The translations under genes were made by a program, and so were the position numbers. Shown one piece after another: positions 1 to 64,000 of a stretch of 64,000 bases of DNA. Every line of letters begins with the position of its first letter. Position 1 is the stretch's first letter. Below the pieces are notes generated by a model. That model saw only the letters and a program-made list of their open reading frames with translations, did no database searches and was not told where the DNA came from. This DNA comes from Halomonas sp. (GTDB lineage Bacteria > Pseudomonadota > Gammaproteobacteria > Pseudomonadales > Halomonadaceae). The stretch spans positions 1 to 64,000 of the forward strand of contig NZ_JAFIFK010000073.1 in assembly GCF_020832045.1 (NCBI RefSeq), written 5' to 3'.

Positions 1-47
1 ACTTACCACTCTTTCCACCGCCTGCAACGTTGCGCGTCACCGGCAGC

Positions 48-106
48 GGATGCGTACTTTACGGTTTTCATCCGGTCCCTGCAAGAGCCGTTTGTAAAAA
101 AGTTTC
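48..106 (-). promoter_or_regulatory. Probable rRNA operon (rrn P1) promoter firing out of the window
   Basis: Read on the minus strand there is a -35 TTGCAG (84-79), a 17-base spacer and a -10 TAAAGT (61-56), followed by a GC-rich discriminator. An A/T-rich stretch resembling an UP element lies just upstream (about 105-90). This architecture is typical of stable-RNA promoters. In Pseudomonas an rRNA operon follows tyrS/tyrZ, so the 16S gene probably starts just left of base 1. The rRNA itself is not in the window, so the assignment is an inference. Confidence 0.6.
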
Positions 107-146
107 ACGCGCGTGACGAGGCGGTGACGAAACGGTGGCAGTCAAG

Positions 147-184
147 CTATCCACAGGCGCCGGATGGCGGGCGCCTGTGGATAG
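147..184. other. Perfect 15-bp inverted repeat with DnaA-box-like arms
   Basis: Arms 147-161 and 170-184 are exact reverse complements with an 8-base loop. Each arm carries CTATCCACA, which differs from the DnaA box TTATCCACA at one position, in inverted orientation. There is no T tract, so a simple terminator is unlikely. It sits between the end of tyrS and the putative rrn promoter and could insulate them or bind a regulator. Confidence 0.5.
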
Positions 185-202
185 AAACCATAGCCCAGAG
201 AC

Positions 203-231
203 GACAGCGCCCGTACAAGGCGGGCGCTGTC
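203..231 (-). terminator. Hairpin after tyrS
   Basis: Perfect 11-bp arms (203-213 and 221-231) surround a 7-base loop, about 22 bases past the tyrS stop. There is no U tract on the minus strand, so termination strength is uncertain. Confidence 0.4.
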
Positions 232-252
232 ACTTTCGCTTGAACGCTGTAC

Positions 253-1452
253 TCAGCTGAGGGCTACCCGGGCATAGCGCTTCTTGCCCGCCTGGATCAC
301 ATAGCTCTTTCCCGTGTCAAGCATGAGATCCTTGGCCGCCACCTCGCCGTCGACCTTGACTCGACCGTTGCCGAGCATGTCCTTGGCCTGGGCACTGTTG
401 TTGGCCAACCCGGCTCGGTTGAGCACCGCAGCGATGGGGGCCTGGGTACTACCTTCGAAATCGACTTCAACCTCGGGCAGGTCCTCTGGCAGCTCGCCCT
501 CGGCCAGGCGGTTGCCGGCCGACTTGTGGGCATTGGTCGCAGCCTCTTCGCCGTGATAGCGCCCGATCAGCTCACGCGCAAGGACCATCTTGACGTCGCG
601 CGGGTTGGCACCGGCCTCGACGTCACGCTTGAGCGCTTCGATCTCCTCGTTCGACTTAAGCGAGAGCAGCTCGAAGTAGCGCCACATCAGGCTGTCAGGC
701 ATGGAGACGAGCTTGTTGAACATCGCACCCGGCGCCTCGTCGACACCGACGTAGTTGCCCAGCGATTTGGACATCTTCTGCACGCCATCGAGACCTTCGA
801 GCAACGGCATGGTGATGACCACCTGAGGCTCCATGCCGAAGTGCTTCTGTATCTCACGGCCCATTAACAGATTGAACTTCTGGTCGGTGCCGCCCATCTC
901 GATGTCGGCTTCGAGGGCCACGGAGTCGTAGCCCTGCACCAGAGGGTAGAGAAACTCGTGGATGGAGATCGGTTGGCCCGACTTGTAGCGCTTGTCGAAG
1001 TCGTCGCGCTCGAGCATTCGTGCCACGGTGCTCTGGGCCGCCAGCTCGATCATTTTGGCCGCCGTGAGTTCGCTGAACCATTCGGAGTTGAAGCGCACCT
1101 CGGTCTTATCGGGATCGAGGATCTTGAACACCTGCTCCTTGTAGGTCTGGGCGTTGGCGCGGACCTCGTCCTCGGTGAGCGGCTTGCGGGTGACGTTCTT
1201 GCCGGTGGGGTCGCCGATGCGCCCGGTGAAGTCGCCGATCAGGAAGATGATCTGGTGGCCCAGATCCTGGAACTGGCGCATCTTGGTCAACAGCACGCTG
1301 TGGCCGAGGTGCAGGTCGGGAGCTGTGGGGTCGAAACCCGCCTTGATGCGCAGCTTACGGCCGGACTCGAGCTTCTTGACCAGCTCGTCCTCCAGCAGGA
1401 TCTCCTGGGTGCCTCGCTTGAGCAGCGCCAGCGCGCTCGCGACGTCGGTCAT
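253..1452 (-). CDS. tyrS: Tyrosyl-tRNA synthetase
   Basis: This cytoplasmic class I aminoacyl-tRNA synthetase charges tRNA-Tyr. The protein has 399 residues, the usual size of the TyrZ-type enzymes of Pseudomonas. The HIGH-type signature reads HLGHS at residues 48-52 and the KMSKS loop is intact at 226-230. A C-terminal S4 RNA-binding domain lies at about 335-399 ([16 protein letters not shown]). I chose the ATG at 1452 because the reading frame extends 72 codons further upstream without any resemblance to the family. It is divergent from anmK with about 110 bases between the starts, and its 3' end faces the probable rrn promoter. Confidence 0.97.
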
Positions 1453-1565
1453 CTTCTCCCACTCCAAATACGTTGTTCGCCCGTGCAGGGCAAGGTCCAT
1501 TAAATGGGGCACGATGTTAGCATGACTTAACGCCGTGCGGGGCGACCACGTTAGGGAGAGAAAAG

Positions 1566-2696
1566 ATGGCACTATTCGTGGGCTTGATGTCCGGCACCAG
1601 CCTGGATGGCATCGATGCCGCGCTGGTCGAAATCGACACGGCCGGAAGCGCGCAGTTACTGGGCACATACGCGCAGGCGATGCCCGACACGCTACGCGAG
1701 CAGCTGTTGCAGTTATGCCAGACCGAACGCCCTGCCTTTGCCGAGCTTGCCAGCGCCGAAGACGCCTTCTGCCGTCTCCAGGCCACTGCCGTTCAGGAAC
1801 TGCTCGAAGACAACGACGTCACCGCCGAGCAAGTTACCGCTGTCGGCAGCCACGGCCAGACCATCGAGCATGCGCCCTGGGGCCACGCCGGTGGGCCCGC
1901 GTATACACTTCAGCTCGACAACCCAAGCCTGCTGGCCGAGCTGTGCGGTTGTACGGTAGTGGCCGACTTCCGTCGCCGCGACCTGGCCGCCGGTGGTCAG
2001 GCCGCCCCGCTGGCACCGGCCTTTCACGAAGCGCTGTTCCGCCGGGCTGGGGAGTGGCAACTGGTGCTCAACCTGGGCGGTTTCGCCAATTTGACCCTGT
2101 TGCCGCCAGCGCAAAATGAGGCTGCGGTCATCGGCTTCGATACCGGCCCGGCCAATGCCCTGCTGGACGCTTGGCACGCCCGCCATCGTGGCGGCCGTTT
2201 CGACCCTGACGGCGCCTGGGCGGCTTCAGGCAAGGTGGACGACGCCTTGCTCGAACGCTTGCTGGGCGAGCCGTTTTTCCACCGCCCACCGCCACGCAGC
2301 ACCGGTCGCGAAGTTTTTCACCTCGGCTGGCTCGACGGGCATCTCACGGGAGAGGAGAAGCCCGCCGATGTACAGGCGACTCTGGCGGAATTGACCGCCA
2401 CCAGCGTGGCGCTTGGCATCGAGATGGCGCGTGAGCTCGTCGCCGCTCCCGCGGCGTCGGCGCTGATCCCCTGCGGTGGTGGCGCCCACAACCATGACCT
2501 GCTCGGCCGCTTGGCTCGCCATCTCCCCGAAACTCCCCTGGTGGCCAGTAGCGATTGGGGCTGGCCGGCCGACTGGCTCGAGGCCGGTGCCTTCGCCTGG
2601 CTCGCCTGGCGCCGCCTGGAGGGGCTGCCCGGCAACCTGCCCAGCGTCACCGGCGCCGACGGACCACGCATCCTCGGCGGCGTCTACTCTCCCTAA
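1566..2696 (+). CDS. anmK: Anhydro-N-acetylmuramic acid kinase
   Basis: AnmK phosphorylates and opens 1,6-anhydro-MurNAc to MurNAc-6-phosphate during recycling of peptidoglycan fragments in the cytoplasm. The 376-residue protein shows the family's ASKHA-fold motifs: MSGTSLDG at 8-15, SHGQT at 95-99, the [12 protein letters not shown] segment at 134-145 and GFDTGPAN at 190-197. An AGGGAG-type ribosome site precedes the ATG. In Pseudomonas an M23 endopeptidase gene lies between tyrS/tyrZ and anmK; here anmK directly faces tyrS and no such gene is present. It is followed by a palindromic intergenic element and the convergent pilU. Confidence 0.96.
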
Positions 2697-2717
2697 ATTC
2701 CCTAAATTATTCTAAGG

Positions 2718-2854
2718 AAGCGCTGTAGCATTAGGCGAACGGTCGAAGTGCTAGGCGCACGGAGCACAGGAACCGGAACATATGGGGTATATGTGAGGAT
2801 TCCGAGCACCGCGCAACGCAGCGATTCGACCGTGCAGGCAATGATTCAGCGCTT
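2718..2854. repeat. 137-bp imperfect palindrome between convergent anmK and pilU
   Basis: The interval is symmetric about base 2786. The outer arms AAGCGCTG (2718-2725) and CAGCGCTT (2847-2854), the middle arms ACGGTCGAA (2739-2747) and TTCGACCGT (2825-2833), and the inner arms ACATAT (2778-2783) and ATATGT (2789-2794) pair exactly. The segments between them pair only partly. It fills the gap between two convergent genes and could terminate both. Its size and structure also fit a dispersed REP/BIME-like or MITE-like element, but only one copy is visible here. Confidence 0.65.
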
Positions 2855-2855
2855 A

Positions 2856-3998
2856 CTAAAAATCGTCGTCATCGCGCAGCGACAGCCGCTGCGCGGACGC
2901 CTGCGCTTTCGCCAGCACGTCGCTCTTCTCGTCGCCGTACTTGATCATCATGCGCAGCTCATTGGCCGAATCGGCGTGGACCAGGGCTACTTCCTCGCTG
3001 ATCTTGCCGGCCTTGAAGAGCTCGTAGAGCGCTTGATCGAAGGTCTGCATGCCCTGGTCGTGGGAGCGAGCCATCACGTTCTTTATTTCCCCCACGTCGC
3101 CTTTACGGATCAGGTCGGCGATCAGCGGCGTGCGCTGCAGTATCTCGATGGCCGGGCAGCGGCCTCCGTCACGGGTAGGCAGCAGCTGCTGGGCGACGAT
3201 GGCATGCAGGTTGAGTGACAGGTCGAGCCAGATCTGTTCATGACGCTCATGGGGGAAGAAGTGGATGATGCGGTCCAACGCCTGGTTGGCGTTGTTGGCG
3301 TGTAGCGTCGCCAGGCACAGGTGCCCCGTTTCGGCGAAGGTCAACGCATGCTCCATGGTTTCGCGAGTACGCACCTCTCCGATCAGCACCACATCTGGCG
3401 CCTGACGCAGCGTGTTCTTCAGCGCCACCTCGAACGACTCGGTATCGATCCCCACCTCCCGCTGATTGATGATCGCCTTCTTGTGAGGATGCACGTACTC
3501 GATCGGGTCTTCGACGCTGATGATATGACCGCCAACGGTCTCGTTACGCTGCTGAATCATCGAGGCCAGCGTTGTCGACTTGCCAGTGCCGGTTCCGCCC
3601 ACCACGAAGACCAGGCCACGCTTGAGGTTGGCCAGTTCACCCAGTTGCGGCGGCAAAGAGAGCTCTTCGAGATGAGGGATCTCGTAGGCAATACGGCGAA
3701 TGACCATCGCCAGTTGGTTGCGCTGCTGGAAGGCACTGACCCGGAAGCGTCCGCGCCCGCTGAGGCTAAGGGCAAAGTTGGCCTCGCGCTCCTGCAGGAA
3801 GCGCTCCTTGAGCCCCTCCGGCACCGCCACATTGACCAGCTCGCGCACCTGCTCCACCGAAAGGCGCTGGTCGCCCAGAGCCGTGAGCTTACCGGCGGTC
3901 TTGATGGTGGGCGGCGCCTGCACCGAGATCAGCAGATCGGAAGCCTCCTGCTGGGCCATGATGTCGAGCAACTGCTCCAGCCATTCTTGCGCTTTCAT
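2856..3998 (-). CDS. pilU: Type IV pilus retraction ATPase PilU
   Basis: PilU is a PilT-like hexameric secretion ATPase acting at the cytoplasmic base of type IV pili, where it assists PilT-driven retraction. The 380-residue protein carries a Walker A box GGTGTGKS at about 134-141, an aspartate box (SVEDPIEYVH), a Walker B region (VLIGEVR) and a histidine box (ATLHANNA). I chose the ATG at 3998 over an in-frame GTG one codon upstream because of a G-rich ribosome site at suitable spacing. It lies 31 bases after pilT on the same strand, in the usual pilT-pilU order, and ends within two bases of the palindrome. Confidence 0.95.
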   Translation of the reverse strand: MKAQEWLEQLLDIMAQQEASDLLISVQAPPTIKTAGKLTALGDQRLSVEQVRELVNVAVPEGLKERFLQEREANFALSLSGRGRFRVSAFQQRNQLAMVIRRIAYEIPHLEELSLPPQLGELANLKRGLVFVVGGTGTGKSTTLASMIQQRNETVGGHIISVEDPIEYVHPHKKAIINQREVGIDTESFEVALKNTLRQAPDVVLIGEVRTRETMEHALTFAETGHLCLATLHANNANQALDRIIHFFPHERHEQIWLDLSLNLHAIVAQQLLPTRDGGRCPAIEILQRTPLIADLIRKGDVGEIKNVMARSHDQGMQTFDQALYELFKAGKISEEVALVHADSANELRMMIKYGDEKSDVLAKAQASAQRLSLRDDDDF

Positions 3999-4029
3999 CA
4001 CCCCGTCCCCTTATCGTTATCCCAGGCAC

Positions 4030-5064
4030 TCAGCTCGTCAGCGCACTCTTGGCGCGCGCCTGAGCCTCGTCGCGATTGACCACGTTCTCCGCCACCAGCT
4101 TGGCCAGTGCCGCATCGAGAGTCTGCATGCCGATATTGCCGCCGGTCTGGATGGCGGAGTAGATCTGCGCCACCTTGTCTTCGCGGATCAGATTCCGCAC
4201 CGCCGCGTTGGCGATCAATATCTCGTGGGCTGCCACTCGCCCACCGCTGCGCCGCTTGAGCAGCGTCTGGGAAATCACTGCCTGCAGCGACTCCGACAGC
4301 ATGGAACGCACCATGGCCTTCTCCTCGCCGGGGAAGACGTCGATGATACGGTCGATGGTCTTGGCGGCCGAAGTGGTGTGCAAAGTGCCGAATACAAGGT
4401 GCCCGGTTTCGGCGGCGGTAAGCGCCAGCCGGATGGTTTCCAGGTCGCGCATTTCACCGACCAGAATCACGTCAGGGTCTTCACGCAGAGCACTGCGCAG
4501 GGCCTGGGCGAAGCCGTGGGTGTCGCGATGCACCTCGCGCTGGTTGATCAGGCAGCGCTTGCTGCGGTGCACGAATTCCACCGGATCCTCGATGGTGAGA
4601 ATATGGTCATAACGGTGATCGTTGATATAGTCGATCATGGCAGCAAGGGTCGTGCTCTTGCCCGAGCCGGTAGGGCCGGTGACCAGCACCAGCCCGCGCG
4701 GGAGAAGCGCCAGCCGACGGAAGACATCGCCGAGCCCCAGGTCCTCCATGGTCAACACTTCACTGGGGATAGTACGGAAAACGGCACCGGCGCCACGCGC
4801 CTGGTTGAAGGCGTTGACGCGAAAACGCGCCACACCGGGAATCTCGAAAGAGAAGTCGGTCTCGAAGAACTCCTCGTAGTCACGACGCTGCCGATCGCCC
4901 ATGATGTCGTAGATCAGCTTGCGAACTTCCTTGTCCTCCATCGCCGGCACATTGAGACGACGAATGTCGCCATCGACGCGAATCATCGGCGGCAGGCCGG
5001 CCGACAGATGCAGGTCGGAAGCGTTCTGCTTTGCCGAGAACGCCAGCAGTTCGGTAATATCCAT
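4030..5064 (-). CDS. pilT: Type IV pilus twitching motility ATPase PilT
   Basis: PilT powers type IV pilus retraction. The protein has 344 residues, matching the family. Walker A GPTGSGKS is at 130-137, the Asp box is TIEDPVEFVH, Walker B is ILVGEMRD, and the C-terminal AIRNLIRE signature of PilT is present as AAVRNLIRE. The start is the ATG at 5064, which gives the conserved MDITELLAFSAKQNASDLHL beginning; the frame stays open 58 codons further upstream without family similarity. It is transcribed with pilU and divergently from yggS, as in Pseudomonas. Confidence 0.96.
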   Translation of the reverse strand: MDITELLAFSAKQNASDLHLSAGLPPMIRVDGDIRRLNVPAMEDKEVRKLIYDIMGDRQRRDYEEFFETDFSFEIPGVARFRVNAFNQARGAGAVFRTIPSEVLTMEDLGLGDVFRRLALLPRGLVLVTGPTGSGKSTTLAAMIDYINDHRYDHILTIEDPVEFVHRSKRCLINQREVHRDTHGFAQALRSALREDPDVILVGEMRDLETIRLALTAAETGHLVFGTLHTTSAAKTIDRIIDVFPGEEKAMVRSMLSESLQAVISQTLLKRRSGGRVAAHEILIANAAVRNLIREDKVAQIYSAIQTGGNIGMQTLDAALAKLVAENVVNRDEAQARAKSALTS

Positions 5065-5133
5065 GCGGTTCCCCTGCTCCCCGATTAAGGTTCCAGCGAG
5101 TATGACAGACCTTGCGGACATGAAGGACTTCAT

Positions 5134-5853
5134 GTGGCTGAGATGACGGATACCATGCTTTTCGAGTCGTTGACCAGTGCACGCCGGCGTTTGGCCGATG
5201 CCTTGGCGGCAGCCGGGCGAGCGCCCGATGCAGCCCAACTGCTGGCGGTCAGCAAGACCAAGCCGGCCGGCATGATTCGCGAGGCCTGGCAGCTAGGCCA
5301 GCGTGAATTCGGCGAGAACTATGTGCAGGAGGCGCTGGAAAAACAGGCCGAACTTGCCGACCTGGCGGACATCGTGTGGCACTTCATCGGTCCACTGCAG
5401 GGGAACAAGACCCGCGCCGTAGCCGAGCACTTCGATTGGGTCCACAGCGTCGACCGCGAGAAAATCGCCCGGCGGCTCAACGACCAGCGCCCTGAGGAGC
5501 TGGGCCCTCTCGAGGTCTGTCTGCAGGTGAATATCAGCGATGAGGAGAGCAAGTCGGGCATTGCCGTGGACGAACTACACGATCTGGCGCAAGCGGTGCT
5601 TGCCATGCCCAGACTACGGCTGCGCGGCCTTATGGCCATTCCAGCCCCGGCCGCGACCCTGGCAGAGCAGCGAGCCCCCTTGGCTCGACTGCGCCAAGCG
5701 CTGGAAGCGCTGCAGGAACGTTTCCCCGAGGCGCCGCTGGATACCCTGTCGATGGGGATGAGCGATGACCTGGAAGCCGCCGTGCACGAAGGGGCCACCC
5801 TGGTGAGATTGGGTACGGCCATCTTTGGCGCAAGGAACAATTCGCCTCGCTGA
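5134..5853 (+). CDS. yggS: Pyridoxal phosphate homeostasis protein (YggS/PLPBP)
   Basis: YggS is a cytoplasmic alanine-racemase-fold PLP-binding protein that buffers vitamin B6 and affects amino-acid metabolism; it has no established catalytic activity. The PLP lysine lies in AVSKTKP (K41 in this numbering). FGENYVQEA and the C-terminal SMGMSDDLEAA phosphate-binding motif are intact. The GTG at 5134 sits 6 bases after GAAGGA; an ATG three codons later (5143) gives 236 residues and is the alternative start. It heads a run yggS-proC-yggT-metX-metW on the same strand. Confidence 0.94.
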   Translation: MAEMTDTMLFESLTSARRRLADALAAAGRAPDAAQLLAVSKTKPAGMIREAWQLGQREFGENYVQEALEKQAELADLADIVWHFIGPLQGNKTRAVAEHFDWVHSVDREKIARRLNDQRPEELGPLEVCLQVNISDEESKSGIAVDELHDLAQAVLAMPRLRLRGLMAIPAPAATLAEQRAPLARLRQALEALQERFPEAPLDTLSMGMSDDLEAAVHEGATLVRLGTAIFGARNNSPR

Positions 5854-5913
5854 ACGAGGCACTCGCACCGGCTTCGCGCCGGTTGCACCATGACGGAAGA
5901 AGGACAGAGCGTA

Positions 5914-6738
5914 ATGGCCAGCAGAGTCACCTTCATTGGCGCCGGCAACATGGCCAGCGCAATCATCGGCGGCATGATCGATAACGGCCACCCGGCCAAC
6001 GCCATCACTGCCACCTCGCCCAGCGATGCCTTTCTGGCACCGGTTCACGAGCGCTTCGGTATCCGCACCAATACCGATAACGTCGCAGCGGTACGCGAGG
6101 CGGATATCGTGGTACTGGCGGTTAAACCGCAAGTGATGCGCGAGGTCTGTGAGGGGTTACGCGATACCCTCCAGCGCCAGCGACCCTTGATCATTTCCGT
6201 GGCAGCCGGGCTCTCCGCCGAGTCGCTGCAGGAGTGGATGGGCGGTGGCCTGCCGCTGATACGCTGCATGCCCAACACACCCTCGCTAGTCGGCGCCGGC
6301 GCCGCCGGGCTGTACGCCACGGCCGAAGTGAGCACTGAACAGCGCGCCCAGGCCAGTGAGCTGCTCGAAGCCGTTGGTATCGTCGAATGGGTCGAACAGG
6401 AAGCTCTGCTGGATGCCGTGACCGCCGTATCCGGCAGCGGCCCGGCTTACTTCTTCCTGATGCTCGAAGCCATGGAGGAGGCTGGCACCAAGCTTGGCCT
6501 GCCGGCCGAGACGGCTCGCCGCCTGGCCATCCAGACGGCACTCGGCGCGGCCAGCATGGCCCAGCAGAGTGAGCTGACCCCGGATCGGCTCAAGCGCAAC
6601 GTGATGTCGCCTGGCGGTACCACGGAGCGCGCCGTGGAACATATGGAACAGGCCGGCTTGCGCGGCATCCTGACCGATGCCATGGATGCCTGCGTTGCCC
6701 GTGCCCGGGAAATGTCCGAGGAACTGGGCAAGCGATAG
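5914..6738 (+). CDS. proC: Pyrroline-5-carboxylate reductase
   Basis: ProC performs the last step of proline synthesis, the NAD(P)H-dependent reduction of pyrroline-5-carboxylate. The 274-residue protein has the N-terminal Rossmann motif GAGNMA at 9-14, the VKPQ motif, and the C-terminal VSGSGPAYFF and MSPGGTTE signatures. The ATG at 5914 is preferred over one at 5890 because AGAAGGA precedes it by 9 bases and it gives the conserved amino end. It lies 60 bases after yggS in the arrangement seen in Pseudomonas. Confidence 0.96.
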   Translation: MASRVTFIGAGNMASAIIGGMIDNGHPANAITATSPSDAFLAPVHERFGIRTNTDNVAAVREADIVVLAVKPQVMREVCEGLRDTLQRQRPLIISVAAGLSAESLQEWMGGGLPLIRCMPNTPSLVGAGAAGLYATAEVSTEQRAQASELLEAVGIVEWVEQEALLDAVTAVSGSGPAYFFLMLEAMEEAGTKLGLPAETARRLAIQTALGAASMAQQSELTPDRLKRNVMSPGGTTERAVEHMEQAGLRGILTDAMDACVARAREMSEELGKR

Positions 6739-6798
6739 TCTTTTCCGGTCGCCCGCGCCAAGCGGCAATGGCCATCTTGACGATATGGAGGAGCCCAC

Positions 6799-7389
6799 AT
6801 GGGCCAGATGGGAAATGCCGGCCTGCTGCTGGTGAACACCCTGATCAACATCTACCTGTTCCTGATGATGCTGCGTTTCCTGCTGCAGGCATCCCAGGCC
6901 GACTACTACAATCCGATCAGCCAGTCGGTGGTGAAGATCACCCAGCCGGTGGTGCGGCCCTTCCAGGCCTTCCTCGGCCCGGTCCTGGGGCGCTTCGACC
7001 TGGCCACCCTGGCCGCCGCCTTCGTCCTCAAGGCGGTCAGTATCGTGGTGATTCTGCAGATCGCCGGTATCGGTATGCCGCCGATCACTCAGGTGGCGAT
7101 CGGTGCCCTGGCGGCAATCGCCAACGCCATTCTCAAGATCTATTTCTTCGCCCTGATCGTGATGATCATCCTGAGCTGGGTCGCGCCCAATGCCAGCCAT
7201 CCCGGGGCGCTGCTCGTCATGCAGCTAGTGGAGCCGATCATGGCGCCGGTACGCAAGGTCATACCGCCGCTCGGCATGATCGATCTGTCACCGATCGTGG
7301 TCTTCATCGGTATCAGCATCATCGATGGTATCGTGGTGGGCGCGCTGACTCGAGCCGCCGGTGTCGCCGGCGCCCTGGTGGGAATGTGA
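6799..7389 (+). CDS. yggT: YggT family integral membrane protein
   Basis: This inner-membrane protein of 196 residues has two YGGT repeats: the first at about 10-95 with LINIYLFLMMLRFLLQ, the second at about 110-190 with ILKIYFFALIVMIILSW. Each repeat holds two or more hydrophobic segments. The function of the family is not firmly known; roles in osmotic stress and cell-division placement have been proposed. An AGGAG site precedes the start. The position between proC and metX matches Pseudomonas. Confidence 0.9.
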   Translation: MGQMGNAGLLLVNTLINIYLFLMMLRFLLQASQADYYNPISQSVVKITQPVVRPFQAFLGPVLGRFDLATLAAAFVLKAVSIVVILQIAGIGMPPITQVAIGALAAIANAILKIYFFALIVMIILSWVAPNASHPGALLVMQLVEPIMAPVRKVIPPLGMIDLSPIVVFIGISIIDGIVVGALTRAAGVAGALVGM

Positions 7390-7439
7390 GCCCCTGTCCG
7401 TGAGTGACGGACCTCAACGACTGGACATAGAACGACAAC

Positions 7440-8597
7440 ATGCTCGAGTTTCCCGAAGACTCGGTCGGCCTGGTGACGCCTCAGACAGCGCACTTCGACG
7501 ACCCCCTGGCCCTGGCCTGCGGCAGAACGCTGCCGGCCTACGATCTCATCTACGAGACCTACGGCACGCTCAATGCCGAGCGCTCCAATGCGGTGCTGAT
7601 CTGCCACGCCCTGTCGGGACATCATCATGCCGCCGGCTACCATGAGCATGACGAACGCAAGCCCGGCTGGTGGGATGCACATATCGGTCCGGGCAAGTCC
7701 ATCGACACCAATCGCTTCTTCGTGGTGTCGCTGAACAACCTGGGAGGCTGTCACGGCAGCACCGGGCCGAGCAGCGAGAATCCCGCTACCGGGCGGCTAT
7801 GGGGGCCCGACTTTCCCATGGTCACGGTGAGCGACTGGGTGCACAGCCAGGCACGCCTGGCCGAGCGCCTCGGTATCGAGCGTTTTGCCGCGGTGATCGG
7901 CGGCAGCCTCGGTGGCATGCAGGTGCTACAGTGGACCCGGATCTATCCCGAGCGGGTCGCCAACGCGGTGATCATCGCCGCCACGCCCAAGCTCTCGGCA
8001 CAGAATATCGCCTTCAACGAGGTGGCACGTCAGGCGATACGCTCCGACCCGGACTTCCACGACGGTTGGTATGCCGAACATGGCACCGTGCCCCGCCGCG
8101 GACTCAAACTGGCGCGCATGGTGGGGCATATCACCTATCTCTCGGAAGATGCCATGGGCAGCAAGTTCGGTCGCGACCTGCGCAGTGAAGATTTGAACTT
8201 CGGCTATGACGTGGAGTTTCAGGTCGAGTCCTACCTGCGTTACCAGGGCGATACCTTTTCCACTGCCTTTGATGCCAATACCTATCTGCTCATGACCAAG
8301 GCGCTGGACTACTTCGACCCGGCGGCGGAGCACGGCGGCGTGCTTGCCGATGCCGTCGCTCCCGGGCAGTGCCCCTTCCTGGTGGTGAGCTTCACCAGCG
8401 ACTGGCGCTTTCCACCGTCGCGCTCTCGCGAACTGGCCAACGCGCTGATACGCGCCGGCAAGCAGGTGAGCTACGTCAACATCGACTCGCCCCATGGCCA
8501 CGATGCCTTCCTGTTGCCTGAGCCGCGCTATCAGGCGGTGTTCGCTGCGTTCATGTCCCGCGCCGCTCGCGAGCTGGGCCTGGAGGAAACGGCATGA
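7440..8597 (+). CDS. metX: Homoserine O-succinyltransferase/O-acetyltransferase (MetX family)
   Basis: MetX acylates homoserine in the first committed step of methionine synthesis. The 385-residue alpha/beta hydrolase shows the nucleophile elbow GGSLGG (Ser156), the acid in FTSDWRFPP (Asp321) and the histidine in PHGHDAF (His354), so the triad is complete. Pseudomonas proteins in the same metX-metW arrangement use succinyl-CoA (MetXS), which is the likely but unproven specificity here. It overlaps metW by ATGA, indicating translational coupling. Confidence 0.93.
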
Positions 8598-9202
8598 TGC
8601 GCGCCGACCTGAAGCTGATTCACCGTTGGGTGCCCGAGGGCGCACATATCCTCGACCTGGCATGTGGCGACGGGACCCTGCTCGAAGCCTTGGCCCGCGA
8701 CAAGGGCGTCACCGGTTACGGCCTGGAGATCGATCCGGCCGGCATCACGGCGTGCATTGCCAAGGGGGTCAATGTCATCGAGCAGAACCTCGACGAGGGC
8801 CTGGTCCACTTCGAGGACGACACTTACGACCTGGTGGTCATGACCCAGGCCTTGCAGGCCCTGCGGCGGCCCGACCGCATGCTCGACGAAATGCTGCGAG
8901 TGGCCGATGAGTGCATCATCACCTTTCCCAACTTCGCCTACTGGCGTCATCGGGTGCACCTTGGGATTCGCGGCTACATGCCGGTTTCCAAGTCGCTGCC
9001 CTACGCCTGGTACGATACTCCCAACATTCATCTCTCGACCTTCAACGACTTCGAGCACTTGTGCCGCGAGAAAGGTCTACTCATCACCGATCGTGCCGTT
9101 GGCATCGGCGATCACGAAGGACACTGGGCCACGCGGCTATGGCCCAACCTGTTTGGCGAGATCGCCATCTTTCGTGTCGAACGCCAGAGCCGCCGCAGAT
9201 GA
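8594..9202 (+). CDS. metW: Methionine biosynthesis protein MetW
   Basis: MetW is a class I SAM-dependent methyltransferase-fold protein of 202 residues associated with MetX in methionine synthesis; it is thought to be needed for full MetX activity. The SAM motif [15 protein letters not shown] lies at about 19-33 and is followed by GLEIDP. The family signature [10 protein letters not shown] and the AWYDTPNIH segment are present. The start codon overlaps the metX stop in ATGA. Confidence 0.94.
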
Positions 9203-9286
9203 GCGAGACGCAGGTCCCGGCAGCCGGGGGGCCTGCAATATTGCGCCAAGCCATAAGGTGCAAGTCCCTACATCGAGGAGAGCGCC

Positions 9287-9754
9287 ATGCTGAACACACG
9301 CCCCCAGCCCCTTCGCCAATGGGCCGCCGCCCTGCTATTGGGGCTTGGAATGATCTTCTTGCCAGCCCATGCCCAGCAGTACGAGCAGGTTGGCGATTAC
9401 CAGGTTCATTACAGTGCGGTGAGCACCAGCTTCCTGCCTCAGTCCGTGGCCGAGGCTCACGGTATTCAGCGCAGTCCGGCCATGGCACTGCTCAACGTCA
9501 GCGTACTGGAAGAGGTCGACGGCGAGCTGCGCCCGGTGAACGCTCCAGTCAACGGTACCGTCGGCGAGGTTCAGGGCAGCGCCCGAACCGCTCTGGACTT
9601 TCGCACCTTGCGCGAGGGCGATACCCAGTCGCAAATCGCGGTTTTTCGCATTCGTGACGACGAGCCCATGCACTTCACCATCGAAGTGCGCTATGACCGC
9701 AACCTGGAGCCTGCCGAGGTGAACTTCATCCAGCGCTTCCATATCGACCGCTGA
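9287..9754 (+). CDS. Secreted DUF4426 protein
   Basis: This 155-residue protein has a clear signal peptide (hydrophobic AAALLLGLGMIFL, cleavage expected after AHA at residue 29), so it should be periplasmic or exported. The mature part contains the YQVHYSAVSTSFL and LLNVSVL segments typical of DUF4426, a family found next to metX-metW in Pseudomonas. No enzymatic residues are evident and its function is unknown. It is preceded by GGAG and lies 84 bases after metW, perhaps in the same transcript. Confidence 0.85.
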   Translation: MLNTRPQPLRQWAAALLLGLGMIFLPAHAQQYEQVGDYQVHYSAVSTSFLPQSVAEAHGIQRSPAMALLNVSVLEEVDGELRPVNAPVNGTVGEVQGSARTALDFRTLREGDTQSQIAVFRIRDDEPMHFTIEVRYDRNLEPAEVNFIQRFHIDR

Positions 9755-9759
9755 TACGC

Positions 9760-10089
9760 ATGCCAGCTCCCCTTGCTCGTCTCGAACAGTTCGCCACCAG
9801 ATCATCGCGTGGCGCGACACTTGCCGATGGCCGAAAGGTATTCCTGGTGTGCGTTCACGGCAAAGTCAGCGCCTTCATCAACCGCTGCCCCCACCAGGGC
9901 GTGCCGCTGAACCTGCCGGACGGCGACTTCCTGGAGCCGGGGGGTGAACTGATCCAGTGCGGCATGCATGGCGCACTGTTCCTGCCGGAGAGCGGCGAGT
10001 GTGTATTCGGCCCCTGCCAGGGTCGCTTCCTGGAATCGGTGGCGCTTTCAATCGACGCCGAGGGCAACATTGACTTGGCGAGTGAATGA
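9760..10089 (+). CDS. Small Rieske [2Fe-2S] protein
   Basis: A compact 109-residue Rieske domain with both ligand pairs, Cys43-x-His45 (NRCPHQGVPLN) and Cys67-x2-His70 (IQCGMHGALF). It has no signal peptide or membrane segment and no catalytic oxygenase domain, so it resembles a stand-alone ferredoxin-like electron carrier. The partner is not evident. It starts 5 bases after the DUF4426 stop, probably in the same transcript. Its last 42 bases overlap the 3' end of sfsA on the other strand. Confidence 0.88.
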   Translation: MPAPLARLEQFATRSSRGATLADGRKVFLVCVHGKVSAFINRCPHQGVPLNLPDGDFLEPGGELIQCGMHGALFLPESGECVFGPCQGRFLESVALSIDAEGNIDLASE

Positions 10090-10806
10090 TACCGGCAGCC
10101 GTTCCCCCAGCGTGACCGACACCGGCCGCCCGGCATGCCAGCCAAAGTCGCACCCATAGGCCAGCACCTCGACACCGCGTACCGCCACAGCCTTCAGCGT
10201 GGCGGTGTAGCGGGGGTCGAGATGAGCCGCTGGCGCCACGTCGCCAATGCCGGTGTGGGCCACGCAGAATAGCAGCACGGCGCGCTGACCCTGCTCCGCC
10301 AGCACAGACAGCGCCTCCAGATGCTTGCGCCCGCGCTCACTCACCGCATCGGGAAAGTAGCCGTGGCCATCGCTCTCCTTGAGCGTCACTTGCTTGACCT
10401 CGACGAAGGCCGTTCCACGCACGGGGTCGTCGAGGCGAAAATCGAGCCGCGCGCCCGCTACTTTGGCTTCGCGCTTGAGCGTCGCAAACTCGTCTAGCCC
10501 CACCACTCGTCCCACCCTCAGCGCTTCCTCGACGATGCGATTGGTGCGCCCGGTATGCACCGAGGCCAGCGCCACGCTGCCGTCGGGCTGGGGTAGCTCG
10601 ATCAGCTCCCAGGTCCATGCCAGCTTGCGCGCCGGGTTGTCGCTCGGCGAAAGCCATACCCGACAGCCGGGCACGTTGACCGCCCGCATCGAACCGGTGT
10701 TGGGGCAGTGCGCCAGCACTTCACGTCCGTCGTCGAGGCGCACGTCGGCCAGGAACCGCTTGTAGCGACGCAGCAGTATGCCCGGCACCAGGGTGGGGTA
10801 GTCCAC
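10048..10806 (-). CDS. sfsA: DNA/RNA nuclease SfsA (sugar fermentation stimulation protein homolog)
   Basis: This 252-residue SfsA-family protein has an N-terminal OB-like part and a C-terminal PD-(D/E)XK nuclease-like fold. Motifs include CPNTGSM, VHTGRTN, and the nuclease-like RLDFRLDD...FVEVKQVTL. The E. coli protein was linked to maltose metabolism and binds DNA; its physiological role is still vague. It is convergent with and overlaps the Rieske gene by 42 bases. An aminotransferase gene lies 10 bases upstream on the same strand, so the two are likely cotranscribed. Confidence 0.93.
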   Translation of the reverse strand: MDYPTLVPGILLRRYKRFLADVRLDDGREVLAHCPNTGSMRAVNVPGCRVWLSPSDNPARKLAWTWELIELPQPDGSVALASVHTGRTNRIVEEALRVGRVVGLDEFATLKREAKVAGARLDFRLDDPVRGTAFVEVKQVTLKESDGHGYFPDAVSERGRKHLEALSVLAEQGQRAVLLFCVAHTGIGDVAPAAHLDPRYTATLKAVAVRGVEVLAYGCDFGWHAGRPVSVTLGERLPVSFTRQVNVALGVD

Positions 10807-10816
10807 GTTACACTCC

Positions 10817-11977
10817 TTACTGCCGCGCCAGAAAGCGCTCGAGCCGAGTTACCGCCTCCTCCAGACGCGCGATGCCGGTGGTGAAGGCGATACGCACGTG
10901 GTGCTCACCCCCTGTCACCGCGAAATCCATCCCGGGCGTGATGGCGACATTCTCCTCCTCGAGCAGTCGCCAGCAGAAGGCTTGGCTGTCGCGGCTGTAG
11001 CGGGAGATGTCGAGCCACAGGTAGAAGGCGCCCTGGGGCGGCAACGACGGTGCCAGTCCCAAGCGAGCGAGCCCGGCCAGCAGTGCATCGCGGCGACGGC
11101 CGAGTTCGACCCGGCGGCTCTCGAGCAGTTCTCGGCACTCGGGAGTGAAAGCGGCAAGTGCCGCATGCTGGGCCGGGGTGGGCGCGGCGAGAAAGACGTT
11201 CTGTGCCAGCCGGGTCAACGGTTCCACGGCCGCCTCCGGCGCCAGCAGCCAGCCCAGACGCCAGCCGGTCATCCCAAAATACTTGGAGAAGCTGTTGACC
11301 ACGAACACATCCGGGGTGAGCGCAGCCACCGACAACGGCGCGATGTCGTAGCTCAGCCCCTGGTAGATTTCATCCACCAGCAGATGTCCTCCTCTTGCCG
11401 ATACGCTGTCGGCCACCGCCTTCAGCTGTGCCGCATCGAGCATATGACCGGTGGGGTTCGAAGGCGTGGCCAGCATTGCCAGGCGCGTGGCCTCTCGCCA
11501 GTGTCGTTCGACCAACCCGGCGTCGAGCTGCCAGCCACTCTCCAGACCGACGGGAACGGTGTCCACCTCGGCGCCTGCGAGCGCCATGAAGTGGCGGTTG
11601 CAGGGATAGTTGGGATCGGCCATCAGGACGCGATCGCCGGGGCCGACCAGAAGCTGGCTGGCCAGCAGCAGGGCACCTGAAGCTCCCGGGGTGACCAGAA
11701 TGCGCTTCGGGTCGACATGGGCACCGAAGTGCTCGCGGTAATGGCCGGCAATCGCCTCACGTAGCGCCGGCAGCCCCGCCGCGGGGCTATAGCGGGTATG
11801 CCCTGCCGCCAGCGCCGCGCAGCCTGCCGTCACTACCGGCTCGGGAGTGGGGAAGTCGGGCTCGCCCACCTCGAGATGGATGACGTCATGGCCTGCCGCT
11901 TCGCGTGCCTGGGCGGCCTCCAGCAGACTCATCACCCGAAAGGACGCGACGCGATCAACGCGAGAATTCCATGACAT
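10817..11977 (-). CDS. Class I/II pyridoxal phosphate-dependent aminotransferase
   Basis: A fold-type I PLP aminotransferase of 386 residues. The PLP lysine is K232 in NSFSKYFGMTGWRLGW; the cofactor-binding asparagine (ATPSNPTG) and aspartate (LLVDEIYQGL) are present, as is the C-terminal arginine motif (HHVRIAFT). Substrate specificity cannot be read from the sequence; aspartate, aromatic or alanine/valine substrates are all possible. The ATG at 11977 follows AGGAG by 6 bases and is preferred to an upstream GTG. It is divergent from dksA. Confidence 0.9.
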   Translation of the reverse strand: MSWNSRVDRVASFRVMSLLEAAQAREAAGHDVIHLEVGEPDFPTPEPVVTAGCAALAAGHTRYSPAAGLPALREAIAGHYREHFGAHVDPKRILVTPGASGALLLASQLLVGPGDRVLMADPNYPCNRHFMALAGAEVDTVPVGLESGWQLDAGLVERHWREATRLAMLATPSNPTGHMLDAAQLKAVADSVSARGGHLLVDEIYQGLSYDIAPLSVAALTPDVFVVNSFSKYFGMTGWRLGWLLAPEAAVEPLTRLAQNVFLAAPTPAQHAALAAFTPECRELLESRRVELGRRRDALLAGLARLGLAPSLPPQGAFYLWLDISRYSRDSQAFCWRLLEEENVAITPGMDFAVTGGEHHVRIAFTTGIARLEEAVTRLERFLARQ

Positions 11978-12096
11978 GACGAACTCCTGAAACACAAGAT
12001 AGATGACCGGCGAAGGGCACTTTTTCCGTCTCTGCGGTCAAAAAACCATACCATTGATTTGACTCACCGGGAGACACCGGCCGTTTCGCTCAGGTA

Positions 12097-12125
12097 TTGC
12101 AAAGTTTGCGAAATTCCGATAAACA
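12097..12125 (+). promoter_or_regulatory. Candidate sigma-70 promoter for dksA
   Basis: TTGCAA (12097-12102), a 17-base spacer and TAAACA (12120-12125) lie about 80 bases before the dksA start. The match is moderate and untested. Confidence 0.35.
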
Positions 12126-12206
12126 AGCATGCCTTTGGCGTGAGATACCTTGCACCACGTTGCGGCGGGTATTGATCAGCAGTCACTCAAGCAATGAGGC
12201 AGACCC

Positions 12207-12644
12207 ATGCCAGTAGCAGACAAGAAAGCGGAAGCGCCCAAAAAATTCACCCCGTACGAGTCAGCGCCGGGTGAAGAGTATATGAACGAGCAGCAGCTTG
12301 AGCACTTCCGACAGATCCTGCTGGGCTGGAAACAGGAGCTCATGGAAGAAGTGGATCGCACGGTACGTCACCTGCAGGAAGAGGCGAACAACTACGCCGA
12401 CCCTGCAGACCGGGCTACCCAGGAAGAGGGGTTCAGCCTGGAGCTGCGCACCCGCGACCGCGAGCGCAAACTGCTCAAGAAAATCAATGAAACGCTCGAG
12501 AAGATCGACGAAGACGACTACGGCTTCTGTGAGGCATGTGGCGTCGAGATCGGTATTCGTCGCCTGGAGGCACGCCCCACAGCGACCCTGTGCGTCGACT
12601 GCAAGACCCTGGCAGAGCTCAAGGAAAAGCAGCTCGGCGGCTGA
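12207..12644 (+). CDS. dksA: RNA polymerase-binding transcription factor DksA
   Basis: DksA binds the RNA polymerase secondary channel and works with ppGpp to control rRNA and amino-acid promoters. The 145-residue protein has the coiled-coil tip acidic pair in DPADRA (D65, D68) and a four-cysteine zinc finger (C108, C111, C129, C132), so it is a canonical zinc-type DksA. It starts the block dksA-gluQ-cbrXAB-pcnB, the same order as in Pseudomonas, and is followed by an intrinsic terminator. Confidence 0.97.
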   Translation: MPVADKKAEAPKKFTPYESAPGEEYMNEQQLEHFRQILLGWKQELMEEVDRTVRHLQEEANNYADPADRATQEEGFSLELRTRDRERKLLKKINETLEKIDEDDYGFCEACGVEIGIRRLEARPTATLCVDCKTLAELKEKQLGG

Positions 12645-12677
12645 GGCCTCTTAGCAGTGGCGGGCAAGCCACCCCGC

Positions 12678-12703
12678 AACGGGCACCTCTGGGTGCCCGT
12701 TTG
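12678..12703 (+). terminator. Intrinsic terminator after dksA
   Basis: A 10-bp perfect stem (12678-12687 with 12692-12701) has a 4-base loop and a short T tail. It lies 34 bases after the dksA stop and 31 bases before gluQ, so it may act as partial attenuation between the two. Confidence 0.65.
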
Positions 12704-12733
12704 CATGTCGGCCACCGAGCCCGGGAGCGCACC

Positions 12734-13612
12734 ATGACAGGCTACCGCGGTCGCTTCGCGCCAACGCCTTCGGGAGCCCTGCACTTTGGCTCGCTGATTG
12801 CCGCCTTGGCCAGTTTTCTCGATGCTCGCCGGGCCGAAGGCGAATGGCTGCTGCGTATCGAAGATATCGACCCGCCGCGCTGCCCGTCGGGGGCAGCCGA
12901 CACCATCTTGCGCCAGCTCGAGGCCTTCGGCCTGCACTGGGACGGCCCAGTGCTGTGGCAGCACTCACGCGATCCGGCCTATGCTGCGGCACTGGAGCGG
13001 CTCGAGGCACTGGGTCTGGCCTACCCTTGCAGCTGCTCACGCAAGCAGTGGCGGGAATATCCGATCTATCCCGGCTGGTGCCGCGAAGGGCTGCGCGAAC
13101 GGGGCAAACCGACCGCCTGGCGTCTGCGCAGCGATCTCGGCCTGCGCCCTGTGGTGTGGCAGGATCGGCTGTTCGGCGAGCAGCGCTTCGACCCGGCCGA
13201 CCTCGGCGACGTGGTACTCAAACGCAAAGACGGGCTGTGGGCCTATCAGGTCGCTGTGGTGGTAGACGATGCCGAGCAAGGCATCAGTGACGTGGTCAGG
13301 GGCTACGACCTGCTCGACAACACGCCCTGGCAGCGCCAATTGCAGCATGCCCTGAGGCTGCCGGAGCCACGCTATCTGCACCTGCCCCTGATCACCAATC
13401 GAGATGGCCAAAAGCTATCCAAGCAGAACCTGGCCCCGGCACTGCCATGCGATGATCGCGCCGTGCGCCCCCTGCTGCATCGCGCCCTGGCAGCGCTCGA
13501 CCAAGCACCACCCGACGAATTTCGGATGGCGCCGGTGCAGGAGCAGCTGGCCTGGGCCATTGACCACTGGGAGCCGAATCGAATCCGCCCCGAGGCCCAC
13601 CGCCAGGAGTGA
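12734..13612 (+). CDS. gluQ: Glutamyl-Q tRNA(Asp) synthetase
   Basis: GluQ-RS attaches glutamate to the queuosine base of tRNA-Asp. It resembles the catalytic half of glutamyl-tRNA synthetase without an anticodon-binding domain. The 292-residue protein has the HIGH-like HFGS at 17-20, cysteines for a zinc site in PCSCS and GWCR (C99, C101, C116), and the KMSKS-like KLSKQ at 227-231. The ATG at 12734 gives the family's amino end (GRFAPTPSG); the frame is open 66 codons earlier only by overlapping dksA. The dksA-gluQ pairing is widely conserved. Confidence 0.96.
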   Translation: MTGYRGRFAPTPSGALHFGSLIAALASFLDARRAEGEWLLRIEDIDPPRCPSGAADTILRQLEAFGLHWDGPVLWQHSRDPAYAAALERLEALGLAYPCSCSRKQWREYPIYPGWCREGLRERGKPTAWRLRSDLGLRPVVWQDRLFGEQRFDPADLGDVVLKRKDGLWAYQVAVVVDDAEQGISDVVRGYDLLDNTPWQRQLQHALRLPEPRYLHLPLITNRDGQKLSKQNLAPALPCDDRAVRPLLHRALAALDQAPPDEFRMAPVQEQLAWAIDHWEPNRIRPEAHRQE

Positions 13613-13621
13613 GGAGCGCCC

Positions 13622-13798
13622 ATGTACGTCTATCGCATCATGCTGTTCCTGGTCTTCGGCGGCTATCTACTGTCGCCGCTGCTGATGAGCGGCTGGTCGA
13701 GCCCCGGCGTCGCCTGGTACCGCCCCTTCGTCATCTGGGGCGTGCTGATCGCCCTGACGCTGTGGCTGGAGCAGAAGAGGAAGCTCGATGAACGCTAG
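13622..13798 (+). CDS. cbrX: CbrX-like small membrane protein, translationally linked to cbrA
   Basis: A 58-codon open frame starts at ATG 13622 after GGAG and ends at TAG 13796-13798, overlapping the cbrA start by 11 bases. The product begins MYVYRIMLFLVFGGYLLSP and has two hydrophobic stretches (about 5-22 and 37-48) followed by a basic tail EQKRKLDER. Pseudomonas has a small cbrX gene at the same position that couples to cbrA translation. Position, size and overlap support the name; identification by sequence similarity was not possible here. Confidence 0.75.
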   Translation: MYVYRIMLFLVFGGYLLSPLLMSGWSSPGVAWYRPFVIWGVLIALTLWLEQKRKLDER

Positions 13799-16745
13799 CC
13801 TGGCCAGCGTCTTCGCCCTCGGCGCCGGTTTCCTGCTGCTGATGTTTCTGTGCGCCCTGGCAGTGGAGCGGGGTTGGCTCAGCCGCCGCGTGACCCGGCA
13901 CCCAGCCGTCTACACGCTGGCGCTTGGTGTCTATGCCAGCGCCTGGGCTATCTACGGCAGTCTGGAACTGGCCTCGGGCTCAGGCTATGGCTATCTGGCC
14001 TACTACCTGGGGGTGGCCGGCGCATTCCTGCTGGCCCCGGTACTGCTGGTGCCGATTCAGCGCATGACGCGCACCCACCAGCTCGCCTCCCTGGCCGACC
14101 TGTTCGCCTTTCGCTTCCGCTCGCGCTGGGTCGGTACCATGATCACCGTGATCAGCCTGCTTGCGGTCATGCCTCTGTTGGCGCTTCAGATCCAGACGCT
14201 GGGCGATGCCATCACGCTGATGACCGGCACCGCCTCCCCGGCCTTGCTGGCATTGGTACTGTGCGCCTTGATCGCGCTATTTGCGATGATCTTCGGCACG
14301 CACCAAGGCAAGGGGGCGGCCCGGCACGACACCCTGTTGGCGGTAATAGCCCTGACTTCGGTGGTGAAGCTGGTGGCCATGCTAGCGCTGGGAGCCATCG
14401 CCCTGTTCGTCATCTTCGATGGCCCTGCCGACTTGCAGACATGGCTCGACGGGCCCGGCCAGGCCTACCAGGCCAGCGTCGTGCAACCGGATGCCGCCCA
14501 CTGGCGCACCTTGCTGCTGCTGTTCTTTGGCGCCGCCCTGCTGATGCCGCACATCTTCCATATCACCTTCGCCGAGACCCTGTCGCGACATACCCTGTTG
14601 CAGGCGAGCTGGTCGCTGCCGCTGTTCTTGCTGCTGATGGCCATTCCGGTGCCGCTGATCCTGTGGGCGGGGCAACGCCTGGGTAGCCACGAGGCGGTGG
14701 GCGCCGCTTACCTGGCCTTCGGGCTTTCCGATGCCTTCTGGGTCCAGGCGCTGGCCTTTCTCGCCGGGCTGGCCGCCAGCAGCGGCACCATGGTGATCAT
14801 CGCCATGGCGCTTTCCGGCATGATCCTCAACCACATGTTGCTGGTGGCCCATCCTCCCGAGGCTCAGCCCAACCTCTATCGCTGGCTGCGCTGGCTACGC
14901 CGGGGGCTGATGGCCGCCGTCATCCTGAGTGGCTGGCTGTTCTATCGTACGGTTGGCGTCAATCACGACCTAACCACCCTGGCACTGGCGGCCTTTGTCG
15001 GCATGAGCCAGTGCCTGCCGGGCCTGCTGGCGCTACTCTACTGGCCGGGGGCCAACCGCAAGGGCATGGTGTCGGGCCTGGTGGTCGGCGTGCTGATCTG
15101 GCTCGCCGGCCTGTGGCTGCCGCTGCTGACCGGCCTGCCCACCTTGATTCTGATCCCGCCAGGACTGGAGCTTCTCGCCGGCGAGCCCGACTGGTACGTG
15201 GTAACACTGGTTTCACTGGCGCTCAACGTGCTCGTCTTCATCATCGTTTCGCTTGCCACGCGAACCTCCGAGGGCGAGCGCGCCGCCGCCGAGGCATGCT
15301 CGGTGGACGCGGTTATCCGACCCAAGCGCCTGCCGCTGGTCGCCACCACGGGCGAGGAGTTCAAGCAGCCGCTGGCCCAGGTGCTGGGCGAGGAAGTAGC
15401 CCAACGTGAAGTCGAGCGTGCCCTCACCGATCTCGGTATGTCTCCTCTCGACGGGCGCCCCTACGCCCTGCGCCGGCTACGTGATCGCATCCAGGCCAAT
15501 CTGTCCGGCTTGATGGGTCCCTCGGTGGCACAAGACATCGTCGACCGCTACCTGCCATACCGCCGCGGCGTCCAGGAACCCACGGATGACATCCATTTCG
15601 TCGAGAGCCGTCTCGAAGCCTACCGCTCGCGGCTCACCGGGCTGGCCCGCGAACTCGACGGCCTGCGACGTTATCATCGCCGCATCCTGACTCGGCTGCC
15701 GGTGGGGCTGTGTGCCTTCGGTGTCGACGATGAGCTGCTGATGTGGAATGACGCCTTGGCCGAACTGTCCGGTATCGACGGCGGCAGCGTCGTGGGGGCG
15801 CGTCGCGATGGCCTGCCGGCCCCCTGGGCCGAACTGCTGGGCCGGGCCCTGGTCGAGCCCAAGGAGCGTCTCTACAAGCGCCAGGTCGAACTCAAGGGCA
15901 GCACACGCTACCTGACCTTTCATCGCGCCGAACTACAGGCCGACGACGATGTGCGCGGCGGGGTCGTGATCCTGATCGAGGATCACAGTGAGATGAAGTG
16001 GCTAGAGGACGAATTGATGCATGCCGCGCGACTGGCCTCGATCGGCCAGCTGGCGGCAGGCGTGGCTCACGAGATCGGCAACCCGGTAACCGGCATTTCC
16101 TCGCTGGCCCAGAACTTGCGCTATGACACCGACGACCCCGAGGTGCTGGAAACCGCGCGCCAGATTCAACAGCTGACCGATCGCATCTCGCGTATCGTCA
16201 ACTCGCTGGTGGGCTTCGCTCACAGCGGCAGGCACGTCAAGGACACGCACATGGTCCCGGTGGCCATCGCTGCCATCACCGATGAGGCGCTGCACTTGAT
16301 CCAACTGGCACGCTCGGGCGAGGATGTCCATTACCGTAATCGTTGCCCTGCCGAACTGACGGTGCTCGGTGATGCCCAACGACTACAGCAGGTAATGATC
16401 AACCTGCTGAGCAATGCTCGCGATGCCAGCGAGCCGGGCGGAGAGGTCGTCATCGGCGCCGAGCCGGCAGGCGACATGCTCAAGATCACCGTCACCGACG
16501 AGGGGCATGGGCTCGACGACCGGGTGCGCGAGCATCTCTTCGAGCCCTTCACCACGACCAAGCCGCCTGGCGAAGGCACGGGCCTCGGCCTGCCGCTGGT
16601 CTACGGCATCGTTGCCGAACACCATGGCAGGATCGAAATCGAATCCCCGCCCCCTGGGCTGGAATGCGGCAGCCGCATCTCCCTGTGGCTGCCCACCGTA
16701 CGAGAGGATGGTGAACATACCGATGAGCCGGATTCTGATCGTTGA
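13788..16745 (+). CDS. cbrA: Sensor histidine kinase CbrA with SLC5/PutP-like transporter domain
   Basis: CbrA is the membrane sensor of the CbrAB system that controls carbon/nitrogen balance and carbon catabolite repression. The 985-residue protein has an N-terminal sodium/solute-symporter-like region with about a dozen membrane segments (1-about 490), a cytoplasmic PAS-like domain (about 630-740) and a kinase core. The phosphorylated histidine is H761 in [11 protein letters not shown]; the N box (LLSNARDAS) and G boxes ([15 protein letters not shown]) are intact. It overlaps cbrX by 11 and cbrB by 23 bases. In Pseudomonas the symporter domain binds or transports histidine. Confidence 0.93.
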
Positions 16746-18114
16746 AGACGAAGCCATCATTCGCACTGCGCTACGCAGGCTGCTGGAGCGCCATGACTAC
16801 CAGATCAGCGAGGCAGGCAGCGTAGATGAGGCACTGGCACTGGAGCCGCGCACCTTCGATCTGGTGATAAGCGATCTGCGCCTGCCCGGCGAGCCCGGCA
16901 CCGACCTCATCGAGCACGCAGCACCGGCCCCGGTTCTGATCATGACCAGCTATGCCAGCATGCGTTCGGCGGTGGATTCGCTGAAACAGGGGGCCGTGGA
17001 TTACGTGGCCAAGCCTTTCGATCATGACGAACTGCTGGAAACCGTGGCCCGCGTTCTTCACCAGCAGATGTCGCATCGCCCCACACCGCCCGACATCACC
17101 GATGTCGGTGGTTCGCGTCAGCAAATGATCGGTGAATGCCCGGCAATGCAGGCCGTCTATACACGTATCCGCAAGACCGCTCCGGCCGATGTCACCGTGT
17201 TGATCCAGGGCGAGTCGGGGACCGGCAAGGAGCTGGTGGCGCGAGCGATCCATCAGCAGAGCCAACGCGCCCACGCTCCTCTCATCTGCGTCAACTGTGC
17301 GGCCATACCGGAAACGCTGATCGAGTCGGAGCTGTTCGGCCATGAGAAGGGCGCCTTTACCGGCGCCAGTGCCGCTCGTACAGGCCTGGTAGAAGCCGCC
17401 GATGGCGGCACGCTGTTTCTCGACGAGATCGGCGAGCTACCGCTGGATGCCCAGGCGCGCCTGCTGCGCGTGCTGCAGGAAGGTGAGATTCGCCGTATCG
17501 GCTCGGTGGAGACCCGCCATGTCGACGTGCGCTTGATCGCCGCGACCCATCGTGACCTGCGTGTGCTGTCGAAAACCGGCGAGTTTCGCCTCGACCTGTA
17601 TTACCGGCTCAACGTAATGCAGATCGATCTGCCCGCTCTACGCGAGCGCGAGGACGACATCCTGTTGATTGCCGACGTCCTGCTGGAGAAGGCCTGTCGT
17701 CGCCACCATCGTGAAGGGCTGCGGCTGTCGCGAGCGGCACGACGCGAGATACACGACTATCCCTGGCCCGGCAACGTGCGGGAACTGGAGAATGCCCTCG
17801 AGCGTGGCGTGATCCTCGCCGAAGGCCACCTGATTCACCCCGACGACCTGGGTCTCAGACCAAGTAGGACACCGACGCCCCGCAACGGTGTCGAGCCAAA
17901 GCCGGCGCCCAGCCCCATCGAAAGCGAAGAGTCGAGTTCCGAAGAGGACCTGTCTCTGGAGGACTATTTCCAGCATTTCGTGCTCGAGCACCAGGATCAC
18001 ATGAGCGAGACGGAGCTCGCCCAGAAGCTGGGGATCAGCCGCAAGTGTCTGTGGGAACGACGCCAGCGCCTGGGGATCCCGCGCAAGAAGCAGACCCGGC
18101 GCAGCAGTGCATGA
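16723..18114 (+). CDS. cbrB: Sigma-54-dependent response regulator CbrB
   Basis: CbrB is the NtrC-type activator partnered with CbrA. The 463-residue protein has a receiver domain with phospho-acceptor D51 (VISDLRLPG) and KPFD, an AAA+ domain with Walker A GESGTGKE (163-170), the sigma-54-contacting GAFTGA loop (210-215) and Walker B (LFLDEIGE), and a C-terminal Fis-type helix-turn-helix ([19 protein letters not shown]). I chose ATG 16723 for the conserved [11 protein letters not shown]; an in-frame ATG at 16708 is possible. A strong terminator follows, then the CrcZ-like locus it probably controls. Confidence 0.94.
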
Positions 18115-18143
18115 AAAAAACGTGAGCTCTAAGACTAATGTCC

Positions 18144-18180
18144 AAGCGCCTTCGACAAGCGGTCGAAGGCGCTTTTTTAT
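18144..18180 (+). terminator. Intrinsic terminator after cbrB
   Basis: A perfect 13-bp stem (18144-18156 with 18162-18174) with a 5-base loop is followed by a run of T. It ends the cbrXAB transcript 30 bases after the cbrB stop and separates it from the downstream RNA gene. Confidence 0.9.
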
Positions 18181-18204
18181 GCCCAGCCAGTCAATTCTGC
18201 ACCA

Positions 18205-18314
18205 GGTGTTACCTTACCACCCAGAACTTGCCCCGACTTGGCGCAAGCCGGGTAACACATTCGTCTTTCCTCGCCGGGGCGCATTCGGAGCGAAACAGCA
18301 GGTAACTGTTTTAC
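18205..18314 (+). promoter_or_regulatory. Putative CbrB upstream activating sites
   Basis: GTGTTACC (18206-18213) and GGTAACAC (18251-18258) form an exact 8-bp inverted repeat with a 37-base spacer. A third related site, GTAAC-TGTTTTAC, occupies 18302-18314. They lie about 150, 105 and 50 bases before the predicted RNA start, an enhancer-type arrangement for a sigma-54 promoter. TGTTAC/GTAACA half-sites are what I recall for CbrB in Pseudomonas; binding here is inferred. Confidence 0.6.
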
Positions 18315-18330
18315 ATGGAATTTAAGAGCC

Positions 18331-18349
18331 TTGGCACATGCCGTGCAAC
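18331..18349 (+). promoter_or_regulatory. Sigma-54 promoter of the CrcZ-like RNA
   Basis: TTGGCACATGCCGTGCAAC matches the sigma-54 pattern, with the -24 GG at 18333-18334 and the -12 GC at 18345-18346 separated by exactly 10 bases. The predicted start of transcription is about 18358. CbrB, encoded directly upstream, is a sigma-54 activator. Confidence 0.85.
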
Positions 18350-18357
18350 ATTCATGG

Positions 18358-18856
18358 CAAGAAAAACAACATCCGGCTGTCACCCGAGCCAACAACAAGA
18401 ACAAGGCATTGGAGAGACAGGGCCTGCGCCAACAACAATAACGGCAGGCTGTGAAGAGGATGCGGCTAGGGGCGACAACAACAAGATGCCCCGGAGAGAG
18501 CCGCCCTTCGCTATGAGTGCAACAACAACAAGACATGAGCGAAGCACCGGATCCATCAGGACGCGACGCGCCAACCCCGGCCCAGAACAACGACAACGGC
18601 CGCAAGAGCGCACCTTCGGCAACAATATCAACAAGCCGAAGGGTGGCATATCTCCTATGCCGTCGTGGTTGGATTATTGTTTTGAATACGAGGCGGTCGC
18701 AACCAGGAACGTCAACAATCACAACAACATTGTTGCCTGTGAATCTTGGTGACTGTGGTGCGTATTCAAGGCGATGCGCCATCACGAAGAAGAAACAGCC
18801 GCAAGGACGCAGCACCATTTAGCTTGTCAGAGGAGGCCCATGTGCCTCCTCTTTTG
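18358..18856 (+). ncRNA. crcZ: CrcZ-like Hfq/Crc-sequestering small RNA
   Basis: A non-coding interval of about 500 bases between cbrB and pcnB, the position of crcZ in Pseudomonas. It has its own sigma-54 promoter and ends at an intrinsic terminator. It holds eight clear CA motifs of the AANAAN type: 18359-18370, 18391-18405, 18431-18442, 18475-18485, 18521-18533, 18584-18597, 18621-18635 and 18714-18728. A ninth, weaker motif is at 18784-18797. They are separated by GC-richer spacers able to form stems. In Pseudomonas, CrcZ (about 360-410 nt) titrates Hfq/Crc through such motifs and relieves catabolite repression. This RNA would be somewhat longer. Exact ends are inferred, and no database comparison was possible. 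Confidence 0.82.
18829..18856 (+). terminator. Intrinsic terminator of the CrcZ-like RNA
   Basis: A 9-bp perfect stem (18829-18837 with 18844-18852) with a 6-base loop runs into TTTT. It lies downstream of all CA motifs and upstream of the pcnB promoter candidate. Confidence 0.85.
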
Positions 18857-18901
18857 CTATATCGATGCTGTATTTCCCCGCCGCGGAAATCGCAGGCCGC
18901 T

Positions 18902-18929
18902 TTGCAAGGTGTCGGCGGTCCGCTACACT
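18902..18929 (+). promoter_or_regulatory. Candidate sigma-70 promoter for pcnB
   Basis: TTGCAA (18902-18907), a 16-base spacer and TACACT (18924-18929) lie about 37 bases before the pcnB start, just after the sRNA terminator. Confidence 0.5.
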
Positions 18930-18965
18930 CTAGTACTTTCGCACACTGCGAGTCGAAATCGCCGC

Positions 18966-20363
18966 ATGTTCAAAGGATTTACCCGCTTTCTGCAGAGCCC
19001 TGGCACACACTTGAGGACGCTTTTCGGTCCCCAGGACGCTCCCGGGGGGCAGACAGGACCCCGTATCATTCCTCGCGACCAGCACCCCGTGTCGCGCCAG
19101 CACTTCAGCGAATCGGCGCTCAAGGTACTCTACCGCCTGCACAATGCCGGATTCGAGGCCTACCTGGTCGGCGGCTGTATCCGCGATTCGCTGCTGGGCA
19201 AGATGCCCAAGGACTTCGATGTCGCCACCGATGCGACACCGGAGCAAGTGCGTGAGCTGTTTCGCAACTCGCGCATCATCGGACGACGCTTTCGTATCGT
19301 TCACGTTCGCTTCGGCCGTGAAGTGATCGAAGTCACCACCTTTCGCGGCACCCACAACGACGAACACGGCGACCACATCGCCCAACAGTCGGATCAGGGG
19401 CTCCTGCTTCGCGACAACGTATGGGGCAGCATTCAGGAAGATGCCATTCGTCGCGACTTCACGGTGAATGCCCTGTACTACAGCATCGCGGACTTCTCGA
19501 TCCACGACTTTGCCGATGGCATGCGCGACATCGAGTCCCGCACGCTGCGCCTGATCGGCGACCCGGCCGTGCGCTATCGTGAGGACCCGGTACGCATGCT
19601 GCGTGCCGTGCGCTTCGCCGCCAAGCTGGGCTTTCATATCGCGCCGGCGTCGGAAAAGCCAATCGCCGAGATGGCCCCGCTGCTGTTGCAGATCCCACCC
19701 GCCCGGCTCTTCGATGAAGTGCTCAAGCTGTTCATGGCCGGGCATGGCGTCGAAACCTTCCGCCTGCTGCGGCGGTACGGCCTGTTCGCCATGCTCTTCC
19801 CCGAAACCGATGAAGCCATGGCCGGACAGCCATGGGCCGAGTCGCTCATCGAGCACGCCCTGGCCAGCACCGATACGCGAATTCATGAGGAGCGACCGGT
19901 GACACCGGCTTTCCTTTTCGCCGCTCTACTGTGGGCTCCCGTACAGCGCCGCCAGGCCGCTCTGGAAGAGGAAGACTTGCCGCCGATCCCGGCGCTGCAG
20001 CTCGCCTCGCAGCAGGTGCTGGCGCGCCAGCTGCAGCATATCTCGATTCCCAAGCGCTTCAGCATGCCGATGCGCGATATCTGGGATCTGCAGCAGCGCC
20101 TGCCACAGCGGCGCGGTAAACGCGCCCAGCAGAACCGTGAGCACCCGCGCTTTCGGGCCGCGTACGACTTCCTGTTGCTCCGCGAGGCCTCAGGCGAGAT
20201 CGAGCCCGGCCTGGGCGAGTGGTGGACCGCCTACCAGGAAGGCGACGAGCATGAGCAGCGCCGTTTGCTCGAGAAAGCCGGTGCCGATGCCGGGCCAGGC
20301 GGAAACGTACGCCGTAAGCGGCCACGCAAACGGCGACGGCGCAGCTCACCCGGACCTTCATGA
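18966..20363 (+). CDS. pcnB: Poly(A) polymerase I
   Basis: PcnB adds poly(A) tails to RNA 3' ends and so promotes decay. The 465-residue protein has the nucleotidyltransferase signature LVGGCIRDSLLGK (67-79) followed by catalytic DFD (83-85), the RRDFTVNALYY and RMLRAVRFAAKLGF motifs of the class II CCA/PAP superfamily, and an Arg/Lys-rich tail (RKRPRKRRRR) as in other bacterial poly(A) polymerases. ATG 18966 is chosen because the frame upstream runs back into the sRNA gene. It overlaps folK by ATGA. Confidence 0.95.
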   Translation: MFKGFTRFLQSPGTHLRTLFGPQDAPGGQTGPRIIPRDQHPVSRQHFSESALKVLYRLHNAGFEAYLVGGCIRDSLLGKMPKDFDVATDATPEQVRELFRNSRIIGRRFRIVHVRFGREVIEVTTFRGTHNDEHGDHIAQQSDQGLLLRDNVWGSIQEDAIRRDFTVNALYYSIADFSIHDFADGMRDIESRTLRLIGDPAVRYREDPVRMLRAVRFAAKLGFHIAPASEKPIAEMAPLLLQIPPARLFDEVLKLFMAGHGVETFRLLRRYGLFAMLFPETDEAMAGQPWAESLIEHALASTDTRIHEERPVTPAFLFAALLWAPVQRRQAALEEEDLPPIPALQLASQQVLARQLQHISIPKRFSMPMRDIWDLQQRLPQRRGKRAQQNREHPRFRAAYDFLLLREASGEIEPGLGEWWTAYQEGDEHEQRRLLEKAGADAGPGGNVRRKRPRKRRRRSSPGPS

Positions 20364-20863
20364 TCTATCGCGTCGATGCCTATGTGGGTCTGGGCAGCAA
20401 TCTGGACGCTCCCATCGCTCAGGTGCGCCGGGCACTCGACGAGCTCGGCAAGCTGCCGCTGACCGAGAGCATCGGCGCATCGCGGCTATACGTCACCCGT
20501 CCGGTCGGCCCCCAGGATCAACCCGATTTCATCAACGCCGTCGCCCACCTGAGCACGCACCTTTCTCCTCTCGCCCTGCTGGATCAGCTCCAGGCACTTG
20601 AGCAGCGACACCGTCGAAGGCGCATTCGTCACTGGGGCCCCCGCACCCTCGACCTCGACCTGCTAGTGTACGGAAACGAGACCCTGCAGTTGCCACGCCT
20701 AAACGTGCCACACCCGCAAATGAAAGTGCGTGGCTTCGTTCTGCTGCCGCTGGCAGAGCTTGCACCACGGCTGCGACTCCCGGATGGAAGCCATGTCGGT
20801 GCGCTGGCGAAAGCGCTCGGGACAACCGACGGGGTCGAAGTGTTACCCGACAACCTAGGCTGA
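20360..20863 (+). CDS. folK: 6-hydroxymethyl-7,8-dihydropterin pyrophosphokinase
   Basis: HPPK transfers pyrophosphate from ATP to hydroxymethyl-dihydropterin in folate synthesis. The protein has 167 residues, the normal size. It shows the amino-terminal GLGSNL, the central VGPQDQPDFINAV, and the ATP/Mg signature HWGPRTLDLDLLVYG, followed by LNVPHPQMKVRGFVLLPL. The start overlaps the pcnB stop in ATGA, so it is translationally coupled. The folP partner is elsewhere in this window (36.2 kb). Confidence 0.96.
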   Translation: MIYRVDAYVGLGSNLDAPIAQVRRALDELGKLPLTESIGASRLYVTRPVGPQDQPDFINAVAHLSTHLSPLALLDQLQALEQRHRRRRIRHWGPRTLDLDLLVYGNETLQLPRLNVPHPQMKVRGFVLLPLAELAPRLRLPDGSHVGALAKALGTTDGVEVLPDNLG

Positions 20864-20873
20864 GGCGCCAGGT

Positions 20874-20910
20874 GTTACCAGTCGACACGACCGTAGTATT
20901 CTGGTAACAA
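20874..20910. promoter_or_regulatory. Inverted repeat TGTTACCAG / CTGGTAACA upstream of panB
   Basis: TGTTACCAG (20874-20882) and CTGGTAACA (20902-20910) are exact reverse complements separated by 19 bases, in the 110-base gap before panB. A further GTGTTACCC lies at the end of folK. The half-site core is the same as in the sites upstream of the CrcZ-like RNA. A TAGTAT at 20895-20900, possibly a -10, falls inside. I see no sigma-54 promoter nearby, so this could be an operator or a CbrB site. Confidence 0.5.
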
Positions 20911-20973
20911 TCACGCGCAGCACAGGCGCCAGGGGCTCAACGCCGCTTGCCCGAGACACAACGAGAGCACGCC

Positions 20974-21765
20974 ATGAAAACCGTCACGCTAAGCACTCTG
21001 CAAGCCTACAAGCGCGCAGGTGAAACCTTCAGCTGCCTGACCGCCTATGATGCGTCCTTTGCCCGTACCGCCACGGAGGCGGGCATCGAGGTGCTGCTGG
21101 TCGGCGACTCCCTCGGCATGGTGCTGCAGGGGCACGACAGCACCCTGCCGGTAACCCTCGACGACATCTGCTACCACACGCGCTGCGTGGCGCGCGCCAA
21201 GGGCACGAGCCTGTTGATGGTCGACCTGCCCTTCATGAGCAACGCCACTACCGAGCGCATGCTGAACGACGCCGGCGAGCTGATGCGCGCCGGCGCCGAA
21301 CTGGTCAAGGTCGAAGGCGAAGCCTGGATGGCCGATGGCATTCGCGAACTGACCCGGCGCGGCGTCCCCGTATGCGCTCACCTTGGCCTGACCCCGCAGA
21401 CCGTTCATCAACTCGGCGGCTACAAGGTCCAGGGGCGAGATGCCGAGCGCGCGGCGCAGATTCTCGAGGATGCTCGTACCCTGGCTGACGCCGGCGCCTC
21501 GGTCATACTACTGGAGTGTGTACCGGCAAGCCTCGGGCGTGCCATTACCGAAGCCCTGGACGTGCCGGTGATCGGCATCGGCGCCGGTCCCGATACCGAC
21601 GGCCAGATCCTGGTCATGCATGACGTGCTCGGCGTTACTCACGGACGCACGCCTCGCTTCGTCAAGAATTTCATGGCCGAGGCCGACGACATCTCCGGCG
21701 CGTTCCGCCGCTACCATGAAGAGGTCAAGGCACGTCGATTCCCTGCCAAGGAACACAGTTTCTAG
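20974..21765 (+). CDS. panB: 3-methyl-2-oxobutanoate hydroxymethyltransferase
   Basis: PanB makes ketopantoate from alpha-ketoisovalerate and methylene-tetrahydrofolate, the first step of pantothenate synthesis. The 263-residue TIM-barrel protein has [20 protein letters not shown], the magnesium-site aspartates (VGDS and MVDLPF), KVEGE and HLGLTPQ motifs. ATG 20974 gives the conserved amino end ([13 protein letters not shown]); an upstream in-frame ATG at 20947 has no family support. It forms panB-panC-panD with close spacing; a palindromic site precedes it. Confidence 0.96.
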
Positions 21766-21794
21766 CTCCGTCTTTCCTTCCAGGAGTCCTGCTG

Positions 21795-22643
21795 ATGCGT
21801 ACTCTGCGAGACATACCGGCGCTACGTGAGGCGCTCGGCGAGCACCGCCGCCGTGACCAGCGCATTGGGCTGGTGCCGACCATGGGCAATCTGCACGCCG
21901 GGCACCTGGCCCTGGTGGAGACCGCCAGGCGGCATGCCGAAGTGGTGGTGGCCACCGTTTTCGTCAATCCGCTTCAGTTCGGCGCGGGAGAGGACCTCGA
22001 AGCCTACCCGCGCACGCTGGCCGACGACCAGGCCAAGCTCGAAGCTGCCGGCTGCGACCTGCTGTTCACGCCCACTGAAGCGACACTCTATCCCCGCGGC
22101 CTGGTGAACCAGACCCGCGTGTGCGTGCCGGCCGTGAGCGAGGGGCTTTGTGGCGGCTCACGTCCCGGCCATTTCGACGGCGTCTCGACCGTGGTCAGTA
22201 TTCTCTTCAATCTGGTGCAGCCCGACGTCGCCTGTTTCGGAGAGAAGGACTACCAGCAGCTGGCCGTCATCCGCAAGCTGGTGGCGGATCTGCACTTTCC
22301 CATCGAGATCGTCGGCGTGCCCATCGTCCGCGCCGAAGACGGCCTGGCGCTATCGTCGCGCAACGGCTATCTCGACCAGGCCGAACGCGCCACCGCCCCC
22401 GAGCTGCACCACACCCTGGCCGCAATGCGCGAGGCGCTCGAGGCCGGCGAACCCATCGAGGCAACGCTTGATTCTGGCCGGCAGCGGCTGCAAGAGGTCG
22501 GTTTCGATCCCGACTATCTGGAACTGCGCGCCACAGACCTGGAGCCGGCAACGGCAACGACTCACGAGGCCGTGCTGCTCGCCGCCGCCCGCCTGGGCAA
22601 GACTCGCCTGATCGACAATCTGACCCTTACCCTGCCGCAGTGA
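21795..22643 (+). CDS. panC: Pantothenate synthetase
   Basis: PanC condenses pantoate with beta-alanine using ATP. The 282-residue protein of the HIGH nucleotidyltransferase fold contains [14 protein letters not shown] (the HIGH motif appears as HAGH), the VFVNPLQF pantoate-site motif, FGEKDYQQL and [16 protein letters not shown] precedes the start by about 9 bases. It lies 29 bases after panB and 37 before panD. Confidence 0.96.
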
Positions 22644-22680
22644 AGCGGCACCTTTAGCATTCCGGAGGTATGAAGCCCGC

Positions 22681-23061
22681 ATGTTCACCGTCATGCTCAA
22701 GGCCAAGCTGCACATGGCCCGCGTTACCCATGCCGTGCTCAATTATGAAGGCTCCTGTGCCATCGACGGCGAGCTGCTGGACATGTCCGGCATCCGCGAA
22801 AACGAGCAGATTCAAATCTATAACGTCGAGAACGGCCAGCGTTTCACCACCTATGCCATTCGGGCCGAAGAGGGCTCCCGGGTCATCTCGATCAACGGTG
22901 CCGCTGCGCATCTGGCCGGCCCCGGCGACCGTGTGATCATTTGCAGCTATGCTCATTACAGCGAGACCGAACTGGTAAACCACCAGCCCAGCCTCGTCTA
23001 TTTGCAGGAAGGCAATATCGTCAGCCATACCAGCAACGCCATTCCCGTCCAGTTTGCCTGA
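22681..23061 (+). CDS. panD: Aspartate 1-decarboxylase proenzyme
   Basis: PanD makes beta-alanine for pantothenate from aspartate using a pyruvoyl group formed by self-cleavage. The 126-residue proenzyme has the cleavage site YEGSC with Gly24-Ser25, plus the ENGQRFTTY and [12 protein letters not shown] motifs. A GGAGG site precedes the ATG. Cleavage in gammaproteobacteria usually needs PanZ/PanM, which is not seen in this window. Confidence 0.96.
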
Positions 23062-23108
23062 CCGGTCAGGGACCTCAGCGGCGGCGCCTGCCGTTTCCTC
23101 GAGGGGGA

Positions 23109-23138
23109 TTGTCGCAGTGCACAAGAGTCGCCTATGCT
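23109..23138 (+). promoter_or_regulatory. Candidate sigma-70 promoter for the thiolase gene
   Basis: TTGTCG (23109-23114), an 18-base spacer and TATGCT (23133-23138) lie about 40 bases before the thiolase start. Confidence 0.4.
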
Positions 23139-23177
23139 GGTTCGGATAACGTCAGTGAACGACTCAGGAGAATTACA

Positions 23178-24353
23178 ATGCAAGATGTGGTGATTGTCGC
23201 CGCTCGTCGTACAGCCATCGGCGCCTTCGGGGGATCGCTTGCCGGCATTCCTGCCAGCGACCTCGGTGCGCTGGTGATAAAGGACCTTCTGGCTTCCACC
23301 GGTGTGGCTCCCGACCAGGTCGACGAGGTGCTCCTAGGCCAGGTCCTCACAGCCGGTGTAGGCCAGAACCCGGCTCGCCAGGCCGCCATCAAGGCCGGCC
23401 TGCCGCACACCGTACCAGCCATGACCATCAACAAGGTGTGTGGATCCGGCCTCAAGGCCATCCACCTGGCCACTCAGGCCATCCGCTGCGGCGATGCCGA
23501 ACTGATCATCGCCGGTGGCCAGGAGAACATGTCGGCCTCGCCCCACGTGCTGCCCAATTCACGTAACGGACAGCGTATGGGCGACTGGAAGGCCATCGAT
23601 ACCATGGTGCATGACGGCCTGTGGGACGCCTTCAATAATATCCACATGGGTATTACCGCCGAGAATCTGGCCGAGAAGTACGGTATCACTCGCGAGGCCA
23701 TGGACGAATTCGCCGCCGCCTCGCAGCAGAAAGCCGCCGCCGCCATCAGAGAAGGCCGCTTCAAGAGCCAGATCGTGCCGGTGGAGATCCCACAGCGCAA
23801 GGGCGATCCGGTGGTCTTCGACACCGACGAGAACCCGCGTGAAGTCAGCGCCGACAAGCTCGCCGGGATGAAGCCTGCGTTCAAGAAGGACGGTACCGTC
23901 ACTGCCGGTAACGCCTCTTCCCTCAATGACGGCGCCGCCGCGGTGATGATCTGCTCCGCCGAGAAAGCCAAGCAGCTCGGTCTAGAGCCGCTGGCGCGCA
24001 TTGCCGGCTACAGCAATGCCGGCGTCGACCCGGCGATCATGGGCATTGGCCCGGCCCCGGCTACCCGCCGCTGCCTCGAAAAGGCCGGCTGGACGCTGGA
24101 CGATCTCGACCTGATCGAAGCCAACGAAGCCTTCGCTGCCCAGGCGCTGTCGGTCAACAAGGAACTCGGCTGGGATACCTCCAAGGTCAACGTCAACGGC
24201 GGTGCTATCGCATTGGGCCATCCCATCGGCGCCTCCGGTTGCCGGGTTTTCATCACCCTGCTGCATGAGATGATCGCCCGCGATGCCAAGAAGGGCCTGG
24301 CTACGCTGTGTATCGGTGGTGGGCAGGGTGTCGCCCTCGCCATCGAGCGATAA
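23178..24353 (+). CDS. Acetyl-CoA C-acetyltransferase (thiolase)
   Basis: A 391-residue thiolase that condenses two acetyl-CoA or cleaves acetoacetyl-CoA. The acyl-accepting cysteine is C88 (NKVCGSG), the catalytic histidine H348 (GHPIGASG) and the second cysteine C378 (CIGGGQG); NEAFAAQ is intact. This is the biosynthetic, PhaA/AtoB-like type. Polyhydroxybutyrate producers use it for acetoacetyl-CoA, but no phaB or phaC is adjacent, so the pathway is open. ATG 23178 follows CAGGAG by 7 bases. Confidence 0.93.
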
Positions 24354-24364
24354 GCAGAGCGGCG

Positions 24365-24457
24365 CCGGGAACAGGCCGTAGAGGGGGTCCTACGCCAGGG
24401 ATGGCGTCGGTAGCGCCCAGTAAGGGTTTACAGCGCCCCCTTTAGGCCTGTTCCCGG
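24365..24457. repeat. Palindromic intergenic element after the thiolase gene
   Basis: Arms CCGGGAACAGGCC (24365-24377) and GGCCTGTTCCCGG (24445-24457) are exact reverse complements about 67 bases apart. The interior has a second hairpin (ACGCCAGGGATGGCGT) and a partial pairing of GAGGGGGT with GCCCCCTTT. It fills the gap between convergent genes. The form suggests a dispersed extragenic palindrome; other copies cannot be checked here. Confidence 0.55.
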
Positions 24458-24473
24458 ATCAGCCGCGGCGCGT

Positions 24474-24511
24474 AAAAAAACCGCCCCCATGGCCAGGCCA
24501 TGGGGGCGGTT
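24474..24511 (-). terminator. Intrinsic terminator of pnp
   Basis: Stem 24479-24494 with 24496-24511 is a perfect 16-bp inverted repeat (the real loop is formed by opening the innermost pairs). On the minus strand it runs into a T tract (A7 at 24474-24480 on the plus strand), 23 bases after the pnp stop. Confidence 0.9.
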
Positions 24512-24533
24512 CGCGTTTCGGCTCGGGTGCGGC

Positions 24534-26666
24534 TTACAGCGCAGTCTCGGCCTGCTCGGCTTCGAAGGCAGCCTTCTCTTCCGGCGTGATCTCCTTGATG
24601 GAGAGCTTCACACGGTTGCGGTTGTCGATGTCGAGCACCTTGACCACTACCTCGTCTCCCTCATTGAGGAAGTCGCGCACGTCGTTGACCCGCTCGGCCA
24701 CGATCTGGGAAATATGCACCAGACCATCCGTTCCCGGCATGATGTTGACGAAAGCGCCGAAGTCGGCGATGCGCACTACCTTACCTTGGTAGAGCTTGCC
24801 GATTTCGGCCTCGGCAGTGATCGACAGTACGATATCGATGGCTTTCTTGGCCGCCGCCTTGTCCTCGGCATAGATGCGCACGGTGCCGTCATCGTCCAGG
24901 TCGATGGACGCCCCGGTATCTTCGCAGATCTTGCGGATGGTGGCGCCGCCCTTGCCGATGACGTCACGGATCTTGTCCGGGTCGATCTTGATGGTGGCCA
25001 TGGAGGGCGCGTTCTCGGAAACCTCGGAACGACTCTGAGCGATCACCGCATTCATCTGCTCGAGAATGTGCAGGCGAGCCTCGTTGGCCTGCTGCAGGGC
25101 GATCTCCATGATCTCCTCATTGATGCCCTCGATCTTGATGTCCATCTGCAGGGCGGTGACACCAGCCGCACTGCCTGCCACCTTGAAATCCATGTCGCCG
25201 AGGTGATCCTCGTCGCCGAGGATGTCGGTAAGCACGGCGAAGCCGTCGTCATCCTTCACCAGGCCCATGGCGATACCCGCCACCGGGGCCTTCACCGGTA
25301 CGCCGGCGTCCATCAGCGCCAGAGAGGCACCACACACCGAAGCCATGGAGCTTGAGCCATTGGACTCGGTGATTTCGGAAACCACGCGAATGGTGTAGGG
25401 GAAATCCGCCTCGTCTGGCAGCATCGCTTCAACACCGCGTCGCGCCAAGCGGCCATGCCCGATTTCGCGGCGCTTGGGACCGCCCATGAAGCCAGCCTCG
25501 CCCACGCAGTAGGGGGGGAAGTTGTAGTGCAGCAGGAAACGATCCTTGCGTTCGCCTTCCAGCGACTCGATCAGCTGGGCATCGCGCAGAGTGCCCAGGG
25601 TAGCGATGACGATCGCCTGGGTCTCACCGCGGGTGAAAATCGCCGAGCCGTGAGTCTTGGGCAGGCTGCCCACCTCGATGGCCAGCGGCCGCACGGTCTT
25701 CTGGTCACGGCCGTCGATACGCGGCTCGCCTTTGACCACGCGACTGCGAACGACGCGTTTCTCCAGACCAGCGAAGGCACCCTTGACCTCATCGGCACTG
25801 AACTGTCCTTCTTCCTCGCCGACCAGCTGCTCTACCGCCTGTTCCTTGAGCGCGGTGAGCGCATCCTGGCGAGCCATCTTGTCGGTGATGCGATAGGCTT
25901 CACCGATCTTGGCTTCGAACGCCGTGACGACAGCCTGCTTCAGCGCGGTGTTTTCCGCGGGCGGCTGCCAGTCCCACTTCGGCTTGCCGGCTTCGGCGAC
26001 CAGCTCATTGATGGCAGAGATGGCGACCTGCATCTCCTGGTGGCCGAAGAGCACGGCACCCAACATTTCATCCTCGAGCAGCTCATCGGCTTCGGACTCG
26101 ACCATCAGCACGGCCTTCTCGGTGCCGGCGACGACCATGTCCAGCTCGGAGCCGGCGAGCTCTTCCACCGTGGGGTTGAGGAAGTAGCCTTTGTCTTCGT
26201 TGAAACCGACGCGGGCGGCAGCGATTGGGCCGTTGAACGGCACGCCGGAGATCGACAGCGCCGCGGAGGTGCCGAGCATCGCCGCAATGTCCGGATCATG
26301 ATTGCGGTCGGTGGAGAGCACCGTACAGATGACCTGCACCTCATTCATGAAGCCCTTGGGAAAGAGTGGGCGAATGGGACGATCGATCAGTCGCGAAGTG
26401 AGGGTCTCCTTCTCGGTGGGACGCCCTTCGCGCTTGAAGAAGCCGCCAGGGATCTTGCCCACGGCGTAGGTCTTCTCCTGGTAGAACACCGCCAGGGGGA
26501 AGAAGTCCTGACCTGGCTTGACATCTTTCTTGGCGACCACGGTGCACAGCACCACGGTGTCGTCCATGGTGACCATGACGGCAGCGGTGGCCTGGCGAGC
26601 GATGCGCCCGGTTTCCAGGGTGACGGTACTGCGACCGTACTGAAATGTTTTCTTGACCGGATTCAC
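24534..26666 (-). CDS. pnp: Polynucleotide phosphorylase
   Basis: PNPase is the phosphorolytic 3'-5' exoribonuclease of the degradosome. The 710-residue protein contains two RNase PH domains (about 10-225 and 325-540), an all-alpha linker, a KH domain with [11 protein letters not shown] (about 555-615) and a C-terminal S1 domain (about 620-690, [13 protein letters not shown]). I chose the GTG at 26666, with AAGGAAG before it and giving the family's MNPVKKTF beginning; a TTG five codons upstream is the alternative. It lies downstream of rpsO, as in E. coli and Pseudomonas, with a terminator hairpin between. Confidence 0.96.
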
Positions 26667-26785
26667 GGCGACTTCCTTCAACTTGTCTCTACTTCATGTA
26701 TGGGTCGTTTTTTGACTCGGCGACCATTTTAGGGGTTGACGCGCACGAGAGCCACCTATACCACCCTTTTCGCCGCCGGAAACGC

Positions 26786-26817
26786 AAAACGGGCAGCCCC
26801 CGGTGGGGACTGCCCGT
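26786..26817 (-). terminator. Intrinsic terminator between rpsO and pnp
   Basis: A GC-rich stem (26789-26800 with 26805-26817, one bulged base) is followed on the minus strand by TTTT. Such a hairpin between rpsO and pnp is also known in E. coli, where read-through and RNase III control pnp. Confidence 0.8.
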
Positions 26818-26866
26818 CTCTTATGGCCGAAGAAAGGTGGATTTCGCGTTACGAAATCCCCTTTTC

Positions 26867-27136
26867 TTAGCGACGCAGACCGAGGCGCTGGATGAGAGCC
26901 TGATAGCGCGACAGATCCTTGCGCTTCAGGTAGTCCAGCAGCTTGCGGCGCTGGTTGACCATGCGGATCAGGCCACGACGCGAGTGGTGATCCTGCTTGT
27001 TGGTCTTGAAGTGATCCTGCAGGCCATCGATGTTGGCGCTCAGCAGAGCCACCTGAACCTCGGGGGAACCGGTGTCGTTGTCGCCACGCGCGAATTCCTT
27101 GACGATTTCGGCCTTCTGTTCAGCGGTAAGTGCCAT
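26867..27136 (-). CDS. rpsO: 30S ribosomal protein S15
   Basis: S15 binds 16S rRNA early in small-subunit assembly. The 89-residue protein has the canonical length and motifs: [34 protein letters not shown] and the basic end. ATG 27136 gives the family's MALTAEQK; an upstream extension of 11 codons is not supported. It lies between truB and pnp, the standard order. Confidence 0.98.
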
Positions 27137-27236
27137 CTGTTTCTCCAGTAAGCAATATGCCTGAAACATGAATGTATGAGACCACGCATATTTGCAGTCT
27201 CGGACGTCTCTTCCTCACAGGCAGCTACGCTGCCCG

Positions 27237-28154
27237 TCACTCGGCCGCCGTGTTCAGCAGCCGCTTTGGGGCCACCTCCTGTGGCCCCGTCACCACGCCA
27301 AGCCCGATGAAGGCCTCGTCGCAGTAGAGTCTTGCCATTTCGCCCCTCGGCACGTCGACGCTATCGACATTGGCCGCCTGACCATGCACGAGGCGCTGCC
27401 TTGCCGCCTCGTTCACGTCGAGCCGTGGCAGATGCGCCACCAGCACGTCGACCGGCAGTAGCGTGGCTTCACGCTCGCGTTGTCCCGACAACGCTTCGAG
27501 GGCATCCAGCGCCAGCATCCCTTCGCTGCCGAAGGGGCCGGTAGCGAGTCGACGCAAGGCCGTGATGTGGGCTCCACAGCCGAGCACCCGCCCGATATCT
27601 TCGGCCAGGGTGCGTATGTACGTGCCCTTGCTCACCCGCACTTCGAGCTCGAAGGCATCGCCCTCGAAAGCAAGCAGCCGCGCATCATACACCGTCACAC
27701 GACGCACTGCACGCTCGATCGTCTTGCCCTCGCGAGCCAGCTCGTAGAGCTTGCGACCCTGATGCTTGAGTGCCGAATACATCGGCGGCACCTGATCGAT
27801 CTCGCCGCGGAACTGCTCGAGAACACGTTCGACATCCGCAACCTCGAGCACCGGCACCTCACAGCGCTCCACGACCTCGCCTTCTGCATCACCGGTATCG
27901 GTCACCGCACCCAGTTGCACACGAGTACGGTAGACCTTGTCGGCTTCTAGCAGATGGGCCGAGAACTTGGTCGCCTCGCCCAGGCACACCGGCAACAGCC
28001 CGGTCGCCATGGGATCCAGCGTGCCGGTATGCCCCGCTTTCTGCGCCTGAAGCATGCGCCGGGCTCGCTGCAACGCGTGATTGCTCGACGCGCCCTTGGG
28101 CTTGTCGAGCAACAGCACGCCGTTCACCGGCAGGCCGCGACGGCGACGTGCCAT
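27237..28154 (-). CDS. truB: tRNA pseudouridine(55) synthase TruB
   Basis: TruB makes pseudouridine 55 in the T loop of tRNAs. The 305-residue protein has the catalytic aspartate D47 in HTGTLDPMATGLLP, the KPKGASSN and YSALKHQGRKLYELAR motifs, VSKGTYIRTLAEDIG and a C-terminal PUA-like domain. Its start shares one base with the rbfA stop (TGATG), so translation is coupled. Confidence 0.96.
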   Translation of the reverse strand: MARRRRGLPVNGVLLLDKPKGASSNHALQRARRMLQAQKAGHTGTLDPMATGLLPVCLGEATKFSAHLLEADKVYRTRVQLGAVTDTGDAEGEVVERCEVPVLEVADVERVLEQFRGEIDQVPPMYSALKHQGRKLYELAREGKTIERAVRRVTVYDARLLAFEGDAFELEVRVSKGTYIRTLAEDIGRVLGCGAHITALRRLATGPFGSEGMLALDALEALSGQREREATLLPVDVLVAHLPRLDVNEAARQRLVHGQAANVDSVDVPRGEMARLYCDEAFIGLGVVTGPQEVAPKRLLNTAAE

Positions 28155-28567
28155 CAGCGACCGTCTTCCTCACCGCTGCCCGGCTCACCTTCCTCGTCCG
28201 GCTGCCGAGAGCGGTCGCGCTCGACGGCCTCGTCGATCAGCGAAGAGAGTCGCTGGCCGCGCACCACGCTTTCATCGTAGTGGAAGCGCAGCTCCGGCAC
28301 ATGGCGCAGCTTGATGCGACGGGCGATCTGACTACGCAGAAAGCCAGACGCCTGCTTGAGCACCTTGAGGTTCTCCTTGATGTGCTCTGGGCTGTCCTCG
28401 CCCAGCAGGGTCACGTAGACATCGGCGTAGCCCAGGTCACGGCTGACCGTGACCCCGCTGACCGTGACCATGCCCAGGCGCGGGTCCTTGACCTCACGCT
28501 GGATCAGGACGGCCAGCTCCTTCTGCATCTGATCGCCGATCCGGTCGGTACGCTTGAACTCGCGCAT
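28154..28567 (-). CDS. rbfA: Ribosome-binding factor A
   Basis: RbfA is a KH-fold factor needed for 16S rRNA 5'-end maturation and cold adaptation. The 137-residue protein shows the family opening [18 protein letters not shown], the [16 protein letters not shown] motif and LRFHYDES. The ATG at 28567 follows GGGAG; a TTG two codons upstream is less likely. The acidic C-terminal tail ([12 protein letters not shown]) is longer than in E. coli. It lies between infB and truB. Confidence 0.95.
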
Positions 28568-28585
28568 GCTCAACTCCCGCTGAGA

Positions 28586-31123
28586 TTACAGCGTCCGCTC
28601 GACCTTGACCTGGTCGAAGACCTCGATCTTGTCGCCGACCTGGACGTCGTTGTAGTTCTTCACGCCGATGCCGCACTCCATGCCGTTGCGCACTTCCTGG
28701 ACGTCGTCCTTGAAGCGGCGCAGCGACTCGAGCTCGCCCTCATAGATGACCACGTTATCGCGCAGCACGCGGATCTTCTTGTTACGGAAGACGCCGCCCT
28801 CGACCACCATACAGCCGGCCACGGCACCGATCTTGGGCGCGCGGAAGACGTCGCGAACCTCGGCCACACCGACGATCTCTTCCTTCCACTCTGGCGCCAG
28901 CATGCCGCTCATGGCCTGCTTGACCTCGTCGATCAGCTGGTAGATGACGCTGTAGTAGCGCAGATCCAGCCCTTCGCGTTCGATGATCTCGCGAGCAGCG
29001 GCGTCGGCACGCACGTTGAAGCCGACCACGATGGCCTCGGAGGCCAGCGCCAGGTTGGCATCGGTGCCGGTGATGCCGCCCACGCCGGAGGAGACCACTG
29101 CCACTTGGACCTCGTCGGTGGAGAGCTCTTCCAGAGCACCCTTGATCGCTTCCAGCGAGCCCTGCACGTCGGCCTTGAGCACGACGTTGACCTTGGCCAC
29201 CTCGTCCTGGCCCATCTGGCTGAACATGTTCTCCAGCTTGGCCTTCTGCTGACGTGCCAGGCGCACTTCGCGGTACTTGCCCTGACGGAAGTTGGCAACC
29301 TCACGGGCCTTCTTCTCGTCGGTCACGACCATGAAGTCGTCACCGGCGTCCGGCGTGCCGTCGAGACCCTGGATCTCCACCGGCATGGCGGGCCCAACCT
29401 CATCGACCTGCTGGCCGAGCTCGTTGGTCAGGGCGCGCACGCGACCGTAGTGCAGGCCGGCAAGCACGATATCGCCACGCTTCAGAGTACCGTTCTGTAC
29501 CAGTACGGTAGCTACCGGGCCACGCCCCTTGTCGAGACGCGATTCGACCACCACGCCCTTGCCAGGCGCTTCAGGCACTGCCTTGAGTTCGAGTACTTCG
29601 GACACCAGCTGAATCGCTTCCAGCAGCTCCTCGATGCCTTCACCGGTCTTGGCCGAGACGTGGACGAACTGAGTGTCGCCGCCCCACTCCTCGGAGATCA
29701 CGCCGTGCTGAGAGAGCTCGTTCTTGATCCGGTCCAGATCGATGCCTTGCTTGTCGATCTTGTTGACCGCCACCACCATCGGAACCTCGGCCGCACGGGA
29801 GTGCTCGATCGCCTCGATGGTCTGGGGCATCACGCCGTCATCGGCCGCTACCACCAGGATGACCACGTCGGTCGCCTTGGCACCGCGGGCACGCATGGCG
29901 GTAAACGCCGCGTGGCCCGGGGTGTCGAGGAAGGTCACACCACCGTGTTCGTCTTCGACATGGTAGGCACCGATGTGCTGGGTGATACCGCCGGCCTCAC
30001 CGGTAGCCACCTTGGCCTTGCGGATGTAGTCGAGCAGCGAGGTCTTGCCGTGGTCGACGTGACCCATCACCGTAACCACCGGTGAGCGGGTGATCTCCTC
30101 GCCCTCGTAGGAGATGCCTTCGAGCATTTCGGTCTCGAGCGCATCGTCCTTGATCAGCTTGGGCTTGTGGCCCATCTCCTCGACCACGATGGCCGCGGTG
30201 TCCTGATCGATGGTCTGGTTGATGGTCACTGCCGCGCCCATGGTGAACATGGTCTTGATGACCTCGTTCGCCTTGATGGACATCTTGTCGGCAAGTTCGG
30301 CAACGCTGATCGATTCGGGAATCGAGACTTCGCGCACGATGGGCTGCGTCGGCTTCTGGAAGCCATGCTTGCCACCACCGCCCTGGCTGGTGCCACGACG
30401 GCCGCCACGGCGCTCGGCACGCTTGACCTTCTTGCCACCGCCGCGACGACGCTCCTCGCGATCACCGCGATCTTCCTCGTCGCGATCGTGGCGCCCCTTC
30501 TTGGCCGAAGCCTTCTTGGGCGGCGCGGTGCGGCGGTCGGTGCGACCCTCTTTGGGTGGCGCCGGCTGCTCGGGCTCGGCGACCGGCTCCTCCTGGCTGC
30601 GACGCAGCTCAGGCACGGCAATCGCGGGCTCGGCAGTCACCTCGGCAGCCTCTGCCTGGGTAGCTTCAGCCTTGGCGGTCTCGGCCTTGGCGGCCTCCTC
30701 GCGTGCGACCTGCTGTGCCTGTTCCGCCTGCTCGGCCTCATGCTTGGCCCGTGAGTCGGCCATGTCGCCTACCAGCTGGCGCGGCCCGGACTCTTCAACC
30801 GGCTCCGGCTTGGACGCTTCTTCCTCTTCGGCACGCTTGACGTAGGTGCGTTTCTTGCGCACCTGCACCTCGATCGTCTTGCCCCGCTCGCCTGTCTTGA
30901 TCTTGCTACGCGTCTTGCGCGTCAGCGTAATGCGATTGCGCGCCCCGGCACCGGCACTACCATGACTCTTGGTCAGGTAGTCGAGCAGCTTGCGCTTGTC
31001 CTCCTCGGACACGGCGTCGCTCTCCGACTTGTGCTCGAGCCCGGCTTCTTTCATCTGTTCCAGCAGGCGAGGCACTTCGCGCCCTACCTTCGCTGCAAAA
31101 TCTTTTACGGTCATTTCTGACAT
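28586..31123 (-). CDS. infB: Translation initiation factor IF-2
   Basis: IF-2 is the GTPase that places initiator tRNA on the 30S subunit. The 845-residue protein has two IF2 amino-terminal modules (about 1-50 and 265-315) joined by an Ala/Glu/Lys/Arg-rich linker, then the G domain with GHVDHGKT at 354-361, DTPGH and NKID, and the C-terminal domains. A strong AGGAGG site lies 6 bases before ATG 31123. Internal in-frame starts could yield shorter forms as in E. coli; this was not resolved. Confidence 0.97.
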
Positions 31124-31150
31124 CTCGACCCTCCTCAGCCCGTGACCCGT

Positions 31151-32644
31151 TTACTGTTCGTTCTCGAACCAGGGCGCACGGGCAGTCATGATCAGTGCTG
31201 CAGCGCGCTCCTCGTCCATGCCCTCGATGTCCATCAAATCGTCGACGGACTGCTCGGCGAGATCCTCCATGGTGACGATGCCCCGACTGGCCAGGATAAA
31301 GGCCAGATGTCGCTCCATGCCGTCCATTTCCAGCAGGTCGTCGGCCGGCTGAGCGCCGTCGAGTTCCTCTTCGGAGGCAATGGCCAGGGTCAGTAGTTCA
31401 TCCTTGGCGCGAGCACGTAGCTCTTCCACCAACTCTTCGTCGAGCTCCTCGATCTCGAGCATTTCCTCGAGGGGCACGTAGGCGATCTCCTCCAGCGTGG
31501 TGAAGCCCTCCTCCACCAGCAGTCGAGCGAGGTCATCCTCGATCTCCAGATGCTGGATGAAGTTCTCGACCAGGCTGTCGATTTCCTGCTCGCGCTTGTC
31601 TTCCGCCTCGTTTTCGGTCATGACGTTGATTCGCCAGCCGGTGAGTTCGGAAGCCAGGCGTACGTTCTGTCCGCTGCGGCCGATGGCCTGGGCCAGATTG
31701 TCCTCGGCGACGGCTACGTCCATGGCGTGGGCGTCCTCATCGACGAGGATCGAGCCGACATCGGCCGGCGCCATGGCGTTGATGACCAGCTGAGCGGGAT
31801 TGTCATCCCATAGAATGATGTCGACCCGCTCGTTCTGCAGCTCGCTGGATACCGCTTGTACGCGGGAGCCGCGCATGCCGACACAGGCGCCGACCGGATC
31901 GATGCGCCGGTCGTTGGTCTTGACCGCGATCTTGGCCCGGGAGCCGGGATCGCGTGCCGCACCCTTGATCTCGATGAGCTGCTCGGCGATTTCCGGCACC
32001 TCGATCTTGAACAGCTCGATGATCAGCTCCGGGCAGGTGCGCGACAGAATCAGCTGAGCGCCACGCGCATCGGCATCGACCTTGGTCAGCAGCGCACGCA
32101 CACGATCGTTCATGCGATAGCGCTCGCCGGGAATCATTTCGCTGCGCGGCAGGAACGCCTCGGCGTTGTCGCCCAGGTCGATGATCAGTCCGTCGCGGGT
32201 GGTCTTCTTGACGATACCGGCGACCAGCTCGCCTTCACGCTCGGCGTACTGACGTACTACCTCGGCGCGCTCGGCTTCGCGCACTTTCTGCACGATCACC
32301 TGCTTGGCGGTCTGGGCAGCGATACGGCCGAAGGCGGCATTCTCGATCTGTTCCTCGACCACATCGCCCAGCTTGAGAGGCGGGTCGCGACGCTCGGCGA
32401 AGGATTCCTTGATCTCGGCGTCGGGATTCTCGAACTCGTCGTCCTCTACCACCTCCCAGCGGCGGAAGGTTTCGTATTCACCCGTTTGGCGGTCGATGTG
32501 CACGCGCACACTAACCTCACGCCCTTCGAAACGCTTGCGTGACGCGCTGGCCAGCGCCGCCTCGACCGCCTCGAAGATCACTAGGCGGGGAACGCCCTTC
32601 TCGTTGGAGATCGCATCGACGACCGTCAGAATTTCTTTACTCAT
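31151..32644 (-). CDS. nusA: Transcription termination/antitermination protein NusA
   Basis: NusA binds RNA polymerase and nascent RNA and modulates pausing, termination and antitermination. The 497-residue protein has the amino-terminal polymerase-binding domain, an S1 domain (about 135-200), two KH domains (about 200-345; [32 protein letters not shown]) and two C-terminal acidic helix-hairpin-helix repeats (about 365-430 and 440-495), which gammaproteobacterial NusA carries. It lies between rimP and infB. Confidence 0.97.
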
Positions 32645-32696
32645 GCCTTTGCCTCGCCAGAAAACCTGTTCTTGTGCACCGAACCCGGCCTGCGCC

Positions 32697-33158
32697 TCAG
32701 TCCTTGAACCGCGGGACTACCCGCGCCTGATCGATGCTTTCGATGGGAAAGCAGTATTCTTCGCCGTCGAGCTGCAGCAGCACCTCGTCTGCCTCGATAC
32801 CAGCCAGCAGCCCCTGAAACTTGCGCCGTCCGTCGAACGGCACGCGCAGCTTCAGAGCCACCTCATGTCCCGCATAACGGGCGAACTGGTCAAGGCTGTA
32901 CAACGGACGGTCCATGCCCGGCGACGACACCTCCAGGCGATATTCGCCCGGAACGGGGTCCTCCACGTCGAGCACGGCACTGACCTGACGGCTGACGTCG
33001 GCGCAGTGATCCACGCTCACGCCATCAGCATGATCAATGTAGATCACCAGGCGGGATTGCTTGCCCTGGGAGCGATAATCGATGCCCCACAGCTCGAACC
33101 CCATGGCGGTGACCACCGGTTCGATCAGCGCATAGAGCGCAGCGTCCTTGAGTGCCAC
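32697..33158 (-). CDS. rimP: Ribosome maturation factor RimP
   Basis: RimP assists 30S assembly. The 153-residue protein has [31 protein letters not shown] and [13 protein letters not shown] motifs. I chose the GTG at 33158 (AGGAG 8 bases upstream), which gives the usual start of the first helix; the frame continues 51 codons upstream through a terminator hairpin without family similarity. It precedes nusA and follows the metY-type tRNA, as in E. coli. Confidence 0.93.
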
Positions 33159-33278
33159 AGAGAAAGCTCCTACAGCCGTTGCATCAGGCACCTGGCCGGG
33201 AGTGAACAGGAAAGCTAGGTGGCTGATTGGCGTTGCCCGGATAAGCACTGCCAGCCCATGCCGGCAGTTAGCTGCTAA

Positions 33279-33306
33279 CAAAAAGCCCCTTCGCAGGAAG
33301 GGGCCT
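33279..33306 (-). terminator. Intrinsic terminator between the tRNA genes and rimP
   Basis: An 8-bp perfect stem (33285-33292 with 33297-33304) with a 4-base loop is followed on the minus strand by a T run. It lies after the initiator tRNA and before rimP, so part of the tRNA transcripts should end here. Confidence 0.85.
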
Positions 33307-33370
33307 TTCACAAGAAACCTGTAGTACCATTTTCGTCAATTTGCATCCCTATGGATGCCTGACCGAAAAA

Positions 33371-33447
<77 letters not shown>

Positions 33448-33583
33448 ACATTCCAGGTCGGCGATTGTAGGCGTCGGATGCGCTTGCGTCAAGAAGACTC
33501 GCATACATCCATTACCCCCAACCCTTCTGGTGCCAATCCTACTTCTGACGACTCGCGATCCCGACGGACCGCAGCGTTTCAGA

Positions 33584-33670
33584 TGGTGCCGAAGGCGGGA
33601 CTTGAACCCGCACGACCGTAAGGTCACTACCCCCTCAAGATAGCGTGTCTACCAATTCCACCACTTCGGC
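33584..33670 (-). tRNA. leuU: tRNA-Leu (anticodon GAG)
   Basis: An 87-base class II tRNA with long variable arm and encoded CCA. The anticodon stem CTATC/GGTAG encloses loop TTGAGGG, giving anticodon GAG. The acceptor stem GCCGAAG/CTTCGGC is perfect. It lies between secG and the initiator tRNA, as leuU does in E. coli. Confidence 0.96.
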
Positions 33671-33698
33671 TTGCTTGACTGCTGGCTGAATGACGACC

Positions 33699-34058
33699 TC
33701 AGTCGTCTCTTTCTTCCAGCACTGGCGCGGTATTATCCACATCACGGGACTCATCGTCAAGCGTCGGCAGCCCGCGCTGCTGTTCGATCAGGCGTGCATC
33801 GGGAATACCCGCTTCCGGAGCCTGCCCCGCCTGGGTGGCAAAGTAGGCCAAGGTCAGCGAAGTGGCGAAGAAGGCTGCTGCCAGTACCGCGGTGGTACGC
33901 GAGAGAAAGCCACCGGTACCACGCGAACCGAACACGGTCTGCGAGGCACCACCACCGAAGGCGGCACCGGCTTCGGCGCCCTTGCCCTGCTGTAGCAGGA
34001 TGAGTACGACCAGGGCGATGGCGATCGCCACATGGATCATGAGAATCGCAACTTGCAT
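33699..34058 (-). CDS. secG: Preprotein translocase subunit SecG
   Basis: SecG is the small accessory membrane subunit of the SecYEG channel. The 119-residue protein has two hydrophobic helices (about 3-22 and 54-74) separated by the conserved cytoplasmic loop LLQQGKGAEAGAAFGGGASQ with GSRGTGGFLSR. The acidic C-terminal tail is typical of gammaproteobacteria. It begins 4 bases after the tpiA stop. Confidence 0.95.
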   Translation of the reverse strand: MQVAILMIHVAIAIALVVLILLQQGKGAEAGAAFGGGASQTVFGSRGTGGFLSRTTAVLAAAFFATSLTLAYFATQAGQAPEAGIPDARLIEQQRGLPTLDDESRDVDNTAPVLEERDD

Positions 34059-34062
34059 GAGT

Positions 34063-34812
34063 TCAACCTGCTGACTGACAAATGGCTAGGAAATCGTCGA
34101 CCTTGAGCGAAGCACCGCCCACCAGGCCGCCGTCGATGTCGGGCTGAGCCAACAGCTCAGCCGCGTTGCCCGCGTTCATGCTGCCGCCGTATAGCAAGCG
34201 CAGACCTGCCGCCAGCTCACGGTCATAGCCGGCCTGATACTGGCGAATACCGGCCATGACCTCCTGGGCCTGCTCCGGCGTGGCCGTTCGGCCGGTCCCA
34301 ATCGCCCAGACCGGCTCGTAGGCAATAACGACCCGCTCGCGCTGATCGGGCTCCAGGCGCGCCATGACATAGCCCACCTGGCGCAACACAACTTCCATGG
34401 TCTTGCCGGCGTCGCGCTCTTCCAGCGTCTCGCCGACACACAGGATCGGTGTGATGTCGACATTCAGAGCCGCCAGCAACCGGTCGTGCACGGCTTCGTC
34501 ATCCTCACGGTAGAGCTGACGACGCTCGGAGTGCCCCACCAGAGCAAACGCTACGCCGAACTCCTTGAGCATGCGCCCACTCACCTCACCGGTGCGAGCG
34601 CCGGAGTGCAGTGGGTTCAGGGTCTGCGCCCCCAGACGTAACGGCGTGCCATCGAAGGCTTGCCGCGCCGCGTCCAAATAGGGAAAGGGGGGCAGAATGA
34701 CGATATCCAATGACGCCGGGAGCGCTTGCTCGGCAAAGCTCCGTCCGAACTCTTCGACCAGAGAGGCCGAACCGTTCATCTTCCAGTTCCCGGCAATCAG
34801 CGGCGTTCGCAT
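34063..34812 (-). CDS. tpiA: Triosephosphate isomerase
   Basis: TpiA interconverts dihydroxyacetone phosphate and glyceraldehyde-3-phosphate. The 249-residue TIM barrel has the active-site Lys11 (AGNWKMNG), His94 (LVGHSERR) and Glu166 (AYEPVWAIGTG), and the phosphate-binding LLYGGSMN. It is close-coupled to secG (gap 4 bases) and follows glmM, an order shared with Pseudomonas. Confidence 0.97.
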   Translation of the reverse strand: MRTPLIAGNWKMNGSASLVEEFGRSFAEQALPASLDIVILPPFPYLDAARQAFDGTPLRLGAQTLNPLHSGARTGEVSGRMLKEFGVAFALVGHSERRQLYREDDEAVHDRLLAALNVDITPILCVGETLEERDAGKTMEVVLRQVGYVMARLEPDQRERVVIAYEPVWAIGTGRTATPEQAQEVMAGIRQYQAGYDRELAAGLRLLYGGSMNAGNAAELLAQPDIDGGLVGGASLKVDDFLAICQSAG

Positions 34813-34881
34813 GCTGCGTCCTCTTTCAAAGTGGAGCGAAATGGTATAGGAGGCGCCAAGTCAAGACAACCGTTGGGCAGC

Positions 34882-36231
34882 TCAACCCAACTCTTCCTCG
34901 ACCTGTGCGGCCAGTCGGCGTGCCAGTGCCTCGACGTCAAGATGCGCACGCCCTTCGACCATGACGCGTATCAGCGGCTCGGTGCCTGATGGCCGCAGTA
35001 GAACGCGACCCTCATCGCCCAGCTCCGCCTCCATGGCGGCCACCGCATCCTTGACCGCCGGGCTCGCCATCAGCGCCTTGGCATCGCTGCCCGGCGTCAA
35101 ACGCACATTGACCAGCACCTGGGGCACCTTCTCCAGTCCCGCCAGCAAGCTCTTCAGGGATTTGGCCTCGCTGACCATGATCGCCAGTACCTGCAACGCC
35201 GAGACGATGCCGTCACCGGTACTCTGCACATCGGCACAGACGATGTGGCCGGACGACTCCCCGCCCAGCTGCCAGCCGTTGGCCACCAGACGCTCCACCA
35301 CGTAGCGATCGCCCACCTTGGCACGTTCGAAGGGAACCCCCATCGCCTCGAATGCCATGGCCAGTCCAAAGTTGGTCATCAGGGTGCCCACTACGCCGCC
35401 ATTGAGCCGCCCTCGCTCGTGCCGGTCCCTGGCGATCAGATAGAGGATGTCGTCGCCATCGATCTCACGCCCGTCGGAGTCCACCATCAATACCCTGTCG
35501 CCGTCGCCATCGAAGGCGATACCCAGGTCGGCGCTCTGCTGAATCACCGCGGCACGCAGCGTGGCGGGATAAGTGGACCCCACGTCGCGATTGATATTGA
35601 GGCCATCGGGGCTGGCTCCCACCAGGCTGATGTCGGCCCCCAGCTCGCGGAACACGCTGGGAGCGATGTGGTAGGTCGCTCCGTGGGCGCAGTCGAGCAC
35701 GATCTTGAGCCCGTGCAGGCTGAACCGGTTGGGGATTGTGGACTTGCAGAACTCGATGTAGCGACCGGCGGCATCGTCGATACGCACGGCCTTGCCCAAA
35801 CGATCGGCCGCTACCGTCGAGATCGGCTCATCCAGCATCGCCTCGATGCGCTCCTCGATCTCGTCGGCAAGCTTGGTGCCTTCTGTGGAGAAAAACTTGA
35901 TGCCGTTGTCGGCAAAGGGATTGTGCGAAGCGGAAATGACGATGCCGGCATCGGCACGGAAAGTGCGCGTGAGATAGGCGATACCCGGCGTCGGCATCGG
36001 GCCCAGCAGCGCCACATCGACCCCGGCCGCCGACAGTCCCGCTTCGAGTGCCGACTCGAACATGTAACCCGAAATACGCGTGTCCTTGCCGATCAGCACA
36101 CGAGCACGCCCTTTTTCCTTGGTCAGCACCCGCCCCATGGCCCAGCCAAGCTTGAGCATGAAGTCCGGCGTGATGGGGTATTCTCCTACCGTTCCACGAA
36201 TGCCATCCGTACCAAAGTATTTTCTAGTCAT
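34882..36231 (-). CDS. glmM: Phosphoglucosamine mutase
   Basis: GlmM converts glucosamine-6-phosphate to glucosamine-1-phosphate for UDP-GlcNAc and hence peptidoglycan and LPS. The 449-residue protein carries the phospho-serine loop ISASHNP with Ser102, the metal loop FDGDGDRV and the C-terminal phosphate-binding [12 protein letters not shown]. Its start overlaps the end of folP by 8 bases, as in the common folP-glmM pair. Confidence 0.97.
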
Positions 36232-37090
36232 TCTCGCTGCCTTCCCTAAGCACGGCCCAGGTCATGTTCACCGCATCCATGACCGGGCCAACGTCATGGA
36301 CGCGAAGGATACGGGCTCCGCGCTCTATCGCCAACGAAGCCAGCGCCAACCCACCAGGCAGGCGCTCCTCCACCGGTCGGCCGAGCACCTTGCCGATCAT
36401 GCTCTTGCGCGACATGCCCACCAGCAGCGGCAGCCCAAGGTCGGTCAATCGCTCCATGCGGTTGAGCAGCCGCAGGTTATGCTCGACGGACTTGCCGAAG
36501 CCGAAACCCGGGTCGAGCAACAAGCGCTCGCGGCGCAGCCCGACCGCCTCGCAGGCAGCTACCCGTGAGGCGAGATAGCCGGCAACGGCGTCTTCGATGG
36601 GTTCATCATAATAGGGAGCGTGCTGCATGTCCTGCGGCTCGCCCTGCATGTGCATCAGGCACACCGGCAGGCCGGTACCCAGCGCCGCCTCAAGCGCTCC
36701 ATCACGCGTGAGCGCGCGCACGTCGTTGATCATGCCGGCGCCGAGCGAGGCGGCCTCGCGCATCACCTCGGGATTGCTGGTATCCACCGACACCAGCGCA
36801 TCGAGTTCACGCACCAGGCGTTCGACCACCGGAACCACACGGTCGAACTCCTCCTGGGTGGAAACCGGCTGCGAGCCGGGGCGTGTCGACTCACCGCCGA
36901 CATCGATGATCGCGGCCCCTTCCGCCAGCATACGCTCGGCATGGCGCAGGGCATCGTCGAGGGCGACATGGCGCCCACCGTCGGAGAAGGAGTCGGGGGT
37001 GACGTTCAGAATGCCCATGATACGGGGATAGGAGAGGTCCAGGCGATGTCGCCCACACGGCAGCCAGATCGCTGCTGGAGTGTCTGTCAT
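36224..37090 (-). CDS. folP: Dihydropteroate synthase
   Basis: FolP joins p-aminobenzoate to the pterin pyrophosphate and is the sulfonamide target. The 288-residue TIM barrel has [26 protein letters not shown], the SVDTSNP loop, [11 protein letters not shown] and GMSRKSMIG. It lies between ftsH and glmM, the E. coli order, and overlaps glmM by 8 bases. Confidence 0.97.
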
Positions 37091-37134
37091 GTCAGGAGTC
37101 CTGTCACTTGGATCGGGCCAGGGCGCCCCATGGC

Positions 37135-37157
37135 AAAGGCGCCCCAGTGGGGCGCCT
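37135..37157 (-). terminator. Hairpin after ftsH
   Basis: A 9-bp perfect stem (37137-37145 with 37149-37157) and a short T run on the minus strand lie about 20 bases after the ftsH stop. The tail is weak, so read-through into folP-glmM is plausible. Confidence 0.5.
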
Positions 37158-37175
37158 GTGAATCAGCGTCGGCGA

Positions 37176-39188
<2,013 letters not shown>

Positions 39189-39417
39189 ATCATTCAAGGG
39201 TCTACCCTCATTGCAAGCTACTCCGGCCAACGATGCCTGGCTCTAAGACCACGAAAGGAGAGGCCATGTTCCGCCTCGAAGGCAAGCCGCACCATTCCAC
39301 ACTGTGGCACAGTTGAACGGCCATGTCTGGCCATAGCGCTATTAGTCTAAAGCTATCATCAATCGCCCAGGACGGGACAGCCGCGCCCTGGCTCGTGTCG
39401 CCGGGCCAAGCCAAGGC

Positions 39418-40095
39418 TCAGCCCCGATATCCTTCCGCCAGCAGATAGACCTCACGCGAACGGGCGCGGGACGCCTCCGGCTTGCGGGTCACCACCTTGG
39501 TAAAGCTCTCACGCAGCTCCTTCAGGTAGGCATCGAAGCCCTCACCCTGAAACACCTTGGCCAGAAACCGGCCGCCCGGCGGCAGCGTCTGGCGTGCCAG
39601 ATCGAGCGCCAATTCCACCAGATACATGGCCTGGGGCTGATCGATGGCACTCATACCACTCATATTGGGGGCCATGTCCGACATGACAAGATCTACCGGC
39701 CTTCCGTCGAGAGCGGCCAGAATCGACTCGAGCACGGCCTCCTCGGTGAAGTCGCCCTGAATGAACTCCACTCCGGCCAGCGCATCCATCTCGAGTATGT
39801 CCGAGGCTATCACCAGCCCTTCGGGGCCGACGCGGTCGGCCGCCACCTGACTCCAGCCGCCGGGGGCCGCCCCCAAGTCGATCACGCTCATCCCACGCTT
39901 GAACAGCCGGTCCTTCTCGTCGAGCGCCAACAGCTTGTAGCTGGCACGACTGCGGTAGCCGTCCTGCCAGCTCTGTTGCACGAAGCGGTCGTCAAAATGC
40001 TCCTTGAGCCAGCCGGCACTCGTCTTGCTGGCGCCCCGCTGGCGCCGTGGGCTATCGGACGCACCGTCATGGTTGGAGGAAGTGGATCGAGCCAC
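39418..40095 (-). CDS. rlmE: 23S rRNA (uridine(2552)-2'-O)-methyltransferase
   Basis: RlmE (FtsJ/RrmJ) methylates U2552 of 23S rRNA late in 50S assembly. The 225-residue protein has an amino-terminal basic/Ser-rich extension (1-25), [17 protein letters not shown], the SAM motif [15 protein letters not shown] (about 71-85) and the catalytic K-D-K-E set with [10 protein letters not shown] and KVFQGEGF. It is divergent from yhbY, as in most gammaproteobacteria, and upstream of ftsH. Confidence 0.96.
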
Positions 40096-40259
40096 ACGAT
40101 CACCTTGACTGAAGATGCCGAACTGAGCTCAGGCTCGGCGGCCTGGTTCGGTATGAAGCGGAGCTGGACGTGGGCCGAACGGGCCTTGCCATGCTTTCAC
40201 CGGCGAGCATTTCACCGTACCATGACAGGTTACGCGCAACCGGGAAGACGCAAGATACC

Positions 40260-40586
40260 ATGAGCTTGTCACAGGCACAAAAGAAAGCATTTCGCAGCAT
40301 CGGCCACCACCTGAATCCGGTGGTAACGGTTTCGGAGAACGGCGTTTCCGAGGGCGTACTGGCCGAGCTCGACCGGGCGCTGTCGGATCACGAACTGATC
40401 AAGGTGAAGCTGGCCCTGCCGGAGCGCGATGACCGCGCCGCCATGCTCGACGAGCTGATCGCGGCCAGCGGCGCCGAGCGCGTGCAGACCATCGGCAAGA
40501 TGGCGCTGCTCTATCGCAGGAACCCCCAGGCGAACCCGAAGCTCTCCAACGTCAAGCGCTTCGAGAATCACCACGGGCGGCACTGA
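40260..40586 (+). CDS. yhbY: CRS1/YhbY-type RNA-binding protein
   Basis: A 108-residue single-domain CRM protein associated with 50S precursors. It has AQKKAFRSIGHHLNPVV, the GxxG-type loop (SENGVSEGV) and VQTIGKMALLYRR. ATG 40260 gives the conserved MSLSQAQKK; the frame is open earlier without similarity. It is divergent from rlmE and convergent with greA, separated by a shared terminator. Confidence 0.94.
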   Translation: MSLSQAQKKAFRSIGHHLNPVVTVSENGVSEGVLAELDRALSDHELIKVKLALPERDDRAAMLDELIAASGAERVQTIGKMALLYRRNPQANPKLSNVKRFENHHGRH

Positions 40587-40630
40587 TACGGGCAGCAGCA
40601 GCTCCAAGCCGAGCGCCGAGAGGCCAACGC

Positions 40631-40662
40631 AAAGCCCGCGACATCATGTCGCGGGCTTTTTC
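40631..40662. terminator. Terminator shared by yhbY and greA
   Basis: A perfect 13-bp stem (40631-40643 with 40647-40659) around TCA is followed by TTTTT on the plus strand and flanked by AAA on the other side. It sits between the convergent yhbY and greA genes. Confidence 0.85.
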
Positions 40663-40683
40663 ATGCATGAGACAATGCTGCGC

Positions 40684-41156
40684 TCAGCGATGCTCGACGC
40701 TGGAAATCTCGTACTCCACCTCGCCGCCGGGCGTGGCAACCACCACCACGTCACCCTCCTCCTTGCCGATCAGGGCACGGGCAATGGGTGAAGTGACGGA
40801 GATCTTGCCGGCCTTGATCTCGGCTTCGTCCTCACCGACGATCTGATAGCTGACCTCTTCGTCATTGCCGAGATTGATCAGCTCGACCGTGACACCGAAG
40901 ATCACCTTGCCGGTCTGCGGCAGCTTCTGGACGTCGATCACCTGGGCATTGGAGAGCTTGCTCTCGATCTCCTGGATCCGCCCCTCGATGAAGCCCTGCT
41001 CCTCTCGCGCAGCGTGATATTCGGCGTTCTCCTTGAGATCGCCATGCTCACGGGCATCGGCGATTGCCGCAATCACCCTGGGGCGAGCCTCGCCCTTGAG
41101 CTCCTCGAGTTCCTTGCGCAGGCGTGCCTCGCCGGCAACGGTCATCGGGACCTTGT

Positions 41157-41160
<4 letters not shown>
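40684..41160 (-). CDS. greA: Transcription elongation factor GreA
   Basis: GreA stimulates RNA cleavage by backtracked RNA polymerase. The 158-residue protein has the amino-terminal coiled coil with acidic tip ([19 protein letters not shown]) and the C-terminal FKBP-like domain ([14 protein letters not shown]). Its ATG (41160) overlaps the carB stop as ATGA, so translation is coupled to carB. A carA-orf-carB-greA operon is reported in P. aeruginosa; here the extra orf is absent. Confidence 0.96.
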
Positions 41161-44402
<3,242 letters not shown>

Positions 44403-44453
44403 GTCGGTTCCCGCAAAATATGGTGACGAATGGCGACGTTCTCGGGGCTCGGC

Positions 44454-45626
44454 CTAGCGGCGGGCCTTCATCATCTCGACGAATCGATCGAACAGCGGCG
44501 ACACATCGCGCGGCCCGGGGCTCGCTTCAGGGTGACCCTGGAAGCTGAAGGCCGGGCGGTCGGTCAGCTCAATGCCCTGCAGCGTGCCGTCGAACAGCGA
44601 ACGGTGAATGGCGCGCACGTTGCTCGGCAGGCTCGCCTCGTCGACGGCGAAGCCGTGGTTCTGGCTGGTGATCATCACTCGGCCTGTATCGAGGTCCTGC
44701 ACCGGGTGGTTGGCGCCATGGTGGCCGTGGCTCATCTTCACCGTTTGCGCACCGGCCGCCAACGCCAGCAGCTGGTGCCCCAGACAGATGCCGAACACCG
44801 GAACGTTCGTTTCGAGAATCTCGCGGATCGCCGTAATGGCGTAGTCGCAGGGCGCCGGATCGCCGGGGCCGTTGGCCAGCAGGATGCCGTCGGGATTCTT
44901 TGCCAGCGCTTCGCTGGCCGGGGTCTGAGCCGGTACCACGGTGAGCCGACAGCCGCGGGAAGCCAGCATGCGCAGAATGTTGTACTTCACGCCGTAGTCG
45001 TAGACCACCACGTGGAAGGGGCGCACGGCTTTCCCATCAGCACCGCCCGCATCGACGTTGCCCTGACCCAGCACCCACTCGGCCTCGTTCCACTCGTAGG
45101 CCTGCTTGCAGGTCACTTCCTTGGCCAGGTCCATGCCCTTGAGGCCGGGGAACTCCCGCGCCGCTGCCAGTGCGCGCTCAGCGGCATCGTCACCCTCGGC
45201 CTCGGCACCGGCCAGAATCGCCCCGTTCTGGGCGCCCTTGTCGCGCAGGATGCGAGTCAGACGCCGGGTGTCGATGTCGGCGATGCCGAGCACGTTGCGG
45301 CTCTTGAGGTAGTCGGAGAGCGACTGTTCGGAGCGGAAGTTGCTGGCGATGAGCGGCAGGTCGCGGATCACCAGGCCGGCGGCGGCGATGCCGTCGGACT
45401 CCACGTCCTCGGCGTTGACGCCAGTGTTACCGATATGCGGGTAGGTAAGGGTCACGATCTGTCGGGTATAGGAAAGATCGGTCAAGATCTCCTGATAGCC
45501 GGTCATGGCCGTATTGAACACCACCTCACCGCTGGTTTGCCCGTCGGCACCGATGGCCGTGCCGTGAAAGATACTGCCATCTTCCAAGGCCAATATCGCG
45601 GGTCTGTTCAATGCGGGGCTGTTCAA
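44454..45626 (-). CDS. carA: Carbamoyl-phosphate synthase small subunit
   Basis: CarA is the glutaminase subunit supplying ammonia to CarB. The protein has about 390 residues, with the amino-terminal CPSase domain ([16 protein letters not shown]) and a class I glutamine amidotransferase domain with nucleophile cysteine in GICLGHQ and the His-Glu pair near [10 protein letters not shown]. No ATG gives the expected amino end. I place the start at TTG 45626, 7 bases after GGGAGGA; a TTG at 45611 is a weaker alternative. A strong hairpin lies about 80 bases upstream. Confidence 0.9.
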
Positions 45627-45704
45627 GACAAGGTCCTCCCATGCTGAGGCGAGCCTGAGGGGCGCAGGCTCGGCGGCTATCGTCACTGCGACAGATTCGG
45701 CTCG

Positions 45705-45750
45705 TAAAAAAGCGGGACGAAGCCGATAAAAAACCGGTTTCATCCCGCTT
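45705..45750 (-). terminator. Strong terminator/attenuator-like hairpin between dapB and carA
   Basis: On the minus strand an 18-base stem (45750-45733 with 45727-45710) with one mismatch and G-U pairs closes over a UUUUU loop and is followed by six U. It lies about 120 bases after the dapB stop and 80 bases before the carA start. It may end dapB transcripts or act as an attenuator in a carA leader. Confidence 0.85.
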
Positions 45751-45827
45751 GTTGTCTTTGCTCGGGGGCTGGCCACGCAACAAGCGCGCAGTTGGACTGC
45801 TGTATTTCAGGCGCCCGGCCAAAATTT

Positions 45828-45839
45828 TGGAGATGTTAC
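45828..45839. promoter_or_regulatory. CCAAAATTTTGG palindrome upstream of carA
   Basis: A 12-bp perfect palindrome lies between the dapB stop and the carA leader hairpin, in otherwise GC-rich DNA. It may be an operator for carAB. The binding protein is not identifiable from the sequence. Confidence 0.35.
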
Positions 45840-45872
45840 AGGAATCGCTCCCGCCTGGCTACCGTCTTGCGC

Positions 45873-48780
<2,908 letters not shown>

Positions 48781-48784
<4 letters not shown>

Positions 48785-49695
48785 CGCGCCTCCTCCTCCT
48801 TGCCTCCCTGGCGCAGCAACAGGCCGATGGCAATGAGCACCAGCGCGCTGCCCGGCAGCCAGTGCCAACCCATCTGCTCGGGCGCAGTGGCAAACAGCAG
48901 CAGCATGGAAACGAAGGGCACCATGTAGCCGTAGGCGGTCACGGCCCCTGGCGTGAGCACCGAGGTGGCGCGCTGCATCAGCCAGAAGGTGAGCGCGCTG
49001 GAGAAGAGGCCCAGATAGACCACCAGGGTGAAGTCCTGCCAACGCATGGCGACAAGCTGAGTGGCAGGTTCGATGACGAGCCCCAGCAACCCAATGGCCA
49101 CCCCCCCCAGCCCCAGGCTCCAGAAGGTACGCACCGCCGCGGACTCCGGCAGCCGCTTCCGGGCCAAGCCCCACTTGCTCAATACCGGATAGAGCGCCGA
49201 CGACACGCAGCCGAGAAAGAACACCGCCTCACCCACGCCGAGCTGCAGGCCCTCACCGTGGCTGAGAGCCTCGGCAAAGGCGAGTGCCAGCGCCCCGAAA
49301 GCCCCAATGGCCAGGATCAGCGGCAACTGCCAGTTCAGCCCCTCGACGCGAAAGCCAAGCCCCATCAGATAGGCCATCAGCGGCACAGTGACGTAAAGGG
49401 TAGCCATGGAAAGCGCAGTGGCGTGGTGGGCGGCCCAGAACATGGCGCCGAAGAAGCCGGCCAAGCAGAGCCCCATCAGCATGTAGAGAGGCAACAGGCG
49501 CCAGGAGGGCAGGAAGCCATCGGCGCGGCGCGCCAGCCACCACAGCCCGGCGCAGGCAACGGCAAAGCGCAGGGCGGTAAGCGACAGCGGCGGCAGCTCG
49601 CTCATCAGCCCCACGGCGGGAAACGACAGCCCCACCAGCAGCGCCCACAGCAGCATGCCCAGATGGGCGAGGCGGGGCGTTATCGGCGCGCTCAA
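48781..49695 (-). CDS. EamA/DMT-family transporter
   Basis: A 304-residue inner-membrane protein with about ten hydrophobic segments arranged as two EamA repeats (about 12-140 and 155-295), a fold used for metabolite export or uptake; the substrate is unknown. The TTG at 49695 overlaps the stop of the upstream DUF2218 gene (TTGA), which supports coupling. An internal ATG at 49656 is the alternative. The gene's 3' end overlaps the fusion gene's stop by 4 bases. Confidence 0.88.
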
Positions 49696-49973
49696 TTTTC
49701 CCAGACGATAACCAGCTCTTCGTCACCCGCCATTCGCTGCAGGTGGGAATCGACGACCCCCTCAAGACGGTCGAGACTCTCCTCTTCCAGCGCCTCGATG
49801 GCCACCAGCAGCCTGCCCGGCTCGATACGCATCACGCAGGAACCGTCCGCGAACGTCACTCGACTCTCCACTTCGCCCTGTTCCACCTCAAGCTTGTGCG
49901 CCCAGTGCTTGCACAGCCGGTTCATCACCCTCGCCCCGGACTCGGTGGCGATCTCGGCACGCGACATCGGCAT
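49692..49973 (-). CDS. DUF2218 family protein
   Basis: A 93-residue soluble protein beginning MPMSRAEIATESGARVMNRL, with CKHWAHKLEV, FADGSCVMRIEP and LEGVVDSHLQRMAGDEELVIVWE, typical of DUF2218. Function unknown. GGAG lies 9 bases before ATG 49973. It is coupled to the EamA transporter through TTGA. Confidence 0.85.
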   Translation of the reverse strand: MPMSRAEIATESGARVMNRLCKHWAHKLEVEQGEVESRVTFADGSCVMRIEPGRLLVAIEALEEESLDRLEGVVDSHLQRMAGDEELVIVWEN

Positions 49974-50130
49974 AGTAACGATCTCCATTCGTATTTGATG
50001 TCCAAGCGTAAGATGTTGCCGGGGCCAGCGCCAGCCCTCCAGAACGCGCCAGACAGAACGATACGTTCGCTTGATCGGATCCCGCCTCTGCAGCCACCCG
50101 ACAGATCCCGTATCGTCCGGACGAAAGACA

Positions 50131-50160
50131 CGGCCCCGGCACGTTACGTGACCGGGGCCG
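50131..50160 (-). terminator. Hairpin after dnaJ
   Basis: A GC-rich stem (50131-50143 with 50147-50160, one bulge) lies about 31 bases after the dnaJ stop. The minus-strand tail (TGTCTTT) is only moderately U-rich. Confidence 0.6.
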
Positions 50161-50191
50161 AGAAGCGAGGCGCCGAAAAACGACACCCAAG

Positions 50192-51343
50192 TTACGGCTT
50201 CATGTCCTCGAAGAACTTCTTCACGCCGTCGAAGAAGCTGGTCTTCTTCGGCGAGTGGCTGTGGCTGTTGCTGCCGTCGAGACTCTCCTGCAGCTGGCGC
50301 AGCAGCGACCTCTGCTCCTCGCTCAGGTTTACCGGGGTCTCCACCACTACCTTGCACAGCAGGTCGCCGGGCGGGCCGCCACGTACCGGCTTGACGCCCT
50401 TGCCGCGCAGGCGGAAGAGCTTGCCGGTCTGGGTCTCGGGCGGAATCTTGAGCTTGACCCGACCATCCAGCGTGGGCACTTCGAGCTCACCCCCCAAGGC
50501 GGCATCGATGAAGTTGATCGGCACCTCGCACTGCAGGTGCTTACCGTCGCGCTGGAAGATATGGTGCTGCTTGATCGCCACCTGCACGTAGAGATCGCCG
50601 GGCGGACCGCCGTTGACGCCGGATTCGCCCTCGCCGTTAAGACGAATGCGGTCGCCGGTATCCACCCCAGCCGGGATCTTCACCGACAGGGTACGGGTCT
50701 CGCGCACGCGACCTTCACCATGGCACTTGTGGCACGGCACCTTGATGTGCACGCCGCTACCGTGGCAGGTAGGGCAGGTCTGCTGCACGGCGAAGAAGCC
50801 CTGCTGCATGCGCACCTGGCCCAGGCCATTACAGGTCGGGCAGGTCTCCTTGGTGGAGCCCGGCTCGGCGCCCTGGCCGTCGCAGCGGTCGCACTCCACG
50901 TGGCGCGGCACGCGGATGTCCACCGTTGTGCCGGCCACTGCGCTTTCGAGATCGAGCTCGAGATTGTAGCGCAGGTCGCTGCCGCGCTGCGGCGCGTGAG
51001 GACTGCGTCGACCGCCACCGCCGCCGAAGATGTCGCCGAACACGTCGCCGAAAATATCGCTGAAGCCGCCGGCACCGGCGCCACCGAAGCCACCACCGCC
51101 GAAGCCGCCGGCCTGGCCGTCTACCCCGGCATGGCCGAACTGGTCGTAGGCAGCGCGCTTCTCGCTATCGGAAAGAATCTCGTAGGCTTCGGAGACCTCG
51201 CGAAATTTTTCGGCCGCGGTGTCGTCATCCGGGTTGCGGTCCGGGTGATACTTCTGCGCCAGCCGTCGGTAGGCCTTCTTGATATCTTTGGTGTCGGCCC
51301 CTCGCTCGACGCCGAGCACCTCGTAATAATCGCGTTTGGACAT
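50192..51343 (-). CDS. dnaJ: Chaperone DnaJ
   Basis: DnaJ delivers substrates to DnaK and stimulates its ATPase. The 383-residue protein has the J domain with HPD at 33-35, a Gly/Phe-rich region (about 75-110), four CxxCxGxG zinc repeats ([32 protein letters not shown]) and the C-terminal substrate-binding domains. ATG 51343 gives the family start [12 protein letters not shown]. It lies about 105 bases after dnaK on the same strand. Confidence 0.98.
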
Positions 51344-51448
51344 GGGTCCATGCGCCTCCTGGTCTAGGCAGTTGTGCCCGATCCGCGGAAACGGCAACGC
51401 GGGAGTCATCCCCCCGCGCTACCGTCGTCCGTGGCATCGCCTTGGCGA

Positions 51449-53380
<1,932 letters not shown>

Positions 53381-53445
53381 AGGAAATCCTCGAAAATTCG
53401 TTTGCCTTGAATCTATCTCAGCGGCATCTGCCGCGGTTGACGTCT

Positions 53446-53474
53446 ATCTGGGGGGCGCTACGAAGCTTTTCAAG
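53446..53474 (-). promoter_or_regulatory. Sigma-32 promoter upstream of dnaK
   Basis: On the minus strand CTTGAAA (53474-53468), a 14-base spacer and CCCCAGAT (53453-53446) closely match the heat-shock consensus CTTGAAA-N13-15-CCCCATNT. The predicted leader to dnaK is about 58 bases. Confidence 0.8.
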
Positions 53475-53502
53475 CCCTGCCCCCGTTTTCGTCCGCCCGG
53501 GG

Positions 53503-54129
53503 TTAGCTGGCAGCCTGACTGACGACCACCATGGCCGGGCGGACCAGGCGACCGTTGAGCAGATACCCCTTCTGAATCACTTCCATCACGCTGTTGGGGT
53601 CGAGCTCAGGGTTGGGCACCATGGCCATTGCCTCGTGGAACTGCGGGTCGAACGGCTCACCGGCCGGCTCGACCGTCTCGACGCCGAATTTCGCCAGCAC
53701 GTCGTGCTGCATCTTCAGCGTCATGGCGACCCCTTCGCGGTGCACGTCGCTGGCGTCTGCCCCCATGGCGTCGAGTGCTTTCTCCAGGCTGTCCACCACC
53801 GGCAGCAACTCCTTCACGAAGCGCTCGAGGGCGAACTTGCGCGCTTTCTCAGCTTCCTGCTCGGCCCGGCGACGCACGTTCTGGGCTTCAGCCGCGGCAC
53901 GCAGCGCCTGGTCCTTGGCCTCGGCCAGGCTCTGTTCCAGCTCTTCGACCTGGGCCGCCAGCAGGTCGGCCTCGGGATTATCGCTCTCCAGCGTCGGCTC
54001 CTCTGGCGCCACGACTTCGTCACCTGCGACGACGCCATCATCCAACTCACCTTCCATCGGATCCGGCCGGGCCTCTTCCTCACGCCGTGCCAGCTCGTCA
54101 TCAAGCGGGGTCTGGGGTTCTTTAGCCAT
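53503..54129 (-). CDS. grpE: Nucleotide exchange factor GrpE
   Basis: GrpE releases ADP from DnaK. The 208-residue protein has a variable acidic amino terminus, a long coiled coil (about 65-125, [20 protein letters not shown]) and the C-terminal beta domain ([32 protein letters not shown]). The ATG at 54129 is 6 bases after CAGGAG and is preferred to one two codons earlier. Its promoter is of the sigma-32 type. Confidence 0.96.
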
Positions 54130-54206
54130 GCGCATCTCCTGAAGCAGCGTCGGCCCAGCGGGCCGGAAATAAGTCGTATCGGCGAAAGCTCAAAGGTCTG
54201 CCGCCT

Positions 54207-54234
54207 ATATGGGGGCCCTTGCAGCAATCTCAAG
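54207..54234 (-). promoter_or_regulatory. Sigma-32 promoter upstream of grpE
   Basis: On the minus strand CTTGAGA (54234-54228), a 14-base spacer and CCCATAT (54213-54207) fit the heat-shock consensus. It lies about 80 bases before the grpE start and is divergent from the recN promoter. Confidence 0.8.
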
Positions 54235-54263
54235 ACATCGGGCTACAACGATGCCGTCGTGTA

Positions 54264-54299
54264 TTGAGTGTGAAAATGGACTACTGTATAAAAACGCAA
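54264..54299 (+). promoter_or_regulatory. recN promoter with overlapping LexA-like site
   Basis: TTGAGT (54264-54269), a 17-base spacer and TATAAA (54287-54292) form a good sigma-70 promoter. CTG-N10-CAA (54284-54299, preceded by TA as in TACTGTAT) covers the -10 and differs from the SOS box CTG-N10-CAG in one base. SOS control of recN is well established in other gammaproteobacteria. Confidence 0.7.
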
Positions 54300-54350
54300 T
54301 AACGTGTATGGATATCCAGCCAACAGGATGCCGGTCGCCGGGGAGGTCCC

Positions 54351-56027
54351 ATGCTGACACAGCTTGCCATTCGCGATTACGCCATTGTCGAGACACTCGA
54401 TCTCGAGCTTGCCGGTGGCATGACCGCCATTACCGGTGAAACCGGAGCCGGCAAGTCGATCCTGCTCGGCGCTCTGGGATTGTGTCTAGGCGAGCGCGCC
54501 GATGCCAGCAGCGTGCGTCACGGCAGTGAGCGTGCCGACCTCTCGGCACGCTTCGATATCGCCACGCTGCCCGCCGCCCGCGCTTGGCTCGAGGAGCGCG
54601 AACTCGCCACCGATGACTGCCTGCTGCGCCGAGTGGTGACCGCCAGCGGCCGCTCAAAGGCGTGGATCAACGGCCAGCCGGCGACCGTCACCGACCTCAA
54701 GGCGCTGGGCGAACATCTGGTCGAGATTCACGGCCAGCATGCCCACCAGCTGCTGCTGCGGGAGGAGACCCACCTGCGCCTGCTCGACGACTTCGCCGGC
54801 AATCGCGCCATGGTGAACGAACTCGCCGAGACCTTCCGTCGCTGGCAGGCGTGCCGGCGGCGGCTAAAGCAACTGACCGAGAGCGGCGACGAGGTGCAGG
54901 CGCGCCGCCAACTGCTGCGCTATCAGGTCGAGGAGCTCGACCTGCTGGCCCTGGGCGACGAAGAACTCGCCACCCTGGAACACGAACAGGAGCAGCTCGC
55001 CCATGCCGAAGAAACCCTGCGCGAAGCACAGCTTGCCGCAGAGTGCTGCGACAGTGACGAAGGCGGCGTGCTGGCGCTGATCAACCAGGCGATGCACCGA
55101 CTCGACCCGCTTCCGGGCAGCGATCGCGGCACTCTCGCCGACGTGCTCGGCATGCTGGGCGATGCCCGCATCCAGGTCGAGGAAGCCGCGCGCGAGCTGC
55201 ATCGATTCACCGATGCCACCGAGCTGGATCCGGAGCGTCTCGCCTGGGTCGAGTCGCGTCTGGGTGAGGTGCACCGCATTGCACGCAAACATCACATCAT
55301 GCCGGAGGAGCTTCCGGCGCTGCACCACCGCTTGCAGACCGAACTGGAGGGGCTCGAAGGCGGCGAGCACGACCTCGAGACGCTACGCGCCGAGGTCGAG
55401 AGCCTTCGCGACACCTGGCGTGAAAAGGCGCGTAGCGTGGGAGAGGCACGCCGTCAGGCGGCGGCAAGGTTCGGCAAGGAGGTGCAGGAGCAACTTGCTT
55501 TCCTGGCCATGGGCAAGGCGCGTTTCGACGTGGATGTCGTCAGCCGGCAGGCACCGCAGCCGGACGGCATGGAGGAGGTTCGCTTCCTGATCAGCGCCAA
55601 TCCCGGACAGCCGCCGCGGCCGCTGACCAAGGTCGCCTCCGGCGGCGAGCTTTCGCGCATAAGCCTGGCCATCCAGGTGGTCGCCGCACGCCATTCGACC
55701 ATACCCAGCCTGGTCTTCGATGAGGTCGATGTCGGCATCTCCGGCGCCACCGCCGAAATCGTCGGGAAGCTGCTGCGCCGGCTCGGTGAGCACGGCCAGG
55801 TGATGACCGTGACCCATCTCCCCCAGGTAGCGGCTCAGGCTCATCACCACCTGCACATTGCGAAGCAGGCCAAGCGCAACACCACTCTGACGCGCATGGC
55901 GCTGCTCGATGAAGCCGGCCGGGTCAGCGAATTGGCACGCATGCTGGGCGGGGTCCATCTTTCCGACCGCACCCTGGCCCACGCTCGCGAAATGCTCGAT
56001 GCCAGCCAGCAGGGTGCCTCCCCCTAA
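54351..56027 (+). CDS. recN: DNA repair protein RecN
   Basis: RecN is an SMC-like ATPase acting at double-strand breaks. The 558-residue protein has Walker A GETGAGKS at 29-36, a long coiled-coil middle (about 150-370), the ABC signature SGGELSRISLAIQV and Walker B LVFDEVDVGISG, followed by THLPQVAAQA. The start gives MLTQLAIRDYAIVE, the family opening. A LexA-like site overlaps its promoter. Confidence 0.97.
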   Translation: MLTQLAIRDYAIVETLDLELAGGMTAITGETGAGKSILLGALGLCLGERADASSVRHGSERADLSARFDIATLPAARAWLEERELATDDCLLRRVVTASGRSKAWINGQPATVTDLKALGEHLVEIHGQHAHQLLLREETHLRLLDDFAGNRAMVNELAETFRRWQACRRRLKQLTESGDEVQARRQLLRYQVEELDLLALGDEELATLEHEQEQLAHAEETLREAQLAAECCDSDEGGVLALINQAMHRLDPLPGSDRGTLADVLGMLGDARIQVEEAARELHRFTDATELDPERLAWVESRLGEVHRIARKHHIMPEELPALHHRLQTELEGLEGGEHDLETLRAEVESLRDTWREKARSVGEARRQAAARFGKEVQEQLAFLAMGKARFDVDVVSRQAPQPDGMEEVRFLISANPGQPPRPLTKVASGGELSRISLAIQVVAARHSTIPSLVFDEVDVGISGATAEIVGKLLRRLGEHGQVMTVTHLPQVAAQAHHHLHIAKQAKRNTTLTRMALLDEAGRVSELARMLGGVHLSDRTLAHAREMLDASQQGASP

Positions 56028-56092
56028 GTCGCCGCCAAACGAATCGGCCCCGATCGATGATCGGGGCCGTCAATCGCAGGGAGAGGCAGCGC

Positions 56093-56539
56093 TTACTTGC
56101 GCGGCATGCCGTCCTGGCGGGTGGTATTGGAGCCACGCGGACGCACATAGAGCACCAGTGCGTGATCGACAAGCTCGAAGCCGTGCTCCTCGGCAAGCTC
56201 CTGTTGGCGGCGCTCGATGGTCTCGTCGAAGAATTCGATGATCTCTCCGCTATCCAGGCACACCATATGATCGTGGTGTTCTTCCTGGGAGATCTCGAAC
56301 ACTGCATGCCCGCCATCGAAATTGTGGCGAATGACCAATCCTGCGGACTCGAACTGGGTCAGCACGCGGTAGACGGTGGCCAGACCAACGTCTTCACCGG
56401 CTTCCAGCAGGGTCTTGTAGACATCCTCGGCGCTAAGGTGATGTTGGCCCGTGGCATTCTCGAGGATCTGCAAGATCTTCACTCGGGGCAAGGTGACCTT
56501 CAGGCCCGCCTTGCGCAGTTCATGGTTCTGGTCGGCCAT
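56093..56539 (-). CDS. fur: Ferric uptake regulator Fur
   Basis: Fur is the iron-responsive repressor. The 148-residue protein has an amino-terminal winged helix (KAGLKVTLPRVKILQIL; EDVGLATVYRVLTQFESAG) and the C-terminal metal-binding/dimer domain (HNFDGGHAVFEI, EEHHDHMVCLDSGEIIEF). The CxxC zinc motif of E. coli Fur is CLDS here, so the second cysteine is missing, as in Pseudomonas Fur. ATG 56539 is used. It is divergent from bamE with only 72 bases between, as in Pseudomonas. Confidence 0.96.
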   Translation of the reverse strand: MADQNHELRKAGLKVTLPRVKILQILENATGQHHLSAEDVYKTLLEAGEDVGLATVYRVLTQFESAGLVIRHNFDGGHAVFEISQEEHHDHMVCLDSGEIIEFFDETIERRQQELAEEHGFELVDHALVLYVRPRGSNTTRQDGMPRK

Positions 56540-56547
56540 GTTCGCTC

Positions 56548-56577
56548 TTCGCAGTATCAGGTAGGGTCGGGTATGAT
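56548..56577 (+). promoter_or_regulatory. Candidate sigma-70 promoter for bamE
   Basis: TTCGCA (56548-56553), an 18-base spacer and TATGAT (56572-56577) lie 35 bases before the bamE start in the compact fur/bamE divergent region. Confidence 0.4.
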
Positions 56578-56611
56578 CGACCGAATCCACGATAGTGAAG
56601 AATGGACACAA

Positions 56612-57097
56612 ATGCAAAAGCTGATCAAAACCATCCCCCTCGTCATCGCCCTGACCATGGCCAGCGGCTGCGTCTACAAGCGGGATCTGCCACAGGGCAA
56701 CTACATCACCGAGGGCATGGTGCAGCAGCTCCAGCCCGGCATGAGTCGCTCCCAGGTGGTCGACCTGATGGGCCGACCGCTGCTCGAAGCGCCCTTCAAT
56801 GCCAATCAATGGGATTATGTGTTCCGGCTCGATGAGGCATACGGCGGTGTGCAGCAGCGGCGACTGACGCTCACCTTCGAGGGTGATCGCCTGGTCGACA
56901 TGCAGCGGGAAGGCGACTTCGCCAGAGACATCGAACTGCGCCCGCAGGACGACATCGGTCCCGCCGTCGAGGGCGCAAGCCCCATGGGCGATCTGCCCGA
57001 GACTCAACCCCAGGCAGCCCCCGAGGCGGCCCCGGACGCCGGCGGCACCCTGCCTCAGGGCGGGGAACCGGCGACGACCGAGCCGTTGGCGCGCTAA
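56612..57097 (+). CDS. bamE: Outer membrane protein assembly factor BamE (lipoprotein)
   Basis: BamE (SmpA/OmlA) is a lipoprotein of the beta-barrel assembly machine. The 161-residue precursor has a signal peptide ending in the lipobox MASGC with Cys20. The mature part has ITEGMVQQLQPGMSRSQVVDLMG, LEAPFNANQWDYVFRLDE and LTLTFEGDRL. The C-terminal 55 residues are Pro/Ala-rich, longer than in E. coli BamE. The ATG at 56612 is set by the signal peptide; the ribosome site is weak. Confidence 0.93.
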   Translation: MQKLIKTIPLVIALTMASGCVYKRDLPQGNYITEGMVQQLQPGMSRSQVVDLMGRPLLEAPFNANQWDYVFRLDEAYGGVQQRRLTLTFEGDRLVDMQREGDFARDIELRPQDDIGPAVEGASPMGDLPETQPQAAPEAAPDAGGTLPQGGEPATTEPLAR

Positions 57098-57125
57098 GCC
57101 CAACCGCTACGCGACATCGCTGAGG

Positions 57126-57410
57126 CTACTGCTTGGCGCGCCGGGCACGCGCCTCCTTGGGGTCGATCTCGAGGGGGCGATAGACCTCGACCCGGTCGCC
57201 GGCGCGCAAGAGATGGCTCTCGGGGTCACGCAGCAGCTGGCCGAAAATGCCCAAGCCGGCTTCGCCGAAGTTCGCCTGCGGCACCTCGGGAAACCGCCTT
57301 GCCAGTTCGGCCAGGGCCACGGCCTGCCGTGCCGTGGTGCCTGGGGGCACCGCCAGCGCCACAATGCACTGCCTGTCGGGCAGCGCGTAGGCGACCTCTA
57401 CTCGAAGCAT
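57126..57410 (-). CDS. ratB: RnfH/RatB family protein (PasI)
   Basis: A 94-residue ubiquitin-like-fold protein of the RnfH family, with VEVAYALPDRQ, GLGIFGQLL and GDRVEVYRPLEIDPKEARARRA. Known as RatB/PasI next to RatA/PasT; whether it antagonizes RatA is disputed. ATG 57410 is used; an in-frame ATG five codons upstream would overlap ratA. It lies 4 bases after the ratA stop. Confidence 0.9.
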   Translation of the reverse strand: MLRVEVAYALPDRQCIVALAVPPGTTARQAVALAELARRFPEVPQANFGEAGLGIFGQLLRDPESHLLRAGDRVEVYRPLEIDPKEARARRAKQ

Positions 57411-57414
57411 CGTA

Positions 57415-57849
57415 TCAGCGACCATACAGCTCGTCGGCGCGACGGGTGAAGGCGTCGACCAGCTGGCCGGCGACCTGCTGGAACAGTTTGCCGAACGCCA
57501 TGCCCAACAGGCGGTTGGCGAATTCGAATTCCATTTCCAGACACACCTTGCAGGCACCGTCACCCATGGGCAGAAACAGCCAGCGCCCGCGCAAGCGCTT
57601 GAAAGGCCCACTGACCAGCGACATCTCGATGCGTTCGGGCTCGATCAGATCATTGCGCGTGGTAAAGCTCTGCTCGATGCCCGCCCGCCCCAATGTCATC
57701 TCACCGATCAAATGCGCCTCGTCGCGCTCGAGAAGCCGCGCTCGCCTACATCCGGGCAGGAATTCCGGATAGCGCTCGAAGTCGTTGACGAGATCGAACA
57801 TCTCCCGAGGGGTGTGCCGCACCAAGGCGGACCGATTGACCATTGGCAT
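57415..57849 (-). CDS. ratA: Ribosome-association START-domain protein RatA
   Basis: RatA (PasT) is an SRPBCC/START-like protein, related to Coq10, reported to affect 70S formation and persister behaviour in E. coli. The 144-residue protein opens [21 protein letters not shown] and has [18 protein letters not shown] and the C-terminal [20 protein letters not shown] helix. The ATG at 57849 follows GGAG by 6 bases. It is divergent from smpB and upstream of ratB, the conserved smpB-ratA-ratB arrangement. Confidence 0.93.
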
Positions 57850-57976
57850 TGAGCTCTCCGCTGACTTCACAGTGCCCAGGGCGTATCATGAGCGGTTATT
57901 TCATGCCTTGAATGGTAACACGCTTCCCCGCATATCGAAGGAAGGGTGCCATCAGCAGACCGTGACAAGAGGTTCC

Positions 57977-58468
57977 ATGGCCAACAAGAAAGGCAAGGGC
58001 AAGGGCCCTGGCAGCAGCGTTATCGCTCAGAACAAGAAGGCTCGCTTCGAGTACCACATCGATGAGGTCTTCGAGGCCGGCCTGGTGTTGGCCGGCTGGG
58101 AGGTCAAGAGCCTGCGCGCCGGCAAGGCCCAGCTCACCGACACCTATATCCTGATCAAGGATGGTGAGGCCTGGCTGCTGGGCAGCCACATCCTGCCGCT
58201 CAATACGGCCAGTACTCACGAGATCGCCGATCCTTCGCGTACCCGCAAGCTGCTGCTGCATCGCAAGGAGATCGCCAAGATCTTCTCGCGCTCGCAGGAG
58301 AAGGGGCACACCTGTGTGCCGCTCAAGCTCTATTGGAAGGGCAACAAGGTGAAGTGCGAGCTGGCGCTGGTAACGGGCAAGAAACTGCACGACAAACGTG
58401 CCACCGAGAAAGACCGCGACTGGCAGCGACAGAAGGGCCGCATCATGCGGGAGAATACCAAGGCGTAA
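57977..58468 (+). CDS. smpB: SsrA-binding protein SmpB
   Basis: SmpB binds tmRNA and carries it to stalled ribosomes. The 163-residue protein has [58 protein letters not shown], and the basic tail that inserts into the mRNA channel ([20 protein letters not shown]). ATG 57977 follows AAGAGG. The tmRNA gene lies 114 bases downstream on the same strand. Confidence 0.97.
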
Positions 58469-58582
58469 CGGGCAAAGGGCGAGCTACTTTCCACGAAAAT
58501 GGTAAGAAACGGGAAAACGGTGAAACCAACCCTTACGACAGGTGTCATAGAGTTGCTCATGCTGATAAGATGAGCTTGCTAC

Positions 58583-58962
58583 GGGGGCGACATGGCTTCG
58601 ACGCCGATGACAACCTCCTAGGTGCATGCCGAGAGCGTGATGTATCTCGTAAATCCAACATCACGACTAAATAGTCGCAAACGACGACAACTACGCTCAG
58701 GGCGCGCTGGCAGCTTAATAGCTGTTAGCTTCTAGTCCGGCCCCAAAGCGATGTGCCCATTCATCGCAGAGGGGATATGAGCTAAAGATGATGGGATCGC
58801 GGTTGGTGGTGTCCTCTCGCCAATCGCTAAACCTTAGAGGAATCGCGTAGCTGGATCCTGCCCGTTGGAGCCAGATGCGTTAAACCAAAAAACGGACCTA
58901 AGCATGTAGAGCCGAAGAGCGAGTGTCGGCGGACGCGGGTTCGATCCCCGCCGCCTCCACCA
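58583..58962 (+). ncRNA. ssrA: Transfer-messenger RNA (tmRNA)
   Basis: A 380-base one-piece tmRNA. The 5' GGGGGCG pairs with 3' CGCCTCC before ACCA, with the G3-U70 pair that directs alanine charging. The T loop GGTTCGATCC and the 5' GACATGGCTTCGACG are canonical. The resume codon GCA is at 58677-58679, and the reading frame encodes the tag (A)ANDDNYAQGALAA ending at TAA 58716-58718. The tag has three extra residues (QGA) compared with the Pseudomonas ANDDNYALAA. Confidence 0.96.
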
Positions 58963-58970
58963 ATAAAGCG

Positions 58971-58998
58971 AAAAAAGCACCTCTAGAGGTGCTTTTTT
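58971..58998. terminator. Terminator after tmRNA
   Basis: A perfect palindrome (AAAAAAGCACCTCT with its complement) 8 bases after the tmRNA end, with six T on the plus strand and six A on the other side, so it can act in both directions, also for the convergent Crp/Fnr gene. Confidence 0.9.
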
Positions 58999-59049
58999 CG
59001 TTTCCTAACGACCGCTTGTCACGTATTAGGCAAGAGCCAGCCGAGCCAG

Positions 59050-59793
59050 CTAATGAAAGCTCTGAAATGCGGGTGGCAGAGTCTCTTCGATATAGGTGTT
59101 GTTGAACTCAACCAGTCGGGCAAGCGCCTCCGGATCGGGTAGTACCACGTGCTGGCGATCGCGTGTCACCAGCCCTTCATCGCGCAGCATGGAGAACGTC
59201 CGGCTCACGTGCACCGCACTCAAGCCCAGGGCATCGCCAATCTGCTCTTGGGAAAGAGGCATCGAGAACCCGTTCTCATCTACCGCGCCAATGCGCTGCA
59301 GTCGCAGGTAGAGTTCGTAAAGGAAATGCGCCAGCCGCTCGTGGGCAGCGTAACGGCCCAGGTAGACCAGCCGTTCGGTGAGCATCGCCTGCTGACGTAC
59401 CGCAGTAGCGATGATGCCGGCGGCCAAGGCCGGTGAACGTACGAACAATTCAAAGAGCTGCTGGTGCGAAAAAGGGCAGACCACGCCCTCATTGATCATC
59501 GCCACGCCGGCCAGGCGACGCGAAAAGCCAAAATCCCGCATGCCGATGATATCGCCAGGTAGATAAACCTTGAGAATCTGCATCGAGCCGTTGCCTAGAT
59601 TGCGATAGGAGTAGGCCCACCCCTCCTTGACCACGCAGAACATATCGACCTCCGCGCTCTCCTGCCACAGCACCTCTCCGGCCGACACACGTCGCGGGGT
59701 CAGCTCAAGGCCCAATATCAAGGCCTTATCTTCTGCCGTCAGAGCGCCGTGTTTACCCAAGCCCTGCATCACAATACTATCCAGTAGGGTCAC
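59050..59793 (-). CDS. Crp/Fnr family transcriptional regulator
   Basis: A 247-residue regulator with a cyclic-nucleotide-binding-type beta barrel (about 25-135) and a C-terminal winged helix (about 165-235) whose recognition helix lies in LSQEQIGDALGLSAVHVSRT. It lacks the amino-terminal cysteine cluster of Fnr, so it is not an oxygen sensor of that type; its ligand is unknown. I chose GTG 59793 (GAGAGG before it); the frame extends 41 codons upstream without support. It is divergent from the polyamine genes and might control them. Confidence 0.87.
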   Translation of the reverse strand: MTLLDSIVMQGLGKHGALTAEDKALILGLELTPRRVSAGEVLWQESAEVDMFCVVKEGWAYSYRNLGNGSMQILKVYLPGDIIGMRDFGFSRRLAGVAMINEGVVCPFSHQQLFELFVRSPALAAGIIATAVRQQAMLTERLVYLGRYAAHERLAHFLYELYLRLQRIGAVDENGFSMPLSQEQIGDALGLSAVHVSRTFSMLRDEGLVTRDRQHVVLPDPEALARLVEFNNTYIEETLPPAFQSFH

Positions 59794-60096
59794 GCTCTGC
59801 CTCTCAGGCCTGTGATTGATTAGCGCAATACTAAAACACAAGCTTATATAGAGATTCATAACGCAGGTTATAGACCCCTCATAATGGCCGGAAGCTCCCT
59901 GGTGGCAGCACCCCACCCCCTTCTTTGGTCTAACGCATCATGACAAAATCACTTGCCCCCGACTGCGCCGGGGGCCATCATCAGCGCGCAAGCGCTGCAT
60001 GACCGGGTGGCATCGGCACGGGCATGACGAGATGGCCGAAAATCCGATAAGACCCTACCCTTTCACTACATTTCCCGATCTGGATACGAGAGGCCC
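59794..60096. other. 303-base divergent regulatory gap with two plus-strand hairpins
   Basis: The half next to the Crp/Fnr gene is A/T-rich, with a possible minus-strand -10 (TATATAAG). The half next to the carboxynorspermidine synthase gene holds two short inverted repeats: GCCCCC/GGGGGC (59955-59960 and 59970-59975) and CAGCGC-GCAA-GCGCTG (59982-59997, a GNRA-type tetraloop). They might form a 5' leader. I see no gene or repeat element here. Confidence 0.4.
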
Positions 60097-62453
<2,357 letters not shown>

Positions 62454-62476
62454 GCTCCGCCTGCGACCAGGTTCTC

Positions 62477-62498
62477 AAGCCCCCTCGGGGGCTTTTTT
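62477..62498 (+). terminator. Intrinsic terminator after nspC
   Basis: An 8-bp stem (62477-62484 with 62487-62494) followed by a T run, 23 bases after the nspC stop. Confidence 0.85.
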
Positions 62499-62603
62499 CG
62501 TTTATGCCCTTGAACTTGCATGGCATGCCACCCACCCCTTTCGCTACGCGCCGATATGCCCCATGGTGTAGGGCACGACGACACCAGACAGGGAGAGCCC
62601 GGA

Positions 62604-63902
62604 ATGACCACCGTGTTCAAGTTCGGCGGCGCCTCGATCAAGGATGCCGATGCCATTCGCCAGTTGACCCCACTGATCGAGGCACATCAGGACAGGCCAT
62701 TGGTGGTGGTGGTCTCGGCCATGGGCAAGACCACCAACAAGCTCGAAGCGCTGCTGGCCGCCGCCCGCGACGAGAGTCGAACTGATGAATATCGCCAATG
62801 CCTCGACTCCTTGCAGACCGAGCATAGCGAGGCGATGGAGGCACTTTTCGGCGACGCCGACGACTCTCCCAGCGAGCGGGTCAGGGCCCTGTTCGATGAG
62901 CTCGACGCCCAGCACCGCAAGCACCGGCAAAGCGCTTACGCCAAACACTACGACCAGACCGTTTGCTACGGCGAACTGATCTCCACCACCATCGTGGCGG
63001 CTTGGCTAAACCACCAGGGGATCGCCACCGACTGGCATGATGCCCGCGAGCTGGTGCGCACCGATAGCTGCCATCAGGCCGCCAACATCGACTGGCACAC
63101 CACCGCCGAGACAATTCGTGAGCGAATCGCACAAAGCGAACGTGTAAACCTGACCCAGGGCTTCGTCGGCGGTACTGAGGAAGGCGATGCGACCACCTTG
63201 GGCCGTGAAGGCTCCGACTTCAGCGCGGCAATCTTCGCCCACTGTCTCGACGCCCAGGAGGTGGTGATCTGGAAGGACGTCACCGGCCTGTTCAACGCCG
63301 ACCCGCGACGCTTCGACAACGCCGTGCAGCTCGAACGTATTTCCTACGCCGAGGCCACCGAGCTGGCCTGGCACGGCGCCAAGGTGATCCACCCCAAGAC
63401 CCTGGGACCATTGCAAGAAAAGTCGATACCGCTGATCGTGCGCTCCTTCGAGACGCCCGACGCCGCTCCCACCATCATCGAGGCCGAACGACGCTTCGAC
63501 GGCGACGTGGCCAGCTGCATTCTGCGAGAGAATCAGGTGTGGGTGGAAGTGAGACCACGAGACTTCTCGTTCATGGACGAGCCTCGTCAGCACGACATAC
63601 TCGGCCGACTGGTAGAGGCCGGCATGCACGCCAATCTGGTCGACAGCGGCGCCATGCGCTTCGTCTTCTGCCTCGATGACAAACCCGAGCGGCTCGAGCC
63701 CTTGATCGAATCGCTGAAAAAGGACTACGAAGTCACACGGCAGAACGAACTGACGCTACTCACCGTGCGCCACCCCCGCCAAGGGATGCTGGATGCCCTC
63801 AGCGAAGGCCGCGAAACCCTCGCCGAACGACGCAACGATACCACTGCACAGCGGCTGTTCCGTAGCCGAGAGTGTCCTGACACCTGGCGCCTTCCGGAAT
63901 AG
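62604..63902 (+). CDS. Aspartate kinase
   Basis: A 432-residue aspartokinase that makes aspartyl-phosphate. It has KFGGASIKD (6-14), VVVSAMGKTTNKL, TQGFVGGTEEGDATTLGREGSDFSA, WKDVTGLFNADPR and the C-terminal ACT-like regions (about 312-432). These are divergent from the classical LysC/ThrA forms, so feedback behaviour is unclear. Being next to carboxyspermidine synthase, which consumes aspartate semialdehyde, it may feed that pathway; lysine/threonine or ectoine supply are other possibilities. ATG 62604 follows GGGAG. Confidence 0.92.
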   Translation: MTTVFKFGGASIKDADAIRQLTPLIEAHQDRPLVVVVSAMGKTTNKLEALLAAARDESRTDEYRQCLDSLQTEHSEAMEALFGDADDSPSERVRALFDELDAQHRKHRQSAYAKHYDQTVCYGELISTTIVAAWLNHQGIATDWHDARELVRTDSCHQAANIDWHTTAETIRERIAQSERVNLTQGFVGGTEEGDATTLGREGSDFSAAIFAHCLDAQEVVIWKDVTGLFNADPRRFDNAVQLERISYAEATELAWHGAKVIHPKTLGPLQEKSIPLIVRSFETPDAAPTIIEAERRFDGDVASCILRENQVWVEVRPRDFSFMDEPRQHDILGRLVEAGMHANLVDSGAMRFVFCLDDKPERLEPLIESLKKDYEVTRQNELTLLTVRHPRQGMLDALSEGRETLAERRNDTTAQRLFRSRECPDTWRLPE

Positions 63903-63924
63903 CTTGCCAGGCGCCTCATCGTGC

Positions 63925-63966
63925 AAAGGCCGCACAAGCCTCTGGGCAAGCGCGGCCTTTTTCTTT
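63925..63966 (+). terminator. Intrinsic terminator after the aspartokinase gene
   Basis: A 9-bp perfect outer stem (63925-63933 with 63952-63960) is followed by TTTTTCTTT. It lies 23 bases after the stop codon. Confidence 0.8.
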
Positions 63967-63978
63967 ATTGCCGGAATA

Positions 63979-64000
63979 TCAGTTGCTGAGGTCGATATCG
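63979..64000 (-). CDS. Possible 3' end of a minus-strand gene cut by the window edge
   Basis: The minus strand reads DIDLSN followed by TGA (63981-63979) just after the terminator, which could be the C-terminus of a gene entering from the right. Six codons are too few to judge. Confidence 0.2.

Follow-up and report, generated by a model that had tools for sequence, protein, structure and literature searches.

A candidate CrcZ-type Hfq/Crc decoy RNA with its own 3' domain between cbrB and pcnB in Halomonadaceae

The window, i.e., the whole stretch of 64,000 nucleotides of a Halomonas sp. contig that was analyzed, contains the order cbrA-cbrB-RNA-pcnB, and all locus features described here lie on the forward strand. 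The genes of the sensor kinase CbrA (13788..16745) and the NtrC-type response regulator CbrB (16723..18114) are followed by an intrinsic terminator 3' of cbrB (18144..18174), which separates cbrB from a predicted CrcZ-type RNA of approximately 498 nt (18359..18856). Next comes pcnB, encoding a poly(A) polymerase (18966..20363, with the ATG at 18966 taken as start). Both regulators are full-length counterparts of the Pseudomonas CbrA-CbrB pair and are encoded together: CbrA is 49% identical to CbrA of Pseudomonas fildesensis over its length and CbrB 63% identical to CbrB of the same species, in which the two are encoded in the same order. CbrB of Halomonas maura shares 83% identity with that of the window. 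Pfam finds kinase and sigma-54 activator domains in CbrA and CbrB, and it names no transporter domain (E ≤ 0.001) in the transporter part of CbrA. A search of the window against Rfam returns an S15 leader, two tRNAs and a tmRNA (27080-27205, 33374-33447, 33587-33670 and 58583-58962), all of which are ordinary.

A sigma-54 -24/-12 promoter, TGGCACATGCCGTGCA (18332..18347), which is conserved in relatives, precedes the predicted RNA, and an intrinsic terminator (18829..18852) with a conserved stem (96.8% of the cells paired) closes it. The CA-rich segment is hence enclosed by a promoter starting at 18332 and a terminator at 18829-18852, as a preliminary description of this DNA had claimed. The predicted 5' end at 18359 is based on the promoter and the conserved AAGAAAAACAA, and the predicted 3' end on the terminator. 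CbrB-type boxes are present as well, although the preliminary description does not mention them. Subsite F1 (TGTTAC) occupies 18207..18212 and subsite R2 (GTAACA) 18252..18257, 39 nt after F1; the published consensus is TGTTAC-N12-14-GTAACA-N15-19-GTAACA, for which an F1-R2 distance of 33-39 is allowed (PMC8871633). No clear subsite R1 is seen between F1 (18207) and R2 (18252) of the window.

All AANAAN motifs that had been listed for the segment are there, with an offset of 0-3 bases: AAN runs start at 18359, 18391, 18431, 18477, 18521, 18586, 18621/18630, 18714/18723 and 18787. Between 18359 and 18795, they form nine clusters with eleven runs of at least two AAN units, six of which comprise at least three units. 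The first run, AAGAAAAACAAC (18359..18370), is located at the predicted 5' end and is followed by a second one at 18391..18405; the ninth motif, AAGAAGAAA (18787..18795), is weak. AACAA occurs 16 times in the 498 nt. Its dinucleotide shuffles (2000) contain 1.6 copies on average and never more than 6, and a 500-nt stretch elsewhere in the window (both strands, 50-nt steps) has three at most. These two comparisons rule out chance A-richness. A protein-coding gene is rejected as well, since the broken frames and the indel lengths in relatives do not suggest coding sequence: the frame of a 145-amino-acid open reading frame (ORF) of the window contains a stop in 30 of the 31 aligned relatives, and 361 of the 456 indels relative to the window are not multiples of three. 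Open stretches are on average 110 amino acids long versus 79 in single-base shuffles, which we attribute to the AAN repeats.

Across the 31 aligned RNAs, 168 out of 295 CA runs fall in hairpin loops, compared to 49.8 expected from shuffles of the spacers in which the motifs stay in place, and the folding energy has a mean z of -6.1 against spacer shuffles (20 shuffles per sequence in both cases). Multiple CA (AANAAN) motifs are thus predicted to be unpaired. In the window, runs 3 (from 18431), 4 (from 18477) and 5 (from 18521) are predicted in the loops of hairpins at 18422..18449, 18469..18492 and 18506..18544, respectively, the last of which covaries in the family. Run 6 (18586..18591) is associated with a two-step stem that covaries in the family alignment, and a further predicted hairpin (18613..18643) carries the runs at 18621 and 18630, with five of its seven counted pairs changed on both sides. 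RNAalifold predicts 67 pairs for the 31 RNAs, including 23 with changes on both sides. Five pairs that appeared accidental (three joining the 5' to the 3' end and two isolated ones, none of them changed on both sides) were dropped before counting. For the 62 pairs kept, 96.9% of the cells are paired versus at most 51.5% when slid, and the two-sided changes (23 pairs, 129 cells) exceed those in shuffles (14.3 and 39.0). Three CA hairpins can be aligned in all of these RNAs, and each of their four helices covaries; the CA hairpins further 5' are too variable for alignment. Between two CA hairpins, GGACGCGACG at 18559-18568 is nearly invariant in the 31 relatives.

The most conserved part of the RNA is a long hairpin at 18663..18788, a 3' domain that is absent from the preliminary description and that is found only in the family of the window. 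Its apical part holds the CA runs of 18714..18728. At its core is a nearly invariant 15-bp helix between ATTGTTTTGAATACG (18676..18690) and CGTATTCAAGGCGAT (18761..18775), in which 99.6% of the cells are paired and 10 of the 15 pairs never vary; in the helix above it, four pairs covary. Both counts relate to 36 of 56 extracted sequences, the 20 omitted ones being mostly near-duplicates. A DNA search with 18655-18800 in 293 genomes of the order finds 12 genomes of the same family among the matches listed, together with seven hits outside the family that are scattered and just 24-32 nt long. Two stretches of the domain, with five or eight edits allowed, have no match in other families, and the domain is single-copy in its own genome. 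As the sequence is fixed on both helix strands, a partner may bind there or the RNA may be processed there, and the 3' domain probably adds a further role to the RNA, i.e., stability, processing or a second partner. Downstream, a small hairpin at 18796-18813 exposes a GGA in its loop that is invariant in the 31 closer relatives. This hairpin resembles what we take to be a CsrA/RsmA site; a fixed pattern for it missed many family members, and a CsrA/RsmA-type site is not claimed.

To assess conservation more broadly, we compared 61 genomes of the family of the window (f1), which we take to be Halomonadaceae: the regions behind cbrB in the 46 genomes with CbrB (E ≤ 1e-100) and the regions before pcnB in the 15 without. 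In 60 of the 61, AAN-run clusters reach significance (p < 0.01 for four or more units in a 450-nt window), so the CA motifs are indeed conserved among relatives. The conserved 3' core is present in 45 of the 46 genomes with cbrB and in 13 of the 15 without, and the sigma-54 element, represented by one regular expression, in 43 and 13, respectively; two of the three misses among the former have a near-consensus element. The third is G024, which also lacks the CA cluster. This genome encodes CbrB and a Crc-like protein, its cbrB and pcnB are apart, and a CA RNA is found neither behind cbrB nor before pcnB. The CbrB box pair behaves differently: it occurs in 45 out of 46 genomes with cbrB (spaced by 29, 39-40 or 49 nt, near whole helical turns) versus none of the 15 genomes without (L181-L195), even though the latter have CA clusters before pcnB and 13 of them retain both the 3' core and the sigma-54 element. 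CbrB is therefore not required for retention of the RNA, and another input must exist in these genomes. Our first reading, several independent losses of cbrB, was dropped on the basis of a PcnB tree, on which the absence of cbrB needs only two changes (two to three in bootstraps). The contrast between boxes and cbrB thus represents one or two events rather than fifteen, given a tree of 192 columns of which the rooting is unsure owing to a long outgroup branch.

A candidate for such an input is a second promoter element. TGCACCA (18198..18204), which resembles an NtrC half-site, lies at -134 when counted from where the -24 element begins, and its first base is nine bases upstream of that of TGTTAC. 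[TC]GCACCA, located between -132 and -136 or between -142 and -146 relative to the -24 element, is present in 30 of 45 family promoters with cbrB and in all 13 without, compared to 0.2% in shuffles. It is found at that place in none of the 39 regions with a script-found promoter among 50 sampled outside the family, and TGCACCA occurs elsewhere in only one of these 39 (L141). The glnA promoter of the same genome (L206) has four exact copies of the element, in the orientation TGGTGCA, within approximately 170 nt upstream of its sigma-54 element. By itself the heptamer is not rare, as it occurs 13 times in the window when both strands are counted. The RNA may therefore also respond to nitrogen, an input that would have been kept after the loss of CbrAB. 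In pseudomonads, hut is jointly controlled by CbrB and NtrC (PMC8871633).

The preliminary description proposed a CrcZ-type RNA outside Pseudomonas and suggested a search with the CrcZ covariance model. That search gives no match to Rfam family RF01675, neither in the window (gathering cut-off), nor in 18100-18960 or the own genome (both E ≤ 10), while all seven control loci (P. fildesensis, Serpens and five of family f21) match at 272-357 bits. Membership of RF01675 is thus ruled out, and the RNA of the window is to be regarded as a positional and mechanistic counterpart of CrcZ. The proposal of a CrcZ-type RNA is otherwise supported by the gene order, boxes, promoter, CA motifs and terminator. 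With CrcZ, CrcY and CrcX of Pseudomonas and Azotobacter, the RNA shares CbrB subsites (F1 and R2 only), a sigma-54 promoter, CA motifs, a terminator and the lack of an ORF; with Pseudomonas CrcZ, it also shares the position between cbrB and pcnB and a genome that encodes Hfq and a Crc-like protein. It differs from CrcZ in the conserved 3' domain of the Halomonadaceae RNA and in the TGCACCA beside the CbrB box. The expectation of a longer RNA with more motifs is borne out, as CrcZ of P. aeruginosa counts 407 nt and six A-rich stretches (PMC4063720) versus approximately 498 nt and nine clusters here. A second, CrcY-like copy was not seen in the own genome with the AACAANAACAA pattern, a weak and limited test. 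In the sample of 293 genomes of the order, 14 have an RF01675 match over the cut-off (11 in f21 and three in f2) and 68 have one at E ≤ 0.01 under stricter filters, with matches below the cut-off in several further families. Since the strongest matches occur in f21, this family was taken for Pseudomonadaceae. Of the genomes of the window's family in this sample, one, G036, is matched, at an E-value of 8e-4 and below the cut-off. Four f8 genomes (G067, G218, G239 and G259) show matches below the cut-off away from cbrB; they may have a CrcZ-like RNA that is unlinked to cbrB.

The presumed protein partners are encoded in the same genome, in which our search finds one Hfq and one Crc-like protein. 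The gene of the latter adjoins pyrE and is divergent from it, and its product shares 47% identity with the one encoded at this position in the f21 genome G152. Against PDB, Crc (4jg3) is matched at an E-value of 2e-75, while the best match, 2myi, is labelled exodeoxyribonuclease III, a label that NCBIfam also assigns to both the Crc-like protein and its f21 counterpart. All 61 family genomes have the Crc-like protein, with an internal stop in four of the matches. The genome contains ten AACAANAACAA sites, two of them inside the RNA. A script finds some open-frame start codon near seven of the other eight, and four (L198, L199, L200 and L204) are likely sense gene starts in our own judgement, in a count that is small, post hoc and without a chance rate. 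L199 precedes a gene of the benzoate-CoA-ligase family, whose cluster also encodes an enoyl-CoA hydratase as well as, identified by eye, an acyl-CoA dehydrogenase-like protein and an ABC transporter; L198, 8 kb away, precedes a hydrolase gene. Such sites at gene starts fit putative Hfq/Crc targets. At L205 (G000:C8:8500-24500), an aromatic catabolic cluster of acyl-CoA type has CA motifs in two of its start regions, which makes it a possible Hfq/Crc target.

Our main reading, to which we assign a probability of about 0.88, sees in this segment the gene of a CrcZ-type Hfq/Crc decoy RNA that belongs to Halomonadaceae and is driven by CbrB. Upon exhaustion of good carbon sources, activated CbrB would bind TGTTAC/GTAACA and drive the sigma-54 promoter. 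The resulting RNA of about 500 nt would form a series of hairpins, and many of its some nine CA clusters would be presented in their loops. These clusters would draw Hfq, with Crc, off the CA motifs that catabolic mRNAs carry at their start codons, and its removal would lift catabolite repression. The reading is founded on the order of the genes, the boxes and promoter, the motifs within a conserved and covarying structure, the terminator, the Hfq and Crc-like genes and the absence of the boxes where cbrB is absent; from these we infer transcription, activation by CbrB, binding of Hfq/Crc and an effect on targets. New in this would be an RNA outside the Rfam family that has an extra 3' domain and occurs more widely than had been described. 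Nearly invariant as it is, this domain exceeds the needs of a decoy and as such counts against the reading, as do the failure of the Rfam model to match, the lack of a clear R1 and the retention of the RNA without cbrB. A broader proposal, which we consider less likely than not, is that of a two-domain regulator in which the CA hairpins act as Hfq/Crc decoy and the 3' hairpin binds another partner. It would integrate carbon via CbrB and nitrogen via the NtrC-type element, with the second input acting alone after loss of CbrAB, and CbrAB-CrcZ control would be a trait of the whole order rather than of Pseudomonadaceae.

The same 3' domain is the starting point of the best surviving rival, which we nevertheless consider improbable: the RNA would mainly be a base-pairing sRNA acting through this domain, with Hfq on the CA loops as a chaperone and decoy activity as a secondary effect. 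In the 36 sequences, the 15-bp helix hardly varies on either strand, more than structure alone requires. However, a helix is predicted for precisely this stretch, which is therefore not an open seed, and the CA runs seem more numerous than a chaperone site would require. Less probable still, the segment would serve pcnB as a long 5' leader (attenuator), in which the CA hairpins or the 3' domain would control PcnB and not act in trans. The RNA remains upstream of pcnB even without cbrAB, the order of the genes is ancient, and no part of the RNA is closer to pcnB than its conserved 3' domain; on the other side, a conserved terminator stem and T-tract separate the RNA from pcnB, the matches to CrcZ below the cut-off in the four f8 genomes lie away from cbrB, and CA arrays behind a sigma-54 promoter would suit an Hfq decoy better. 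That the intergenic sequence is A-rich by chance or holds a short protein gene, for which the 145-amino-acid ORF and the open stretches exceeding single-base shuffles might be invoked, is made very unlikely by the shuffles, the conservation, the covariation and the broken frames.

Such RNAs are not specific to halophile-type genomes, the setting named in the preliminary description: similar loci exist in most sampled families of the order. CbrB relatives are found in 241 of 293 genomes at E ≤ 1e-115, of which matches near the limit (e.g., in f27) may be other NtrC-type proteins. Outside the family of the window, we sampled 50 regions, i.e., 44 genome regions behind cbrB taken from the better-scoring rows listed and six named loci; two of the 50 (L036 and L163) represent one genome, that of Gilvimarinus agarilyticus (Cellvibrionaceae). 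Of the 50 regions, 43 have significant AAN-run clusters (p < 0.01), and in 38 of these 43 a sigma-54-like element lies just upstream of a CA run. Counted by family, clusters occur behind cbrB in 26 of the 30 families sampled, or 25 out of 29 when f21 is left out. The misses are L032, L132, L134, L136, L137, L154 and L162; in six of these seven, pcnB is not found nearby, and the RNA may therefore have moved. CbrAB has been called exclusive to Pseudomonas and Azotobacter, or to Pseudomonadaceae (PMC8871633, PMC6296734), whereas the CbrB relatives detected here spread through the order, beyond Pseudomonadaceae.

In the open-access literature, no title on CrcZ outside Pseudomonas and Azotobacter appears among the matches listed; priority is unproven, with subscription papers mostly outside this scope. 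Likewise, searches of that literature gave nothing for CrcZ with Marinobacter or Cellvibrio or for CbrB with Halomonadaceae, nothing to the point among the matches listed for CrcZ homologs outside Pseudomonadaceae, and only matches off topic by title for Hfq/Crc catabolite repression in Halomonas. Transcripts of cbrAB have been reported in seawater (PMC5073097). Catabolite control by Hfq/Crc is a model for post-transcriptional carbon choice that is described as a trait of Pseudomonas and Azotobacter. If our reading is true, the same switch acts in a far larger set of marine and halophilic bacteria, including production hosts such as Halomonas for polyhydroxyalkanoates (PMC9049629, of which the text available to us makes no CrcZ claim for Halomonas). 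The absence of the boxes wherever CbrB is absent raises the question of how a regulatory RNA outlasts its regulator, and the family-specific domain that of what else the RNA does. Finally, six loci in other families (L139, L155, L159, L160, L168 and L169) carry two to three head-to-tail units behind cbrB, three of them in L139, each with promoter-like elements and CA runs.
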